Source: Oxynema aestuarii AP17
GTDB lineage: Bacteria; Cyanobacteriota; Cyanobacteriia; Cyanobacteriales; Laspinemataceae
Direction of reading: 5' to 3'
NCBI RefSeq assembly: GCF_012295525.1
Contig: NZ_CP051167.1
Span: 2,480,001 to 2,544,000, forward strand
DNA: 64,000 nucleotides
The position numbers were made by a program, and so were the translations under genes. This document shows positions 1 to 64,000 of the stretch, one piece after another (the first letter of the stretch is position 1; every line of letters begins with the position of its first letter). The notes under the pieces are model-generated. The model saw nothing but the letters and a program-made list of their open reading frames with translations. It was not told the origin of the DNA and searched no databases.

Positions 1-355
1 CGACGGCGAAACCGTTCCCGGTCTAATCGCCCGCATTCACGACGAATTGGGTAAAGCGGTCATGGCAGATGTCGATACCCTGGAAGCGGCGATCGTCGCC
101 GCCGAAGCGGGAGCCGATTTTGTCGGAACCACCCTCTACGGTTACACCGCCGCCACCCGCCACCGGACCCCTCCCGGTTTCGATTTACTTGCACAATTAA
201 TACAAAAATTGGATTGTCCCGTCATTTGCGAAGGGGGCATCGCTTCCCCAGAAATGGCCAAACGCGCCTTAGACATGGGAGCCGATGCCGTCGTCGTCGG
301 GACGGACATTACAGGAATTGATTTAAAAGTGCAAGCTTATCGCCGGATGTTGTAA
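1..355 (+). CDS. nanE: N-acetylmannosamine-6-phosphate 2-epimerase, 3' part
   Basis: The gene is cut by the window start; the open frame runs in from base 2 with no start codon. The visible C-terminal part of the (beta/alpha)8 barrel carries ADVDTLEAA, GADFVGTTLYGYT, VICEGGI and GADAVVVGTDITG, the pattern of NanE enzymes that convert ManNAc-6-P to GlcNAc-6-P in the cytoplasm. The last two motifs form the phosphate-binding end of the barrel. In cyanobacteria such genes usually occur without a full sialate pathway, so the role is probably general amino-sugar recycling; that is inference. A TTG at base 47 is not a credible start because the frame and the fold continue upstream. Confidence 0.85.
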   Translation, partial: DGETVPGLIARIHDELGKAVMADVDTLEAAIVAAEAGADFVGTTLYGYTAATRHRTPPGFDLLAQLIQKLDCPVICEGGIASPEMAKRALDMGADAVVVGTDITGIDLKVQAYRRML

Positions 356-401
356 GACCGTGGGACACTCCTGTGGAATCGTCCCCCGACTCCCCCTAAA
401 A

Positions 402-1289
402 TTAGTTGGTTCTTTTAACAATAATAATTTCCGATCCGACCACAGGCGATCGGGCGACTAAATGACCTCGACGATCGCTAATTTCTAATGTTTTAAAATC
501 CAATCGTCGCGCTTGAGCAAACATTTTATTCGCTAAGTTGTCTTGTCCCGAACGATCCAATTCGTACCAGCGATCGGCGATCGTCACTTGTAGCAAACTG
601 CGGAGAAAATTCGCTTGAATGGATTCGACCACCCCATCGGTATATTCATCGGCGACCGTCGCGACTTGTTTCTGAACCGCCACAATTAACTGTTGTTCCG
701 GCGTCAACTCCGATTCCGGTGGGAATTTTGGTTGCGGTGGTGCGACCTCTTCCACAGGTTGCGGGGATGGTTCAACTGCGGGTTTTTCTACAGGCGGTAA
801 GGATTCCACGGGTTCGGCGGGTTCCACGGGTTCTAAATTCGGTGCGGTTTCCACTTCTTCTAACCCCTGTTCCGGCGGGAGTTGAACCACTTCTTTCGGT
901 TCTAAAATGGGGGCGCGATCGCTGGAAGTCGGTTCTGACGGTTGTCGCAGCAAATTCACCGAAACGGCAATAAGGACGACTAAGGCGGCGATCGCCCCCG
1001 TTAAACCCCAATCGGACAGCTTTTGACTCACCGATTCCGGTAAAACTGCTCGAATTTTCCCTAAAACTTGACTCCAGACTCCAGGGGTTTCGGGTTCGGC
1101 GGGTTCCGCTTCGAGTTTTTCAACGGTGGTTTCGAGAACGGCGATCGTCTTTCGCAAACTGGCGATCGCCAACCGTTTAATTGGGGATTTTTGAGGCGCG
1201 ATCGCCGGGCGATCGTTATTTTCAGGAGTGGGGTTTTCTGAGGGAGTCGGTTCGGATTCTGATGGATTTGGTGGCGGTTCTTGACTCAT
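402..1289 (-). CDS. Proline-rich single-pass membrane protein, unknown function
   Basis: 295 residues. Residues 1-35 are rich in Pro, Glu and Ser. A hydrophobic segment at about 97-115 (GAIAALVVLIAVSVNLL) looks like one membrane helix. A Pro/Glu-rich linker follows (about 120-190), then a compact C-terminal domain of about 100 residues containing TIADRWYELD and ARSPVVGSE. I recognise this architecture as a conserved cyanobacterial hypothetical but know no function. The likely topology is a cytoplasmic N-terminus and a periplasmic C-terminal domain on a flexible stalk, which is inference. It converges with nanE, 46 bases apart, and has its own upstream region. An alternative is a cell-envelope scaffold protein. 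Confidence 0.7.
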   Translation of the reverse strand: MSQEPPPNPSESEPTPSENPTPENNDRPAIAPQKSPIKRLAIASLRKTIAVLETTVEKLEAEPAEPETPGVWSQVLGKIRAVLPESVSQKLSDWGLTGAIAALVVLIAVSVNLLRQPSEPTSSDRAPILEPKEVVQLPPEQGLEEVETAPNLEPVEPAEPVESLPPVEKPAVEPSPQPVEEVAPPQPKFPPESELTPEQQLIVAVQKQVATVADEYTDGVVESIQANFLRSLLQVTIADRWYELDRSGQDNLANKMFAQARRLDFKTLEISDRRGHLVARSPVVGSEIIIVKRTN

Positions 1290-1592
1290 GGTATTTTAGG
1301 CTGTTCGGTTGTTAAGAAAAACAGTAAAATTCAGAAATTTATCTGTATTTTTTTGTAAAATCCAGAACTATTTTTGATTGTTCAAATAGTCCTCATTGAG
1401 ATAGAGTGAGATCGAGAAAGAATTGAATCCTGTTCGGAGTGCGAGCATCTTTCTCGCTGTTCCAGCACCCAATTTTAGGAATTCACCGCTTATTTTTCAC
1501 TAATTTAAGTAGATATGTTTGCAATTAGTAAAGAGGGAGCGATCGATAATGGAATTGTGGTCAGCAGGGAAAATGCTCGGCACCACCACAAT
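1290..1592. other. Intergenic region with hairpins
   Basis: AT-rich spacer between the methylase 3' end and the start of the proline-rich membrane protein gene, both on the minus strand. It holds a small hairpin around 1435-1465 with the core GAGCATCTTTCTC, which resembles one at 41790-41820, and a longer inverted repeat at its right edge. I see no coding potential. Confidence 0.5.
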
Positions 1593-1594
1593 TC
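1552..1594 (-). terminator. Inverted repeat overlapping the methylase stop codon
   Basis: The arms GAATTGTGGT (1552-1561) and ACCACAATTC (1585-1594) are perfectly complementary over 10 bp, and the loop contains a second short pairing AGCA/TGCT. The structure touches the TGA stop of the methylase gene and could end or stabilise its transcript. There is no T run after it, so it is not a classical intrinsic terminator. Confidence 0.4.
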
Positions 1595-2432
1595 AATAGG
1601 AAGTGACTAAAACTTCATTGATTTTCCCTCGCTTGTTACCTTTAGAATTAATAGCTCTATTCGCATTGACAGTATGAATTTTAAAATCGCTGTAGAGTTC
1701 GCGGATAAAAGAACAATCCGAATTGGAGAGCATCACTTTTACCCCGCGATCGCCTAACTCGGCAAAGACTTCTTTCAACTCAATTTGATCTCGTTCCGAA
1801 AAAGAATAACGACTGTAACCCGTAAATCGACTGGTTGCGTTTAACGGATAATAAGGCGGGTCGAAATAAACGAAGTCTTCAGAGTTTGTTGCAGATTCCA
1901 GGACAGAATTGAAAGGATTGGGATCGATCTGGGTAGATCGCAAGATTTCAGACACGCATTTTAATAAATGGCGATCGCAAATCTTAGGATTTTTATAGCG
2001 ACCGATGGGGACATTAAATTCCCCTTTAGAATTTTCTCTATAAAGACCGTTAAAACAAGTTCGGTTTAAATAGATAATTCTCGCCGCTTTTTTAACTGGA
2101 TCGCGAAACTTACGCGATCGCAGTTCGTAATAATAATCTTTACTATGATTGGTTTGATGTTTTTCGAGAACGGCAATCAGATCGTCGGCACGATCGCGCA
2201 CAATTTGATAGACATTAACCAATTCCGTATTAATATCCGATAAATAAGCCGTGAAAGGCGATCGCGCTTGACTCAAGAAGAAAAAAACAGCGCCGCCACC
2301 TAAAAACGGTTCGTAATACCGTTGAAATTGTTGGGGAAAATAAGCTTGATATTGTTCGATTAATTGGGATTTTCCACCTGCCCATTTTAAAAAAGGGCGT
2401 GGAGAAACCGTTGAAATGGCCTGCTGGGTCAT
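1593..2432 (-). CDS. dam: DNA adenine methyltransferase, Dam / D12 class
   Basis: 279 residues, the normal length for GATC-specific Dam/DpnIIA enzymes. The S-adenosylmethionine motif FLKWAGGKSQL lies at about residues 14-24, followed by PFLGGGAVFF, and the catalytic DPPYYPL is near residue 193. The enzyme transfers a methyl group to N6 of adenine, most likely in GATC. No restriction endonuclease gene is adjacent, so it looks like an orphan methylase. The abundant HIP1 octamer contains GATC, so most HIP1 sites would be substrates; this follows if the specificity is GATC, which I infer from family resemblance. The start is ATG; a short AT-rich region separates it from the divergent Ycf33-like gene. 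Confidence 0.88.
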   Translation of the reverse strand: MTQQAISTVSPRPFLKWAGGKSQLIEQYQAYFPQQFQRYYEPFLGGGAVFFFLSQARSPFTAYLSDINTELVNVYQIVRDRADDLIAVLEKHQTNHSKDYYYELRSRKFRDPVKKAARIIYLNRTCFNGLYRENSKGEFNVPIGRYKNPKICDRHLLKCVSEILRSTQIDPNPFNSVLESATNSEDFVYFDPPYYPLNATSRFTGYSRYSFSERDQIELKEVFAELGDRGVKVMLSNSDCSFIRELYSDFKIHTVNANRAINSKGNKRGKINEVLVTSY

Positions 2433-2693
2433 TACAAGAATTCAATAATTAAGATCGAAAATAAAAACCAACTCAATCGGGCTGAAATTGGCGAATTTGG
2501 GGCGATCGCCCGAGTTCCGGACGAGCGACCTTCACCATCATATCGATCCGGGGGGCGATCGCGCAGGAGTTGGCGAAGATCCAAACTGGAAACAGATCCC
2601 CCATCGATTCCCCTTGTGCAAGGATGCGACAAATGTTAGGAATTAATATGCAATAGTGTCTCATCCGCCTTGGCGCGATCGCCTGTCGAAATT

Positions 2694-2903
2694 ATGATGG
2701 TTGTTTTTGACGATTTCTGGAATAACGTTCTGCGCTATCCCCGCTACTTTGTCACGATTGTCTTGGGGATCTTCTTCGCCTTGTTCGGGTGGCTCAAACC
2801 GTTGTTGCGTAACCCCATTTCGGCGATCGCCCTGATCGGCTTCGTCGTCGCCGCCTTCATCTTCACCTTTTTCACCCTGCGGGGGATGCTCGGACTGGCC
2901 TAA
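2694..2903 (+). CDS. DUF751 / Ycf33-like small membrane protein
   Basis: 69 residues from the ATG at 2694; the frame can be opened earlier at a TTG at 2670, but homologous proteins begin close to FDDFWNNVLRYPRYF. Two hydrophobic segments (about 16-32 and 38-58) are separated by KPLLRNP, and the protein ends in FTLRGMLGL. This is the pattern of the DUF751 family, related to Ycf33 of plastids, a thylakoid-associated protein of unknown role. It lies 97 bases upstream of rbfA on the same strand and may share a transcript with it. Confidence 0.75.
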   Translation: MMVVFDDFWNNVLRYPRYFVTIVLGIFFALFGWLKPLLRNPISAIALIGFVVAAFIFTFFTLRGMLGLA

Positions 2904-3000
2904 ATTCAGGGAAATTCCAACGAAAATCAAACAAAGGTAGACGAACTCAGGAATCCTACCTTAAGCTACGAAATAGAACGCGAGTAAGGGAGCGAATCTC

Positions 3001-3429
3001 ATGGCTACGGAACGTCGGGTTTCCCGTGTAGCTTCCCTGATTAAACGCGAAGTCAGCCAAATGTTACTCAACGACATCAAGGATGACCGCGTGGGCGCAG
3101 GAATGGTCAGCGTAACGGATGTAGATGTCTCGGGCGACTTACAACACGCAAAAATTTTTGTCAGTATTTACGGAACCGACGAAGCGCGCGCCGCAACCAT
3201 GGCAGGTTTAAAATCGGCGACGGGCTTCGTGCGGGCGGAATTGGGCCATCGGGTGCGCTTGCGCCGAACCCCAGAGGTCGTTTTCCTCGAAGATCGTTCG
3301 ATCGAGCGCGGAACGCGGATTCTCTCGTTACTCAATCAGTTAAGCGAGGAACGCCACGCCAACCATCCGGAGGACGACGGCGACGATTCGGATCGATCGC
3401 CTAACGACATTTCACCAGCAGAGGCATAG
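3001..3429 (+). CDS. rbfA: Ribosome-binding factor A
   Basis: 142 residues. RbfA binds the 30S subunit and helps 16S rRNA 5' end maturation, with importance in cold adaptation. The KH-type fold is visible: [18 protein letters not shown] at the N-terminus, [20 protein letters not shown] in the middle, and [18 protein letters not shown] with the Ala-x-Gly interruption typical of the family. The last 25 residues are an acidic tail. The start is ATG. The GH3 gene starts three bases after the stop, so the two are almost surely co-transcribed. Confidence 0.95.
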
Positions 3430-3432
3430 TTT

Positions 3433-5112
3433 GTGACAGGCGCTCAGTTTTCTCCCGCACTGCCAGATCTCGATACGCTGTCTTTAGAACAACAAGTCGC
3501 TCAGATGTTTGTGGTAAGAGCATCTGGGCGTTTCTTTGACCGCCAGATCGAATTCCCCGACTGGGAACCCCCGGCGGCGACCCTCGAACGTTGGTTGCAC
3601 GATCTCGGTGTCGGCGGGGTGATTCTCGTCGGCGGGAGTGCGGTGGATTTGCTGGTGCGATCGCGCTGGTTGCAAGCACGAGCGCAATATCCCCTGTTCG
3701 TCGCTGCGGATATTGAAGAAGGCGTCGGTCAGCGCTTTGCGGGGGCTACCTGGTTTCCGCCGCCGATGGCGATCGCCGCGATCGCCGATCGCGACCCGGA
3801 CAAAGCCCGCCACTATGCCGAAGAATACGGCGCCACCACCGCCCGCGAAGCCCTGGCGATCGGCATTAACTGGGTCCTCGGCCCGGTGGTCGATGTCAAC
3901 AACAATCCCCAAAATCCGGTGATTAACGTGCGCGCCTTCGGCGAAACCCCGGAACGGGTCGCCGACTTAGCGACCGCGTTTTTACGGGGGGTGCAGCGCT
4001 TCCCGGCGCTCAGTTGTGCCAAGCATTTTCCCGGTCACGGGGATACGAGTGTGGATTCTCACGTCGATTTGCCCGTGTTGACCCATTCCGCCGAACGACT
4101 GGCGCAAGTGGAACAACCGCCGTTCGCGCGGGCGATCGCGGCGGGAGTGGACGCGGTGATGAGCGCTCACCTGCTCATTCCCAGTTGGGACGGCGATCGC
4201 CCCGCGACTTTATCTTCTAAAATCCTCACCGATCGCCTGCGCGGCGACCTCGGCTTTGACGGCTTGATCCTCACCGATGCTTTGGTCATGGGGGCGATTG
4301 CCAATCGCTACGGCGCCAACGAAGCCCCCCTACTCGCCCTCGAAGCCGGGGCAGATATTCTCTTAATGCCCGTCGATCCGGCGGGGGCGATCCGCACGAT
4401 TTGCGACGCCGTTGACAAAGGGCGCGTTTCCCCGGAGCGCATTCGCCAATCCGTCGAGCGCATTTGGCGCGCCAAACACAAGATTTTTGCCGAACCTGCC
4501 AATTTACCCCCCGCCAGCGAAACCACCGGGGAAGCCCTCGCCCGCTTGCAATCCCTGGCTGCTCCCGACGCCGGGGCGATCGCCACCGAGATCCTGCAAG
4601 AGTCCCAACAGGTCGGGGGTTCATTACCACTTTCCCTCCCGCCGTCAACTGCGGGCGCCACGCGCAATTTATTGCTGGTGGATAATTTGGTCACTTGCGG
4701 TTTTCTCGGTCGTCAAGCCCCGGCGATCGCCATCCCTCAGTCCCGAGGGTACGCCCTCCAGCTTGTAGACCTGCACACCGATTCCAACCCCGAGGGCGAT
4801 ACGCCTCCGGCGTCCCGTGACGAACCCTCGACCGAGGGCGCCACGTTGCTGCAAGTTTTTATCCGAGGCAATCCTTTCGGCGGTCCGGCGCGGGCGACTG
4901 AGTTAGCGGATCGGTGGTTAAAGCATTTATTGACAAGCGGGCAACTGCAAGGGGTGGCGATTTACGGCAGTCCTTACGTGTTACAGCAGTTTCTGCCCCA
5001 TTTGCCCGCCGATCTGCCCTACGTGTTCTCTTACGGCCAAATGCACGAGGCACAGGCGATCGCCCTCGGTACTCTGTTCGGGGTACGGGATCCAGTTGTC
5101 AACAAATCCTGA
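3433..5112 (+). CDS. nagZ: Glycoside hydrolase family 3, NagZ-like beta-N-acetylhexosaminidase
   Basis: 559 residues from a GTG start placed three bases after rbfA. The N-terminal GH3 barrel (about 1-350) has AADIEEGVGQRFAG, the mobile-loop motif KHFPGHGDTSVDSHVDLP with the catalytic His/Asp pair, and FDGLILTDAL with the Asp nucleophile. The enzyme should remove GlcNAc from muropeptides during wall recycling. A further domain of about 200 residues follows, which bacterial NagZ of about 340 residues lacks but cyanobacterial homologues often have. Within it, bases about 4790-4845 look like a dispersed repeat taken into the frame (encoding EGDTPPASRDEPSTEGA). The GH3 assignment is firm; the exact substrate is inferred. 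Confidence 0.85.
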   Translation: MTGAQFSPALPDLDTLSLEQQVAQMFVVRASGRFFDRQIEFPDWEPPAATLERWLHDLGVGGVILVGGSAVDLLVRSRWLQARAQYPLFVAADIEEGVGQRFAGATWFPPPMAIAAIADRDPDKARHYAEEYGATTAREALAIGINWVLGPVVDVNNNPQNPVINVRAFGETPERVADLATAFLRGVQRFPALSCAKHFPGHGDTSVDSHVDLPVLTHSAERLAQVEQPPFARAIAAGVDAVMSAHLLIPSWDGDRPATLSSKILTDRLRGDLGFDGLILTDALVMGAIANRYGANEAPLLALEAGADILLMPVDPAGAIRTICDAVDKGRVSPERIRQSVERIWRAKHKIFAEPANLPPASETTGEALARLQSLAAPDAGAIATEILQESQQVGGSLPLSLPPSTAGATRNLLLVDNLVTCGFLGRQAPAIAIPQSRGYALQLVDLHTDSNPEGDTPPASRDEPSTEGATLLQVFIRGNPFGGPARATELADRWLKHLLTSGQLQGVAIYGSPYVLQQFLPHLPADLPYVFSYGQMHEAQAIALGTLFGVRDPVVNKS

Positions 5113-5701
5113 CATTCTTCAAAAAAATCGCCCAGAGAATGTAATAGGTAGCGAGAGTAACACTCTCGGTACTTTTACTCAGGAGGTCGCCCCGGGTCGA
5201 GGAATCTGTCGGCTCCGACGAGCCGCCGGGTGGTAAGGGCTGGAGTGCTGATTAAATAAGCAATTGAGGCGATCGCCTCCGGAAAATTTTGCGGGCGATC
5301 GTCCAGTTTCGTGCGGGCGATCGTCCCCTCTGCGCCCTCGAATGAAGCTACACTTCGACAATAATTGAATTTAATAATGCAAGACGTAGGATTTATAAAA
5401 TTTAATTAAAAGTAAATCTTTAAGAATCGCTAAAACTCTTTGCTCTAGAGACTTACAGGAAAAATAAATCTTGCAAGCAATCGCAAAAAGCTGGGCAAGA
5501 TTCTTAATAATTCATTAATATGAATTGAGGATGCTTAGCGTGACAATAGAATTGATTCAGTATATGTTGTAACAATTCAATAAGCATCGTCTAAGATCGG
5601 CTCAGAAGCATTATTGAGAATATCTGCGTGCCTGCATGAGTGGCATCGGACTGAGCGATCGTCAAATTTAACGAACAGAACCAGATCGAGAGGCTTTTAT
5701 T
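5113..5701. other. Non-coding region upstream of the DUF4327 gene
   Basis: Bases 5113-5350 hold a hairpin and several GATCG-rich stretches. Bases 5360-5700 are AT-rich and probably contain the promoter and leader of the DUF4327 gene. Small open frames here lack ribosome-binding sites and recognisable composition. Confidence 0.5.
5152..5168 (+). terminator. Hairpin after nagZ
   Basis: CGAGAGT (5152-5158), loop AAC, ACTCTCG (5162-5168) is a perfect 7-bp stem, followed by GTACTTTTACT. It lies 40 bases after the nagZ stop and is a plausible weak intrinsic terminator of the rbfA-nagZ transcript. Confidence 0.45.
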
Positions 5702-5929
5702 ATGATGGCTACGTCTACCGTTCAATATTCCATCGAAGTGATTAGAGAAGAAGCCCGCAACCTCGTCAGTAAGGGCATCGTCGGCAGACAGCAACCGATT
5801 TACACCCTCTGTCAGTACATTCCCGCCCGCGAGTGGTCGATGGTAGAGTGCGAGTTAGAATCGAATAATTACTTACTGCGCGATCGCATCGGCGATTTGA
5901 TGGGACGGGAAGACTGGGAGAACGATTAG
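5702..5929 (+). CDS. DUF4327 family protein
   Basis: 75 residues. The sequence matches my recollection of the cyanobacterial DUF4327 family: YSIEVIREEARNLV, then RQQPIYTLCQYIPAREW, then VECELESNNYLLRDRIGDL, ending in GREDWEND. It is a small soluble protein with no signal or membrane segment and no known function. The start can be the ATG at 5702 or the one directly after it. A long AT-rich leader precedes it and a hairpin terminator follows, so it is probably monocistronic. Confidence 0.8.
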   Translation: MMATSTVQYSIEVIREEARNLVSKGIVGRQQPIYTLCQYIPAREWSMVECELESNNYLLRDRIGDLMGREDWEND

Positions 5930-5945
5930 GAGTTATCGAAACTTT

Positions 5946-5962
5946 CGGGGTTGAAAACCCCG
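5946..5962 (+). terminator. Terminator-like hairpin after the DUF4327 gene
   Basis: CGGGGTT, loop GAA, AACCCCG is a perfect 7-bp stem 16 bases after the stop codon, followed by the partly T-rich ATCTTCT. Confidence 0.55.
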
Positions 5963-6019
5963 ATCTTCTAGGACAGCTTTAACAAAATTTCGGCTAAAAT
6001 AGAATCAGTCGCCATAGGG

Positions 6020-6180
6020 CATTGGGAGACTTTAAACGGGCGTGGAGAGACGGTAAGACTACTGAGTAGCAAGTCTCGATGAAGCGTCAAGGAATCATCG
6101 CCCCTTGAGGGCGGTGAGGTATGTCAATACTTTGAAATTACAAAGATCGTCCCCCTAGTTTTAGGGGGATGGTCTTTTGC
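6020..6180 (+). mobile_element. Solitary IS200/IS605 right end, omega-RNA-like remnant
   Basis: The stretch GTAAGACTACTGAGTAGC, then AAGTCTCGATGAAGC, then a GC-rich hairpin (ATCGCCCCTTGAGGGCGGTG) and ATGTCAA resembles the 3' end of cyanobacterial tnpB elements, the part that gives the TnpB guide (omega) RNA. The same order, GATGAAGC - GAATCCCCG hairpin - TGTCAA, is seen on the minus strand near 32890-32960. No tnpB or tnpA coding sequence precedes it here, so the body of the element is lost. A strong intrinsic terminator closes the segment. Resemblance to omega-RNA is from memory of such ends; transcription is unknown. Confidence 0.55.
6145..6178 (+). terminator. Intrinsic terminator
   Basis: GATCGTCCCCCT (6145-6156), loop AGTTTT, AGGGGGATGGTC (6163-6174), then TTTTGC. 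A long GC-rich stem and a T run mark a rho-independent terminator for a plus-strand transcript, although no intact gene ends here. Confidence 0.7.
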
Positions 6181-6217
6181 GTGGACGGACATTAAAGAGT
6201 GATAACGGGCGATTCGC

Positions 6218-6613
6218 TTAAGTGTCCGCGTCGTTAGCACTCAAGCGCTCTAGTTCGGCCCGTAACGCCGCCACTTGAGCCGTGAGATCTTCGATTTCCT
6301 GTTGGATTTCCGGTTCTTTCCTCGTCGAAGAACTCGGCGAATCCGGGGGATTCGCTGAGGTTTCCGGCGTAGACTCCGAGGGAGTCGCCCCCGGTTGGTT
6401 AAAAATCGTATCGACGAAATTGCGGGCTTCGCGCTCGGTCATTTCCCCTTTTTTCGCCAATTTTTGCGTCAGCTCGTTAAACTCTAACTGCAAGTCTGCT
6501 AGATTTTCTTCGCGCTTTTGCTCATCTTGCAAACTTTCGAGTAAAGAGGTCGTGGCGCCAACGCCGACCCGAAAGCCAGTTTGTAAAAATTCCATCAAGT
6601 TATTGGGATTCAT
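6218..6613 (-). CDS. Phasin-like coiled-coil protein
   Basis: 131 residues, ATG start. Residues 1-70 are an amphipathic helical region (GFRVGVGATTSLLESLQDEQ, then LNELTQKLAKKGEMTEREARNFVD-type spacing) like the small cyanobacterial proteins grouped with phasins or DUF1640-type coiled coils. A Ser/Pro-rich linker (about 73-98) follows and then a second coiled coil (IQQEIEDLTAQVAALRAELERL). No signal peptide. Phasins coat polyhydroxyalkanoate granules, but no PHA genes are nearby, so granule binding is only a possibility. Confidence 0.6.
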   Translation of the reverse strand: MNPNNLMEFLQTGFRVGVGATTSLLESLQDEQKREENLADLQLEFNELTQKLAKKGEMTEREARNFVDTIFNQPGATPSESTPETSANPPDSPSSSTRKEPEIQQEIEDLTAQVAALRAELERLSANDADT

Positions 6614-6790
6614 CGTTGTTTTTGCGATCGTAATTCAAGAACGGTCGTTTGGACGGTAGAGGGTTCGCCAACCAGCTCGCTGGGGAACCCCTCGGCTAAC
6701 CCAGCACGAGGCAAATCGGGGGCTTTCTTCTATGCTACGAGCTAACGGCTCGTCGATCGGTAGCGATCGCTAACTCTGCGCCGCGATCGC

Positions 6791-7903
6791 TCATTGAATC
6801 AGAACTAAGTTGTCCCGGTGAACCACGGTATCCGCCCCAAGATATCCCAAAATCGCCGGAATTTCATCCGATCGCCGACCCCGAATCTGTTGGAGTTCGC
6901 GACTGCTGTAGTTGACCAGACCCCGGGCAATTTCTACCCCCGAGCGATCGCACAGTTGCACCGCTTCCGACGCTTCAAACTGCCCTTCGATCGCCGTTAC
7001 CCCGGCGGCGAGTAAGGACTTTCCTCCTTCGCAAATCGCCTTGAGGGCGCCGCGATCGAGATAGAGTTTCCCCGTCGGAATCAGTCCGTAAGCGATCCAG
7101 CGCTTGCGGGCGTTCGGCGTGCGCGGTTGCGCGGCGAATTGGGTGCCGATCGCCTCCCCTTGTAAGATTTTGACAATATTTGCCGGATATTTCCCCGCCG
7201 CGATCGCCGTGCGTACCCCCGCACTCGTCGCGATCCGCGCCGCCTCGATCTTGGTCGCCATCCCTCCAGTGCCCCAATTCGTCCCACTTCCCGCCGTTTC
7301 CACCTGCAAGGCGGCGAGTTCTCCGAGATGTTGAACCAGGGGAATCGGTCGCGCGTCGGGATTGCTGCGCGGGTCTGCGGAATAAAGGCGGTCTACATCG
7401 GTCAACAGAAACAACCAGTCCGCTTCGACCAAACTGGCGACCATCGCCGAAAGGGTATCGTTATCGCCAAATTTTAATTCTTCGACGGCGACGGTATCGT
7501 TCTCGTTGACCACGGGAATAACTTTGAGGTCGAGTAATTCCTGGAACGTCCGATAAGCATTGACATAGCGACTGCGCTGCACCAAATCCGTGCGCGTGAG
7601 CAGGACTTGGGCGATCGGTTGTTGCATCGTCGTAAATAAATCGTCGTAAACCCGCATCAACCGTCCTTGGCCCACCGCCGCCACCGCCTGCTTGCGAGCA
7701 ATATCGCGCGGTCGTTCGCTCAATCCCAGACGCGCGCAACCGACGCCGACGGCCCCCGAGGAGACTAAAATCACTCGATTTCCCTGTTGGCGCAGCTCGC
7801 TGAGGGTTTCGACCAAGGCGGCGATCGTGGAAATGGCCAAGTTCCCAGTATTCGGTTGTGTCAAGCTAGAGGTGCCGATCTTGACGACGATCGTAGACGA
7901 CAT
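6791..7903 (-). CDS. proB: Glutamate 5-kinase
   Basis: 370 residues, full length. The amino-acid kinase domain (about 1-260) begins VVKIGTSSL and contains [29 protein letters not shown] and [12 protein letters not shown], the ATP and glutamate sites of ProB. A PUA domain fills about 275-365. It phosphorylates glutamate in the first step of proline synthesis; proline feedback is usual for the family. It is the last gene of a minus-strand run DUF3727 - mltG - yqeG - proB, though the yqeG-proB spacer holds repeats and proB may have its own promoter. Confidence 0.96.
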
Positions 7904-7910
7904 AGGGGAG

Positions 7911-7961
7911 AGTTTAGAGTTTAGAGTTTAGAGTTTAGATTTTAGAGTTTAGAGTTTAGAT
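7911..7961. repeat. TTTAGAG heptanucleotide tandem repeat
   Basis: About seven consecutive, slightly varied copies of the heptamer TTTAGAG/TTTAGAT stand directly upstream of proB. The adjoining 7985-8030 is pyrimidine-rich (CCTTCTCCCTTCTCCC). Related heptads occur at several other intergenic sites in the window. Confidence 0.85.
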
Positions 7962-8036
7962 TGAGGGAGTCGGGAGTGACGAAGCTTGTCCCTTTTTCCT
8001 TCTCCCTTCTCCCTTTTCCTCTTTGTCTTTCACCTC

Positions 8037-8558
8037 TCACCGATCCAAATGCAAAGACGCCCCCAAAATTTGGGAAAGCCACACTTCAAACGATCGCAGA
8101 CGATAGGGGTGAAACACATCCCCCGGATCGACCATCGGATCGACCAAAATCGTAAACATCCCCAAACGGTTACCCGCCAAAACATCCGTAAACAGGCGAT
8201 CGCCGACCATCGCCACCTGTTGTACGGGTAAATTCATCGCCGTGACGGCTTGTCTGAGTTTGCGGCGCGACGGTTTAGCCGCTCCCGTGATATAAGGCAA
8301 TTCTAAGGATTTAGCAATACTGCCAATCCGGTTTTCACTAATATTGTTACTGACCAACCACAGGGGAACCAGAGGTTTGAATAGTGCAACCCACTCCTGT
8401 AGCGGTTCGGAAACCTCTTTTTCGGTAAAAGGCACTAAGGTTTCATCGACATCGAGAACCAAGCCCTTAAGCTGATAGGTTTCGAGGACTTCTGGTTGCA
8501 AATTAATAATGGAACCGCCTAACAATAGGTCGGGTTGTAAAAGTTTTCCCCAAGACAT
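8037..8558 (-). CDS. yqeG: YqeG family HAD IIIA-type phosphatase
   Basis: 173 residues. HAD motif I is LVLDVDETLVPF (about residues 33-44), motif II includes WLVSNN, the motif III Lys lies in AAKPSRRKLRQA, and motif IV is VGDRLFTDVLAGNRLGM. This is the YqeG family, small cytoplasmic phosphatases related to phosphatidylglycerophosphatase Gep4; a role in phosphatidylglycerol synthesis is possible but not proved for bacteria. The start is ATG. It belongs to a same-strand group with mltG and proB, although 363 bases separate it from mltG. Confidence 0.88.
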   Translation of the reverse strand: MSWGKLLQPDLLLGGSIINLQPEVLETYQLKGLVLDVDETLVPFTEKEVSEPLQEWVALFKPLVPLWLVSNNISENRIGSIAKSLELPYITGAAKPSRRKLRQAVTAMNLPVQQVAMVGDRLFTDVLAGNRLGMFTILVDPMVDPGDVFHPYRLRSFEVWLSQILGASLHLDR

Positions 8559-8921
8559 AGAATTTTACGATCGCTCTACAGCATCGACAAGCCGCCGCCA
8601 AAGCCCGTTATCAGTTTTCAACTTCCGGTAGGACTTCGCTCGTTTAGATTCCCAGAGAAGGCGAACCTGTTTTTAACCCTTTACCGAGAAGTATGCCGAC
8701 AAATCCTAGCACGGCCAGCTCCTCTTTTTCTAGCGCCTTTTCTAGAGCCTTCGATAGTTTCCGCGATCGATCGCCCCAAAAGACTGACGGGGGATATCCT
8801 CAGCGCGATCGCGTCGGACGGGATACCCACGCTTCGCTCTCGACGCGATCGCTTTGGTTTGAACCGCGATTGAAAATCGATGCACCCCCAGTGGAAACCC
8901 GCAAAAGCGGCGATCGCAACT
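8559..8921. other. Spacer between mltG and yqeG
   Basis: 363 bases with several GATCG-rich segments. Open frames on both strands are without plausible start sites or family features. I see nothing functional beyond a possible promoter for yqeG. Confidence 0.4.
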
Positions 8922-10004
8922 CTATTGAGAATCCCGCTCGTTCCAGATTTCAGCTTGCGCCGCTTCGTGTTCTGCCAGAGTGCGGCTGAAAACGTGGGTA
9001 CCGTCGTAACGGGCGACAAAATACAAGTAATCCGTCGCTTCCGGGGATAAAGTCGCTTCCAGACTGGGCAATCCCGGGGAGCCGATCGGGGTGGGAGGCA
9101 GTCCGGCGTTGATATAAGTATTATACGGGGACGGAGTGGCAACTTCTTCGTAAGTCAAGGGGCGATCGGCAGTTTGAGTCAGACCCAAACCGTATTCCAC
9201 CGTCGGATCGGCGCCGAGGGGTATTCCTTCTGTCAAGCGGTTGTGAAAGACCCCGGAAATGAGCCTTCGCTCTTCACTAATCACCGCTTCTCGTTCGACA
9301 ATACTCGCCAAAGTCACCCAGTCGAGCAAGGAGAGATCCGCGTCCCCAGCTTGTTGCTCGTATACGGGTAAGGCGACCACTTCAAACTGGCCGATCATTT
9401 GGCCGATCGCCGATTCCGCATCGAGGCGATCGCTCCTCAATAAATACGTATCCGGGTAGAGAAACCCTTCTACATGGGGTAAATCTTTCGGTAACCAAGG
9501 AAACAGGTCGTAAGGGACATTTTTCGTCGCTTCGATAAAGGTTTCAGCTTTGAAAAAACCCCGATCCTCGAAATATTCCGCCATGTCCTCGATCGTCCAG
9601 CCTTCCGGAATCGTATAACTGAGTTTGAGAACATCCCCCGACCAAATTTTTGCCGCAATTTCTGTCATCGGTTCGGTGGGGTTAATTTCATAACTCCCCA
9701 CTTGAAATCCACCGCCACCCTTTGTCAAACTCAACCAGCGAGCCCAAACATTCCATGCTTGAGTCGAACGGATCAAGCCTTCGGCCTCCAGGGTAGCGCC
9801 AATCTCTTGCCCGGTCGAGCCTGTTTTGACTTCGATCACTTTAGCGGGGGGGCTTTCGGCTTCCGATTCGATGGTTTTGGGATCGATCGCCGGAGCGCTG
9901 ACCCAACTCCACCACACCCAACCTTGCCATGCGAAAAAAACGGAAACGACAGGAAGCAGTCCCCAATAAAAGGACCATCTTGACTTGCGTCGAACGGCTT
10001 TCAT
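8922..10004 (-). CDS. mltG: Endolytic murein transglycosylase
   Basis: 360 residues. An N-terminal membrane anchor (about 11-33, FYWGLLPVVSVFFAWQGW) is followed by a LysM-like region (KTGSTGQEIGATLEAEGLI) and the YceG domain with YTIPEGWTIEDMA, HVEGFLYPDTY, LASIVEREAV (catalytic Glu), IPLGADPTVEYGL and YNTYINAGLPPTPI. MltG cuts nascent peptidoglycan strands at the outer face of the inner membrane and so limits glycan length. Length and motifs are complete. The DUF3727 gene lies upstream on the same strand, a pairing I recall from many cyanobacteria. Confidence 0.95.
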   Translation of the reverse strand: MKAVRRKSRWSFYWGLLPVVSVFFAWQGWVWWSWVSAPAIDPKTIESEAESPPAKVIEVKTGSTGQEIGATLEAEGLIRSTQAWNVWARWLSLTKGGGGFQVGSYEINPTEPMTEIAAKIWSGDVLKLSYTIPEGWTIEDMAEYFEDRGFFKAETFIEATKNVPYDLFPWLPKDLPHVEGFLYPDTYLLRSDRLDAESAIGQMIGQFEVVALPVYEQQAGDADLSLLDWVTLASIVEREAVISEERRLISGVFHNRLTEGIPLGADPTVEYGLGLTQTADRPLTYEEVATPSPYNTYINAGLPPTPIGSPGLPSLEATLSPEATDYLYFVARYDGTHVFSRTLAEHEAAQAEIWNERDSQ

Positions 10005-10232
10005 CCTGAATCTTTCCTAACTATGGATCTTCTTAACTAAAGATATCTCAGATTCTAATAAGCTTTTTGCGGGATCGCCCCGTCCGCCAAACCGATCGGG
10101 GCTACGGCGCAGCCGTCCCTTCGCGAACGCAGTTTTAGCGGCGATCCCCGATGGGTCTCAAGGCATTGCAGCGATACAACTGAGGGGGAGGAGATCGCGG
10201 CGATCGTCTGAAAACAACTTGAAAACAACACC

Positions 10233-10826
10233 TTAGTCGGATTCGTCAAATAGACGATCTTCTAACATTCCTTCCAGAGAAGGCAGTAGGGGTTCGAGTT
10301 CGTCTAATTCCTCTTGAGAAAGCAATTCTGGCTCGCCAGCATCGTTGACCCGCGCCAGAATAAATACGGGATCGAGAGGGGTATAAATGGCGTATTCTTC
10401 CTCTTCATCGTAGAAACTGGCTAGCCATTGCAATTCTTCGTAATCTTCCCGCGCATCTGCTGGAGGTTCCGCTTCTTCGTCATTCCAATCTTCCTCGGAA
10501 AAATCGGGTAGTTCCCCCGCGACCGTCAGCACGATCGCCGTTCGTTGTAAGGTCAAATTTTGTTCGGCGAGAACCGCTTTGGCGGTTTCAAAAATCTTAT
10601 CGACGCGATCGTCATCCACCGGAATCGGTTCTTCGTCTTCGTCTTCAGCTTGCCAGGTAAAAATTTCTACGGGAGACTCGACGGGCATCAGTAAAACATA
10701 ATCTTGACCGTTGAGTTCAAAAGAATGCTCGACATAGCAAGAAAGGGAACGACCGAACTCGTCGTGGAGGATGACGGAATCATCGCGGGCTTGTCCGTTT
10801 TCTTGAGGGGATTCTGATGGGAACAT
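10233..10826 (-). CDS. DUF3727 family protein
   Basis: 197 residues, strongly acidic. The first part, DSVILHDEFGRSLSCYVEHS followed by YVLLMPVESPVEIFTW, resembles the DUF1292/DUF3727 type, and the second part contains YAIYTPLDPVFILARVND. No signal or membrane segment. Function unknown; it is conserved in cyanobacteria and plant plastids and is commonly next to mltG, as here (228 bases upstream of it). The ATG start is supported by homology to the DEFGRSL block. Confidence 0.85.
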   Translation of the reverse strand: MFPSESPQENGQARDDSVILHDEFGRSLSCYVEHSFELNGQDYVLLMPVESPVEIFTWQAEDEDEEPIPVDDDRVDKIFETAKAVLAEQNLTLQRTAIVLTVAGELPDFSEEDWNDEEAEPPADAREDYEELQWLASFYDEEEEYAIYTPLDPVFILARVNDAGEPELLSQEELDELEPLLPSLEGMLEDRLFDESD

Positions 10827-11398
10827 GATAGATAGTTGGGAGAGTTAAATCGATACCTTGGGTGTTGGAGAACGGCGACCCCCCCGGCTTGACCCCCAAT
10901 CCTCGCCAAAGGCCCGTGACGTAGATAGCGGGTTGGCTGGGGCTAGCCGAGCTTCATGGCAACACCAGAATATCACGGCTCAACAAATAATAATGTTTCA
11001 ATCCTGGTTCCGGGATTAAGATCGCTCCGGCGGCTCCTGTTTGAGGGGGCGATCGCCGCCGAGGGTGCCGTCCTCGTCGGGGGAGTCCGTCGCGATCGCC
11101 GTGTCCCCGTGCCAAAATCTCTGAATTATAGCAATTTTTAGCTACCAAAACCTCCGCAAAAGAGCGTTATTTCGAGTCTGATTTTCGTTCAATTCGATCC
11201 GGACAAGCGAATTCAAATCGCGTAATTGTGAATTACCTTGGCTACAGTAACTGCTCTCATATCGGCGTAGCGCGATCGCGCGATCGCTTACCCTACAATT
11301 CTCCTCTGTTGAAGGTTTCGATCGCTGTGGCAATAGAGCTTTAAATTCCGTCTTGATACAGTTGGCTTCGATGTTACCTTAACGAACGATCTTTAAAT
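10827..11398. other. Divergent intergenic region
   Basis: 572 bases between the DUF3727 gene (minus) and the RodZ-like gene (plus), so it must hold both promoters. A 61-codon open frame at 10956-11141 has no ribosome-binding site or recognisable product. No further feature seen. Confidence 0.45.
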
Positions 11399-12487
11399 AT
11401 GGTACTGGAATCTCCGCCGCTTTCCTCATTTGAACCCGCTCAACAACAACTGATGTTTGTGCTAGAGCGCATTGAACGCGAACTGTTTAATTCTGATGCT
11501 TATCGAACGGCACTGACTTGCTTACAAAAAGGACTTGGAGATGCAGCAGAAGGTTCCCAAAAATTGCTCAAAGCGGTCGGAAGAGAAGCAATTCGCTTAG
11601 CCCTTCAACAATTGCTGATTTATTTTAAAGAGACGCGAGCGGCAGCATCTGTCAATACACCCGTCAACCCATTTGATAACGAATCCAATAGCTCGAATCA
11701 TCCGCAGATCGGGAGTTCGCCCTTCGAGCGAGAGGACGATAAAACTGCCGCCCGAGAAACGTACCATCCGATCGATGCGAGCGAATCTGGCAATCCCTGG
11801 GGTCCCAATTCAAACCGAATAGAAGCGAAAAGATCGCCGTCCCTAGGAGAAAAGTTCGGGCGGGGATTCAACTCCGGACCGACCGGGCGATCGCCGAAAA
11901 AACGTAACCGAAAACTTACGGCTGCCGAACTCCAAGCTCAAGCCCAAATGCGCTGGGAAAATTCCGTGCAACAAATCGGCACTCAACTGAAACAAGCCCG
12001 CGAACAACGATTTCTCTCAATCGAGCAATTACACCAAAAAACCCTCGTTCCCTGTCGTCATATTCGAGCGATCGAACAGGGGGATTTTGCGTCTCTACCC
12101 GAAGAAGTCTTTATTCGCAGCTTCATTCATAAAATTGCCGACGAAGTGGGTTTAGATGGAGAGAGTTTGGCGGATTCTTTGGCTCGCGCCCCTCAACCGC
12201 TCCAGAAAGTCTCCTCTGTAGGGGGCGGACTGTCTGGAGTCGGATTCGAGATCCGTCCGCTTCATTTATACTTAGGATACACTGCCTTGATGGCCAGTGC
12301 GATCGGTGGGCTGGCGTGGATGCAAGAACAAGCCCAATCCGAATCCCCCGTAGAAACCGATCCGGTGTTGACTTCCCCCTCCTCCGACCCCGAAACGATT
12401 CGGGAGTCAAGCCATACCCCCGGATTGAAGGGCGGCGATCGCCACGTTTCCATAGGTGGCGATATCGCCCCTCCCGAAGTCTTTTAG
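11399..12487 (+). CDS. RodZ-like protein with helix-turn-helix and membrane anchor
   Basis: 362 residues. The first 85 residues are a helical region (LIYFKETRAAA). A charged linker follows, then a Cro/RodZ-type HTH (about 195-260: IGTQLKQAREQRFLSIEQLHQ, EEVFIRSFIHKIADEVGLD). One membrane helix lies at about 285-305 (YLGYTALMASAIGGLAWM) with a short Ser/Pro-rich tail. In RodZ the HTH binds MreB and the protein guides cell shape; this one has an extra N-terminal region and a short periplasmic part, so it could also be a membrane-bound regulator. Its stop overlaps the stop of the convergent PstS-like gene by four bases. Confidence 0.7.
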   Translation: MVLESPPLSSFEPAQQQLMFVLERIERELFNSDAYRTALTCLQKGLGDAAEGSQKLLKAVGREAIRLALQQLLIYFKETRAAASVNTPVNPFDNESNSSNHPQIGSSPFEREDDKTAARETYHPIDASESGNPWGPNSNRIEAKRSPSLGEKFGRGFNSGPTGRSPKKRNRKLTAAELQAQAQMRWENSVQQIGTQLKQAREQRFLSIEQLHQKTLVPCRHIRAIEQGDFASLPEEVFIRSFIHKIADEVGLDGESLADSLARAPQPLQKVSSVGGGLSGVGFEIRPLHLYLGYTALMASAIGGLAWMQEQAQSESPVETDPVLTSPSSDPETIRESSHTPGLKGGDRHVSIGGDIAPPEVF

Positions 12488-13425
12488 TCACTCGCCAACA
12501 TCGCTTGCTGTCCTTCCGGGGAAGTGGCATAGCCTAAAAATGCTTTAACGACATCGTTGGGCGGGTTTTGATAAACGTAATAGAGAATTCTTTGAAACGG
12601 ATAGTTTTCCGCTTGTGGCGTCAAGCCATTAATCGGGACGCTGCGGACTGTTTGCTGGTTGGCAACTTGAGCGTAAGTTGCATAACCGACTCCATTGCGG
12701 TCTAATTCTCGTAATAAAGGGGTGGTTGCGTCTCGTTCCATCGTGGTAATGTTCGGGGTGCTGCCGAAGTTACCGCCGTTGAGAACGATCTCTTTAAACG
12801 CTTGGTGAGTGCCACTTACAGGCGGACGGTTGATGACGCGGATCGTACCCGGCGGACCGCCAACTGCGGACCAATCGGTAATTTCTCCTTGGAATATCCC
12901 TCTGACTTGGTCGGGGGTCAAGCTAGCGGTGAAGGGATTGTTGAGACCGACGACGATCGCGATCCGGTCCGAGGCGATCGCCACCGCCGCCAAACCCCGG
13001 CCTGCTTCCTCTGCCGTCAGAGGGCGCGAAATCGCTGCAATATCGCTGTTTCCGGCGATTAATGCTTGCAAACCGCGATCGGAGCCGTTGGCCGTCGTCG
13101 ATACCTGAGTCCCGGGGAATTTCGCCTCAAACCCCCGTTTGAGATTTTGGTTAATGGTGACCATACTGGTCGAACCGTCAATATCCACCACGGTTCCCGC
13201 CGGAACGGAGGAGGGGGCGCTAAAACCAGTGGGGGCGTTGCCACTGCCGGGAATGGGGGCAGATGGCGGTGTGGCGGGCGGTGGGGCATTCGGGGCTTGA
13301 GCCTCGGAAGAAACGTTTCCGGATATGCTGCTTTGCTGTCGGGTAAAGAACCAGTAGCCTCCGGCAGCGAGAATCAGGAAAATAACGATAAAAATAATGG
13401 CTGGCGGTCCACTTTTTTGAGCCAC
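12484..13425 (-). CDS. PstS-like periplasmic substrate-binding protein
   Basis: 313 residues if started at the GTG at 13425, just before AQKSGPPAIIFIVIFLILAAG. The open frame continues 84 codons upstream, but that part has no protein-like features. A membrane anchor (about 8-27) is followed by a Pro/Ala-rich linker and a type II binding-protein domain: VVDIDGSTSM, ANGSDRGLQALIAGNSDIA, GIFQGEITDWSAVGG, NRPPVSGTHQAF. These are phosphate-binding (PstS/PBP-like) signatures. No pst transporter genes are adjacent, so it may sense rather than import phosphate; that is inference. Confidence 0.8.
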   Translation of the reverse strand: MAQKSGPPAIIFIVIFLILAAGGYWFFTRQQSSISGNVSSEAQAPNAPPPATPPSAPIPGSGNAPTGFSAPSSVPAGTVVDIDGSTSMVTINQNLKRGFEAKFPGTQVSTTANGSDRGLQALIAGNSDIAAISRPLTAEEAGRGLAAVAIASDRIAIVVGLNNPFTASLTPDQVRGIFQGEITDWSAVGGPPGTIRVINRPPVSGTHQAFKEIVLNGGNFGSTPNITTMERDATTPLLRELDRNGVGYATYAQVANQQTVRSVPINGLTPQAENYPFQRILYYVYQNPPNDVVKAFLGYATSPEGQQAMLASD

Positions 13426-13660
13426 GATCGGATACCAAAAAAGATTACTAAAGAAGGTTGGTGCAAATGGGCGATCGCCCGCAGTCGAATCGAGTAATTT
13501 CGATCGCAAGTGTACCTTAAACTCTTCCAGTTGCAGGCGATCGCCCCTAAAAAATGACCTAAAATCAGGATCGCAAAAAAAAGAGGCGGGCGCCATGGCC
13601 ACCTCATCGACAGTTTCTACATTATTTTGAATGTTGGCAATCCCATCGGGCGATCGGGTT

Positions 13661-14755
13661 TCAGCCGATCCCCTCAATCACGGGATGGAAATAAAACGCC
13701 AATCCCAAAACCAAATAAGTCGCCAGCAGTAACGTTCCTTCCAGCCAATCCGAACGTCCGTCCGAACTGACGGAATTTGCAATTAAGACCGCCACCGCCA
13801 CCGCCACCAACTCAAACGGATTGAAATTTAAATCCATCGGTTGACCCATCACCCAACCCGCCAGAACCAGTACCGGGGCGACAAACAGGGCAATTTGCAA
13901 ACTCGATCCCATCGCTACGGAAAGGGAAAGATCCATTTTGTTTTTCGTCGCCACCGTAACCGCCGTGGCGTGTTCCGCCGCGTTACCGACGATGGGAACG
14001 ACGATGACTCCGGTAAACAAGGCGGTCAGACCTAACATCGAGGTCGCTTCTTCGAGAGAACTGACCAATAATTCCGATTCGACGGCGACGAAGAGGGTGC
14101 AGGCGAGCAGTACCCCACTCCACAGCAACACGTTAGGTTGGTGTCCCGTTTCGCCTTCTTCAGACTCGTTTTCCGCTTCGCCGACCTCGCACAAATAGGC
14201 GTGGGTTTTCATCGAAAATAACAAGGTGAGTCCGTAAACGAGGATCAACACGATCGCCACTCCCGCAGAGAGTTGCTGCATCGTGCTTTCTTCGATCCCT
14301 TGGGAGGTAAAGTCCACCGCCGTCGGCAGTAAAATGGCAATCACGGCTAAATTCATGGCCGATGCATTCATGCGGGCGACGACGGATTGAAATTCTTGCT
14401 CTTTGAAGCGCAATCCCCCCAAAAGCATCGATAAACCCATGACTAAGAGGAGGTTACCGATAATCGATCCGGTGATGCTGGCTTTGACGACATTGACCAA
14501 TCCGGCGTTGAGGGCGACCAGGGCGATAATTAATTCTGTAGCGTTGCCAAAGGTGGCATTGAGTAAGCCGCCGAGGTTGGGTCCGACGACGACGGCAATT
14601 TCTTCGGTGGCGGTTCCCATCCACGCCGCCAGGGGAACGATCCCCAAGCAGGCGGTGAGGAAGATCGGCAAGGCTCCCCATTCGAGGAAGTGTCCCGCGA
14701 TGGAAATGGGAACAAAGACCAGTAAGCCAATGAAAATCAGATTTTTGACTGACAT
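13661..14755 (-). CDS. cax: Calcium/proton exchanger
   Basis: 364 residues with about eleven hydrophobic segments. The two alpha-repeats of the CaCA superfamily are clear: GLLNATFGNATELIIAL (about 62-78) and GNAAEHATAV in the second half, both with the acidic residue needed for Ca2+ transport. An acidic loop (EVGEAENESEEGE) separates the halves. It exports Ca2+ in exchange for H+ across the plasma or thylakoid membrane. Full length with ATG start. Upstream is a 556-base region shared with the divergent GH57 gene. Confidence 0.94.
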   Translation of the reverse strand: MSVKNLIFIGLLVFVPISIAGHFLEWGALPIFLTACLGIVPLAAWMGTATEEIAVVVGPNLGGLLNATFGNATELIIALVALNAGLVNVVKASITGSIIGNLLLVMGLSMLLGGLRFKEQEFQSVVARMNASAMNLAVIAILLPTAVDFTSQGIEESTMQQLSAGVAIVLILVYGLTLLFSMKTHAYLCEVGEAENESEEGETGHQPNVLLWSGVLLACTLFVAVESELLVSSLEEATSMLGLTALFTGVIVVPIVGNAAEHATAVTVATKNKMDLSLSVAMGSSLQIALFVAPVLVLAGWVMGQPMDLNFNPFELVAVAVAVLIANSVSSDGRSDWLEGTLLLATYLVLGLAFYFHPVIEGIG

Positions 14756-15311
14756 TAGGGTGGGTAAAGTCTCGTGAATCTGCTAAACGTCTCCAGACTA
14801 GCGGATCTTCTCGGAAAACAGGAGCCTATCCGGGACGGAAGCGGTACGAGGCGATCGCCGCTCCGATGGGCGTTACGTTAAAAAAGTAGATAAGAAATCT
14901 GTATTTAAAGTTACAAAATAGCGGATTTATTTGGAAATTTATATTAAATTTTTATATCAAACTATTAACTTAATAAAGGGATCGTCCATACTTTTTAATT
15001 AAATCTGTTATGTTGCTGTTAGTAGAAAGATTAGGAAAAGTTCGGTAAAAGCCTAATTTCGATGATGATGCCAGAGAGAATGCACCCCGAACGGAAGGGC
15101 GGAATCGACCGACGATCCATTACAGTTTTTGACAATCGACTTTGACAGCCAGATGGCGATCGCCGCCGGAGAACCCTCGCGACCGCTTCACTCACCCAAC
15201 GTCGTGCTGTCCTGCGTCCGTCTTCCAGGCGAGATCGAGCTGACCATGTTCGTACCTTGAGTCCTTTTGATTGTTCCGATATCTGTTCCTATCGTTTGAG
15301 TAACGATCGCC
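14756..15311. other. Divergent intergenic region, cax / GH57
   Basis: 556 bases between divergent genes. Bases 14880-15060 are strikingly AT-rich and probably hold the promoters. A 12-codon frame from the ATG at 15009 is too short to judge. No RNA gene recognised. Confidence 0.45.
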
Positions 15312-17978
15312 ATGACTTCGATTTCTGAAACGACCTCTACTTTAAACATTCCCATGTCCGAACCCACCACAACGGTCGTGCCAGAAGCGCCGACGGAGGA
15401 ATTGACCCCCGAAAGAGCGAAAACGGCCTATGGCATTTATGTCACCATCCACGGTCATTTTTACCAACCCCCTCGGGAAAACCCCTATCTCGACGCGATC
15501 GAACGCCAGCCGAGTGCGGCCCCCTTTCACGATTGGAACGAGCGCATCCATCACGAATGTTACCGACCCAACGCCTTCGCCCGGATTTTGAACGATCGCG
15601 GCGAAGTCGTCGGGATCGTCAATAACTACGAATATCTCAGCTTCAACATCGGGCCGACCCTGATGACTTGGCTCGAACGTTACGACAGCGAAGTTTACCA
15701 GGCGATCTTAGACGCCGACCGCAAAAGCGCCGAACGCCTAGACGGCCACGGAAACGCGATCGCCCAAGTCTACAATCACATCATCCTGCCCCTCGCCAAC
15801 GAGCGCGACAAATACACCCAAATCCGATGGGGCAAACAAGATTTTCGCTCCCGCTTCGGGCGCGATCCCGAGGGGATGTGGCTCGCAGAAACTGCGGTAG
15901 ATTATGCCACCCTCGAAGCCCTCGTCGCCGAAGGAATTCAATTTATCGTCCTGGCGCCGTCGCAAGCCCAACGCTGCCGACCGATCGCCGCCGAAGGCGA
16001 ACCGGAAACGGACTGGCACGAAGTCGGGGGCGGCCAAATCGATCCCACTCGTCCCTATCGCTGCTACTTACCGAGGGAAACCGAAGCGGGCGATTCTGCT
16101 GTGCAGACGCTGCGCGATCGCCCCTATATCGACATCTTCTTTTACGACGGCCCGATCTCCCGGGATATGGGCTTTAACGACGTGCTCAGTAGCTCCCATC
16201 ACCTCTGCGGGCGCCTCGGTTTGGCCGTTCACGGCGATCGCCGTCCCTCCCAACTGATCTCCGTCGCCACCGACGGCGAAACCTTCGGCCATCATAAATC
16301 CGGGACGGAAAAATGCTTGGCTTACGCCTTCACCTGCGAATTTCCCGAACGAGGCTGGACCGTCACCAACTTCGCCCACTACCTCAGCCTCAATCCGCCC
16401 ACCTGGGAAGTCGAACTCAAACCCGTCACCGCCTGGAGTTGCTCCCACGGGGTGGATCGCTGGCAGGACGACTGCGGTTGTGGGGGCGGCGGCGGATGGC
16501 ACCAAAAGTGGCGCCGTCCCCTCCGCGACGCCCTCGACTGGCTGCGCGACGAACTCAGCGAGATCTACGAACGCGAAGGCTGCCGCCTGTTGCGCGATCC
16601 CTGGCTGGCCCGGGACGAGTATATCGAGGTGATTCGCGATCGCGAGAGCGAAAATGTCGAAAATTTCCTCGCCCGCCATCAAACTCACTACCTCAATCCG
16701 GCCCAGCAGATCGACGCCCTGCGCCTGCTGGAAATGGAACGCCACACCCTGCTGATGTACACCAGTTGCGGCTGGTTTTTTGAAGAAATTTCTCGCCCGG
16801 AAGGGGTGCAAATCCTCCGTTACGCGGCGCGGGCGATCGAACTGGCGGCAGAAGTGGCGGGGGTTCAACTCGAACGCGAGTTCGTGCGTCGCCTCGAAAA
16901 AGCGCCGAGTAATGTAGACACCTTTAAAGACGGGGCAGGGGTTTACGAACAACTGGTGGTGACCGCACAAATTAGCTTAGAGCAAGTGGCGGCTCACTAT
17001 GCCATCAGCAGCCTGTTCGCCAGTTACAAGAACCAAGAACAAGTTTACTGCTACAGCATCCACCGCCGGGATTACGAGTTGCAACGCCTGGGATCGCTGA
17101 GTTTGGCGGTCGGTCAAATTCAGTTAGTATCGCAAATTACTCAAGAAAATCTCGATCTCGTCTTTGCTGTTTTACATCTAGGCAGTTGGGATTTTCACTG
17201 CTGCATTCAACCGTTTGTCGGACGGCGCAGTTACGTGCAGATGAAAGAACGCTTGTTCGGGACTCTGCAAGAAGCGAGCGCCGCTCATGCGATCTTGGTG
17301 ATGAATGAGTATTTCGATGGGAAATCGTTCAGTTTGCGCGATTTGTTTGCGGAAGAACGACACCGGATCGTCAAACTGCTCACCCAGGAAAATCTGTTGC
17401 GCCTCGATCAGCTTTACAACCAGGTGTATCGCGACAATTACGGCGTGATGATGGCGTTCCACCGCGACGAACTTACGGTCCCGAGGGAATTGCAAGTGGC
17501 GGCGGAAATTGCTTTGAGCAATCGCTGTTTGACCGTGGTGCGCGATTTGGAACAGGCGATGGGCGATCGCCTCACCTCGGACGGTCAAATCGCCAGCCTT
17601 TTAAACGAGTTACACGCGATCGCCACCGAAGCCAAACACATGCGCTGCCATCTGGAAGTACCGGAAGCTAAAATCGGCCTGGAACGGGCGATCGAGCGGT
17701 GTTTGCGCTATTTAATCCACGACGCCCAACCGGAAAAAATCGAGGCCGAACTGCTCAATTTACAACGGGCGATCGCCATCGGAGGGCAACTCAATATCGG
17801 CTTATCCTTAGCCCGCGCCCAAGAGTTATTTTTTAGCTGGATGCACGAGGAAGGACTCGCCCCCTACTTCGATCGCCTCGATCCGACCACCGCCGCCGCA
17901 CAATCGCGCGATTTATTGCGATCGTTGCTCGATCTCGGTCAAATGTTAGGGGTTGAAAGAGTGCGGGAGTTGAATTAG
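15312..17978 (+). CDS. Glycoside hydrolase family 57 protein (DUF3536)
   Basis: 888 residues. The GH57 domain begins VTIHGHFYQPPRENPYLDA (about 47-65). The nucleophile Glu lies in GMWLAETAVDY (about 190-200) and the acid/base Asp region in ATDGETFGHHKSGTE (about 319-333). The rest is the long DUF3536 helical part of this subfamily. GH57 enzymes act on alpha-glucans (amylase or branching activity); the specific reaction here is not known. A Cys/Gly-rich stretch DDCGCGGGGGWHQKW is typical of the subfamily. The first 45 residues are Thr/Pro/Glu-rich, and a start at the in-frame ATG 15354 is possible. Confidence 0.88.
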   Translation: MTSISETTSTLNIPMSEPTTTVVPEAPTEELTPERAKTAYGIYVTIHGHFYQPPRENPYLDAIERQPSAAPFHDWNERIHHECYRPNAFARILNDRGEVVGIVNNYEYLSFNIGPTLMTWLERYDSEVYQAILDADRKSAERLDGHGNAIAQVYNHIILPLANERDKYTQIRWGKQDFRSRFGRDPEGMWLAETAVDYATLEALVAEGIQFIVLAPSQAQRCRPIAAEGEPETDWHEVGGGQIDPTRPYRCYLPRETEAGDSAVQTLRDRPYIDIFFYDGPISRDMGFNDVLSSSHHLCGRLGLAVHGDRRPSQLISVATDGETFGHHKSGTEKCLAYAFTCEFPERGWTVTNFAHYLSLNPPTWEVELKPVTAWSCSHGVDRWQDDCGCGGGGGWHQKWRRPLRDALDWLRDELSEIYEREGCRLLRDPWLARDEYIEVIRDRESENVENFLARHQTHYLNPAQQIDALRLLEMERHTLLMYTSCGWFFEEISRPEGVQILRYAARAIELAAEVAGVQLEREFVRRLEKAPSNVDTFKDGAGVYEQLVVTAQISLEQVAAHYAISSLFASYKNQEQVYCYSIHRRDYELQRLGSLSLAVGQIQLVSQITQENLDLVFAVLHLGSWDFHCCIQPFVGRRSYVQMKERLFGTLQEASAAHAILVMNEYFDGKSFSLRDLFAEERHRIVKLLTQENLLRLDQLYNQVYRDNYGVMMAFHRDELTVPRELQVAAEIALSNRCLTVVRDLEQAMGDRLTSDGQIASLLNELHAIATEAKHMRCHLEVPEAKIGLERAIERCLRYLIHDAQPEKIEAELLNLQRAIAIGGQLNIGLSLARAQELFFSWMHEEGLAPYFDRLDPTTAAAQSRDLLRSLLDLGQMLGVERVRELN

Positions 17979-18105
17979 GAACTAGGAAGTAGGCAAGAGG
18001 GAAGAGGGAAGAAGTAAGAGGGAGGAAGGTGACTTGTTACAATTCCCCACTTCTTCCCTCAATCCATCCAAAATCTAAACTCCAAACTCTAAACTCTAAA
18101 ATTAA
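17979..18105. repeat. Purine-rich tract and TCTAAAC heptads
   Basis: Bases 17979-18031 are almost pure purine (GAGGGAAGAGGGAAG type), and 18071-18103 carry the heptads TCTAAAC/TCCAAAC. The pair is the same module as at 7911-8030, in the opposite orientation. Confidence 0.75.
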
Positions 18106-18141
18106 AATGGTCTCAATCGACCCTAAACCGAGCTTTGTCCG

Positions 18142-18570
18142 ATGAAAGCCTTCAATTTCAGCTTGATTTTCTTATTATGTTTGGCCTTAGTTTTGTTTTC
18201 TTTAGAAAATAGTCAACCGACGGCGATCGCGATCGTGCGAGGAGTGGAGGTGGAAGCGCCCCTAGCCGTCGAACTGATTTTCGCAATGGGAATCGGTGCG
18301 GTCTTAGTCTGGCTATTTGCCCTGTTATCCAAACTACAGAGATATTTAGAAGCTCGGCAGGATTTACGCGCCATCCGGCAGCGAGACGAACGGATCGAGC
18401 AGTTAGAACAAGACCTGCAAGCATTTCAACAAAATCAAAACAACGCACAAAACACGGAAACATTGGCATCGGAGAATACCCCGCAATTACTCCCCGCCGA
18501 AGAAGAAGCAGCATCCGACAACGCCAAACAAGAAGCGATCGCAGTGAAAAACATCGATCGTCCCGCGTGA
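18142..18570 (+). CDS. LapA family (DUF1049) membrane protein
   Basis: 142 residues. Two membrane helices (about 5-22 and 44-64) flank SLENSQPTAIAIV, the usual DUF1049/LapA pattern, followed by a cytoplasmic coiled coil (LRAIRQRDERIEQLEQDLQ) and a Glu/Ala-rich tail. In E. coli LapA helps assemble lipopolysaccharide with LapB; here only the membrane part is comparable. ATG start. scpA follows 78 bases downstream on the same strand. Confidence 0.8.
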   Translation: MKAFNFSLIFLLCLALVLFSLENSQPTAIAIVRGVEVEAPLAVELIFAMGIGAVLVWLFALLSKLQRYLEARQDLRAIRQRDERIEQLEQDLQAFQQNQNNAQNTETLASENTPQLLPAEEEAASDNAKQEAIAVKNIDRPA

Positions 18571-18648
18571 AGGAACAGGAGCGATCGCCACGGCTCCCGC
18601 CAGAAAAATCTAGAATGAAACAATGAGTTCTAGTTCAACCCGGAGATC

Positions 18649-19482
18649 ATGAGCAGTTCCCTAGCCCAAGATGCGATCGCCCTGTTAATCGACCTCGCCA
18701 AACGGGGAGAAATCGACCCGTGGGACGTCCAGGTGATCGAAGTGATCGACCGCTACCTCAGCGAACTGGTCCCGGCGGACGACAGCGATCGCGCCGAACG
18801 AGAAGTCACCTTATCCCAATCGGGACAAGCCTTTCTCTACGCCTCAATGTTAGTTTTGCTCAAAGCCGATAATTTAGCCCGTTCCGAATCTCTCCTCGAC
18901 GAAGAAGGCGTCGGCGAAGAAGAAGTCGAAGAACTCGAAGAACTTTTAGATCCCGAAAGTACCCGACTCCCTCACAAACTCGAACGGCAACTCAAACGAC
19001 GCGCCGTCGCCCCCACCCCCCAAAAACGGCGGGTCACTTTACCCGAGTTAATCGAACAATTACAATTAATGTCCCAGGCGATGGACGATCGCCCCCGCCG
19101 CCGCACCAAGCGCCACGCCAATTCTAAATCGACGGCGAAAGCGGTCCGCGCCATTAGCGAACTCGCCCATCAAGAAAACTTAACCGATATTGCTGCCGCC
19201 CTCGAACAATTTTTAGAAAGCCACTGGCCCCAACTGAGTACCGAATGCGACTGGTTAGAACTCGACGAATTGCTCGAACGCTGGCAACTGTGGCGCGTGA
19301 AAACGGCGGACACGCCTAAAATTCAATCGGAACCGACCGACAACAAACACGATCGCGTCGGGATCTTCTGGGCTTTATTACTGCTTTCGGCTCAATCTAA
19401 GGTGGAATTGGAGCAAGAAGAGTTTTACCGCGATTTAAAAATTAAAAGTCTCGATGGCGCGATCGCACTCGAAGCGATCTAA
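18649..19482 (+). CDS. scpA: Segregation and condensation protein A
   Basis: 277 residues. The kleisin N-terminus IALLIDLAKRGEIDPWDVQVIEVIDRYL and the block SQSGQAFLYASMLVLLKADNLARSE are typical of ScpA. The C-terminal winged-helix part contains VGIFWALLLLSAQSKVELEQEEFYRDL. ScpA bridges the SMC heads with ScpB in the chromosome-condensing complex. scpB and smc are not in this window. A GAGATC sequence near the ATG is only a weak ribosome-binding site. Confidence 0.92.
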   Translation: MSSSLAQDAIALLIDLAKRGEIDPWDVQVIEVIDRYLSELVPADDSDRAEREVTLSQSGQAFLYASMLVLLKADNLARSESLLDEEGVGEEEVEELEELLDPESTRLPHKLERQLKRRAVAPTPQKRRVTLPELIEQLQLMSQAMDDRPRRRTKRHANSKSTAKAVRAISELAHQENLTDIAAALEQFLESHWPQLSTECDWLELDELLERWQLWRVKTADTPKIQSEPTDNKHDRVGIFWALLLLSAQSKVELEQEEFYRDLKIKSLDGAIALEAI

Positions 19483-19649
19483 GCTCTCCCCCAACCTCAC
19501 TAAAATGACTCGTTACCGTCTTTAAGCCCAAGCACAACCTGTCTCCAGCCCCCGATTCCCTGCCCAAATCCCCTGATTTGCGGCCAAAGCGAAGTTGAAC
19601 TTAAATTAGATAAAGTTAATCGCCCTACGGTTAAGAGAACTAAAGATCT

Positions 19650-20822
19650 ATGAAAGCCATGATTCTGGCAGCCGGGAAAGGCACTCGTGTCCGTCCCATT
19701 ACGTTCACCATCCCCAAACCCATGATTCCCATCCTGCAAAAACCAGTGATGGAATTTCTCGTCGAACTCCTGCGCCAGCATGGGTTTGAACAAATCATGG
19801 TCAACGTCAGCCACTTGGCTAAGGAAATTGAAGACTATTTCCGCGACGGTCAGCGTTTCGGGGTCGAGATCGCCTATTCTTTCGAGGGACGCATTGTTGA
19901 CGGTCAGCTTGTCGGCGAAGCCCTCGGATCGGCAGGCGGGATGAGACGCATTCAAGATTTTTATCCCTATTTTGACGATACCTTCGTGGTATTGTGCGGC
20001 GATGCTTTGATCGATCTCAACTTAACGGAAGCGGTCAAATGGCACAAGGAAAAGGGGGCGATCGCCACGATCGTCATGAAATCCGTTCCCCGAGAGGAAG
20101 TGTCGAGTTATGGGGTCGTGGTCACCGACGAGGACGGCGCAATTAAGACGTTCCAAGAAAAACCCGCCGTTGACGAAGCCCTCAGTACCGATATCAACAC
20201 CGGGATTTACATTTTTGAGCCGGAAGTACTCGATTACATCCCTTCCGGGCAGCAATTCGATATCGGTGGCGATTTATTTCCCAAACTCGTAGAAATGGGC
20301 GCCCCTTTTTACGGGATTTCGATGGACTTCCAGTGGGTCGATATCGGGAAAGTTCCCGACTACTGGCGGGCCATTCGCGGCGTTCTCCTCGGAGAGATTA
20401 AAAATGTGGCCATTCCCGGAAAAGAAGTTGCGCCGGGAGTTTATACCGGGTTAAATGTAGCAGTTAATTGGGACAAGGTGGACATTAGCGGCCCGGTGTA
20501 CATCGGCGGGATGACCCGCATTGAAGATGGTGCTAAAATTGTCGGTCCGACGGCGATCGGACCGAATTGCTGGATTTCGAGTGGGGCGATGGTCGAAAAC
20601 AGCGTCATTTTTGAATATTCCCGTCTCGGTCCGGGGGTGCGCCTGGTGGATAAATTAGTGTTCGGTCGCTACTGTGTGGATAAAACGGGGGCGGCGATCG
20701 ACGTTCAAGCGGCGGCCCTCGACTGGTTGATTACCGATACCCGTCAAACTCCCCCGTCGCAACCGCCGATCGAACGTCAGGCGATCGCCGATCTGCTCGG
20801 AAGTGAGGGCAACGGTTCTTAA
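19650..20822 (+). CDS. NDP-sugar pyrophosphorylase (mannose-1-phosphate guanylyltransferase type)
   Basis: 390 residues. The nucleotidyltransferase domain (about 1-235) starts MKAMILAAGKGTRVRPIT, with the conserved KPMIPI, VLCGDALIDLNL, FQEKP and WVDIGKVPDYW. A left-handed beta-helix (about 250-350) follows, with hexapeptide-type turns around VYIGGMTRIEDGAKIVGPTA. Such enzymes make GDP-mannose, dTDP-glucose or UDP-glucose; the nucleotide and sugar cannot be fixed from sequence alone. It follows scpA on the same strand, an order I recall in other cyanobacteria. A hairpin lies downstream. Confidence 0.85.
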   Translation: MKAMILAAGKGTRVRPITFTIPKPMIPILQKPVMEFLVELLRQHGFEQIMVNVSHLAKEIEDYFRDGQRFGVEIAYSFEGRIVDGQLVGEALGSAGGMRRIQDFYPYFDDTFVVLCGDALIDLNLTEAVKWHKEKGAIATIVMKSVPREEVSSYGVVVTDEDGAIKTFQEKPAVDEALSTDINTGIYIFEPEVLDYIPSGQQFDIGGDLFPKLVEMGAPFYGISMDFQWVDIGKVPDYWRAIRGVLLGEIKNVAIPGKEVAPGVYTGLNVAVNWDKVDISGPVYIGGMTRIEDGAKIVGPTAIGPNCWISSGAMVENSVIFEYSRLGPGVRLVDKLVFGRYCVDKTGAAIDVQAAALDWLITDTRQTPPSQPPIERQAIADLLGSEGNGS

Positions 20823-21000
20823 AAGCGGTTCCCGCAAGTTCTCCGAGTCCCCGTCCATTTCTTTTTCCTCTATTTTATATTCAGTGCTTGCACGCCGGAG
20901 TATCCTATTACTCTACTGGCCAAGGTACACCCCAGGGAATCGATGCGGTACGGACGGGGAAAGGACAGGTTATGCCATTTTTCAACAATCGCGATCGCGA

Positions 21001-21041
21001 GGGAGGGTAGGGAAACAGCACTACACGGTTCCTACCCTCCC
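21001..21041 (+). terminator. GC-rich hairpin
   Basis: GGGAGGGTAGG (21001-21011) pairs with CCTACCCTCCC (21031-21041). The 11-bp stem stands between the pyrophosphorylase and rhomboid genes and probably ends the upstream transcript, although no T run follows. Confidence 0.5.
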
Positions 21042-21107
21042 TGCATTTCCATCGAGGTTTTAAGATCCTCTAAACTCTAAAATTCCTTAACCCCGATTCC
21101 CGAACCC

Positions 21108-22685
21108 ATGACTTTTCATCCTTGGATGGTCTTGCTTGTCTGCAATTGGTGCGTAGCGATCGCCTTCGCCATCTTACTCTTAAACTTTTATAAACAAATT
21201 CAAAGTTGGTTAACTGTTATCTTTAGCATCTTAACATTAACCTTTATTTTGTTTTTTATTTCGCCAAATTTGGCGATTATTGTTAGCACAATTTTATGGT
21301 TTTTATTTTTATTTCTTCCAGTTTTTGGGCTTTACTGGATTCAGTTTCTCATGTTTCGCGGATCTTACGATCGCGCCCGCCAGTTAGCGGCGATCGTGCG
21401 CTGGTTACATCCGGCAGATGGATTAGTAGAACTTCCCCATTTATTAAAAGCATTAACCTTAGCACAAAGGGGAAATATTGAGGAAGCGGGCAATATTTTT
21501 AAATCCTATCAAACTTCAGAAACTGCCATTGGTAGGACTGTAACAGCCCTATTTTATGTCACGTCAGACTCCTGGGAAGATCTGTTAATTTGGATTAGAG
21601 AAAATATTTCCGATCGCCAACTGTTCGGAGTCAATAATTTAGTGATTTATTACTTGCGCGCTTTAGGCGAAACGGGCAACATTCACGCTCTACTGCAAGC
21701 GGTAGAACGATTAACACCGGAATTTGAAAAACGTCAAAGTTTAATCCCTTTAGCATTAGCCAGAATGTATGCTTTGGCATTTTGCGGCAAGTCGGACAGT
21801 CTCGGGAGTTTATTCGATCGCCCCTTACGAAGATATCCCAAAAATATCCGCCAATTTTGGATGGGAACGGCTAAGTTAATCGAGGGAAAAGAACAAGAAG
21901 CGCGCCAAATTTTTGATGCTATTCCTCACCAGAGCAATACGAATTTGCAACAGGCGATCGCCCGCCGTTTATCCCGAGATTTTCAAGCAACTTCCGTACA
22001 GTTGAGCGATGGCGATCGCGAGATCTGCGATGGAATTATTACCGCCGTCGAACAAGAAAAACGGTATGGAAGCGCTTTAACCGTTGCCAACAATAGGGCT
22101 TACTGTAGCTATATTTTAATAGGTTTAAACTTAGCAGTTTTTTCCCTGCAGGTTCTGCTGGGAGGCAGCCAAAATATTCCAGTTTTAATTCAGCTTGGCG
22201 CTTTAATTCCCGAGGCGGTCTGGGAGGGTCAGTGGTGGCGTTTGATTGCAGCAAATTTCCTCCATTTTGGCCCCGTTCATCTGATGATGAATGCGATCGG
22301 ACTTTATATTATTGGCGGGTTTGTCGAAAAAACTCTGGGAACGATACGCTATTTTGGGGTTTATTTGAGCAGTGGTATCGCTTCGATGGCGGTGATTACT
22401 ATTTTATCCAGATTTATAGAATTTTCTGCTAAAATCACTGTAGGTGCTTCGGGTTCGGTGATGGGCTTAGTCGGGGCAACGGGAGCCATTTTACTCTGGG
22501 GTTGGCATCGAGAAAAAGCGCGCATTGCTCGTCAACGGTTCCAGCTTGTTTTATTAATGGTTGGCTTGCAAATGGCGTTCGATTTATCTGTGCCTAATAT
22601 TAGTTTTATCGGTCACCTTTCGGGGGTTATTGTTGGATTTTTAATAACTTTAATGTTAATGAAATGGGTTAAGTTACCCGATTGA
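21108..22685 (+). CDS. Rhomboid intramembrane serine protease with helical N-terminal extension
   Basis: 525 residues. The rhomboid domain occupies about 335-525: a helix near 338-352, NFLHFGPVHLMMNAIGLY, the catalytic Ser in GASGSVMGLVGATG (about 446-459) and the catalytic His in FIGHLSGVIVGF (about 502). Before it lie two or three membrane helices (1-80) and about 220 residues of soluble helical repeats (RARQLAAIVRWLHPADGLVELP and later LALARMYALAFCGKSDSL) that look TPR-like. Substrates are unknown. Codons are more AT-rich than in neighbours but HIP1 sites are present, so recent transfer is unlikely. Confidence 0.88.
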   Translation: MTFHPWMVLLVCNWCVAIAFAILLLNFYKQIQSWLTVIFSILTLTFILFFISPNLAIIVSTILWFLFLFLPVFGLYWIQFLMFRGSYDRARQLAAIVRWLHPADGLVELPHLLKALTLAQRGNIEEAGNIFKSYQTSETAIGRTVTALFYVTSDSWEDLLIWIRENISDRQLFGVNNLVIYYLRALGETGNIHALLQAVERLTPEFEKRQSLIPLALARMYALAFCGKSDSLGSLFDRPLRRYPKNIRQFWMGTAKLIEGKEQEARQIFDAIPHQSNTNLQQAIARRLSRDFQATSVQLSDGDREICDGIITAVEQEKRYGSALTVANNRAYCSYILIGLNLAVFSLQVLLGGSQNIPVLIQLGALIPEAVWEGQWWRLIAANFLHFGPVHLMMNAIGLYIIGGFVEKTLGTIRYFGVYLSSGIASMAVITILSRFIEFSAKITVGASGSVMGLVGATGAILLWGWHREKARIARQRFQLVLLMVGLQMAFDLSVPNISFIGHLSGVIVGFLITLMLMKWVKLPD

Positions 22686-22887
22686 TTTTTTAAAAGTGAT
22701 GTTGCGTGGGAAGGGGAAGGAAAAAGAAAGGGGCGATCGCGAGGGGATTGCCCTTACTACTGACGGGGTTTTGATGAGTTCGGCGATCTGAAAAATGGTA
22801 TAAGCTGTTCGTCGTCGAGATGGGTAAGAAATTTTAGCCTGCTGGGAGAGCGATCGTCTCGATCGCTCTTGAAAAACCAGATAAAAA

Positions 22888-24525
22888 CTATTTTTCTAGA
22901 CTTAAGGCTTCGACGACAAACTCCAAGGTTTCGCCTTGAGAACTGCCAAATTTGAGCCGATCGCCCGACTCTAAACGGAGTTCTTGATGGTGAATTTTCT
23001 GCCAACCTCGGGCATTGTGAACTAAGGTGCCGTAACGGGAAAAATCGCGCAAAAAATAACAGGGACGTCCGTCAGTGGCGGAACTGTTGCGGTAGAAAAT
23101 TTCGGCATGACGTTGGGAAACCCAGCGTTCTGGAATCACTAAATCATTTTCCGATCGCCGTCCGACGCTGAGCATTCCATTGCGAATCGGCCAGACTTTG
23201 CCCGTTTTATCCGGCGATCGCAGTAACGCGGTTGCTAAAGGCAATCCCATCGCCGAAGGGGTATTTTCCGGCAATTCAGTAATCAAAGAATCGATCCCGG
23301 CAATCAGTTCGCCGTCGAATTCGGGATGCAAGTAAAGAACGGGTAAAGTCCAGGCAGGTTGATTGAATTTATAAAGTGTGAGAAGCTGTTGGCGCGCGAT
23401 CGCCACGGCCCGATCGATCGGGTTGCGTTCCGCTAAAGCTTGAGCGAAGGCGCGAATAAAACTGAGAGCTTCCGCGTCGGCGATCGAATCGCGCATCGCC
23501 AAAACTGCCGGGACGCCGTGATGGATCAGCACTTCAGCTAAACTGCTACGCGGGGTGGCTTGTTGGTTGTGGCGATCGGGCCAGGCCCCCCAGCAGGCGT
23601 TGAAAACAGCGAGAGTGACCCCACTACGAACCAGGATTTGAGCTAATTCAGTTCCGGTCAGTACCGTATCGGCGTTGAGGCGCAGTTGTCCCCCCGTCGG
23701 ACCGGGAACGCCGTGTCCGGCATAGAAAAAGATATTATATTCCCCCGTTTCGAGCTGTTCGACAGTTTCGCCAACACTCGGTTGAATGAGGGGAGTGACG
23801 TGACAGGGAACGGGAAGCAAGGGCTCGCGATCGCCCGATCGCGCGCTGCGATTTTGCAACACTTCACTCAACGTCGCCGCTTCCGTGTCCAAATCCAGGG
23901 TGGAATTGCCGCCGCTACCTTGCTGCGATTGCGTTTGAGCCCCCAAAACGAGTAGGACTTTTAAACTTTGACGGTTGGGATGTTTGGCGAGGGGATCGAC
24001 ATCGCTGGTGGTACGGCTAAAGCGCAATTGGCGATCGAGGGAAATGGCAGGTTTTCCCGCACGTGGTTGCATGATTTCCCACGGGAGAACCATTAGGTCC
24101 GGATCGCGAATGTCGAGTTGAATTCGCAAGGGACGGTCTTGACCGAGAGCGATCCCGAGACTTTGGGCGAAACTGCGATCGATCGAGCTGGAAAATAACC
24201 ACTGCCACAGATTCAGTCCCAAATGCTGCATTAACCGGGCGCTGTAGCTGGCAGGGGAACTGTCGGAACCGGGGAGGAGGCGATCGAGGGAGTTCAAATG
24301 CGGGTTAATTTTGACGCCGCCGGGTAAGGGCGCGGGTTGTACGGAAAACATTTGCTGCCAACCGTACCAGGTCTGGCTCAACGTTTCGGGCCACGAACGA
24401 TCGTGGTGGACGTAACCACTGGGAGAGGGAGCCTTGAACACCCAGATCGCAAACCGATCGGCGGTTCCGGGGGTTTTTAACGGTGCGATCGCAATCGACA
24501 AACAGGGGATCTCAGACCAAGACAT
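22888..24525 (-). CDS. CHAT protease-domain protein with C-terminal FHA domain
   Basis: 545 residues. The CHAT (caspase-HetF) domain has its catalytic His in NIFFYAGHGVPGPTGGQL (His about 269) and Cys in AVFNACWGAWPD (about 311), followed by GVPAVLAMRDSIAD. A C-terminal FHA domain (about 440-535) shows LSVGRRSENDLVIPERWVSQRHAEI and FLRDFSRYGTLVHNA, with the Arg, Ser-Arg-His and Gly-Thr contacts used to bind phosphothreonine. The protein probably joins a peptidase or peptidase-like switch to Ser/Thr-kinase signalling. No membrane segment. A gene of unknown function lies 143 bases upstream on the same strand. The domain calls are firm; substrate and trigger are unknown. Confidence 0.88.
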   Translation of the reverse strand: MSWSEIPCLSIAIAPLKTPGTADRFAIWVFKAPSPSGYVHHDRSWPETLSQTWYGWQQMFSVQPAPLPGGVKINPHLNSLDRLLPGSDSSPASYSARLMQHLGLNLWQWLFSSSIDRSFAQSLGIALGQDRPLRIQLDIRDPDLMVLPWEIMQPRAGKPAISLDRQLRFSRTTSDVDPLAKHPNRQSLKVLLVLGAQTQSQQGSGGNSTLDLDTEAATLSEVLQNRSARSGDREPLLPVPCHVTPLIQPSVGETVEQLETGEYNIFFYAGHGVPGPTGGQLRLNADTVLTGTELAQILVRSGVTLAVFNACWGAWPDRHNQQATPRSSLAEVLIHHGVPAVLAMRDSIADAEALSFIRAFAQALAERNPIDRAVAIARQQLLTLYKFNQPAWTLPVLYLHPEFDGELIAGIDSLITELPENTPSAMGLPLATALLRSPDKTGKVWPIRNGMLSVGRRSENDLVIPERWVSQRHAEIFYRNSSATDGRPCYFLRDFSRYGTLVHNARGWQKIHHQELRLESGDRLKFGSSQGETLEFVVEALSLEK

Positions 24526-24668
24526 TCAGACGTCAAGCGGATAGCCGTAATGGGGATTGCTTACCAGTCTATCCGGTCTTGGGGGGAGAATACAGCCGTT
24601 GCGATCGCCCTAGACGACACCCTGGCGGGAACTCTTCCCCACGAAAAGCCTCTCTAAGAGCAGGTGAG

Positions 24669-25256
24669 CTATAAGGATTCTTGACGTAACTGCTCGATCG
24701 CATAAACGGCGATCGCCATACTGGCTCGGGCTTTTTCGATCTCCGACAACTCGGACCACTCCCGAGAATCAATCCCCTCGTTCGGTTCGGGTTCCGAACG
24801 CATGGCAAAGGCAAACGGTCTGGCTAAAACTTGCAAATCTTCCGGGGCCCATTGCGGCATCACCCTGGCTACGCAAGCGATTAAGCTATCAGCTAAAGGG
24901 CGAGCGTCGAGATCTTGTCCGCCTGCAACCGAGGCGATCGCATCGAGCCAAACTGTCGGTACGGACTGCCCGAATTTTTGCCGCAACAGCGCTTGTAGTT
25001 TTTCTAACGTTTCGTTAACGGCTGGGGTCGGCGACCAAATCCGCTCTAAATTTTCCATCCACACGCGAGCGCCATCGCTTGCGACTTCCGCCGCTATCGG
25101 CTCTAAATCGCAGCGATCTTCGCATTGCTGCCAATACGATTCCGAGTCCGGATCCGCCGGATTCCACGGATAGGCTCCCTCCGCTTCGGAGAGGGACTCT
25201 AACAAGTCTAGATAAGTTCGAGAATGGGCCGAAAACTCCAGGGGCTGACGGGTCAT
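24669..25256 (-). CDS. Hypothetical protein upstream of CHAT-FHA
   Basis: 195 residues, acidic, no signal or membrane segment. It is predicted to be mostly helical, with WMENLERIWSPTPAVNETLEKLQALL in the middle and EIEKARASMAIAVYAIEQL at the C-terminus. I do not recognise the family. Codon use and GATCG content match neighbours, so it is a real resident gene. The same strand and short gap to the CHAT-FHA gene suggest an operon, and thus perhaps a partner or target of that protein; this is inference. The ATG start follows GAGGAACGTTGAATT, a good ribosome-binding site. Confidence 0.7.
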   Translation of the reverse strand: MTRQPLEFSAHSRTYLDLLESLSEAEGAYPWNPADPDSESYWQQCEDRCDLEPIAAEVASDGARVWMENLERIWSPTPAVNETLEKLQALLRQKFGQSVPTVWLDAIASVAGGQDLDARPLADSLIACVARVMPQWAPEDLQVLARPFAFAMRSEPEPNEGIDSREWSELSEIEKARASMAIAVYAIEQLRQESL

Positions 25257-25479
25257 AATTCAACGTTCCTCCTGAGTCAGGGATTGCATTAGGGTTCGGT
25301 TAGGGCTAGCTACAGCAACAAGACCCTAGGTTCCGCAAGCATCGGTCAGCCATTGTACAATCGAAGGGATCGCAGCAGCGACGGGCGATCGCCCCATCCT
25401 GTCTCGTCTCTACCGGGCGATCGCCGTGCTTTCGCCTATTGCTGTAGAAAATTTCTGTAACCAGCTCGCTTCTATCTTT

Positions 25480-26646
25480 ATGTCCGCTCGCCCGATTTAT
25501 CTCGACTCCCACGCCACCACGCCAACAGACGAGCGCGTGCTTCAGGCGATGCTTCCTTACTTTAGCCAATACTTCGGCAATCCCGCCAGTATCACCCACC
25601 AATACGGCTGGGAAGCCGAAGCTGCCGTCAAACAAGCTCGCGAAACCCTCGCTCGGGCGATCGGCGCCACCCCGGAAGAAATCGTCTTTACCAGTGGCGC
25701 CACCGAAGCCAATAATCTCGCCCTCAAAGGCGTCGCCGAAGCCTACTTTCAAAAAGGACAGCACCTCATTTCCGTCCAAACCGAACATAACGCCGTCCTC
25801 GACCCCTGTCGCTATCTCGAATCCCTCGGCTTCTGTGTCACCTATCTCCCCGTTCGCGACGACGGCATACTCGATCTCGACCGACTGCAAGACGCTTTCC
25901 GCCCCGATACGATCCTCGTCTCCGTGATGGCCGCCAATAACGAAATTGGCGTTTTACAACCCTTGACAAAAATTGGAGAATATTGTAGAGAGCGTGGGGT
26001 AATTTTCCACACCGACGCCGCCCAAGCCTTGGGCAAAATTCCCTTAGACGTGGAAGCGATGCACGTCGATTTGATGTCCCTGACGGCCCACAAACTTTAC
26101 GGCCCTAAAGGAATTGGCGCCCTGTACGTGCGGCGGCGCAATCCCCGGGTTAAACTGGCGCCGCAAATTCACGGCGGCGGACACGAACGGGGATTGCGAT
26201 CGGGGACGTTGTACGCCCCGCAGATCGTCGGTTTTGGCAAAGCAGTGGAGATTGCCCTCGCGGACATGGACGGCGAAACCCGGCGATTGCGAGATCTGCG
26301 ATCGCGCCTCTGGGAACAACTCTCGACCCTGGGGGATATTTACCTGAACGGACATCCGAGCGATCGCCTCCCCGGCAACCTCAACATCAGCATCGCCGGA
26401 GTAGACGGACAAGCCTTATTACTCGGTCTGCAACCCGTCGTCGCCGTTTCCTCCGGTTCCGCCTGCACCTCCGCCAAAATCGAACCCTCCCACGTCCTCG
26501 CCGCCTTGGGGCGATCGCCCGAACTCGCCTACGCCTCGATCCGCTTCGGGATCGGACGCTTCAACACCGAAGCCGAAATCGATCGCGTCGCCGAACACAC
26601 GATCGCCACGGTGCGATCGTTGAGAGAAGTGGCGTTGAAATTTTAG
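25480..26646 (+). CDS. Cysteine desulfurase (IscS/NifS class V aminotransferase)
   Basis: 388 residues from the ATG at 25480, where homologues begin (SARPIYLDSHATTPTDERV); a GTG 18 codons upstream is less likely. PLP-site features are TSGATEANNLA, TDAAQALGKI and the Schiff-base Lys in LTAHKLYGPKGIGALY (about residue 207). The sulfur-carrying Cys lies in SSGSACTSAKIEPSHVL (about 328), the longer-loop group I (IscS-like) type. It releases sulfur from cysteine for Fe-S clusters and tRNA thiolation. It is divergent from the CHAT-FHA operon. Confidence 0.93.
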   Translation: MSARPIYLDSHATTPTDERVLQAMLPYFSQYFGNPASITHQYGWEAEAAVKQARETLARAIGATPEEIVFTSGATEANNLALKGVAEAYFQKGQHLISVQTEHNAVLDPCRYLESLGFCVTYLPVRDDGILDLDRLQDAFRPDTILVSVMAANNEIGVLQPLTKIGEYCRERGVIFHTDAAQALGKIPLDVEAMHVDLMSLTAHKLYGPKGIGALYVRRRNPRVKLAPQIHGGGHERGLRSGTLYAPQIVGFGKAVEIALADMDGETRRLRDLRSRLWEQLSTLGDIYLNGHPSDRLPGNLNISIAGVDGQALLLGLQPVVAVSSGSACTSAKIEPSHVLAALGRSPELAYASIRFGIGRFNTEAEIDRVAEHTIATVRSLREVALKF

Positions 26647-26686
26647 AGGTGAGGATTGCTAGATCCCGAGTCCCTACTCCCCTCGA

Positions 26687-27874
26687 TTACCACTCCACCC
26701 GAGATCGCTCCTCGATCGCCCTTTGGTAAACCGCCTCCGTTTGCTTGGCGATCGTTGCCCAATCGAAACGTCGCGGCAAATCCTCATAGGCATTATCAAT
26801 CAACCACTGCCCGTATTCCGGATTTCGTAAAACCTCCAAAATGCCCCAGGCTAACGAGTCCGGGTTATTCGTTTGCGTGACGATCCCCGTTTTCGTATGT
26901 TGGACCACCTCCGGCAATCCCCCCGTATCCGAGACCACCACCGGAACCCGGGCCGCAAAGCTTTCGAGCACGACGATCCCAAACGGTTCGTACAAACTCG
27001 GAAACACCGCACAATTGGCGATCGCCTGAAAGCGATCGAGATCTTCGTCAGACAGAAACCCAGTAAAGTAACACTTATCCCAAATTCCCAAATCCCACGC
27101 CAACCGCTTGAGGTGGTCCGTATTGCCCCCGCCAATAATGACAAACTTGACTTGACCGTTCATCTGCGCCAAGACTTTCGGCGCCGCATTGAGCAGAACG
27201 GACACCCCTTTTTCGTAACTCATCCGCCCGACGTAATAGACCAACTGTTCGCCATCGCTGGCAAACCGACGGCGGAACGCCACCGCGTCAAACTCGTCGC
27301 GGCGGGGTTTTTTCGACGCCCGAATCCCGTTATAAATCACATCGATTTTATCGGCGGGAATCCCCAAAACGCGCTGGACTTCATCGCGCATGTAGTGACT
27401 GCACACGATCGTCCGCCAGGAATTAAAGCCTAACTCACCTTCTTTAGACGAGATATAGCGGTGTTCGCTGGTGTACAAGCCGTTGTAACGTCCGTATTCC
27501 GTGGCGTGAATCGTGGCAATCAGAGGAATTTTAAACAAGTGCTTGAGGGCGATCGCCGCATCCCCCACCAGCCAATCGTGGGCGTGAATCAAGTCGAACG
27601 GGCCGAGTTCGAGCATCAACTGACCGCCGTGACGCCCTTTCGCTTCGTTCATATTGACGACCCAATGGAAGAAATCGTGACCGTCGGCGACGGGAAGCCG
27701 ATGAATGTGGATGCCTTCAACTACCTCGTAAGCCGGGGCGTTTCCAAAGGCGACGGTAATCAAGTGGATCGAATGACCGAGTTTGACTAATTCGGGATAG
27801 AGTTCGGCAACGTGACGGGCAATTCCCCCGATAATACGCGGCGGAAATTCCCAACTGAGAACGAGGATTTTCAT
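26687..27874 (-). CDS. Glycosyltransferase family 4
   Basis: 395 residues, GT-B fold. N-terminal MKILVLSWEFPPRIIGGIARHV, the middle LIHAHDWLVGDAA, and the C-terminal donor site VYYVGRMSYEKGV plus FPSLYEPFGIVVLESFAA (the E-x7-E motif) mark a retaining GT4 enzyme. The overall sequence resembles cyanobacterial GT4 proteins close to starch-synthase-like and sucrose-related transferases, but donor and acceptor cannot be fixed. No signal peptide, so it is cytoplasmic or peripheral on the membrane. It converges with the desulfurase gene, 40 bases apart. Confidence 0.88.
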   Translation of the reverse strand: MKILVLSWEFPPRIIGGIARHVAELYPELVKLGHSIHLITVAFGNAPAYEVVEGIHIHRLPVADGHDFFHWVVNMNEAKGRHGGQLMLELGPFDLIHAHDWLVGDAAIALKHLFKIPLIATIHATEYGRYNGLYTSEHRYISSKEGELGFNSWRTIVCSHYMRDEVQRVLGIPADKIDVIYNGIRASKKPRRDEFDAVAFRRRFASDGEQLVYYVGRMSYEKGVSVLLNAAPKVLAQMNGQVKFVIIGGGNTDHLKRLAWDLGIWDKCYFTGFLSDEDLDRFQAIANCAVFPSLYEPFGIVVLESFAARVPVVVSDTGGLPEVVQHTKTGIVTQTNNPDSLAWGILEVLRNPEYGQWLIDNAYEDLPRRFDWATIAKQTEAVYQRAIEERSRVEW

Positions 27875-28047
27875 CGGGCGATCGTACAGTCCTTTGCAAA
27901 GTCCATGAGTGATTCATCTCTAATTTTAGAAAGTTTGGCGACAGTGCTAACACTCAACAGGATATTCACGAAGGCGCTAGAGTGGGGACTATCGCTTTTT
28001 GGCGATTTAGGCGGGTTCGATGCCCGCCCCGCAGGGTTCGCGACCGC

Positions 28048-29835
28048 TCAATCTTTCCGATCCAAAATCGGTTCCACCCGTTGGCGATAAATTTGCCATC
28101 GTGCGATCGCTTCGGAATCGGACTCGGCCCCGCGTTCGAGGAAAATTACCCCATCTTTAAAGCCGACCAGGCCATAAATACCGTCGGCGACGATGCGATC
28201 GACGACGGGAATCATGGCTTTGAAACGATGCAAGTCATTGTCAAAAGCGGGTAAATATTGCTCGACTTGCCACAGGTCGGCGATCGCGTAATCGGTTTGA
28301 ATCACCACCCCCGCATCGTTTCGCAGCTCTAACGCCGGAAAACGCACGATTTCGCGGCGCGAGGACAGGTGCGGCACGATGTACGTCGTGGCGGACACGC
28401 TCGCATCGGGGGGGATTTTTTGCAGAAATTCACGGATCGCAGCGCTATGTTGCCACTGACGGGGTAAGGAGACGTGTACCCACGGATCGATCGAGTCGGG
28501 AATTAAAAAATAGAGGGTGCGATTGGGGTTGGAGGTCATCGAAAACAAGATCGACAGACACAAACAACCGATCCAAAAGCGTCGAACGGACAGTTCGAGT
28601 AGGTGAGGGCGTTTTTGCCACCACGTCAACCCCCGTTGACAAAGGGGCGAGACGACGGGAAAAATCCACCGGATCCAGAAGGGGCGTTGTTTTTGCGAAT
28701 CTTCGCCGCGATCGATGCCTTTCGCTAAACCGCGCGCGATCAGTTCGCGAACGGGGGCATCGAGCAGGTGTTGGCGGGGGGCCCACCAGAGGATCGTCCC
28801 GTAGCACAAGCCGGGAACGACGGCCATCGCGTAGCGGATGTTAATGGCGAGGGCGGATTTACCCCGTTGCAGGAAGATTTGCAGTAAGGGAAAGCCCGCG
28901 ATCGCCCATGAAGCGGGGGCGATCGCCGGAATGAAGGCAAACGGCAACCACTGCCCCAGAAAATAGCGAATTTTTCCCGTAATCGGCGTCACCAATTCCA
29001 CCAACACCAACCACGGTTTACTGATGAAGGCCCATAGCAGTTCTAAGGTCGTCGCTTCGTCGCTTTCCACATATTGACCGAAGCGTTCGATCGTGAAACG
29101 ACGGGATACGTCTTCGGAAAATAAGGGCATGATTAAGTTGGTCAGCCCCAAAATATAGCCAAAACTGAGAATGCACGTGGCGATCCCCGCACGGGGGAAG
29201 CGCTGGCTCAGTGCCATGTAAACGCCGACGCCGAACAAGGTGACTCCCCCATCTTCGCGCACGGCGAGAATGCACGCCGCCATCGCCCAAAATAAAACCC
29301 ACCAGCGTTTTTCCATTGCCAAGAGCAAGGTAAATACGAATAAGGGAATTTGGCAGTTATCGGCAAAGTTAGACAGGGTCGGACCGATAATCGCATTGGC
29401 GGCGTAGTAGCTGGCTGTAATCATCGCCGCAACCGGGCGATCGAGGTATTCTCGCGCCAGCAGGTACAGCACTAACCCCCCTGCGGTGACCAGAACCACT
29501 TGCAAGACCGTCAGCGTCGCTGCCGTCGGAAATAAGGCATAAATCGGCAGCCAGAGTAACAAAGCTGGGGTAAAATGTTGCCCCAAGCGATGGTATGAAA
29601 CTTCTGGGAATTCTCCATCGTGAACCACGTTGGTCGAAAGGGTGGAAGACAGGGAACTTTGAAAAAAGTTGCCGTGGAGTCCGTTCCAAAATACTTGATT
29701 GAAAATCCCCTGATCGAAGGAAGCGTAAAAAGTGTAGTAGCGATGGAGTGTCAGGGTTAAGGTCAATACAAAAAAGGCGATCGCCGCCCCCCATACCCAT
29801 CTCAATCCCGGATTTTTCTCTGAATTGGACAACAT
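28048..29835 (-). CDS. DUF2079 multi-span membrane protein
   Basis: 595 residues from the ATG at 29835 (LSNSEKNPGLRWVWGAA); a TTG 16 codons upstream is less likely. About ten hydrophobic segments are present. Characteristic blocks are YYTFYASFDQGIFNQVFWN, HFTPALLLWLPIYALFPTA and FADNCQIPLFVFTLLLAM, with a soluble C-terminal part containing IPPDASVSATTYIVPHLSSR. This is the DUF2079 family, related in fold to GT-C glycosyltransferases using lipid-linked sugars. The enzymatic role is unproved. It is located in the plasma membrane. Confidence 0.85.
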   Translation of the reverse strand: MLSNSEKNPGLRWVWGAAIAFFVLTLTLTLHRYYTFYASFDQGIFNQVFWNGLHGNFFQSSLSSTLSTNVVHDGEFPEVSYHRLGQHFTPALLLWLPIYALFPTAATLTVLQVVLVTAGGLVLYLLAREYLDRPVAAMITASYYAANAIIGPTLSNFADNCQIPLFVFTLLLAMEKRWWVLFWAMAACILAVREDGGVTLFGVGVYMALSQRFPRAGIATCILSFGYILGLTNLIMPLFSEDVSRRFTIERFGQYVESDEATTLELLWAFISKPWLVLVELVTPITGKIRYFLGQWLPFAFIPAIAPASWAIAGFPLLQIFLQRGKSALAINIRYAMAVVPGLCYGTILWWAPRQHLLDAPVRELIARGLAKGIDRGEDSQKQRPFWIRWIFPVVSPLCQRGLTWWQKRPHLLELSVRRFWIGCLCLSILFSMTSNPNRTLYFLIPDSIDPWVHVSLPRQWQHSAAIREFLQKIPPDASVSATTYIVPHLSSRREIVRFPALELRNDAGVVIQTDYAIADLWQVEQYLPAFDNDLHRFKAMIPVVDRIVADGIYGLVGFKDGVIFLERGAESDSEAIARWQIYRQRVEPILDRKD

Positions 29836-30128
29836 TAGTGATTCGCGCTCAATGCAATCTGTAGTGATTTTTGGGTCATTCAACTGGACTCAAAACGCAA
29901 AGGTCCTTGCAATCGTGGCTTGTTCGCCTTTCCCCTTCCACTTGGGACAAGCTCCCTTGTTTTGGGGGAGACGACCGTTAACGATCGATCTCGAAAAAGG
30001 CACGATCGACAGACTCTAGAAAGGTTAACTTATAAATATAAAGAAAAACCAAAGACCGACTCCTACCATCCCGGATCGCCTTCCTCGCCCAGACGCTGCG
30101 ATCTTTATCGATCTAGCCCCGAGATTGC

Positions 30129-31301
30129 ATGAGCGTATCTATTGAACATCCCGCCAATACTCTCGAATCCCCTTTACAACTGCTGTTGTTCGTCGATCGC
30201 CGTCCGAGTTCCCGCGAGCATATCCGGCGCATTCGCAGTTATCTCAAAGCTGTCGAGATGGATCCTCCTTTCGATTTACAAGTGATCGACGTGGCGGAAC
30301 AGCCTTATTTGGCAGAACATTTTAAATTGGTGGCGACTCCTGCATTAATTAAAATTCATCCGGAACCGAGAGAAACTCTAGCGGGTACGAATTTAGTGCC
30401 ACAATTGGAAAAATGCTGGCCGCGATGGCAACGTGCAGTCGCCGAGTATCTCAATCAAAGGGCTCCGGTCGAATCGGAGTCTGAGAATTCGAGCGAGAAT
30501 AACCATCACTCTTGGGGGTATTCCGCCGAACTGATCCGCCTGTCGGACGAAATTTTTCGTTTGAAACAGGAGAACGAAGACCTCAGCCAACAATTGCAAT
30601 TTAAGGATCGTTTGATTACGATGTTGGCTCACGATTTACGCAATCCCCTGACGGCGACTTCGATCGCCCTGGAAACATTAGACAATCATTGTTGTTCCGA
30701 ACAAGCGGATGTCGCGACGAACCCTAAATTAGTGGCTCGCTTGATCGGTCACGCCCGCAATCAAACTCGCTTGATCGAACAAATGATTTCGGATTTGTTG
30801 CAAGCGGAGCGATCGCATAAGACCGATTTTCGTATTCATCCTCAAAAGCTCGATCTCAACGCTCTTTGTCATCGGGTCATCGGCGATCTCGACGACTTAT
30901 TTCGCGCCAAATCCCAACAAATTGAAACCGACATTCCCGGCGATCTCCCCCCGGTCTACGCCGATGGCGAACGCATCCGGCAAGTGTTAGTTAATTTGCT
31001 CGACAATGCGATTAAATATACCCCGGAAGGGGGCAATATAGAAATTGCTATTCTTCACCGCACGACCCAAAAGGTTCAGGTGAGTATTTTTGATGACGGT
31101 CCGGGAATTCCTAGCGAAAATCAAGCCCATATTTTTGAAGATCGTTTTCGTCTCAAGCGCGACCAAAATCAAGATGGTTACGGGATCGGTCTGAGCTTGT
31201 GCAAGCGGTTGATCGTGGCGCATTACGGTCAAATTTGGGTGGATTCTTCCCCGAATAAAGGCAGTGCTTTTCACTTTACTTTACCCGTTTACCGTCGTTA
31301 A
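30129..31301 (+). CDS. sasA: Circadian output sensor histidine kinase SasA
   Basis: 390 residues. The N-terminal thioredoxin-like KaiB-type domain (about 17-105: [47 protein letters not shown]) binds KaiC. Then come a coiled coil ([20 protein letters not shown]), the H box [13 protein letters not shown] with the phospho-acceptor His (about 173) and the ATPase N, G1 and G2 boxes ([37 protein letters not shown]). SasA autophosphorylates when the KaiC clock is in the right state and passes phosphate to RpaA. kai genes are not in this window. It is divergent from the DUF2079 gene. Confidence 0.95.
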
Positions 31302-31377
31302 TAGGAGGGTTTGCACCGTAGAATCCCGGGCGATCGCCTCACGAGTTGGGCGTCGGTCGCTATGTTTTTAATACAAT

Positions 31378-31797
31378 CTATTTTTCTTTAACAATACACA
31401 AACAATTGCGCCCGTCCGAACAGCGTTCGTAAATGACGCGATCGGCCAATCTTCGGAGTAAAAACCAACCGTAACCGCCTTCTTGTAAGGTTCCCGGAAG
31501 CGGTTCGGGTAGGGCATCGGGGTTGAACGGTTCGCCGCGATCCCAAATCCGCATTTCGAGGCGATCGTCCCATAAGGTCATCTCAATTTCAATCGGCGTG
31601 GCGAGGGGCAATTCTTCGTGAGCATGGCGGACGGCATTGGTAAAGCCTTCGGTGAGGGCTAATTTCAGGGAATAAAGTTGGTTTTCGGACCAATACCGTT
31701 GAAAATTATGTTGAAAGCAGAATCGATCGAACCACTGCTGCACCTTCGTTAAGACAGTTAGATCGCTCTCAACTGTCAGATACTCTTGCTTCAACAT
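31378..31797 (-). CDS. Anti-sigma regulatory factor, RsbW-like ATPase
   Basis: 139 residues forming a single GHKL ATPase domain: N box LKLALTEGFTNAVRHAH, G1 box IWDRGEPFNP, G2 GYGWFLLRRLAD. Such proteins are serine kinases that bind sigma factors or STAS antagonists in partner-switching cascades. No STAS or PP2C gene is adjacent, so its partner lies elsewhere. It converges with sasA, 77 bases apart. ATG start. Confidence 0.85.
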   Translation of the reverse strand: MLKQEYLTVESDLTVLTKVQQWFDRFCFQHNFQRYWSENQLYSLKLALTEGFTNAVRHAHEELPLATPIEIEMTLWDDRLEMRIWDRGEPFNPDALPEPLPGTLQEGGYGWFLLRRLADRVIYERCSDGRNCLCIVKEK

Positions 31798-31838
31798 TGC
31801 CCAGTTCGTTTACCGATGGGGTGATGAGGTGTTAACCA

Positions 31839-31870
31839 TTTTAGATTTTAGATTTTAGATTTTAGATTTT
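31839..31870. repeat. TTTTAGA heptanucleotide tandem repeat
   Basis: Four to five tandem copies of TTTTAGA upstream of the RsbW-like gene. It is the same heptad class as the array upstream of proB. Confidence 0.85.
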
Positions 31871-32260
31871 TTTATTATTTAAATGATAACAAGATCCGGT
31901 AGATTTAGAAAATTTTAGAGGTTTTAATAGAGGACTTTTGAGAAATATCTTAATTTTTTAAGAGGGATAAAATAGGCGATCGCCTTCGATTGTAGCGCCA
32001 CTTTAAGGATTTGGGTTTCTCGTTTAACGGGACAATTCTGCTTTGCAGACCCTGCGCGAACCCCCGGTCGAGTCGGGGGTGGATTCGGGAGCGATCGCCC
32101 CCATCGCTACCCAATAGTTAAATAATATGAGATCGATCCTCAAAAATCAGTAAACTTTTTGTAAACCCAGCATTCAAGTTTTAAAAATCCTCATGTTTGT
32201 CTTCTAGAATCTAAAACCCAAAATCTACAATCTAAAATCTACACTCTAAAATTTCCACAC

Positions 32261-32335
32261 CTCTCCCCAAAAGCGACGCCTGCAGAGGATCCCCAAGCGA
32301 ATGTCAATCCGTTTGGAAAACCTCACAGGCGTCGC
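32261..32335 (-). terminator. Long hairpin terminator after petD
   Basis: On the minus strand GCGACGCCTG (from 32335) pairs with CAGGCGTCGC (to 32273). Inside, GAGG/CCTC and TTTCCAA/TTGGGGA continue the stem almost to the loop, and TTTTGGGG follows. It starts about 20 bases after the petD stop codon and should end the petB-petD transcript. Confidence 0.65.
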
Positions 32336-32356
32336 CAGTAAAGCCCAGTTTTGTAT

Positions 32357-32839
32357 TTAGAACAAACCGAGGGTCAGCGATTCGGCGATCGGGAAAGTCG
32401 CGCCAATTCCCAACCAGAGGGTGACTGCGGTTCCGAACAGGAACACGGCGGTCGCCACCGGACGACGGAAGGGATTTTGAAACTTGTTCACGCTTTCAAT
32501 AAAAGGAACGAAAATCAAACCCAGGGGAATCCCAGCCATCATGGCAATCCCCAACAACTTGTTAGGGACGATCCGCAGGATTTGGAAGACGGGCCACAAA
32601 TACCATTCCGGGAGAATTTCCAACGGAGTAGCGAAGGGGTCGGCAGGTTCTCCCACCATTGCGGGGTCGAGAACGGCCAAGCCGACGCACAGGGCGATCG
32701 TTCCCAAAATCACGACCGGGAAAACATAAAGCAGGTCGTTAGGCCAAGCAGGTTCGCCATAGTAATTATGGCCCATCCCCTTAGCTAACTTGGCGCGCAG
32801 CATCGGATCGCTCAGATCCGGCTTTTTCAAAATAGACAT
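32357..32839 (-). CDS. petD: Cytochrome b6-f complex subunit 4
   Basis: 160 residues, the usual length. It begins [20 protein letters not shown] and contains [14 protein letters not shown] and the quinol-oxidation-site motif [20 protein letters not shown] (the PEWY loop). Three membrane helices follow the expected pattern. Subunit IV with cytochrome b6 forms the quinol-binding core of the thylakoid b6-f complex. Normally petB lies immediately upstream; here 543 bases with a transposable-element remnant intervene, but both are on the same strand. Coding sequence and start are intact. Confidence 0.97.
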
Positions 32840-32884
32840 AGTTAAGAGTCCTCTCCTGATTTGAAAATCGGTAGGCGCGAGCGA

Positions 32885-33346
32885 GGAGTATCGCTCCCGG
32901 TACCTTGACAGTCCCCGACCTCAAGGGACGGGGATTCTCGCTTCATCGGGAGTCCAACGACTTTCCCCTCGGCGAGCTTCTTGACCGTGTGCCCCACGGC
33001 TGCAAAAGCTGTTTCAAGTGTGCCGCCCATTGCGAGCCAGGTTCCTCCGGTTGACCGCGAGAGGCTGTAGGCGGATCGTCTTAATTCTATCCAAAAGCCT
33101 TACCAGAAGGACGGGGCTGGTATCCCATTATTTTTGGTCATCGAACCCCGACAGACCGAGTTGGCAGGCGGTTTCCTTTCCCCAGAGTCCCCGATGTTCC
33201 TCTATTCTCTAGTTGACCGCAAGCTATGGCTACGGGTTGCTGGTCTCATCCCGATGGTAGGGCTTTGCCCTTCCTGCCGGGTGAGGAATCGACAAGGGTG
33301 GGGGATCCATGTATCCCGAGGCTCACCTTTGAGGTAGAGCGCGGGA
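32885..33346 (-). mobile_element. Internally deleted IS200/IS605-family element between petB and petD
   Basis: The right part (read on the minus strand) has CGATGAAGCGAGAATCCCCG, a palindrome ending in CGGGGACTGTCAA, the typical right end of tnpB elements. Bases 33134-33215 match the 3' part of the tnpB at 39230-39320 (the region encoding LENVVSQGLWGTETACQVGL) but carry a one-base shift. Bases 33225-33346 match the region upstream of that tnpB (40380-40517): GGGATGAGACCAGCA, GGATACATGGA, TCCCGCGCT. About 1 kb of tnpB body is missing. No HIP1 octamer lies inside, unlike flanking DNA. It is thus a non-autonomous remnant of the same family. Confidence 0.65.
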
Positions 33347-33382
33347 GCGATCGCCCCCCGAACCCCCCATTGAGTTAGCGGT

Positions 33383-34051
33383 TTACAACGGACCGGAAAT
33401 CCCTTGTTTGCGGATCATCAAGAAGTGCAGCAACATGAACACCGCAATCAGCCAAGGCAGGACGAAGGTGTGCAGACTGTAATAGCGAGTCAACGTCCCT
33501 TGACCGACGCTGGTGCCGCCGCGCATCAACTCGACGATTGTCGAACCGACGACCGGAATGGCTTCGGGAACGCCAGAAACGATTTTAACGGCCCAATAGC
33601 CAATTTGATCCCAGGGTAAAGAATATCCAGTCACGCCGAAAGACACGGTAATCACGGCGAGAATCACCCCGGTCACCCAGGTCAGTTCGCGAGGTTTTTT
33701 GAAACCCCCCGTCAGATAGACCCGGAACACGTGCAGGATCATCATCAAGACCATCATGCTCGCAGACCAGCGATGGATCGAGCGAATCAGCCAACCGAAG
33801 TTGACTTCGGTCATGATGTATTGAACGGAAGCAAAGGCTTCGGTCACCGTGGGCCGATAGTAGAAAGTCATAGCGAATCCAGTAGCGAACTGGATTAAGA
33901 AGCAAACCAGGGTAATCCCGCCCAAGCAATAGAAAATGTTAACGTGAGGCGGGACGTACTTGCTGGAGATGTCATCAGCGATCGCCTGAACTTCTAAGCG
34001 TTCTTCAAACCACTGATAGACTTTGGAGTTAGATACCTCTTTTGAAAACAT
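33383..34051 (-). CDS. petB: Cytochrome b6
   Basis: 222 residues from the ATG at 34051; the open frame continues upstream of it without protein-like sequence. The protein begins [20 protein letters not shown] and contains haem-ligand helices with [22 protein letters not shown] and [22 protein letters not shown], and the Cys for covalent haem c(n) in FYCLGG. It is the haem-bearing core of the b6-f complex, in the thylakoid membrane. ctpA is divergent upstream, the common cyanobacterial order. The downstream petD is separated by a mobile-element remnant. Confidence 0.97.
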
Positions 34052-34289
34052 GAACGAAGCGTTCCGAAAGAATATTAGCCGTCGATCAAAAATGTAACAT
34101 AGTCTAAACAAGGTTTTCATAAATCCCAGCCAGCCGCATCGATTCTGGGGTGGGGGAGCGCCGAGGGGAGCGACCTTTGGGGAGCGCCGACCGTCGGCGA
34201 TCGCTCGTTTCCGTGGCTGCCGTTTTTGCGGCTCGTTCTCCTTCACCGGACGGCAGATGAGTATTTTTGAGACTTCGACCGTAAGTAAT

Positions 34290-35528
34290 ATGTACAAACG
34301 AGTTTTCTCCGTTGCTTTCGTCTTCGTGCTACAACTGGCTATCGCTTTCGGCTGTTGGGTCGCTCCGGCAGCAGCTCTAAGCGAAGACCAAAATTTATTC
34401 ATGCAAGTTTGGCGAATTGTCAATCAAGCGTATGTGGACGAATCTTTCAACCATCAAAATTGGTGGTTTGTCCGTCAAAATGCCCTCAAACATCCGTTTA
34501 GAAATCGGGAGGAAACCTACGAGGCGATCGAAAAAATGCTCGCCCGTCTCGACGATCCGTTTACCCGCTTTTTAAGGCCCGAACAATATCGCAGTTTGCA
34601 AGTCAATACCTCGGGAGAATTGACCGGAATTGGGTTGCAAATTGCCCTGGATGGGGAAACGGGAACGATTGAAGTGGTCGCCCCGATTGACGGTTCTCCC
34701 GCTCAAGCTGCCGGGTTACAACCGCGCGATCGCATTGTGGAAATTGATGGGGTGTCCACCGTCGGTCTGACCCTCGACGAAGCGGCGGCGAAAATGCGCG
34801 GTCCGATCGGCACGACGGTGACCCTGACCGTGAGCCGAGGAAGCGAGGCGACGACGGAATCCGTGGCTTTGGTGCGCGATCGCATCGCCCTCAATCCGGT
34901 GGTGGCCGACTTGAAAACCACCCCCGACGGTTTCAAGGTCGGTTACATCCGCTTGAGTCAATTTAATGCCAACGCGACCGAAGAAGTCGGACGGGCGATC
35001 GAAGAGCTGGAAAATCGCGGCGTCAACGGCTACGTCCTCGACTTGAGGAACAATCCCGGCGGACTGCTGCAAGCGGGGGTCGAAATCGCCCGCCTATGGC
35101 TCGATCGCGGCACGATCGTCTACACGGTGAACCGCCAGGGGATTCTCGGCAGTTTCGACGCCACGGGACAAGCCCTCACCGATGCCCCCCTCGTGGTTCT
35201 CGTCAATCAAGGCACGGCGAGCGCCAGCGAAATTCTCGCCGGAGCCTTGCAAGATAACGGGCGCGCTCAGTTGGTCGGCGAAAAAACTTTCGGTAAGGGG
35301 CTGATTCAATCCCTGTTCGACCTCGCCGACGGTTCGGGCGTCGCGGTGACCGTGGCGAAGTACGAAACGCCGAATCACCACGATATCAACAAGTTGGGCA
35401 TCGTTCCCGATGTGGTGGTCGCGGCGGAGGCGATCGGTCGTAACGGACTGGCGACGGAAGCGGACAATCAATACCGAGCGGCGGTCGAGCGGTTGAGCGA
35501 ACAAGTGGTGGTCGCCAACGCCCCCTAA
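34290..35528 (+). CDS. ctpA: Carboxyl-terminal processing protease
   Basis: 412 residues from the ATG at 34290, which gives a clean Sec signal peptide ([16 protein letters not shown] to PAAALS); the ATG 11 codons earlier (34257) is an alternative. A PDZ domain (about 100-185: [31 protein letters not shown]) and the S41 protease domain follow with [20 protein letters not shown], the Ser in [13 protein letters not shown] (about 310) and the Lys in [11 protein letters not shown]. CtpA trims the D1 precursor of photosystem II in the lumen. It is divergent from petB. Confidence 0.95.
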
Positions 35529-35631
35529 ATTCTCTCGCCAGCGATCCGCTTGTCAAAGTGACACATCGGCGAACCTCAAGGCACGGGAGAGGTCTTAGGC
35601 TGATCTCAGTAACGCAAAAGAGGAATCCGTC

Positions 35632-36372
35632 ATGTCCGTTTCTCGTGCCAACCCTTGCTGTCCGCTCGATTCATTTGCCAATACTCAGGGGTGTTCCCTC
35701 CCGCCTAGGATCGAGATCGGGAGCGGACGACGGGGAGATCCCCCCGCCGAACCCGGAGGGTCGATCGCCGAAGCACGCGCCCGTGCTGCCCGTTGCGCTC
35801 GCCAGGGAGAGTACGACGCGGCGATCGCCGCCTTGAACGGCGCGATCGCCTCGGGTTCTCCCCAGGCGAGGGATTATAACAATCGCGGTTTGATGTACTT
35901 CTATCGCGGCGATCTCGAGGCGGCGATCGCCGATTTCAACCGGGCGATCGCCCTCGACGACCATCTGTCTCAGGCTTACAACAACCGAGGCAACGCCTAC
36001 GCCCGTCAGGGGCTCCTCGTCGAAGCCTCGATCGACTACGATCGCGCCCTCGACCTCGATCCATTCAACGGACGGGCCTGGATCAACCAAGGGATGACCT
36101 TGCGCGACTTGGAAATTTACGAACTGGCTTTGGAAAGCTTCGATTTTGCCCTCGCCCTGGGCGAACACGCGGCGATCGCCTATGCCGAACGCGGTCGCAC
36201 TTACCACGAATTAGGTGATTGGAACGCGGCGATCGCCGACTACCGCCGCAGTCAAGCCGTCCTCGATCTCGACCCCTCCCTCGACGAGGCCGATCGCCGT
36301 CGCCGTTCCCGTCAGCTCGACCGAGCTTTACGCCAACTGCTGTCCCCACAATCCCCCGGGGACGAAGGGTGA
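35632..36372 (+). CDS. Tetratricopeptide repeat protein
   Basis: 246 residues. After a poorly conserved N-terminus (1-45, with a Cys pair and no clear signal), five to six TPR units follow: YDAAIAALNGAI, YNNRGLMYFYRGDLEAAIADF, YNNRGNAYARQGLLVEASIDY, WINQGMTLRDLEIYELALESF and YAERGRTYHELGDWNAAIADY. TPRs mediate protein binding; the partner is unknown. HIP1-like GCGATCGC words are part of several repeat units (encoding AAIAD). It follows ctpA on the same strand after 103 bases and converges with the next gene. Confidence 0.78.
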   Translation: MSVSRANPCCPLDSFANTQGCSLPPRIEIGSGRRGDPPAEPGGSIAEARARAARCARQGEYDAAIAALNGAIASGSPQARDYNNRGLMYFYRGDLEAAIADFNRAIALDDHLSQAYNNRGNAYARQGLLVEASIDYDRALDLDPFNGRAWINQGMTLRDLEIYELALESFDFALALGEHAAIAYAERGRTYHELGDWNAAIADYRRSQAVLDLDPSLDEADRRRRSRQLDRALRQLLSPQSPGDEG

Positions 36373-36380
36373 AGCGTCGC

Positions 36381-36803
36381 TCACGGGGTCGCCAGATCGG
36401 AAGCCGATTCCGCCACACTTTCGGTTTCCGGTTGCTTCCAAATAATCTGTATTTCCGTCGGATCGACCTTGTAGCTTTGCTCTTCCATCAAATTCACCGT
36501 TTGTTCCGGGGAGAAATAACGGCTGAAATCCGCTTGCAGGCGATCGACCCGACGGTTCGTTTTTTGAACTTCCGCGCGAATCTCGTCGAGTTTTTCCTGC
36601 TGGGTTTCTTGATACGGCACTAACTTGACTAACGTGGAGACCGCCACCACCGAAACGAGCAACTGAACTGCTAATTTAGTAGTGACTTCCGCCGCGATCG
36701 CCCGATGGGGATGGCGTCGTGACGGTTGCCGACGCGGACGACGTTTGGACTGACGCCCTTCAATCGGAACGAGCGGGGGTCTGGGAGGTTGGATGGCGTT
36801 CAT
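36381..36803 (-). CDS. Small single-pass membrane protein, conserved hypothetical
   Basis: 140 residues from the ATG at 36803; the open frame runs 69 codons further upstream but that part looks non-coding. A basic Pro/Arg-rich N-terminus (RRPRRQPSRRHPHR) precedes one membrane helix (LAVQLLVSVVAVSTLVKLVPY, about 48-68) and a coiled coil (EKLDEIRAEVQKTNRRVDRLQ), then a C-terminal EIQIIWKQPETES. I recognise it as a conserved cyanobacterial hypothetical of unknown function. It lies downstream of psaM on the same strand. Confidence 0.7.
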   Translation of the reverse strand: MNAIQPPRPPLVPIEGRQSKRRPRRQPSRRHPHRAIAAEVTTKLAVQLLVSVVAVSTLVKLVPYQETQQEKLDEIRAEVQKTNRRVDRLQADFSRYFSPEQTVNLMEEQSYKVDPTEIQIIWKQPETESVAESASDLATP

Positions 36804-37023
36804 GATCTTGAAATTCCGTGCGGATCCCGAAAAATACGAAGCTTTTCGCGAAGGGGGGCGTTGAATTGAGTGGGGTTGAAGAGCATTCCTCTGAAAACCG
36901 CTCGATCGCCGGACTGTAGCGCGAGGACGAGGGGCGAGACGGCGAGCGGGGGACGATACCTGCCGCGATCGTTCGAGGTTTGGAGCGATCGCGGCAGGCA
37001 TCAGGCACAATGACGCCCCGACT

Positions 37024-37119
37024 CTACTTGTAGAGTTCGGTCGCCAAGCGGAAGGCTAAGAAGCCCGGCAGCAAGGCGATGACTAACGCGGTCAAGACTT
37101 GAGCTTCAGAAAGTCCCAT
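37024..37119 (-). CDS. psaM: Photosystem I reaction centre subunit XII
   Basis: 31 residues only, MGLSEAQVLTALVIALLPG continuing to FLAFRLATELYK, a single membrane helix. The ending FRLATELYK is diagnostic for PsaM, a small subunit at the trimer interface of photosystem I. The ATG is preceded by AGGAGG seven bases upstream (minus strand), an excellent ribosome-binding site. Because of its size it is easily missed. The hypothetical membrane protein gene follows on the same strand after 220 bases. Confidence 0.93.
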   Translation of the reverse strand: MGLSEAQVLTALVIALLPGFLAFRLATELYK

Positions 37120-37526
37120 AGATTAAACCTCCTAAAATAAGAGCGAATTCTTATCCAATTTCCGGTATATCGTCCATTTCTGGAAGAACTTGTTACAAGA
37201 TGCAATATAAATCGATAAGATTCAAGTCCCCCGATCGATTCCCAGGGTAGCGCCCCAGGCGATCGCCCCCGCTCTCCCCGTAGACTTCAACGGCAGACAA
37301 TCGAGCCATGACAAGGGGTTGCCAGACGATCCCGCCCTTGCGATCCCCAAAAATCTCCCCCGGGTCGATCGAGCCATCGATCGGGTAGCGAGAACGGTTA
37401 TCCTAGAACAAGGTTAAGCTTGCCGATCCCTCGGGCGTCCTCGGCCTTCGATCGCCCGTGAAAAACCGTTTCGGTTTTGAGGAGCTGCCCCATCGAAGAA
37501 CAAAAAAATTTGTCAAAATATCGTTA
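37120..37526. other. Divergent promoter region, psaM / terC
   Basis: About 400 bases. The psaM-proximal 80 bases are AT-rich and contain the psaM ribosome-binding site. Towards the TerC gene the region is rich in GATCG, and the TerC frame could start at a GTG at 37458 instead of 37527. No other gene seen. Confidence 0.5.
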
Positions 37527-38267
37527 ATGGTCAACCAATTTTTAGACTTTTACCCCAACGACCTAGGATTTCATACATTTCTCTTATTGGCAATCTTGGT
37601 TGCCTTAGAAGGCGTCTTGTCTGCAGATAACGCGATCGCCTTAGCCTCGATCGCCCAAGGACTGCCCGACAGCAAGCGACAACGGCAAGCCCTCGATATC
37701 GGCTTGATCGCCGCTTTCGTCCTGCGCATGACCCTGATCGTCATGGCGACTTGGGTGATCCGCTACTGGCAATTCGAGTTAATGGGTGCCTTGTACCTGT
37801 TGTGGTTGGTGTTTCAGTATTTCACCTCCGCCGAAGACGAAGAAGGACACCATCACGGTCCGCGCTACACGTCCCTGTGGCAGACCATTCCCCTGATTGC
37901 CATGACCGATTTGGCCTTTTCCCTCGATAGCGTCACCGCCGCGATCGCCATCTCCGAGCAAACCTGGATCATTCTAACCGGAGCCACGATCGGTATTATC
38001 GCCTTACGGTTTATGGCGGAATTGTTCATCCAGTGGTTGAAAATTTACACCCATCTCGAAGATGCGGGCTATATTACCGTCGGTTTTATCGGGTTGCGCC
38101 TCCTCTTGCGGGTAGTTGACGAGCAGATCGTTCCCCCGGAATGGCTGACTGTTATTGTGGTGATCGCCTTGTTTATTTGGGGCTTTTCCGAACGTCGTCT
38201 CGAAGAACCCGAGGCGGAAACCGAAGCGGAGGCGATCGCCGACGGCGAACGGTCCGGCGAGACTTAG
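37527..38267 (+). CDS. TerC family integral membrane protein
   Basis: 246 residues from the ATG at 37527 (VNQFLDFYPNDLG), where homologues start. Seven or eight hydrophobic segments. The two signature acidic sites are ALEGVLSADNAIALASIA and MTDLAFSLDSVTAAIAI, which in TerC/Alx proteins are part of a metal-ion (Mn2+ or similar) export path. A His-rich loop EDEEGHHHGPRY lies between. Plant and algal TerC helps thylakoid biogenesis; the specific role here is not determinable. The C-terminus is acidic. ndk converges downstream. Confidence 0.88.
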   Translation: MVNQFLDFYPNDLGFHTFLLLAILVALEGVLSADNAIALASIAQGLPDSKRQRQALDIGLIAAFVLRMTLIVMATWVIRYWQFELMGALYLLWLVFQYFTSAEDEEGHHHGPRYTSLWQTIPLIAMTDLAFSLDSVTAAIAISEQTWIILTGATIGIIALRFMAELFIQWLKIYTHLEDAGYITVGFIGLRLLLRVVDEQIVPPEWLTVIVVIALFIWGFSERRLEEPEAETEAEAIADGERSGET

Positions 38268-38277
38268 AATGCCCGGA

Positions 38278-38297
38278 GAAAGGCGCGATCGCCTTTC
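38278..38297. terminator. HIP1-centred hairpin between terC and ndk
   Basis: GAAAGGCG, loop CGAT, CGCCTTTC: a perfect 8-bp stem containing GCGATCGC, located between two convergent genes. It could act as a terminator in both directions; no T run is present. Confidence 0.4.
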
Positions 38298-38339
38298 CCC
38301 GCGCGTACCGGAACCGTTCGACGAGAAGCAGTCGTTACC

Positions 38340-38789
38340 CTACTCGTACAGCCAACGGTGGCTACTTTCTTCCCAAGACACGAGTTCTTCCTCTTTAAAC
38401 CAAAGGGCGATCTCCCGTTGGGCCGTTTCGACCGCATCGGAACCGTGGATCAAGTTGCGACCGACGCTGATGCCGAAATCGCCCCGGATCGTTCCGGGTT
38501 CGGCACTCAGGGGATTGGTGGCGCCGATCAGCTTGCGAGCGGAAGCGACCACGCCTTCACCTTCCCAAACCATTGCCACGACGGGGCTGGAGGTGATGAA
38601 GTTCACCAAGCTGGAGAAAAAGGGTTTTTCTCGGTGGACGTCGTAATGCTGTTCGGCGAGTTCGCGGCTGACAGTCATGACTTTAAGACCGACGAGTTTA
38701 AAGCCCTTGCTTTCAAAGCGACCGACGATCTCGCCGACGAGTCGGCGCTGGACTCCATCGGGTTTGATGGCGATAAAGGTACGTTCCAA
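38340..38789 (-). CDS. ndk: Nucleoside diphosphate kinase
   Basis: 149 residues, full length. It starts [20 protein letters not shown] and contains [40 protein letters not shown] and the active-site His in [12 protein letters not shown] (about 117). It exchanges the gamma phosphate between NTPs and NDPs in the cytoplasm. ATG start. Its promoter side faces a repeat-rich zone leading to the decayed insertion element. Confidence 0.97.
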
Positions 38790-39002
38790 AACGATCTCCT
38801 ACAACTGGATCTGAGCATACAGAACCCAGATTATCTCAGAATTTGGCGTTTCGGAGGGGAATCGTCGAACCCGACTGGGCCGTAGTGCGATCGCCCGAAG
38901 CCGTACCATCGACTTGCCGTCCTCAAACTGTAAGGATGGAAAAGCCAACTTAGTGAACATGAGTAAGGCTATACAATATTTTCCTCTGCTATGCAAGACA
39001 TT

Positions 39003-39091
39003 TAGATCCCCCTAAATCCCCCTTAAAAAAAAGGGACTTTCCTCGATCCCCCCCTATCCCCCCTTCGCCCCCCTTTGAAAGGGTAGGGATC
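39003..39091. repeat. C-rich palindromic repeat
   Basis: Runs such as GATCCCCCTAAATCCCCC, CCCCCCTTCGCCCCCC and TTTGAAAGGGTAGGGATC make a chain of imperfect palindromes. The core CCCCTTCGCCCCCCTTT followed by AAAGG is the same as the repeat found inside the tnpB pseudogene at 39868-39908. Confidence 0.8.
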
Positions 39092-39180
39092 GGCGCTATA
39101 CCTCATCAGACGCCCGAGTGCTGTAACATTGCCGATCGAAGAAGATAATGAGTGACATCCTCCCGACGCTGAATCAAAGA

Positions 39181-40371
39181 TTACAGCGCGGGCTTCCCAG
39201 CCTCACGATTGGGTATTCGGGCCCCGCGCCACTTATCTAGGTCATAGACCCCCGACAGACCGACTTGACAGGCGGTTTCCGTTCCCCAGAGTCCCTGGGA
39301 TACTACGTTTTCTAGTCCACGATGCAAAACCATCTCTGCTGCAGCACGTTCGCGATGCGTTCGATACCCACACTCAGGACAATGATGCTCTCTGACTTCC
39401 AACCCCTTGCTGACCGTAGCAAGGCAGTTGGGGCAGGTTTGACTGGTGCCGTTGGGATTGACTTTAGCAAAGTAGACTCCCCGTTTCCAGCAAACCCATT
39501 CCGTCAGAGACAGGAATTGTCCGAAGGCAGCATCTACACAATCTTTTCGCAGCATTCCTCTCGTCAACCCCGTGACGTTGAGATCTTCTGCAAAGATGGT
39601 TTGTGCCCCGCCTTTTCCCAGTTTTGAGAACCCTTCTGTTTTCGTGCTGCTCTGCGTTGCAGCAATTTCAGCTTGCGTTGCATCGACTTGAAAAACTGGG
39701 GTCGCTCTTGGAAAGAGCGATCGGAAGCGCTCAAGAATCGCTCCAATCCCAGGTCAATCCCGATCGCGCGACCGTGAACTGGAGCATCGGGAACTGATAC
39801 GCTCGACTCAATCGTGACGACAACGTACCATTGTGTACCCCGTACCCTGGACAGTACCCTTACCTGTATCCCCCCAACCCCCCTTTGAAAGGGGGGCGAA
39901 GGGGGGATGCAGGTTGATAGACACTTTCCCAATTTTTGGCAACTTGATTGTGAAGCCATTGATGGGATTGTTCTTGAATTGGGGAAACACAAAGGATTTG
40001 AACTGACCGAACTTTTTGAAACGAGGGAATCCGTGTCCCCGTTTCACAAATGCCTCCCAGGTATCGTGCAGTCTGCGAATTGTGGTCTGTAACACCTGAG
40101 AATGTACCTTACCTAGATGCGGGAATTGCTTCTTTGCTTTGGGCAGGTTATTCTGCTGACGGTGGTAAGACGGGAATGGCTCATCGGCGGGAATGATGTA
40201 TTCCCTTTCCAACGAACATCGGTCTACCGAACACTTACGAGAAGCAATCCAGTCTTTGAGTTCGCGTAAAGCGTAGTTATATACGCCTGTGCACGTCTCA
40301 AGCCACGACCGCAGTTCAGTCTGCTGTACGACATTTGGATAGATTCGGTAGGTGTAGTTCATGGTCAGCAT
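39181..40371 (-). pseudogene. tnpB: tnpB (RNA-guided endonuclease family), broken
   Basis: Three reading-frame pieces together cover a TnpB. The N-terminal piece (40371 to about 39910) starts MNYTYRIYPNVVQQTELRSW and reaches KLPKIGKVSINLH. A C-rich palindromic repeat of about 40 bases is inserted there and shifts the frame. The middle piece has the RuvC-I Asp in GRAIGIDLGLERFL. After QNWEKAG a deletion of roughly 30 codons joins it, out of frame, to TIFAEDLNV (RuvC-II Glu). The C-terminal piece has the zinc finger CPNC/CPECG. Where active TnpBs have DRD before the AAA motif, this one has HRERAAAE, so the RuvC-III Asp seems lost. The gene cannot give active protein. Confidence 0.85.
39868..39908. 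repeat. C-rich palindromic repeat inserted in tnpB
   Basis: ATCCCCCCAACCCCCCTTT, then GAAAGGGGGGCGAAGGGGGGAT, an imperfect palindrome of about 41 bases. Its two frames give IPPSPPFQRGVGGIQ and PPFAPLSKGGWGD, foreign to TnpB. It matches the repeat at 39003-39091. Confidence 0.8.
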
Positions 40372-40595
40372 GACTATAATTTACTACAGACTATAGCTGC
40401 TGATAAATGCTGGTCTCATCCCCATCGTAGGGCTTGACCCTTCCCGCAGGGTGGGGATGAGACTTTTCAAGGGGAGTCCATGTATCCTGACGCTGATGCT
40501 TCGCATACAGCGCGGGACTTATAGCTCCCCGAACCCCTCAAAAGTTAAATCGAAACATCATCACTCCAATCATAAATCCAACCCAATCTTTAAGA

Positions 40596-41666
40596 ATGAC
40601 CTCCCAAAATCTCGACTGGTATCTTAAGGAAGCGGAAGCCTATGCTGGAACAGCCAGCGTACAACCTGACGGATCTAATTTTTCTCTGACCCCCCCTTCA
40701 CAATTATCTTTAAAATACGATCGCTTGCGTCAACATTTAGCTCAGATTGGTAGTCCAACTACAATAGCGATTAATTGGTCGATCGCCAGTTCCAAAATCT
40801 CTCGCAACGGCTCCTCGTCCAAGTTCGTTGGTGTTCCTTCTGCGCAACCCCTTACTCTCATCGATCTGGACAGGCTTTATCGAGAAGGCTATCTCATGAA
40901 AAAGTTATCGCCGGAAGATTTATATCAATTTCCAGTCCACACATTAGGGGGGGCTTATTTCCAATATATGTGTCGCGGGAAATTTTACGAATTCGATAAA
41001 AATCCGACAATTCCTCGTTCGGAAATTGAGTGGCTTTTTCGCTCGATCCGCCAAACCCATGACTTTTACCATCTAATCACGGAAATTTATCACTACGGGT
41101 GGGATGGGGGATTTGTTATGTACGAGAAGCCTGAATGTTACGAACGAGATCGACTCATTTTAACCGAGGAACTCTGTCTTTATGGGTTCATGATGGGTCA
41201 AGTTCGTTTACAAGCCGCCGTTCCCATTGTTGCAGAGTGGATTGAAACGGGACTCGAAGAGGCTCGCAAATGGTTGAAAGAGGCATTTCCACTGTGGCAA
41301 AAAACGAAAAACTACAACTCAGTAAAAAAGTTTGTCTTTCCCAACTTTATTGCAACCTGCGAAAAATTTACCTATGCGTCTTTCAAACTGGGAAGGTTGA
41401 CGTCAAAAGTAACCGTTGAAGACTATTTATCAGATCTCGAAGGTCGTTTAACCCCTTTATCTCCCTCTGCCACCGTTACCGAACGCGAATATCGTCAAAA
41501 AATGCTGGAAAGTTTCGAGCGGGGACTGCGAAGTTACTCGCTTCTTGGAATGAAATGGGAGCGTTATTTAGGAAATTCTCTGCAAGAAATTCGAGAGTTT
41601 TTAAACATCCCTCGCCGCCAACATTTTCAGTCCGGCTCTCACTATCTGGATGCGGATTGTTATTAA
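40596..41666 (+). CDS. Coq4-like protein
   Basis: 356 residues, cytoplasmic. A central block RSIRQTHDFYHLITEIYHYGWD resembles the HDxxH metal-binding signature of the Coq4 family, which organises quinone biosynthesis; the Glu normally twelve residues after it is not clearly in place. The N-terminal 100 residues and the C-terminal helical part (KFVFPNFIATCEKFTYASFKLG region) are not diagnostic. A role in quinone metabolism is only a suggestion. The gene is AT-richer than its neighbours, contains no GCGATCGC, and stands directly beside a decayed insertion element, so it may have been acquired by transfer. ATG start. Confidence 0.55.
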   Translation: MTSQNLDWYLKEAEAYAGTASVQPDGSNFSLTPPSQLSLKYDRLRQHLAQIGSPTTIAINWSIASSKISRNGSSSKFVGVPSAQPLTLIDLDRLYREGYLMKKLSPEDLYQFPVHTLGGAYFQYMCRGKFYEFDKNPTIPRSEIEWLFRSIRQTHDFYHLITEIYHYGWDGGFVMYEKPECYERDRLILTEELCLYGFMMGQVRLQAAVPIVAEWIETGLEEARKWLKEAFPLWQKTKNYNSVKKFVFPNFIATCEKFTYASFKLGRLTSKVTVEDYLSDLEGRLTPLSPSATVTEREYRQKMLESFERGLRSYSLLGMKWERYLGNSLQEIREFLNIPRRQHFQSGSHYLDADCY

Positions 41667-41691
41667 TGTTGTTATTAATGTTGTGATGAAT
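41656..41691. repeat. 12-bp tandem repeat at the Coq4-like stop codon
   Basis: Three tandem copies of TGTTATTAATGT, the third altered to TGTGATGAATGT, begin in the last codons of the Coq4-like gene and run past its TAA stop. Confidence 0.75.
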
Positions 41692-41930
41692 GTTCAATGA
41701 CGAGCTTTACTCCTATAGCCCTCCTCAATCGGTTGAAAAATTCATCGGTTGTAGGGACATGACAATGCCGTATTCCGACTGAAATCCTTGGGAGGGAGAG
41801 CATCTTACTCCCGACTTGGGTTACCAATTATTTAGGAATGCTATATGCATTTTAAAAGAGAAACAGCTTACTATAGTGCGACTGCTAAACGTTGTACTCG
41901 ACAGCTTACCAGGGAGGTCAAGGGACGCGC

Positions 41931-43928
41931 ATGGGTTTAGAGCCGATACGAGAAGAAACCGACACCGGGGCCGATCGCCGAGCCCCCAACGAATCGGGGG
42001 TGGAGGAGGACGATCGCCCGGCGGCGAAAGACGTAGCGCCGTCGTGGACGATCGAGCAGAGCGAAGAACTCTATCGGATTAAAGGATGGGGAGAACCGTA
42101 TTTTTCCATTAATGCGGCGGGACACGCGATCGTTTCGCCGAAAGGGGAACGCGGCGGGTCGTTGGACCTGTACGAGTTGGTGCAGGCCCTCAAGTTGCGC
42201 GATCTGGGATTACCGTTGCTGATTCGCTTTTCCGATATTTTGGAAGATCGGATCGAGCGGCTCAATGCCTGTTTTGCCAAGGCGATCGCCCGCTACAAGT
42301 ATCCCGGAAGCTATCGCGGGGTGTTTCCGATCAAGTGCAACCAACAGCGACATTTGATCGAGGATTTGGTGCGTTTTGGCGAACCCTATCAATTCGGTCT
42401 CGAAGCCGGATCGAAACCGGAGTTGGCGATCGCCTTGGCGACGTTGAAGACACCGGGAGCGTTGCTGATTTGTAATGGGTATAAAGACCGAGCCTATATC
42501 GAAACGGCGATGTTAGCCCGACGCTTGGGCCAAACGGCGATCGTCGTCCTCGAACAGGTGGAAGAGGTGCAGATCGCCATCGACGCGGCGCGATCGCTCG
42601 GAATCGATCCGGTCTTGGGAGTGCGCGCCAAATTGACGAGCAAGGGAATCGGACGTTGGGGCGGTTCCTCGGGCGATCGCGCCAAATTCGGGCTGACGAT
42701 TCCGGAGATCGTACGGGCGATCGAGCAGTTGGAAGCGGCGAACATGCTCCACTGTTTGCAACTGCTGCACTTCCATATCGGTTCTCAGATTTCCTCGATT
42801 AGCGTGATTAAAGACGCCATCCGCGAAGCGAGTCAGATTTACGTGTCTTTGGCTCAATCCGGGGCGCAGATGAAATATCTCGATGTCGGCGGCGGTTTGG
42901 CGGTGGACTACGACGGGTCGAAAACCAATTTCCACGCCTCGAAAAACTACAACATGCAGAATTATGCCAACGATATCGTCGCCGAGGTGAAAGAAGCCTG
43001 TCAAGAGCGGGATCTTCCCGTGCCGACGTTGATTAGCGAAAGCGGACGGGCGATCGCCTCCCATCAGTCTGTATTGGTGTTTGACGTCCTCGGAACGAGC
43101 GAGGTCTGCACGGATCTGCCCGAACCGACTCAGGAGAAGGAACACCTGATTTTACGCAATCTCTACGAAACCTATCGGGCGATCGCGGTCGAAAATTATC
43201 AGGAAGCCTATCACGACGCCATCCAGTTTAAAGAAGAAGCAATTAGCTTGTTCAATTTCGGCTATTTGAGCTTGCGCGAACGCGCCAGGGCCGAGCAGTT
43301 GTATTGGGCCTGTTGTCGCAAAATTCAGGCGATCGTCGGCGAACAGGAATACGTTCCCGACGATTTGGAAGATCTCGAAAAAATTATGGCGTCGATCTAT
43401 TACGTCAATCTCTCCGTATTCCAATCGGCCCCGGATAGTTGGGCGATCGACCAGCTCTTCCCGATCGTCCCCCTGCACCGCCTCGACGAAAAGCCGAACA
43501 TCCGCGCGACCCTCGCCGATCTCACTTGCGATAGCGACGGCAAAATCGACCGTTTTATCGACCTGCTCGACGTCAAATCCTTACTGGAGTTACACCCGCT
43601 CCACCCCGACGAACCTTATTATTTGGGGATGTTTCTCGGGGGAGCTTATCAGGAAATTATGGGCAACCTCCATAACTTATTCGGCGATACCAATACGGTG
43701 CATATCAAGTTAACCCCGAAGGGGTATCAAATCGAACACGTGGTCAAAGGAGATTCGGTCACCGAAGTCCTCGGTTACGTCCAGTACGACGCCGAAGATT
43801 TAGTCGAAAGCATTCGCAAGCAAACGGAACAAGCTTTGCAAGAAGGAACGATTACCTTGCAAGAATCCCAACGGCTATTGCGAAATTACGAACAAAGTCT
43901 GAGCGGCTATACTTACTTAAATTCCTAA
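41931..43928 (+). CDS. speA: Biosynthetic arginine decarboxylase
   Basis: 665 residues from the ATG at 41931, which has AGGGAGGT 14 bases upstream; a TTG 13 codons earlier is unlikely. The first 45 residues are variable. The PLP Lys lies in GVFPIKCNQQRHLIEDL, followed by LEAGSKPELAIAL, LHFHIGSQ, LDVGGGLAVDYDGS, SESGRAIASHQ and the carboxyl-end FLGGAYQEIMGNLHNLFGD. This is the fold-III SpeA type that makes agmatine from arginine for polyamine synthesis. Upstream is a 264-base leader region with a TATAGT candidate -10. Confidence 0.95.
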   Translation: MGLEPIREETDTGADRRAPNESGVEEDDRPAAKDVAPSWTIEQSEELYRIKGWGEPYFSINAAGHAIVSPKGERGGSLDLYELVQALKLRDLGLPLLIRFSDILEDRIERLNACFAKAIARYKYPGSYRGVFPIKCNQQRHLIEDLVRFGEPYQFGLEAGSKPELAIALATLKTPGALLICNGYKDRAYIETAMLARRLGQTAIVVLEQVEEVQIAIDAARSLGIDPVLGVRAKLTSKGIGRWGGSSGDRAKFGLTIPEIVRAIEQLEAANMLHCLQLLHFHIGSQISSISVIKDAIREASQIYVSLAQSGAQMKYLDVGGGLAVDYDGSKTNFHASKNYNMQNYANDIVAEVKEACQERDLPVPTLISESGRAIASHQSVLVFDVLGTSEVCTDLPEPTQEKEHLILRNLYETYRAIAVENYQEAYHDAIQFKEEAISLFNFGYLSLRERARAEQLYWACCRKIQAIVGEQEYVPDDLEDLEKIMASIYYVNLSVFQSAPDSWAIDQLFPIVPLHRLDEKPNIRATLADLTCDSDGKIDRFIDLLDVKSLLELHPLHPDEPYYLGMFLGGAYQEIMGNLHNLFGDTNTVHIKLTPKGYQIEHVVKGDSVTEVLGYVQYDAEDLVESIRKQTEQALQEGTITLQESQRLLRNYEQSLSGYTYLNS

Positions 43929-44056
43929 CGAGCCAGTCCCTGGGAACGGAGACCTCTCGGTCGGGAAATATAGTTCTCACGAAATCTGTGTTTTAGCAGG
44001 TGCGCTCGATCGGCGATCGAGCGCACCTGCTTTTAGAGCGATCGCCCGACAAACAG

Positions 44057-46138
44057 CTAGGCTTTTGCTGTTTTAAAGTCTACAGAAATATCGAGAATTT
44101 TGACGAGAAAGCCCCATTTATCTGCTATTTCATCGATAATTTTAGCTGTCGGTTTTCCCGCCCCATGTCCCGCTTTGGTTTCGATCCGAATTAAGACTGG
44201 ATGGGTGCCATTGTGAGCAGCTTGTAAAGCAGCAGCAAACTTAAAACTATGGGCGGGAACTACGCGATCGTCCCGATCTGCCGTCGTAATTAAAGTCGCG
44301 GGATAAGCCGTACCCGATTTGAGATTGTGTAAGGGAGAATACGCATATAAAGCTTTAAATTCTTCTGGATTTTCCGGAGAACCAAAATCCGAACACCAAG
44401 CCCAACCGATGGTAAATTTATGGAAACGCAACATATCCATCACGCCGACGGCGGGTAAAGCGGCGGCGAATAAATCCGGGCGTTGCGTCATGCAGGCGCC
44501 GACTAATAAACCCCCATTACTCCCTCCGGCGATCGCCAATTTTTCAGTCGAGGTATAGCGGTTTTCAATTAACCATTCCGCCGCCGCAATGAAGTCGTCA
44601 AATACATTTTGTTTGTTTAACTTTGTCCCCGCTTGGTGCCAGTCTTCCCCGTATTCGCCGCCGCCGCGTAAATTAGGAATGGCTAAAATTCCCCCGAGTT
44701 CCATCCACACTAACTGACTGACAGAAAAGGTCGGCGTTAGGGAGACATTGAAACCGCCATAACCGTATAAATACGTCGGATTGTTGCCGTTGCGCTTTAC
44801 CCCTTTTTTGTGGGTGACAAACATCGGAATGCGAGTGCCATCTTTACTGTGGTAAAAGACTTGCTCGATCGCGTAATCTTCGGGATCGAAATCGACCGTA
44901 GGCTGACGGTAAATCGTACTTTCACCCGCGACCATATCGTAGCGATAAATCGTCGTCGGCGTCGTGAAGCTGGTGAAGCTGTAAAAGGTTTCCGTGTCGC
45001 TACGTTTGCCGCCAAAACCCCCTACAGAACCGACGCCGGGTAATTCGACTTCGCGCACGAAAGTTCCGTCGAGATTAAAGATTTTAATTTGACTGCGGGC
45101 GTCTTTCAGATATTCGGTGATGAAACGGTTATTGAGAACCCCAATTCCTTCGAGGGTTTCTTCAGCTTCGGCAATAATTTGCGATCGCGTTCCCGTATCG
45201 ATATCGATCGCGATAATCCGTCCTCGGGGGGCGTCGAGATCGGTTTGAAACCAGAAGCGGCGATCGTCATTATCTATAAAACTATAACTGGCTTCAAAGT
45301 TTTGAATTAATTCGACCACTTGAGCATCTGGGTCGGTCAAGTCTTTATAAAAGACTAAATTTTTCGGATCGGTTCCTTTCCAGACACTAATAATTAAATA
45401 CTTGCCATCCTCGGTGACGCCTCCACTAAATCCCCACTCTTTCTCGTCGGGGCGTTCGTAGATGAGAACGTCTTCGGATTGGGGGGTACCCAAGCGATGG
45501 TAGTAGAGTTTTTGGTAGTAGTTGACACTTTCAAATTGTGTTTTTTCGTCGGGTTCGTCGTAGCGACTGTAGAAAAATCCTAGATGGTCGTGCGTCCAGG
45601 ACGCACCGGAAAATTTAATCCATTTTAAACGATCCGAGAGATCCTCGCCGCGATCGATCTCCAAAACGTGCCATTCTTGCCAATCCGAGCCGGAACGGGA
45701 TAATCCGTAGGCCATATAACGGGCATTTTCGCTAATGGCAATTCCGGAAAGGGCGACGGTTCCATCTTCGGAAAGGGTATTGGGATCGAGTAAAACGCGC
45801 GGTTCGCCGTCGAGAGATTCGAGGACGTAGAGAACGCTTTGATTTTGGAGTCCGTCGTTTTTAAAATAAAAATAGCGGCGATCTTTTTTGAAGGGGGTTC
45901 CGTATTTTTCGTAGTTCCACAGTTGGGTGAGACGGTCTTTAATGAGCTGCGTTTCGGGGATGGTTTCGAGATAGGAAAATGTAACTTTATTTTGGGCTTC
46001 TACCCAAGCTTTTGTTTCTTCGGACTCGGGATCTTCGAGCCAACGGTAGGGGTCGGGGACGGCGGTTCCGTGGTAGTTATCGACGATATCGCTTTGGCGG
46101 GTTTGGGGATAGTTGAGAAGGTTTTGCGGGTCGGACAT
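44057..46138 (-). CDS. Prolyl oligopeptidase family serine peptidase
   Basis: 693 residues from the ATG at 46138 (SDPQNLLNYPQTRQSDIVDNY). The open frame continues 146 codons upstream, but that part overlaps the ccsA promoter region and start and does not look like protein. The N-terminal seven-bladed propeller spans about 75-415; WLEDPESEETKAWV is the usual family opening. The catalytic Ser is in AGGSNGGLLVGA, the Asp in TADRDDRVVPAHSFKF and the His in KAGHGAGKP. It cleaves short proline-containing peptides in the cytoplasm. No signal peptide. Confidence 0.95.
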   Translation of the reverse strand: MSDPQNLLNYPQTRQSDIVDNYHGTAVPDPYRWLEDPESEETKAWVEAQNKVTFSYLETIPETQLIKDRLTQLWNYEKYGTPFKKDRRYFYFKNDGLQNQSVLYVLESLDGEPRVLLDPNTLSEDGTVALSGIAISENARYMAYGLSRSGSDWQEWHVLEIDRGEDLSDRLKWIKFSGASWTHDHLGFFYSRYDEPDEKTQFESVNYYQKLYYHRLGTPQSEDVLIYERPDEKEWGFSGGVTEDGKYLIISVWKGTDPKNLVFYKDLTDPDAQVVELIQNFEASYSFIDNDDRRFWFQTDLDAPRGRIIAIDIDTGTRSQIIAEAEETLEGIGVLNNRFITEYLKDARSQIKIFNLDGTFVREVELPGVGSVGGFGGKRSDTETFYSFTSFTTPTTIYRYDMVAGESTIYRQPTVDFDPEDYAIEQVFYHSKDGTRIPMFVTHKKGVKRNGNNPTYLYGYGGFNVSLTPTFSVSQLVWMELGGILAIPNLRGGGEYGEDWHQAGTKLNKQNVFDDFIAAAEWLIENRYTSTEKLAIAGGSNGGLLVGACMTQRPDLFAAALPAVGVMDMLRFHKFTIGWAWCSDFGSPENPEEFKALYAYSPLHNLKSGTAYPATLITTADRDDRVVPAHSFKFAAALQAAHNGTHPVLIRIETKAGHGAGKPTAKIIDEIADKWGFLVKILDISVDFKTAKA

Positions 46139-46430
46139 TTTTGAGAGTTTCTCACAGTATTTCTCAGTGTATCTTATTTTTTTGAAGGAATTAAGGATCG
46201 CTTTTGCCAATCTGGGGAAGCGGCGGGGACGACGATACTCCTGTCTCCCGTTTACGGTCCGGGCTAACCCGGGCAATATGCGGCTTTGATGTGCGATCGC
46301 GGTTTTGATTTTGACAGCAGCACGCCGAACGCCCCAAGAATCGGTACGATGGATATGATTGGGAGAGAAAATTTTATTCTGAGCTTTCTCTCGTTTTTGA
46401 AAACTCCAAAATGTTGGGGAGAAACATTTC

Positions 46431-47519
46431 ATGGATCTGGTTGTACTCCAGAATTGGTTAGATAATGCTTCTTTTGCCGTCCTCTTTTTAACCATGCTCG
46501 TGTATTGGGTTGGGGCGGCATTTCCGGGAATTCCAGCGCTGTCGGCGTTGGGAACGAGTGGGATGGCGATCGCCAATTTATCGATGGCGGCGTTACTTGC
46601 GGCCCGATGGCTGGAAGCGGGTTATTTCCCGTTGAGCAATCTTTACGAATCCCTCTTTTTCTTGGCGTGGGGGATAACGACGATGCATTTAATTGCCGAA
46701 CAAATGAGCCGTTCGCGCTTGGTCGGCGTGGTGACGTCCCCGGTGGCGATGGCGATTACGGCATTTGCGGCGTTGTCGCTACCGGACAAAATGCAGGTGT
46801 CGGAACCGTTAGTCCCGGCCCTCAAATCGAATTGGCTGATGATGCACGTCAGTGTCATGATGATTTCTTACGCGACGTTGATGGTCGGTTCGCTGTTGGC
46901 GATCGCCTTTTTGGTGGTCACTCGCGGTCAAAATATCGAATTGCGGGGCAGTTCGATCGGCAACGGCGCCTATCGCAGCGATCGCTACCGACTGCAACGT
47001 AACGGCGAAACGGCGGCGGTTACGGCGGCTGAGTCGTCGAATTCCCCCCAGAATGGGGCGAGTGCGATCTTCGGCGATCGCAACGGTCAAGCTACGGGCG
47101 CCAGTGTCGCCGTTCTCGATTATGTCGAAGTCGAAACTGCGCGATCGTTAAGTCCGCAAGTCAAGACCACCGCCGCCGAACCCCTATCCCCCCAACGTCT
47201 CAGCCTCGCCGATACCCTCGATAACATCAGCTATCGGATTATTGGATTGGGCTTTCCCCTCCTCACCATCGGCATTATTGCCGGGGCCGTTTGGGCGAAC
47301 GAAGCCTGGGGGTCGTATTGGAGTTGGGACCCGAAAGAAACCTGGGCTTTGATTACGTGGTTGGTTTTCGCCGCTTACTTGCACGCGCGCATTACCCGAG
47401 GGTGGCAAGGACGGAAACCCGCGATTTTAGCCGCTACGGGTTTTGTCGTGGTCTGGATCTGCTATCTTGGGGTCAATCTTTTGGGTAAAGGGCTGCATTC
47501 TTACGGTTGGTTCTTTTAA
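46431..47519 (+). CDS. ccsA: Cytochrome c biogenesis protein CcsA
   Basis: 362 residues, about eight membrane helices. The WWD haem-handling motif is [19 protein letters not shown] (about 302-320), with conserved His in [19 protein letters not shown] and near the C-terminus ([16 protein letters not shown]). With Ccs1 it forms the system II complex that delivers and attaches haem to apocytochromes f and c6 on the lumen side. A hydrophilic insert of about 90 residues (about 165-255), poor in conserved residues, makes it slightly longer than usual. ATG start. Confidence 0.9.
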
Positions 47520-47639
47520 GACGTAATCACGACGGGCGGCGATACGCCGGAGGCGTCGCTAAGCGCAAGGCGCGATCGCCGAGCCAATTTCAAACGTTCG
47601 CACTCAACAGTTAAAACATTAAGAACGGGGAGAGAAAGG

Positions 47640-47930
47640 ATGCAAAATGGATTTGAGTCCCTCGGTTACGATGACGTCATCTCTACCAGTGCAAGTAATT
47701 TAATGTTTCAATGCACGTTTAAGGTGAGCGAATTTATGGCGCTTCTGCAAACCAAATTAGAAGAAGAAAATTTATTTTCCGAAGGTTTGGACTGCGAAGT
47801 GCTCAGTCCCGGTCAAAAATGGCGTCGCGGTAAGGTGATGTTGCGTCTGGAATTCTATCCAGAAGGGACGGAAATGACGACGACCCAACCCTCTGAGATG
47901 CCCGAATACTCCCCGTCGGATACGGAGTAA
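47640..47930 (+). CDS. KGK domain protein
   Basis: 96 residues. The sequence DDVISTSASNLMFQCTFKVSEF and EGLDCEVLSPGQKWRRGKVMLRLEF has the pattern I recall for the cyanobacterial KGK family. No signal or membrane segment; function unknown. GGGGAGAGAAAGG precedes the ATG. It stands between ccsA and tilS on the same strand. Confidence 0.75.
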   Translation: MQNGFESLGYDDVISTSASNLMFQCTFKVSEFMALLQTKLEEENLFSEGLDCEVLSPGQKWRRGKVMLRLEFYPEGTEMTTTQPSEMPEYSPSDTE

Positions 47931-48040
47931 GGTGGTTCTGGGGCGAGGTTGATTCGCCCCTTTTTTTGGCAAGTGGGGAGTCGGAATCTCTGTGGGGGGC
48001 AGATGAGTGCTACCTTCTCCCCATTCCCGATTTCCCCAAT

Positions 48041-48073
48041 CTAAAATCCCAAATCCAAAGTCCAAAATCCCCC
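48041..48073. repeat. Heptad repeat before tilS
   Basis: Tandem, varied copies of TCCAAAA/TCTAAAA (ATCCCAAATCCAAAGTCCAAA) end immediately before the tilS ATG. It is the same heptad class as at 7911, 18071, 31839 and 32205. Confidence 0.7.
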
Positions 48074-49081
48074 ATGTCCCCCTGGACGCCCCTACACGCC
48101 CACATCCATACAACGTTACGATCGCGGCAACTGGTCGGACGCAACGATCGCCTGTTGATTGCAGTGTCTGGCGGTCAGGATTCTTTGTGTTTGCTGCAAC
48201 TGTTGCGCGATTTACAGCCGAAATGGAATTGGGATCTCGCGATCGCCCATTGCGATCACCGATGGCGCCCGGATTCGGCTGAGAATGCGGTTCACGTGGG
48301 ACGACTCGCCGCACGGATGGATCTTCCGTTTTATCTGGAAACGGCCCGATCGCCTGTGGAGACGGAAGCGGCGGCTCGGAGTTGGCGCTATCGTGTTTTA
48401 GAACGGATCGCCTGCAAGGATGGGTTTGGGGCGATCGCCACGGGACATACGGCGAGCGATCGCGCGGAAACTTTACTATTTAACCTGTTACGCGGCACGG
48501 GAGCCGATGGCTTGCAAGCGCTGACCTGGAAACGCCCTTTATCTCCAGAAATTGTGCTCGTTCGCCCGCTTTTGGCGGTGACGCGATCGCAAACGGCTGA
48601 GTTTTGCGATCGGTTCGCGCTTCCCATTTGGCAAGACGCGACCAATCACGACTTAAAATATACTCGCAACCGCATCCGTCACGAGCTGCTGCCCTATTTA
48701 GCCTCTCACTTCAACCCGCAAGTCGAACGCCATTGCGCCCAAACTGCCGAACTCCTGCGCGCCGAGGTCGAATATCTCGAAGCCGTCGCGGCGCAATGGC
48801 TGCAGTGTTGCTTACCACAATATACGGAAAAAGTCAAGTCCCCTTCGGTCAAAACGGCACTCAATCGGGAAAAGTTGCGCGATTGTCCGTTAGCCTTGCA
48901 ACGGCGGGTGATGCGGCAGTGGTGGGAGCAATGGGCCGAGCGATCGCCCAACTTCGAGCGGATCGAGGCCGCGATCGCCCTAATCGACGCCCCCAACGGC
49001 ACCTGTAGCGATCCCTTTCCGGGAGGGGCGATCGCCCGAGTGTCGGGAGAGTGGATCGAAATCCACCACCCCCCGACCTAG
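48074..49081 (+). CDS. tilS: tRNA(Ile)-lysidine synthase
   Basis: 335 residues from the ATG at 48074; an earlier start at 47966 would translate a heptad repeat and is unlikely. The PP-loop ATPase motif is LLIAVSGGQDSLCLLQLL (about 27-44), followed by AHCDHRWRPDS, GHTASDRAETLLFNLLRGTG and RNRIRHELLPYL. TilS attaches lysine to C34 of the minor isoleucine tRNA so that it reads AUA; it is essential. The C-terminal part is short compared with E. coli TilS, as in other cyanobacteria. The stop overlaps the stop of the convergent hmpF by four bases. Confidence 0.93.
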   Translation: MSPWTPLHAHIHTTLRSRQLVGRNDRLLIAVSGGQDSLCLLQLLRDLQPKWNWDLAIAHCDHRWRPDSAENAVHVGRLAARMDLPFYLETARSPVETEAAARSWRYRVLERIACKDGFGAIATGHTASDRAETLLFNLLRGTGADGLQALTWKRPLSPEIVLVRPLLAVTRSQTAEFCDRFALPIWQDATNHDLKYTRNRIRHELLPYLASHFNPQVERHCAQTAELLRAEVEYLEAVAAQWLQCCLPQYTEKVKSPSVKTALNREKLRDCPLALQRRVMRQWWEQWAERSPNFERIEAAIALIDAPNGTCSDPFPGGAIARVSGEWIEIHHPPT

Positions 49082-50838
49082 GAAGCAGCTAATTCCCCTT
49101 GAGACTCGCCACCGATCAAACCGCTCAAGGCTTCGCGCATTTGGGAGATCGCCTGTTCTTGGTGGCTTTCCCCTTCTTGGAGTTGACCGAGGGAACCGGA
49201 AAGCTCTTCGAGCTTGGCTTTGAGAGTATTGAGTCGATCTTGACTCGGTTGCAACACCTCCTCCAAGATATTGACCCGGCCCCACATCTGGGCCACCTGC
49301 TGGCGGCGTTCGAGCAACCCCTGTTGAGACGAGCGAATTTCCTCCTGCTGGCGGTTGAGTTCCTGATTTTTGCCGTCGATCTCCCCGCGAGTTTGGCCGA
49401 TCTCGTCTTGTAACTGAGAAATTTCGAGATCGAGAGCCTCAAGTTGTTGACGAAGTTGCTCTTGTTGCTCTTCCATCTGTCCCAAAATCGGACCGAGGGC
49501 CAACTTTTGGCCGGGATTGGAACCGTCGGCGTGACCCAAACGGCGGGCCAACACCCCTTGATGTTGGCTGAGAATTTCCTGACGTTCCCGGAGATTGCGG
49601 CGCTGACCGACGAGAGTTTCGTTGAGCATTTGATAGGCTTCTCGCTCGTCGGCGAGTTCGCTTTCGAGAGCCGAGCGATCGCCCCCCCCTTGATTTAATT
49701 TTTGTTGAAGTTCGTCAATGGTATCTTGTTGGAGGCGCAACTCCTCTTCTTGCCCGTTCACGAACTGAAAAATCTTATCGAGGTCTTGTTGGAGATTTTG
49801 GACCACCCCTTGCAATTCCTCCAAGGGCATTTTTTCCAAAGCTTCCACATCGACCTTATCGCCGATACTCACCTGTTCCGACGTATCGGCCATTTGAAAC
49901 AACTGCTGGTGCAACTGCTGTTGGCGTTCGAGGTTCGAGCGCATCGAATCGGCATATTCTTGCTTGAGACTCAACGCGCGTTCGCGAGCTTGAAGGTCGG
50001 CGATCGTTTGTTGTAACTGCTTTTGAGCCTCGTGCCAGTCGCGATCGCGATTTTCAACTTCCCCCGCCTGGCGATCGATATCCTCTTGCAACTGCTGGGC
50101 CTGAGATCGCTGTTGCTCCACGTGCTGCCAGTGTTCGTCAAACGCCGACTGCCACGCCGAAATCGTTTCAAACGAAACATTGACTTGTGCTTGCAGCGCT
50201 TCGGTCGATATACCTGTTTGCGAGAGGTAATCGAGCAGTTCGCGGATATGATTGGCCTGCTCGTCATCGAGTTTAACCGCTTGCGAGAGGTCTTGTTGCT
50301 GGGCTTCCAAGCCTTCTTTTTCCGCGCGCAGTTGTTCCCACGCCGCATCGAGTTCCTGTTGTTTTTGAGTGATTTCCTCGCGCAGGCGATCGGCCTCCTC
50401 GCGGGCGCTGTTGATTTCATCCCGTCGAGATTCGAGACCTTCCGCCTCCTGTTGCAGTTGCGTCAGTTCCTCCTCGCGCGTTTGCATTTCCATTTCGCGG
50501 CGATTGAGTTCCTGACTTTGGAACGTCAGCGACTGCATCCACTGCTCGATTTCTTCTTCTTTAGTCTTATATTTTTCTTGCTGGCGGGAGAAGTTTTGCA
50601 AGATCGTCACCAATTGACGGCCCGCCTCTTGGACGCGCTGGACCTGCTTGCTCGCCGTCAGCTCGGCTAAAACCAGGACGCCAGCGTTAAAATTGCTAGC
50701 TTCATCGGCTGGGACGATGTCTTCCCCGGGGATGGCAGACCAACTCTGCTCGCCTCGCTGACAAGCTAGGAGTTTGAGTTCGGCCTTACCCCCACCAAAA
50801 ACTCCGCTCTTTTTTTGTACTTCCGCTAGATACAGCAC
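49078..50838 (-). CDS. hmpF: Pilus motility taxis protein HmpF
   Basis: 586 residues from a GTG start (LYLAEVQKKSGVFGGGKAELKLLACQR). The N-terminal domain of about 65 residues (including VPADEASNFNAGVLVLAELTA) is followed by a coiled coil of about 500 residues with long runs of Gln and Glu. This matches HmpF, a cyanobacterial protein that in Nostoc punctiforme sits at the cell poles and is needed for activation of type IV pili and gliding. The short C-terminal tail ends GGESQGELAAS. The gene is divergent from hmpA, as expected for this locus. Confidence 0.88.
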   Translation of the reverse strand: MLYLAEVQKKSGVFGGGKAELKLLACQRGEQSWSAIPGEDIVPADEASNFNAGVLVLAELTASKQVQRVQEAGRQLVTILQNFSRQQEKYKTKEEEIEQWMQSLTFQSQELNRREMEMQTREEELTQLQQEAEGLESRRDEINSAREEADRLREEITQKQQELDAAWEQLRAEKEGLEAQQQDLSQAVKLDDEQANHIRELLDYLSQTGISTEALQAQVNVSFETISAWQSAFDEHWQHVEQQRSQAQQLQEDIDRQAGEVENRDRDWHEAQKQLQQTIADLQARERALSLKQEYADSMRSNLERQQQLHQQLFQMADTSEQVSIGDKVDVEALEKMPLEELQGVVQNLQQDLDKIFQFVNGQEEELRLQQDTIDELQQKLNQGGGDRSALESELADEREAYQMLNETLVGQRRNLRERQEILSQHQGVLARRLGHADGSNPGQKLALGPILGQMEEQQEQLRQQLEALDLEISQLQDEIGQTRGEIDGKNQELNRQQEEIRSSQQGLLERRQQVAQMWGRVNILEEVLQPSQDRLNTLKAKLEELSGSLGQLQEGESHQEQAISQMREALSGLIGGESQGELAAS

Positions 50839-51488
50839 ACCGATCTTCCTCTTGAGTGTCTATGCCCAACTGTGAACGTCAGTTATCCCCGTCGTTAAGT
50901 CCATCATAAATTAAACCTAATTCAGGGAAACACTGCGATGAGTTTGCTTTTATTTTGCATTGGCGATCGATGGAAATCTGATTGGCGACAACCCCCAGTG
51001 GCACTCCGGGGGGGAATCCCGAGTGAGGTGGTGGCGCTATCGGATGTCATCGCTCGCTTACTTTTGCGGCTTGGGGGGCGATCGCGCCTTGACCGAGGAA
51101 CGGACCGCGACGGCGATCGCCACCCCGGCCAAAGTCGAGGGCGCCAGTGGGGCGGGTTCCAGTTAGAAAGCCACGGGCTTGAGAACTCGAACCGACGTCC
51201 AAATTATTTTATCAGTCCCCCACCGTGCCAGTCGCCCCACCGGAACCGCCGACGAAGCGCCGAGGAATTTGCGGCAACTCATAGCAAAACTCATACCAAT
51301 TTTGCGGCCCAGAGCTTTGAATAGGAATATAGAGTTAGATCGTCATCGGCTTGCGCGTCGGTGACCGTTGCGAGGCGATCGCCGAAGAAGCGAGTGCTGA
51401 CCCTCGAACCGCTCCTAAGTCAAGGCTGACAGGTAGCTGCTCTCGTCCGGTCAGATGGAAATGGTTTTAAGGAGAAAATGTTAGCGGC
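50839..51488. other. Divergent control region of the hmp locus
   Basis: 650 bases between hmpF (minus) and hmpA (plus); it should contain the promoters of both transcripts. An open frame at 50938-51324 is Arg/Gly-rich without a ribosome-binding site and is taken as non-coding. A run of A/G before hmpA (AAGGAGAAAATG) could serve as leader. I could not assign sigma-factor boxes by eye. Confidence 0.5.
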
Positions 51489-52754
51489 ATGCAGGGAAAT
51501 TTAAATGAAATCGATATTCGCAGCATCCTGCAACTGATTGAACTCGGACAGCGAACCGGAGAACTCTTTGTCGAAGCCTACGCCAGTCCTGCGGGTGGGG
51601 GAGATCCTCGTTTTGCCCATCCCGGGGGCGATCGCCCTCGCTATCCCGAGCGATCGCGCCCCCCCGAACAATCCTGGTTCGTCTTTTTTAGCAACGGTCA
51701 AATGATCTACGCCGCCGATAGCGACATCAGCTTAGCCCGTTTGCGCGACTACTTGCGTCGCTACAACCTCGAAAACGCCCTAGATACGACCCAAGCCCCT
51801 TATATTTCTTCAACCAACGCCCTCGAATACGGATACTTGTGGGCCTTACTCGAAAATCACGTCCTCACCCCAGCCCAAGGGCGCAGTATCATCCAGGGCA
51901 TGGTTCGCGAAACCCTCTTCGACCTGTTGAGCCTCCATCACGGTTCCTTTATCTTCGAGATGGGCCCGGCCCTGGCCCCCCAACTGACGACCTTAGAAAT
52001 CGGCTCGTTAGTCACCAAAATCATGAAACAGGTGCAAGAGTGGAAGCAATTTCACCCCCACATTCAATCTCCCAATCAATGCCCCGCCATTTCCGATCCG
52101 GTGCAAATGCGAGAAGCGTTACCGGAAAATACCTTTAACAACCTCAGCCGATGGGCCGACGGCAAAACGAACCTGCGTCAAATGTCGCGCTACTTGAATC
52201 GGGATATTTTGACCGTCGCCCGCGCGATTTATCCCTTCGTCCAACTCGGTTTGGTGCAGTTGTTTTATCCCGAATCCGACGTGGCGACGCCGCCCAAACG
52301 CGAACTGGAACTGCCCGCCGTCGCCCAAGTGCCCCGAGTCGTTTGTATCGACGACGACCTCACCGTCGGCAAAACCGTAGAGTACATGCTCCACGAACAC
52401 GGCTACGAAGTGACGGCGATCGTCAATCCGCTCAAAGCCTTGAGTTTGGTATTTCAGCTCAAACCGGATTTAATTTTGTGCGATATTACCATGCCCGAAC
52501 TCGACGGCTATGAAATCTGCGCCATGTTGCGCCGTTCCTCCGCCTTCCGCCAAACGCCGATTATCATGCTCACCGGAAAAGATGGCTTTATCGACCGCGT
52601 CAAAGCCCGCATGATCGGTTCGACCGACTACCTGACCAAACCTTTTGGCGAAAGTGAACTGCTCATGCTCGTCGAAAAATATATCGGCCCGGGGGACCCG
52701 GAACATCCCGAACCGGAAAGTTTGTTAGCCGACGCCCTCGAAGGGGAACTTTGA
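51489..52754 (+). CDS. hmpA: PatA-type response regulator HmpA
   Basis: 421 residues. The N-terminal PatA/DUF4388 domain (about 1-230: NEIDIRSILQLIELGQRTGELFVEA, WFVFFSNGQMIYA) is followed by a helical region and a C-terminal receiver (about 283-405): CIDDDLTVGKTVEYML, phospho-acceptor Asp in LILCDITMPELDGYE, and Lys in YLTKPFG. It corresponds to the first gene (PilG-like) of hmp/pil chemotaxis loci that control pilus extension. An Arg/Pro-rich insert (about 34-58) separates two strands of the DUF4388 domain. A gap of 540 bases precedes hmpB. Confidence 0.88.
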   Translation: MQGNLNEIDIRSILQLIELGQRTGELFVEAYASPAGGGDPRFAHPGGDRPRYPERSRPPEQSWFVFFSNGQMIYAADSDISLARLRDYLRRYNLENALDTTQAPYISSTNALEYGYLWALLENHVLTPAQGRSIIQGMVRETLFDLLSLHHGSFIFEMGPALAPQLTTLEIGSLVTKIMKQVQEWKQFHPHIQSPNQCPAISDPVQMREALPENTFNNLSRWADGKTNLRQMSRYLNRDILTVARAIYPFVQLGLVQLFYPESDVATPPKRELELPAVAQVPRVVCIDDDLTVGKTVEYMLHEHGYEVTAIVNPLKALSLVFQLKPDLILCDITMPELDGYEICAMLRRSSAFRQTPIIMLTGKDGFIDRVKARMIGSTDYLTKPFGESELLMLVEKYIGPGDPEHPEPESLLADALEGEL

Positions 52755-53294
52755 CCCTCCCCCCATCCCGAGGACGATAATGGGGGCGATCGCCCCCAGA
52801 TTTCCGAGCCGACGCGGTAGACTAAAGTTAGCTGAATATCGAGCCATATCCGCCGCGATCGGGCAAGGGAGTGAAGGCGCCGGACGTGGGTTCGAGCCGA
52901 GTCGGGTCTGGGGGAGTGGCTGGGGAAATGGGAACGGCCATTCGAGGCGATCGCCGCCGCCGTCAGTACCGTCGCGCTCCGGGGAGTGGTGGCACCCCGT
53001 CAAAGCATACCGCAGTAAACGACGCCCCGGTTTCACCGGAAAATCACGACTTCCTTCGCGATAGGGGGTCAAATCTGCTATCTTCAGCGTTAGACAGTAC
53101 CCATATAATAGTGATTATTTCTAGTTCTACTGTCAAAACTAGCCGTCGAGCAATCGGTTTAGCTCCCCCTAGAATTTTGCTCTCTTTTCTGGCACCCGAA
53201 TTCGGGTTTTCCAGCAAGGGCAACCGAGCCGAATCCAGGCGGGGGATAGACTGTCCCAATCACCATTTGAGCCAGCGAAAGCAGGTAGGAAGTT
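52755..53294. other. Spacer hmpA-hmpB with possible internal promoter
   Basis: 540 bases, unusually long inside this gene cluster. It begins with the perfect palindrome TGGGGGCGATCGCCCCCA (52781-52798). An AT-rich part from 53090 contains TATAAT at 53104-53109. GTAGGAAG before the hmpB ATG is its ribosome-binding site. No coding sequence recognised. Confidence 0.5.
53104..53109 (+). promoter_or_regulatory. Candidate -10 element upstream of hmpB
   Basis: Exact TATAAT within CCCATATAATAGTG. No clear -35 box at the usual spacing, which is common in cyanobacterial promoters that use activators. It would start a transcript with a leader of about 180 bases for hmpB-hmpC-hmpD. Confidence 0.3.
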
Positions 53295-53660
53295 ATGAGT
53301 ACAGTTCTGGTTGTGGAAGACAGCGTCACGCAACGGGAGATGATCTCAAACCTCCTCAAGGGGAGTGGATTAAATGTTAGCGTGGCCACGGATGGCGTCG
53401 AAGCATTAGAGCAGATCCAGGATAAATGTCCCGACCTGGTCGTTCTCGATATCGTCATGCCCCGCATGAACGGTTACGAAGTATGCAGGCGTCTCAAAGC
53501 CGATCCAAAAACACAAAATGTTCCCGTCGTGATGTGTTCTTCCAAAGGGGAGGAATTCGATCGCTATTGGGGCATGAAACAAGGCGCGGACGCCTATATT
53601 GCCAAACCGTTCCAACCCACCGAACTGGTCGGGACGGTCAAACAACTACTCAGAGGTTGA
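53295..53660 (+). CDS. hmpB: CheY-like response regulator HmpB
   Basis: 121 residues, one receiver domain: VLVVEDSVTQREMISNLL, phospho-acceptor Asp in LVVLDIVMPRMNGYE (about 53), Ser in VVMCSSKGEEFD and Lys in AYIAKPFQPTELV. A PilH/CheY type protein without an output domain, acting as phosphate sink or motor effector in the Hmp chemotaxis system. hmpC starts 13 bases after its stop. Confidence 0.92.
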   Translation: MSTVLVVEDSVTQREMISNLLKGSGLNVSVATDGVEALEQIQDKCPDLVVLDIVMPRMNGYEVCRRLKADPKTQNVPVVMCSSKGEEFDRYWGMKQGADAYIAKPFQPTELVGTVKQLLRG

Positions 53661-53673
53661 GGGGTGATCGACT

Positions 53674-54204
53674 ATGGTGGGCAATCCGGATTTTCTCACC
53701 GGAATCGGGATGGATCAGGCACCGGAAATCCAAGAACTCGAAAGTCCCGAAGGCGAGTTACACTTGAGATTTTACGTGCCTTCAGGGAACGAGTTTGCCC
53801 TTCCGGCAACTGGAATTCACGAAGTGATCGCGTCGTCCCCGGAATGGGTGACCCCCATTCCCAACGTCTCTCCCTTGCTCCTGGGTACCTTAAACGTTCG
53901 GGGGCGGGTGATTTGGGTGGCCGACCTCGGTCAGTTTCTCGGAGATCCGTCATCCCTCAACACCGACAGACCGGAGATTCCCATCATTGCCGTGGAAGAT
54001 CAAGACACTATACTGGGGTTAGCAGTAGATAAAATTGTCGGCATGGACTGGTTGGATGTCGAGCAAGTGCTGCTTCCCACCAACGTTCCAGACAGTATGG
54101 CTCCTTTCCTGCGGGGGGAATGGGTATCCGGCGAAAATGGGGAAAAAGTTTTACGATTGCTCGATAGTAACGCAATTTTGCGATCGGCCCGATGGGCCGC
54201 ATGA
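53674..54204 (+). CDS. hmpC: CheW-like adaptor HmpC
   Basis: 176 residues. The CheW fold is visible from LRFYVPSGNEFALPATGIHEVI, then TPIPNVSPLLLGTLNVRGRVIWVADLG, and IPIIAVEDQDTILGLAVDKIVGM. It couples the receptor HmpD to the kinase HmpE. The N-terminal 35 residues (GNPDFLTGIGMDQAPEIQELE) are an extension commonly seen in this cyanobacterial group. The gene lies between hmpB and hmpD in one transcription direction; hmpD starts 146 bases later. Confidence 0.9.
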   Translation: MVGNPDFLTGIGMDQAPEIQELESPEGELHLRFYVPSGNEFALPATGIHEVIASSPEWVTPIPNVSPLLLGTLNVRGRVIWVADLGQFLGDPSSLNTDRPEIPIIAVEDQDTILGLAVDKIVGMDWLDVEQVLLPTNVPDSMAPFLRGEWVSGENGEKVLRLLDSNAILRSARWAA

Positions 54205-54350
54205 GATCGTGCCGCCAGGTGGACGGCCATCCAGGGATGGGGATCCCCCCGTCATCGCCCTTGCAGATCAACAGTCACGAACCTGTAGGGAAACGGCATT
54301 GACAGGGCAAATGCTCTAGGGGTTCTCCCTACATCGGCAGGAGGAGGCAA

Positions 54351-57300
54351 ATGGCATCAGGTACGACGGATTATCAACAAGAATACGAACGGGCATTAAA
54401 CGCCTACAACAACAATAACTACGAGCAAGCCGCTACCATCGTCAATCAACTCGTCGAAGAATATCCCGAAGATCCGAGCGCCCGCCTGCTTGCCGGACAT
54501 ATTTACGGCTACGGTTTGCAAATGTACGACGTGGCCTTGCAGCAGTACGAAGGGGTTCAAACGCTCACCGACGACCCGGCGTATCTCGAACAAGCTTTTC
54601 AGGGGATGGACTACATCCGTCAGTACGCCAACGGGGAGCATTACGAACCCGACGACGAAACCGAAAACCTCCTAGAAGATGACATCGCCTTTGACGGCGG
54701 CGCGACGGAATACCCCCAGGAAGACGAACAAACTGCCGCTTACGAAGACCTTCCCGGTATCGAGGGAGAAGATCTCGATTTGGCGGAGTCGGACTACGGC
54801 GACGCCTTCGATCTCGGCGGTTTGGACTTTGAAGACCTCGATACCGACCTCAACGAAGATCGCAGCCCCTCGGACGCCGAAGACTTGGCCGAGAATCCCT
54901 TCAGCGATACGGTCGCCCTCGACGAAGACCGAGAGGGAAGGGCGCAGGGGGCCGAAGGGACGGAAATCCCCGATCCGTTTGCCGCCGACGAAGAGTTACT
55001 CGCCGAAGCAGAACAGGCTAACTGGAACGATCCTCTGGCCTCCGACCTGCCCGATTTCCTGCCCGAAGAGGGGGAAATGCCCGATTTAATGGGCGATCCG
55101 ATGGCCAGTCCGAGTTCGTCGCCCTTTGCGGCGTTCGAGAATGCAGAAGACCTCGATTTAGAGGATCTCGACAAGCCGTTTGCCGATTTTGACGATGCTT
55201 TTAGCGATCGCACCGAGGCAATCGAGGGGACGGAGGAAGACGAGTCGTGGAGCGCCCCGCAAAGCCAGCCGAGCCTGTCGCAAATGGCCGACGAGAGTCT
55301 CGACGTGTTCGACGAGGTCGAAGAGGCATTTCCGCCGGAAGGGACGGCGCCACCGACGGAAGACGCGACCTTGTTGATGGGCGATCGCCCCGCCAGTTTT
55401 CCGGAAATGCACTCCTCCCCGACCTCCGGCGGCCAAAGCCCCGGCAGCTTCGCGCCTCCCCCGGCCACGACGCCGGAAGAAGACTACGAAAACTACGAAA
55501 CTCAAACTTTCGTCTCCGAACCCTCGGGCAACGGCTACCAGGACAGCTTCGATTTCGACGATTTTGACGATGCCTTTAGCAGTGGCGAACCCGGTGGAGG
55601 CATGGGAGCCGACTTCGACGAGGAGGAGGCGATCGAGGGCGAGGGCCTCGGCGAGGGCAATGGCGGCGCGTTCCTAGACGAATTTGAAGATTTTAACGAT
55701 TTGGATTTGGGCAATTTGCCCGAGTTCGACTTTTCCGACGATACGAGCGGTTCGACCACTGGAGGTTTTGGGATCGACGACGGTAGTATGGGTCTCGGCG
55801 ATCTCGATCGCGCCTATGCGATGCCGGAAGATACCGACGGCTCGATCATTCGCGACGACGAGATTTTCAGCATTGCCGGGAGCGCGCAGCAAGTTCCCGC
55901 CTTCGCCCAGACCGAAAGCCCGCCAGAACCGAGTAGCGTCAACACCGACCCGGGAATGCTCGGGTTCTTGGAAACGGCGAACCTGTCGAAAAAACACATG
56001 TGGGTCGGCTTGATGACCGGGGCAATTTCGGCGATCGCCGCCGCCTCGATGAGCTACGCTGCCGCTCGCGGTCAGTGGCCGCGCGTGGTCAAAGACCCGG
56101 CCATGGTTCTGGCTGCGGGAGTGGCGGGGATCGTCAGCACCTACGCCTTCGGCAATGTCAGCGCCCGTCAGATCCGCCGCTCCACCGACGACCTGCAATC
56201 CCAATTCGATGCGGTGTCCCAGGGGAACTTGAGCGCGCGGGCGACGGTGTTTTCCGAAGATGAATTCGGCCAACTGGCGCACAAGTTCAACCAGATGGCC
56301 CGGGTGATCTACACCACCACCGGGGAAGCCCAACGCAAAGCCGAAGAACAAGAACAAGCCCGGGAAGACTTGCAACGTCAGGTGATCCGCTTGCTCGACG
56401 ACGTGGAAGGGGCGGCGCGCGGCGACCTCACCGTGCAGGCGGAAGTGACCGCCGACGTCCTCGGCGCCGTGGCGGACTCGTTCAACTTGACGATTCAGAA
56501 CTTGCGCGAGATTGTCTTGCAGGTGAAGTTAGCGGCCCGGCAGGTGACCCGAGGGGCGACGGATAGCGAATCGTTCGCCCGCAGCTTGTCGTCGGACGCC
56601 TTGCGCCAAGCGGAAGAACTGGCGGCGACCCTCAATTCCGTGCAGGAAATGACCAAATCGATCCAACGGGTGGCCGACAGCGCCCGGGAGGCGGAAGACG
56701 TGGCCCGTTCGGCGTCGGCGACGGCCCTCAAAGGGGGGGAAGCGGTGGAACAAACCGTGGTCGGGATTTTGGAAGTGCGCGAGACGGTAGCAGAAACGAC
56801 GCGAAAAGTCAAGCGATTGGCGGAATCGTCTCAAGAAATTTCCAAGATCGTCGCCGTGATTTCTTCGATCGCTTCGCGGACGAACTTACTCGCCCTCAAC
56901 GCCAGTATCGAAGCGGCCCGGGCCGGAGAAGCGGGACGCGGGTTCGCGATCGTCGCCGACGAAGTGCGCCAGTTGGCCGACCGATCTGCCAAAGCCCTCA
57001 AAGAAATCGAACAGATCGTCATGCAGATCCAAAGCGAGACCGGGGCGGTGATGATGGCGATGGAAGAAGGCACCCAACAGGTGATCGAAGGGACCAAACG
57101 GGCCGAACAAGCCAAGCGCGCCCTGGAAAATATCATTCAGGTGACCAACCGGATCGACGTGTTGGTGCGATCGATTACCGCCGATACGGTGGAGCAGACG
57201 GAAACCTCGCGCTCGGTCGCCCAGGTGATGCAGGCGGTGGAATTGACCGCCCAAGAAACCTCCCAGGAAGCCCAACGGGTCTCCGTTTCCCTGCAAAACT

Positions 57301-57371
57301 TGGTCGGCGTCGCCCGCGACTTGCTCACCTCCGTGGAACGCTTCCGGGTCGAAACCGTCGAACGCCGCTAA
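54351..57371 (+). CDS. hmpD: Methyl-accepting chemotaxis protein HmpD
   Basis: 1006 residues. Residues 1-100 are TPR-like ([36 protein letters not shown]). Residues about 100-530 are an acidic, low-complexity linker with repeated short blocks such as [16 protein letters not shown] and DFDDFDDAF. Two membrane helices follow (about 550-600), then HAMP domains and the MCP signalling helix with the conserved tip [18 protein letters not shown] and [18 protein letters not shown]. There is no periplasmic sensor domain, so sensing is probably cytoplasmic or membrane-based. It belongs to the PilJ-like receptors of pilus-based motility. Confidence 0.9.
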
Positions 57372-57750
57372 AGACGGGAGCGATCGCCGCCGCGAACCGA
57401 TCGCTACAGCGCCCCTCTCGTTATAATGCAGGTGGGTTCCGGTCTCGACCCCCGAGTGGCGATCGCCCTCAAGGAGAGACGCAACGATCTTCGGGTTCGA
57501 GCGACCCCACGTTCGGGTTCGGGCTGCCCGCCCGCCGGAACGGTTCTCCGGGCGATCGCCGCGCCCTACGCCCACTCCCGACCGATCGCGGCCAAACACC
57601 CCGTCGGGCACGACCATGAAGCACGACCGCCCGATCCGACCGTCTTTTCCGATGCGCCCGCAACCGAGAACACGAACCACAGGCCGCCGCCCCCGTCCGG
57701 TCTAGATGAACTGAGGGAGATCCCGTCCTAAAGCGAAGAGAACGCGAGCT
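57372..57750. other. Spacer hmpD-hmpE
   Basis: 379 bases. It contains TATAAT at 57422-57427 followed by an open frame of 101 codons (57426-57731), rich in Arg and Pro, without homology that I recognise; I take it as non-coding leader. The hmpE start has GAAGAGAACGCGAGCT before the ATG. Confidence 0.45.
57422..57427 (+). promoter_or_regulatory. Candidate -10 element upstream of hmpE
   Basis: Exact TATAAT in CGTTATAATGCAGG, 50 bases after the hmpD stop. No good -35 box; a separate promoter for hmpE is possible. Confidence 0.25.
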
Positions 57751-60700
57751 ATGCAGCCGGAACAACAAAGAATCATGGGCTATTTCATTGAGGAGGCCAA
57801 AGACCACCTCAATACGATCGAACAGGGCTTGCTTCAACTGCCCAAAACGATCGAAGATCCCGAATGGCTCAACGAAGTGTTCCGGGCCGCCCACTCGATC
57901 AAAGGCGGCGCCGCCATGCTCGGACTGTCGCCAATCCAGCACGCCAGTCACAAACTCGAAGATTGCTTCAAACAACTCCAAGAGGTTCGCATCGCCATCG
58001 ATCGCGATCTGGAGTCGATGTTCCTGCACGTCTTCGACGCCCTCAAAGCCCTCGTCGAATTGGCCGAAGAAGGGATCGAAATGGACGACGATCGCGCCCT
58101 CGCCGTCGCCGCACAAGTCGAACCGACGATCGCCGAACTGACCACCCACGTGGGAGAATTAGTCCAAACTAGCCCCCGTCCGAAAGCCAAGCCAAGCCGA
58201 GCCAGCGCTGCCGCCCCCCGGGTCGAAGAAGAAATCACCGAAACTCAAGACGACATTACCGTTCCCCAAGAAGACAGTGCCAAAGAACTGATCTTCAGAA
58301 GCGACGTTCCGGCCCGCTTGCGCGAGATGTTGCACCTGTTCAAACAAACCGACGAACCGGAAATCCGAGAACACCTGCAAGCCATTTGTCGCAACTTAAT
58401 CCAAGCCGGAGAACAATTCGACTTACCCGAATGGTGCCATTTAGTCCAAACCGTCAGTCGGGCGATCGCCAACCCTCAAAAAACCTTTCACGCCTTAGCC
58501 ACCGTCACGATCAAAGAGATCAAACAAGCCCAAGAACTCGTCTTAGCCGGACGGGCCGAGGCGATCGCCGTCAGCCCCAGCTTGCAAGACTTGCTCCCGG
58601 ACGACCCGAGTGCCGCATTCCCCGTGTTTTCCGGCGAACGCGATCGCGACCGAGGGTCCCCAGCGAGTCCGATGGCCGCTCCCGATGGCAACCCCCCGAT
58701 CCCGTCAGAATCCAGGAGGCAAAAAACGATGTCAAATCAGGATGCGTCTTCCCGTAGCGAGTCCCACGGCAGCCGCGATCGCGACAACAACCATTCCGGA
58801 CGCGACCGAACCCACGGCCAAAAACCGACCTTCCAAGACGGTCCGGAAGTCGGTTCTGCCGAACTCAACAGCCTCGCCGATTTATTTGAGGGCGAATCCC
58901 CCGAACTCGACGACCGTTGGGAATCCGAAGAAGTCCTCAACGAAGCCGCCTCGACGGAACCGAGCGACTCCACGATCCTGCCGTCCGACGACTTCCTCAA
59001 CAACGACTTTGAAGACTTCGACGACCTTTTATCCGAATTCAAAGGTCATCCCGGCGCCAGCGAATCGAGTCCCTCGGAGCGACTCTCCTCCGGAGACGCT
59101 GCGCGAACGCCCGCCGACGCCAACGCCGACAACGACGACCTCACCAGCTTATTCGGCGAAAACTTCTTAGACCTCGACGAGAGCCACCTGACGGACACGA
59201 ACGAACCCCAGGTGGACGATAGCGACGATTTCGATGCCCTCTTCGGCGGCGACGAAAGCAACGACCCCGAAACCCCCTCCCCAGTGCCGAACGCCGAGAG
59301 TCCCACCACCGAACTCAACGATCTCGAAGAACTCTTCGACGATAGCGAAGACGATTGGGAATCCCTCTGGGAGCAATCGAGCGAGCAAACCCCCCCCGAA
59401 ACCCTCGAACTCGAACCCGAACCCAGAGCTGAGAACGCCCCGATCCCCGAACCGTCAGCGCCTCCATTAGAACTAGAGGACGAAGAAGAACCCCTCTTTT
59501 TCGATAGCGAAGACAGCGACTTCAGCGACTTACTCGAAATTGGCAACGACAATGACGACGCCTTCACCAACAGCGTAGAACCCGCCGCCAGGGTTCGCGA
59601 CGGCTCCGCCGATACCGAAGACCTAGAATCCCTGTTTGGCGAACCCGGTGCCGAGGCGATCGACTTGAGTCCGTCCCCAGCCGCCCCCGAAGCCCCAGCC
59701 GCCGAGGAAGACGGCGACTTAGCCGAACTGTTCGGCGAAGGGGGGGCTGCCTTATTCGACGAGGGCGCCAGCGACAGCAGCGACAGCAGCGAAGACTGGT
59801 TAAACTTTGAAGATGAAGACGCCACTGCCGACGACGCCAGTGGTGCTCCGAGCGAAGGATTTACCGCCCTCGACGGCTTGTTCGATTCGATTCCCGAAGA
59901 CGACATCCCCGAAGAACTAATTTTCGAGGACACCGCCGAACCGAGTGGTGAAGACGCCGCCGCGATCGCCCCTCCGGAAGCCGCGAGCGACGATTTCGAC
60001 TTTCCCGAACTCGCCAGCGAGGGAGACGACTTCGACGAATTCCTCGATTTCTCCGGGGCCGAATCCGCCGAATCGAGCTTGGAAGCCGATTTGTTCGGCG
60101 AAGAGAGCGACGAGGGCGCATCCTTCGACGAGCTCCTCGACTTCGGCGAGGAACCCGCCGCCGAAAGCCCGCTCGCCAGCGACGAGGACGACTTTGACGC
60201 CTTATTCGGCGACCTCGAACCCCTCGGCGGCGACCTCGACAGCTCGGAAACCGGAACCTCCGTGCTGAGCGATTCCGAATTAGAAGACCTCGAAGCCCTC
60301 TTAGCGGACGAAGAACCGAGTGCCCCCGCCGCCACCCAGGCGCCGCAGAGCGGCGGGAGGGTAGCATCTGGGGAGAAGAATCGCCCCTTTGCCGACTTAG
60401 AGGTGCTGTTAAACTACGGCCCGCCCGTCGAAAGCTTCGACCAATTAGCCAGCTTACTCGAACCGACCCCCAGCGCTGGAGAGACGGGCGATCGCGACAC
60501 CGCCGCCGCCTCGGCCCGACCCGCTCAAACCGCTCCGGCAGCCAGCCGCAGCGCCAGCCAAACCAGCGCCGAAACCGACGATTTCGCCGACCTCGACGAA
60601 CTGCTCGCCGGATCGGAAGTCATGAGTCCGCATGGGGGCGGCGGCGGCGGACGGCAGTTGACCCCGCGCACCCGGGCTTTCGAGCAGACCATGCGGGTTC

Positions 60701-62619
60701 CCGTCCGCCAACTCGACAACCTCACCAACCTGGTCGGGGAGTTGGTCGTCAACCGCAACAGCCTCGAACAAGACCAAGAACGGATGCGCCAGTTCCTGGA
60801 TAATATGGTGCATCAGGTGCAACAGCTTTCCGATGTCGGCCAACGGATGCAAGACCTGTACGAGCGATCGCTGCTCGAAATCTCCTTGCTCGCCAGCCGC
60901 CAAAGTTACCACTTTGCCGGAGCCAATCACGACAACGACGATCGCGGTTCTGACAATAACTGGAACGCCTTAGAAATGGATCGGTTTACCCCGTTCCATA
61001 CCCTTTCCCAAGACATCATCGAACTGATCGTCCGGGTTCGCGAATCCGCCTCCGATATCGAATTCCTAGTCGATGAAACCGAACAGGTGACCCGCCAACT
61101 GCGACAAGTCACCAACCAACTCCAAGAAGGGCTGACCCGAGCCCGCATGGTGCCGTTCAGCCAAACCGCCGACCGCCTACCGCGCGGGGTGCGCGACAAC
61201 GCGATCAAATTTGGCAAACAGGTCGAATTGCAAGTCGAGGGTCGCGAGACTCTGATCGATAAAATGATTCTCGAACAGCTTTACGACCCGATGACCCACT
61301 TGGTCAACAACGCCCTCGCCCACGGGATCGAAACCCCCGACGAACGGGAACGGCGCAATAAAGCTGCCGTCGGCAGGATTACGATTCGTGCCTTCCACCA
61401 AGGGAACCAAACCGTGATTTCCGTTTCCGACGACGGCGCCGGGATCGATCCGGAAAAAGTGAAAGCTAAGGCGTTACAGAGAAAACTGATTACGCCGGAG
61501 ATCGCGAAAACGATGTCGCGCATCGACGTTTACGACTTGCTGTTCATGCCGGGATTCACGACCAAAGAACAAGCCGACGACCTCGCCGGACGGGGGGTCG
61601 GGATGGACGTGGTGCGGACTCGCTTGAGCGAAATTCGCGGTGCGGTCAGCATCGACTCGAATCTGGGTAAAGGGACGACGTTTACGATCCGCTTGCCTCT
61701 GACGTTGAGTATTTCTAAGGCGCTGTGCTGCATCAGCGATCGCGCCCGGATTGCCTTCCCGATGGATGGGGTCGAAGATATGCTCGACGTCCCGCGCGAT
61801 CGCATCCAAACCCGGGATAACGACCTAACGTTTATCCCCTGGCGCGATACGATGTTGCCGTTCCGCCACTTGCGCGAACTCCTCATTTACAACCGTCACC
61901 TCAGTCGCGGGAATGTCTACGGCAGTAATGCGGAGGACGATATTATTTCGGTCGTCGTCTTGCGCAGTGCCGGGAATTATCTCGCCCTGCAAGTGGATCA
62001 GGTGTTGGGCGAACAGGAAATCGTGATCAAACAGCTCGAAGGTCCGGTTCCCAAACCCGTGGGAGTTGCTGGGGCGACGGTGATGGGGGACGGTCGGATC
62101 GTCGCGATCGCGGACGTTCTCGAATTGATCGAATTGTCTGCAGGACGTCTGCGCCGCGAAAGTTCGAGCAGTTTGTGGGATGACAGCGAGGCGGAAGGTC
62201 AACCGGAATCGGTGGTCGAATCGACCGAACCGACAGTGTTGATCGTCGATGACTCGATTACGGTGCGCGAACTGTTATCGATGACGTTTAATAAGGCCGG
62301 ATATCGGGTGGAACAAGCCCGGGACGGACAGGAAGCCTGGGAGAAAATGCGTTCCGGTTTGCCCTGCGATATCGTGTTCTGCGATATCGAAATGCCGCGC
62401 ATGGACGGGTTGGAACTGCTCTCGCGGATGCAGAAAGACCCGCAATTGTCTTCGCTGCCGATCGCCATGCTGACTTCGCGCGGTGCCGACAAACACCGAC
62501 AAATGGCGGTTTCGATGGGCGCCAGTGGTTACTTTACCAAGCCGTATTTGGAAGAATCCTTACTCGAAGCGGCGGGACGGATGCTCAAGGGCGAGAAATT
62601 GGTGGAAGCGAAGGCGTAA
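57751..62619 (+). CDS. hmpE: CheA-type hybrid histidine kinase HmpE
   Basis: 1622 residues. An N-terminal HPt domain has the phospho-His in FRAAHSIKGGAAMLG (about 50). A second helical domain (about 175-285) follows, then a very long acidic linker (about 370-960) with about sixteen variants of a motif like DFDALFG or DLDELLA. The conserved kinase core then begins: dimerisation (VRQLDNLTNLVGELVVNRNS, about 980), ATPase N box HLVNNALAHGIETPDERE (about 1190), G boxes SDDGAGIDP and AGRGVGMDVV, CheW domain (about 1316-1450) and receiver (VLIVDDSITVRELLS, CDIEMPRMDG). It is the central kinase of the Hmp array and, like PilL, phosphorylates itself and the regulators. Confidence 0.92.
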   Translation: MQPEQQRIMGYFIEEAKDHLNTIEQGLLQLPKTIEDPEWLNEVFRAAHSIKGGAAMLGLSPIQHASHKLEDCFKQLQEVRIAIDRDLESMFLHVFDALKALVELAEEGIEMDDDRALAVAAQVEPTIAELTTHVGELVQTSPRPKAKPSRASAAAPRVEEEITETQDDITVPQEDSAKELIFRSDVPARLREMLHLFKQTDEPEIREHLQAICRNLIQAGEQFDLPEWCHLVQTVSRAIANPQKTFHALATVTIKEIKQAQELVLAGRAEAIAVSPSLQDLLPDDPSAAFPVFSGERDRDRGSPASPMAAPDGNPPIPSESRRQKTMSNQDASSRSESHGSRDRDNNHSGRDRTHGQKPTFQDGPEVGSAELNSLADLFEGESPELDDRWESEEVLNEAASTEPSDSTILPSDDFLNNDFEDFDDLLSEFKGHPGASESSPSERLSSGDAARTPADANADNDDLTSLFGENFLDLDESHLTDTNEPQVDDSDDFDALFGGDESNDPETPSPVPNAESPTTELNDLEELFDDSEDDWESLWEQSSEQTPPETLELEPEPRAENAPIPEPSAPPLELEDEEEPLFFDSEDSDFSDLLEIGNDNDDAFTNSVEPAARVRDGSADTEDLESLFGEPGAEAIDLSPSPAAPEAPAAEEDGDLAELFGEGGAALFDEGASDSSDSSEDWLNFEDEDATADDASGAPSEGFTALDGLFDSIPEDDIPEELIFEDTAEPSGEDAAAIAPPEAASDDFDFPELASEGDDFDEFLDFSGAESAESSLEADLFGEESDEGASFDELLDFGEEPAAESPLASDEDDFDALFGDLEPLGGDLDSSETGTSVLSDSELEDLEALLADEEPSAPAATQAPQSGGRVASGEKNRPFADLEVLLNYGPPVESFDQLASLLEPTPSAGETGDRDTAAASARPAQTAPAASRSASQTSAETDDFADLDELLAGSEVMSPHGGGGGGRQLTPRTRAFEQTMRVPVRQLDNLTNLVGELVVNRNSLEQDQERMRQFLDNMVHQVQQLSDVGQRMQDLYERSLLEISLLASRQSYHFAGANHDNDDRGSDNNWNALEMDRFTPFHTLSQDIIELIVRVRESASDIEFLVDETEQVTRQLRQVTNQLQEGLTRARMVPFSQTADRLPRGVRDNAIKFGKQVELQVEGRETLIDKMILEQLYDPMTHLVNNALAHGIETPDERERRNKAAVGRITIRAFHQGNQTVISVSDDGAGIDPEKVKAKALQRKLITPEIAKTMSRIDVYDLLFMPGFTTKEQADDLAGRGVGMDVVRTRLSEIRGAVSIDSNLGKGTTFTIRLPLTLSISKALCCISDRARIAFPMDGVEDMLDVPRDRIQTRDNDLTFIPWRDTMLPFRHLRELLIYNRHLSRGNVYGSNAEDDIISVVVLRSAGNYLALQVDQVLGEQEIVIKQLEGPVPKPVGVAGATVMGDGRIVAIADVLELIELSAGRLRRESSSSLWDDSEAEGQPESVVESTEPTVLIVDDSITVRELLSMTFNKAGYRVEQARDGQEAWEKMRSGLPCDIVFCDIEMPRMDGLELLSRMQKDPQLSSLPIAMLTSRGADKHRQMAVSMGASGYFTKPYLEESLLEAAGRMLKGEKLVEAKA

Positions 62620-62628
62620 CTCGGGGCT

Positions 62629-63792
62629 TTAAGCCAAGCGTTGCCGGATCCAGAGGGCGAATAAGGGTAAGGCCAGACGGTAGCCGAGATCGGCGCCGTA
62701 GATCAGCCCTTTGTGCTGGAGTCCGGCGATCGCCCCTTGCAAGGAACCGCCGCGAGAAAGATGGTGTTTTTGGATGTATTCGCGGCTTTGCGGTTTGTCC
62801 GTCGGGTCGAGGGCGAGGGATTCGAGCAGTTGGACTTGGGAGGCTGGCAGCAGGACGAGCAGGGATTCAAAGATATTGGACAAGTCGGCGAGCAGGTCTT
62901 GTAAGGTTTCCGCGATCGCCGCTTCGTCCAAGCGCCCCCGTTCCGGTCGCCGTTGGCGCAAGCGGCGCACCACCATCGACGCATCGCCGATGTGACCTTG
63001 AACGGCGTTGAGGAATTCTTCTAAGGCGCGCGAAGTCGGGTCGAAACTCAAGCCGACTTCGTGCAGGACTTCCTGCGCCCACGCCGCCACCACGTCATCG
63101 GCGAGGGGGGTCAGGCAGACCGTTTCTAAGTTCTGGTGTTCCTCCCGAACGCTGCAACTTTCCGCCAGGGTCGCCACTAACACGTAATTGGCTGCCGTAT
63201 GACGGGCGTTCGCGCAGCGACGGCTTTGCCGTATCGCCTCCTGCAAACAGCTTTCCCATTTCGCCGTCCGATCCCAGGCGCGAATGTAGGGAAACCCCTG
63301 GAAAATCAGAATCACTTGACGGTCCATCGCCACCGCCAACTGTTGGGGCAGTTGCAATAAAATTTTATACGCCTGCCAGAGTTGTTCCGAAGTGAGAACA
63401 GGCTGACGCTTCAGAGAAAACTTGCGCGGGAGCTGCGGGTGAAACTGAAACCATTGGGATGCCTCGGAGTTCGTCCACGCCTCGATAAAGGCGATCGCCT
63501 CCGGACTGTTCGCACCTTGGGAAATACCCTCACATAGAAGTTGAACGAATCGCTGGCCGTCCGTCGCTCGGATACAATCGACCTCCATCACTTTCGCTCC
63601 CACTTCCTCCGCCGCTCGTCTCACTAAAGTTCGGCGACCGCTCCCCGGTACTCCCGCAATCAATAAATCGCGGCGATTCGCCAGGGTGTGAGTAATTTGT
63701 TGAAATTGAGCCTGCCGCCCAAACAACTCCAAAACAGACCACTCCGACTGACTCGTCATCAGCCCGGTTTCACGGCTTGTCGGTACTACCAT
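62629..63792 (-). CDS. AAA ATPase of unknown function
   Basis: 387 residues. A P-loop is seen in LLIAGVPGSGRRTLVRRA (about 42-60), followed by a Walker B-like strand VILIFQGFPYIRAWD (about 170); the usual acidic residues of Walker B are weak. The sequence resembles the archaeal-type ATPase (PF01637) and Orc1-like regulatory group, with a winged-helix-like C-terminal part (YIQKHHLSRGGSLQGAIAGL). Bases 63205-63245 encode RQSRRCANARHTAA, probably an in-frame dispersed repeat. The stop is nine bases from the convergent hmpE. No partner is known; a link to motility is only positional. Confidence 0.65.
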   Translation of the reverse strand: MVVPTSRETGLMTSQSEWSVLELFGRQAQFQQITHTLANRRDLLIAGVPGSGRRTLVRRAAEEVGAKVMEVDCIRATDGQRFVQLLCEGISQGANSPEAIAFIEAWTNSEASQWFQFHPQLPRKFSLKRQPVLTSEQLWQAYKILLQLPQQLAVAMDRQVILIFQGFPYIRAWDRTAKWESCLQEAIRQSRRCANARHTAANYVLVATLAESCSVREEHQNLETVCLTPLADDVVAAWAQEVLHEVGLSFDPTSRALEEFLNAVQGHIGDASMVVRRLRQRRPERGRLDEAAIAETLQDLLADLSNIFESLLVLLPASQVQLLESLALDPTDKPQSREYIQKHHLSRGGSLQGAIAGLQHKGLIYGADLGYRLALPLFALWIRQRLA

Positions 63793-63866
63793 GCTTCAGT
63801 TTCCACTACCGCATTAATATTTGCGATTCTACATATCAGCGATCTTTAAGCCTTGCACAATAATTT

Positions 63867-63900
63867 TTTTATAGTGCCGTATTGTTGTAACACTATAAAA
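63867..63900. promoter_or_regulatory. Perfect inverted repeat upstream of the AAA gene
   Basis: TTTTATAGTG (63867-63876), 14-base spacer, CACTATAAAA (63891-63900). It stands between the AAA gene (starting at 63792, minus) and a possible plus-strand gene, so it could be an operator for a dimeric regulator; no T run typical of a terminator follows either arm. Confidence 0.4.
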
Positions 63901-63963
63901 TCGTGCTAAATTGATTCTAACACACTTAAATACCCTTTAAGACCTCAGTCACCCATAACCATC

Positions 63964-64000
63964 GTGTTAGAAGCCTGCGTTTTAGCCACCGTTTTTGTCG
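63964..64000 (+). CDS. Possible start of a gene cut by the window end
   Basis: A GTG opens a frame (VLEACVLATVFV) that continues past the window end. The hydrophobic beginning could be a small membrane protein. There is no clear ribosome-binding site, and 12 codons are too few to name it. Confidence 0.25.
   Translation, partial: MLEACVLATVFV

Follow-up and report, generated by a model that had tools for sequence, protein, structure and literature searches.

The petB-petD spacer

In the window (the whole 64,000-nucleotide stretch analysed here, from a genome that forms a single contig of 6.36 Mb) petB and petD lie on the minus strand exactly 543 bp apart, and both are full length as judged from their open reading frames and Pfam matches. 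The features are given from petB to petD; within the spacer, numbered in that same direction, position p corresponds to window position 33383-p.

33383..34051, minus strand: petB (cytochrome b6), the intact upstream gene, part of a longer ORF (PF00033, E = 1.4e-84)
33370..33382, minus strand: residual spacer adjoining petB, holding CTAAC where other A-type copies have TTAAC
33136..33369, minus strand: element A, read as a non-autonomous IS200/IS605-type element (spacer positions 14-247), its left end fused to a 3′ portion of tnpB
33136..33140, minus strand: TGACC at the junction, belonging both to A, as its end, and to the left flank of element B
32905..33139, minus strand: element B, read as a second non-autonomous IS200/IS605-type element (spacer positions 244-478), running from its left end to an intact right end
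32905..32950, minus strand: right end of B, with AGAATC, a hairpin and GTCAA, in position and form like the 3′ end of a TnpB guide RNA (model R1, 65.5 bits)
32840..32904, minus strand: petD leader, its last ~40 bp like those of relatives and with a purine-rich ribosome-binding region (by eye)
32877-32904, minus strand: 28 bp between element B and the conserved petD leader, without assigned origin
32357..32839, minus strand: petD (cytochrome b6f subunit IV), the intact downstream gene, an ORF (PF00032, E = 3.7e-17)

Cyanobacterial petB and petD are co-transcribed. The sequence-only reading of this DNA had described them as normally close neighbours that are split here by 543 bases, and it was exact on both counts: the gap is 98-139 bp in all 13 other genomes of the family, a comparison made at family level, the window genome being alone in its genus in the set. 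By eye, the spacers of these relatives resemble that of the window over the last ~40 bp before petD alone, which includes the purine-rich ribosome-binding region. Taken together, the short gaps and the restricted similarity indicate roughly 465 bp of extra DNA in the window spacer. That reading had placed the foreign DNA at 32885-33346; transposon-derived sequence is indeed present there, but its limits have to be moved to about 32905-33369 (465 bp).

Used as a query against the 6.36-Mb genome, the spacer gave at least 41 matches, one of them at its own site, and the best match outside that site had E = 4.7e-70 (best 40 of 125 candidates scored). At the level of sequence, the presence of transposon-derived DNA in the spacer, far above chance, is confirmed, and the transposable-element origin proposed earlier is well supported by sister copies of A and B across the genome. 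The proposal of a single remnant of one tnpB element did not survive. The extra DNA has the make-up of two non-autonomous IS200/IS605-type elements from different TnpB lineages, neither carrying a gene, and it almost certainly stems from a pair of short IS200/IS605-type TnpB transposon derivatives that encode no protein.

Elements A and B, their copies and their junction

The best relatives of element A lie at 5125053-5125298 and 2308420-2308648 (loci L002 and L003; 85% over nearly the full stretch), and a third (L010, 5463421-5463552) is 82% identical over part of it, all among the best 40 of 125 candidates scored. The core-deleted form of A thus has at least three other copies at unrelated genome sites. 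These have an internal junction in common, at which the left end of a TnpB element is fused to a 3′ portion of the tnpB frame, and about 75 bp of this frame is left in the spacer copy. The common junction points to one ancestral deletion that would then have spread. Loss of the core with retention of the ends, as in the PATE class of elements discussed below, is what A displays, though its final right-end tail (about 90-120 bp in the sister copies) is missing here. The motif beside A-type left ends is TTAAC in L002, L004/L007 and L005 and TTAAG in L010, and is neither of these in L003. TTAAC or CTAAC stands beside A in four of the six copies printed, and this inconstancy counts against our best explanation.

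One relative of A lies in the window itself:

39150..40517, minus strand: broken tnpB element of A's lineage, with PF12323, PF01385 and PF07282 on three separate ORFs

It was to this element that the whole remnant had been assigned. The match holds for two blocks of A, 33238-33369 (74% over 133 columns) and 33136-33191 (91% over 56), both with E = 6e-17, and does not extend to element B, which has no blastn match within the window other than itself. As parent of A the element was rejected, since two blocks match alone and better matches exist elsewhere (85%; best 40 of 125 scored); its sequence makes it a cousin of A. By eye, the element contains a C-rich repeat of the CCCCCCTTTGAAAGGGGGGCGAAGGGGGG type near 39870-39915; stretches like this repeat were seen near 39050-39085 and also in L138.

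Element B occurs at eight other places in the genome, three with both ends and five with the right end only. The former are a full-length copy at 4953278-4953518 (83% identity), a more diverged full copy at 5573207-5573428 and a copy with both ends and a longer interior at about 2788911-2789305. In a whole-genome search with B, every copy site was too short for a tnpB gene. B-like ends flank a broken tnpB gene in two genomes of a sister genus (loci L145/L146 of genomes G010 and G011); against this element, the right end of B is 86% identical over 44 bp and its left end 76% over 34 bp (E = 0.02). B therefore also has the core lost and the ends kept, with ends like those of the G010/G011 tnpB element, and both A and B are present in several copies at unrelated sites. 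When 19 of the ~120 TnpB loci were compared, weak similarity to the right end of B was seen in L128, L129, L132 and L136 (E 0.008-0.02). The DNA that follows the right end differs in every copy of B printed. Before the B-type left end, TGACC or CGACC is found in L116, L138 and L148, and is absent in L009 and L146; it stands beside four of the six B left ends printed, and the two absences count against our best explanation. Judged by eye, the left-end stem of the spacer copy is partly decayed with respect to the CCGTCC-TTCT-AGGACGG form of L146.

Right-end-only copies of B were observed in other gene neighbourhoods. L008 (4971401-4971500) sits in sense orientation between rpsL and rpsG, L006 precedes psb30/ycf12, and L011 precedes carA. 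Three such copies (L011, L012 and L014) are 76-77 bp long and have the same start point after TGAC or TGAT; from its sequence, this form looks as if a minimal unit had moved by itself.

The right end of such elements carries a characteristic structure. Across 18 right ends from the window genome and other cyanobacteria, sequences align on a mostly constant GAATC and an invariant TGTCAA, and in the hairpin between them 78% of cells are paired. Double-sided changes number 11 cells, against a shuffled mean of 4.2. None of 500 shuffles reached the covariation score, and 20 of 500 reached the number of doubly changed pairs; these figures are not a probability, because the aligned sequences are related to one another and also served to draw the structure. 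A hairpin close to the right end, as had been noted in the spacer, is accordingly present (CCCCG...CGGGG, then ACTGTCAA), but no T-run follows it. A TnpA-recognised end would be expected to carry a hairpin of this kind, and so would the 3′ part of a TnpB guide RNA. A covariance model (R1) was built from these 18 right ends, and its score of 65.5 bits for the right end of B is that of a member of its own training set. An Rfam search gave no match. The model also detected another IS200/IS605-type right end in the window at 6075-6127 on the plus strand (36.9 bits, E = 2e-5).

How did A and B come to lie side by side? At the point inside the right end of A where the spacer copy has its TGACC, the sister copies have TGACC (L002) or TAACC (L003, L010) and run on past it to GATGTCAC. 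The DNA to the right of B in the spacer does not continue A. Therefore, a simple insertion of B into A is insufficient and an extra deletion is needed. We propose that a Y1 transposase acting in trans would have moved A and B next to short motifs, TTAAC-like for A and TGACC-like for B. Either B landed in A and a deletion then removed the tail of A, or the two may have lain near each other until a deletion between two TGACC copies fused them; by either route A and B would come to abut at a common TGACC, with the right tail of A lost. These insertions are probably not recent, because the sister copies differ by 15-17%. A profile search found the TnpB TNB domain in 120 genome stretches (119 over the Pfam cut-off) and the Y1 transposase family in five stretches over the cut-off, one of them strong. 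Thus a source and a possible mobiliser are both present in the genome, and the five Y1 stretches are possible candidates for having moved A and B.

Expression of petBD and insertions in other cyanobacteria

A simple consensus scan found no terminator-like site in the insert; it reported two such sites, one in the petD coding sequence (plus strand) and one in that of petB (minus strand), where shuffled sequence gave 0.9 on average. On the minus strand, the insert holds no hairpin followed by a T-run and so lacks the form of an intrinsic terminator. Likewise, no promoter-like site was found in 32700-33500 by a simple consensus scan that covers part of the promoter types. The insert RNA folds somewhat better than shuffled sequence, a difference that is not clear-cut (z = -1.41; equalled by 7 of 100 shuffles). 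Given that the insert has neither terminator-like nor promoter-like sites and that the conserved petD leader is kept, we favour read-through: the petBD transcript would run through the insert, petD would be translated from its own leader, and the insertion would be near neutral. Tolerated read-through with a separate translation start at petD is the likeliest course of events, a large effect of the insert on petBD expression seems unlikely, and the stopping or processing effect once suggested for the right-end hairpin finds no support here. In a passage of a review, petBD is named among light-induced photosynthetic genes that share a promoter name (PMC2758279).

We surveyed petB-petD spacers in other genomes, and 218 were measured, 168 of them distinct, with a median length of 121 bp. 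The petD search behind this survey had a match in 307 of 310 genomes, and its best-scoring places, about half, were listed, so that the sample leans to petD genes like that of the window. The survey took in 97 of the listed petD places and 28 new loci from the petD search itself; L195 (no petB) and G249 (petD at the contig start) were dropped, and G254, G245, G129, G283, G091, G149, G294 and G218 were left out, since by their coordinates they were in the survey already as named loci. The window spacer was the longest among the first 94 spacers, a rank that it loses among the 168 distinct ones to L187 (567 bp).

By our reading, ten of the 168 distinct spacers, in six lineages, hold IS200/IS605-type elements, two of them recognised by motif only. 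The window genome, with A and B, is one lineage. In Okeania (GTDB g108), the L035 spacer matches the tnpB 3′ end and right end found elsewhere in the same genome (L165, L168), L040 and L183 hold a shorter relic, and L192 has beside the relic a second, A-like right end that is 68-70% identical to elements of the window genome. The right-end relic and adjoining leader are 93% identical over 92 bp between L035 and L040. The third lineage (g82) comprises L042 and L238, which were assigned by motif alone; L238 belongs to the R1 training set, and L042 is matched with E = 0.23. As the name Okeania is common to L035/L040 and L042, these two lineages are close. L077 makes a fourth, with tnpB-bearing copies in its own genome (L175, L176). 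That genome also has a right-end-only copy (L177) in the sense direction about 30 bp before a murA-like gene, named by eye. L187 is the fifth; over 50 bp its left end shares 90% identity with L146, and over 149 columns its right end shares 66% with L122. The sixth, L271, is antisense and has six other copies in its own genome (82-95%), around which no TnpB match was found; it was assigned through a left end like that of L187 in its sister copy L386 (89% over 54 bp). A search of the L187 genome with L271 as query gave no match. By our estimate these go back to about eight events, of which seven are sense and one is antisense (p = 0.07). Both genes are kept in these other lineages too, and the insertions at this spot are probably tolerated.

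Pattern searches gave a mixed picture. A scan for a hairpin plus GTCAA in the first 94 spacers gave a weak signal, with nine sense and three antisense hits against a shuffled mean of 4.1 (range 1-8). A stricter version, run on the 168 spacers, had six sense hits and a single antisense one, which fell in the AT-rich L264, whereas shuffles had 0-2; its motifs were defined with several cases already in view, and it missed the right end of the window spacer itself and L271. Model R1 was run on 194 of the 219 survey loci (L279-L303 lay outside) and gave 14 and 19 matches up to E = 5. As six of its 18 training right ends come from petBD, no enrichment is claimed for petBD spacers, and R1 matches fall outside the spacer too, including an antisense one in L048 (E = 0.05). 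R1 also located right ends in sense orientation immediately upstream of petB in L047/L207 (E = 0.02), L074/L234 (E = 0.01) and L075 (E = 0.05).

From about ten loci inspected by eye we had drawn the rule that TnpB right ends lie upstream of genes on the same strand. The next called gene after tnpB at 80 loci of the window genome, some of which overlap or hold related copies, is sense in 48 cases and antisense in 29, and three loci have no called gene. This differs from an even split (p = 0.04 against 0.5). The rule was rejected, since a sense share of 0.70 is expected (p = 0.17), an expectation derived from how long divergent, tandem and convergent spacers are in the 64-kb window alone.

Three other accounts of the insert can be weighed against these results. 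Were it a single remnant of the tnpB element at 39150-40517, with a hairpin that stops or processes the petB-petD transcript, one would expect the two matching blocks and the right-end hairpin, whose pairs covary over 18 right ends. However, element B, which makes up about half of the insert, is of another family, closer relatives of A exist elsewhere in the genome (best 40 of 125 candidates scored), and the missing T-run, the want of a terminator-like site and the folding score of z = -1.41 all speak against termination, so we give this account little credence. A different function is conceivable if TnpB right ends are kept between petB and petD as intercistronic RNA elements, acting as 3′-end stabilisers or processing sites. 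Elements in 10 of 168 distinct spacers, seven sense events of about eight and the 93% identity of the Okeania relic and leader (92 bp, L035 against L040) are consistent with such a role. The orientation bias is not significant (p = 0.07), however, and the gene after tnpB, sense in 48 of 77, is not above the expected 0.70 (p = 0.17). We regard this role as unlikely, and it is hardly probable that filamentous cyanobacteria repeatedly capture sense TnpB right ends in petB-petD and keep them to set or stabilise the petB and petD transcripts.

Finally, B could be a working solo guide-RNA gene whose right end, with the petD leader, is used by TnpB in trans. In ISDra2 the guide RNA consists of the tnpB end, the right end and ~16 nt of flanking DNA, as described in a section of PMC8612924, and the right end of B is formed like the 3′ end of that RNA; moreover, the genome holds 120 TnpB-domain stretches. 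Yet the 20-nt guide region matches itself alone, no second target being found in the whole genome with up to 3 mismatches, no B copy in the genome is long enough to hold tnpB, and the similarities to its right end among the 19 of ~120 TnpB loci compared are weak. We consider such a gene very improbable. Two PATE-like elements from two TnpB lineages, with read-through of the operon, are taken as a whole a highly likely explanation, in which the neutral read-through across the insert is by itself probable; the 28 bp at 32877-32904, outside A, B and the conserved leader, count against it.

Comparison with known systems

Among the open-licence PMC papers listed by word-matching searches, no title or abstract opening reports DNA inserted between cyanobacterial petB and petD. 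We see A and B as two PATE-like elements within an essential operon, a known kind of element in a new place. The operon for two cytochrome b6f subunits can thus carry transposon ends between its genes, and several natural examples are available for asking if these ends change the co-transcription of petB and petD. The analysis also documents a cyanobacterial genome with about 120 TnpB-domain stretches, few Y1 transposases, and both core-deleted and right-end-only derivatives.

The closest likeness is to the PATEs of Haloquadratum walsbyi, which, in the passages of PMC3119063 that concern them, are transposase-free and multi-copy with near-terminal palindromes, and some of which come from IS605-type elements by loss of the core, as do A and B. 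In contrast, A and B are cyanobacterial, they represent two lineages placed next to each other between genes of a photosynthesis operon, and A is without its own right tail. The same passages describe a possibly mobile, terminal-only PATE of 52 bp and 192 instances of an element nested within another. They also give the imbalance of tnpB over tnpA as 38/3 in Natronomonas and about 90/16 in Haloquadratum, which resembles the 120 TnpB and five Y1 stretches of the window genome.

Within the IS200/IS605 family, the IS1341 subgroup, named in parts of PMC3119063 and PMC3542288, has tnpB without tnpA. The relatives of A and B carry tnpB, whereas A and B themselves carry no gene; they have in common with the subgroup a right end of hairpin plus GTCAA, a left-end hairpin and, in four of the six copies printed for each, a short motif beside the left end. 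The MITEs of Anabaena sp. 90, a strain that also has IS1341-type elements, are like A and B short, non-coding, mobile and mostly intergenic; unlike them, they have terminal inverted repeats, which are described in part of PMC3542288 as showing no evident similarity to the inverted repeats of the IS elements of that genome. Lastly, the reRNA of ISDra2 (a section of PMC8612924) joins the tnpB 3′ end and the right end directly to flanking DNA, an order that B reproduces; in contrast to that RNA, B is at most a putative guide.
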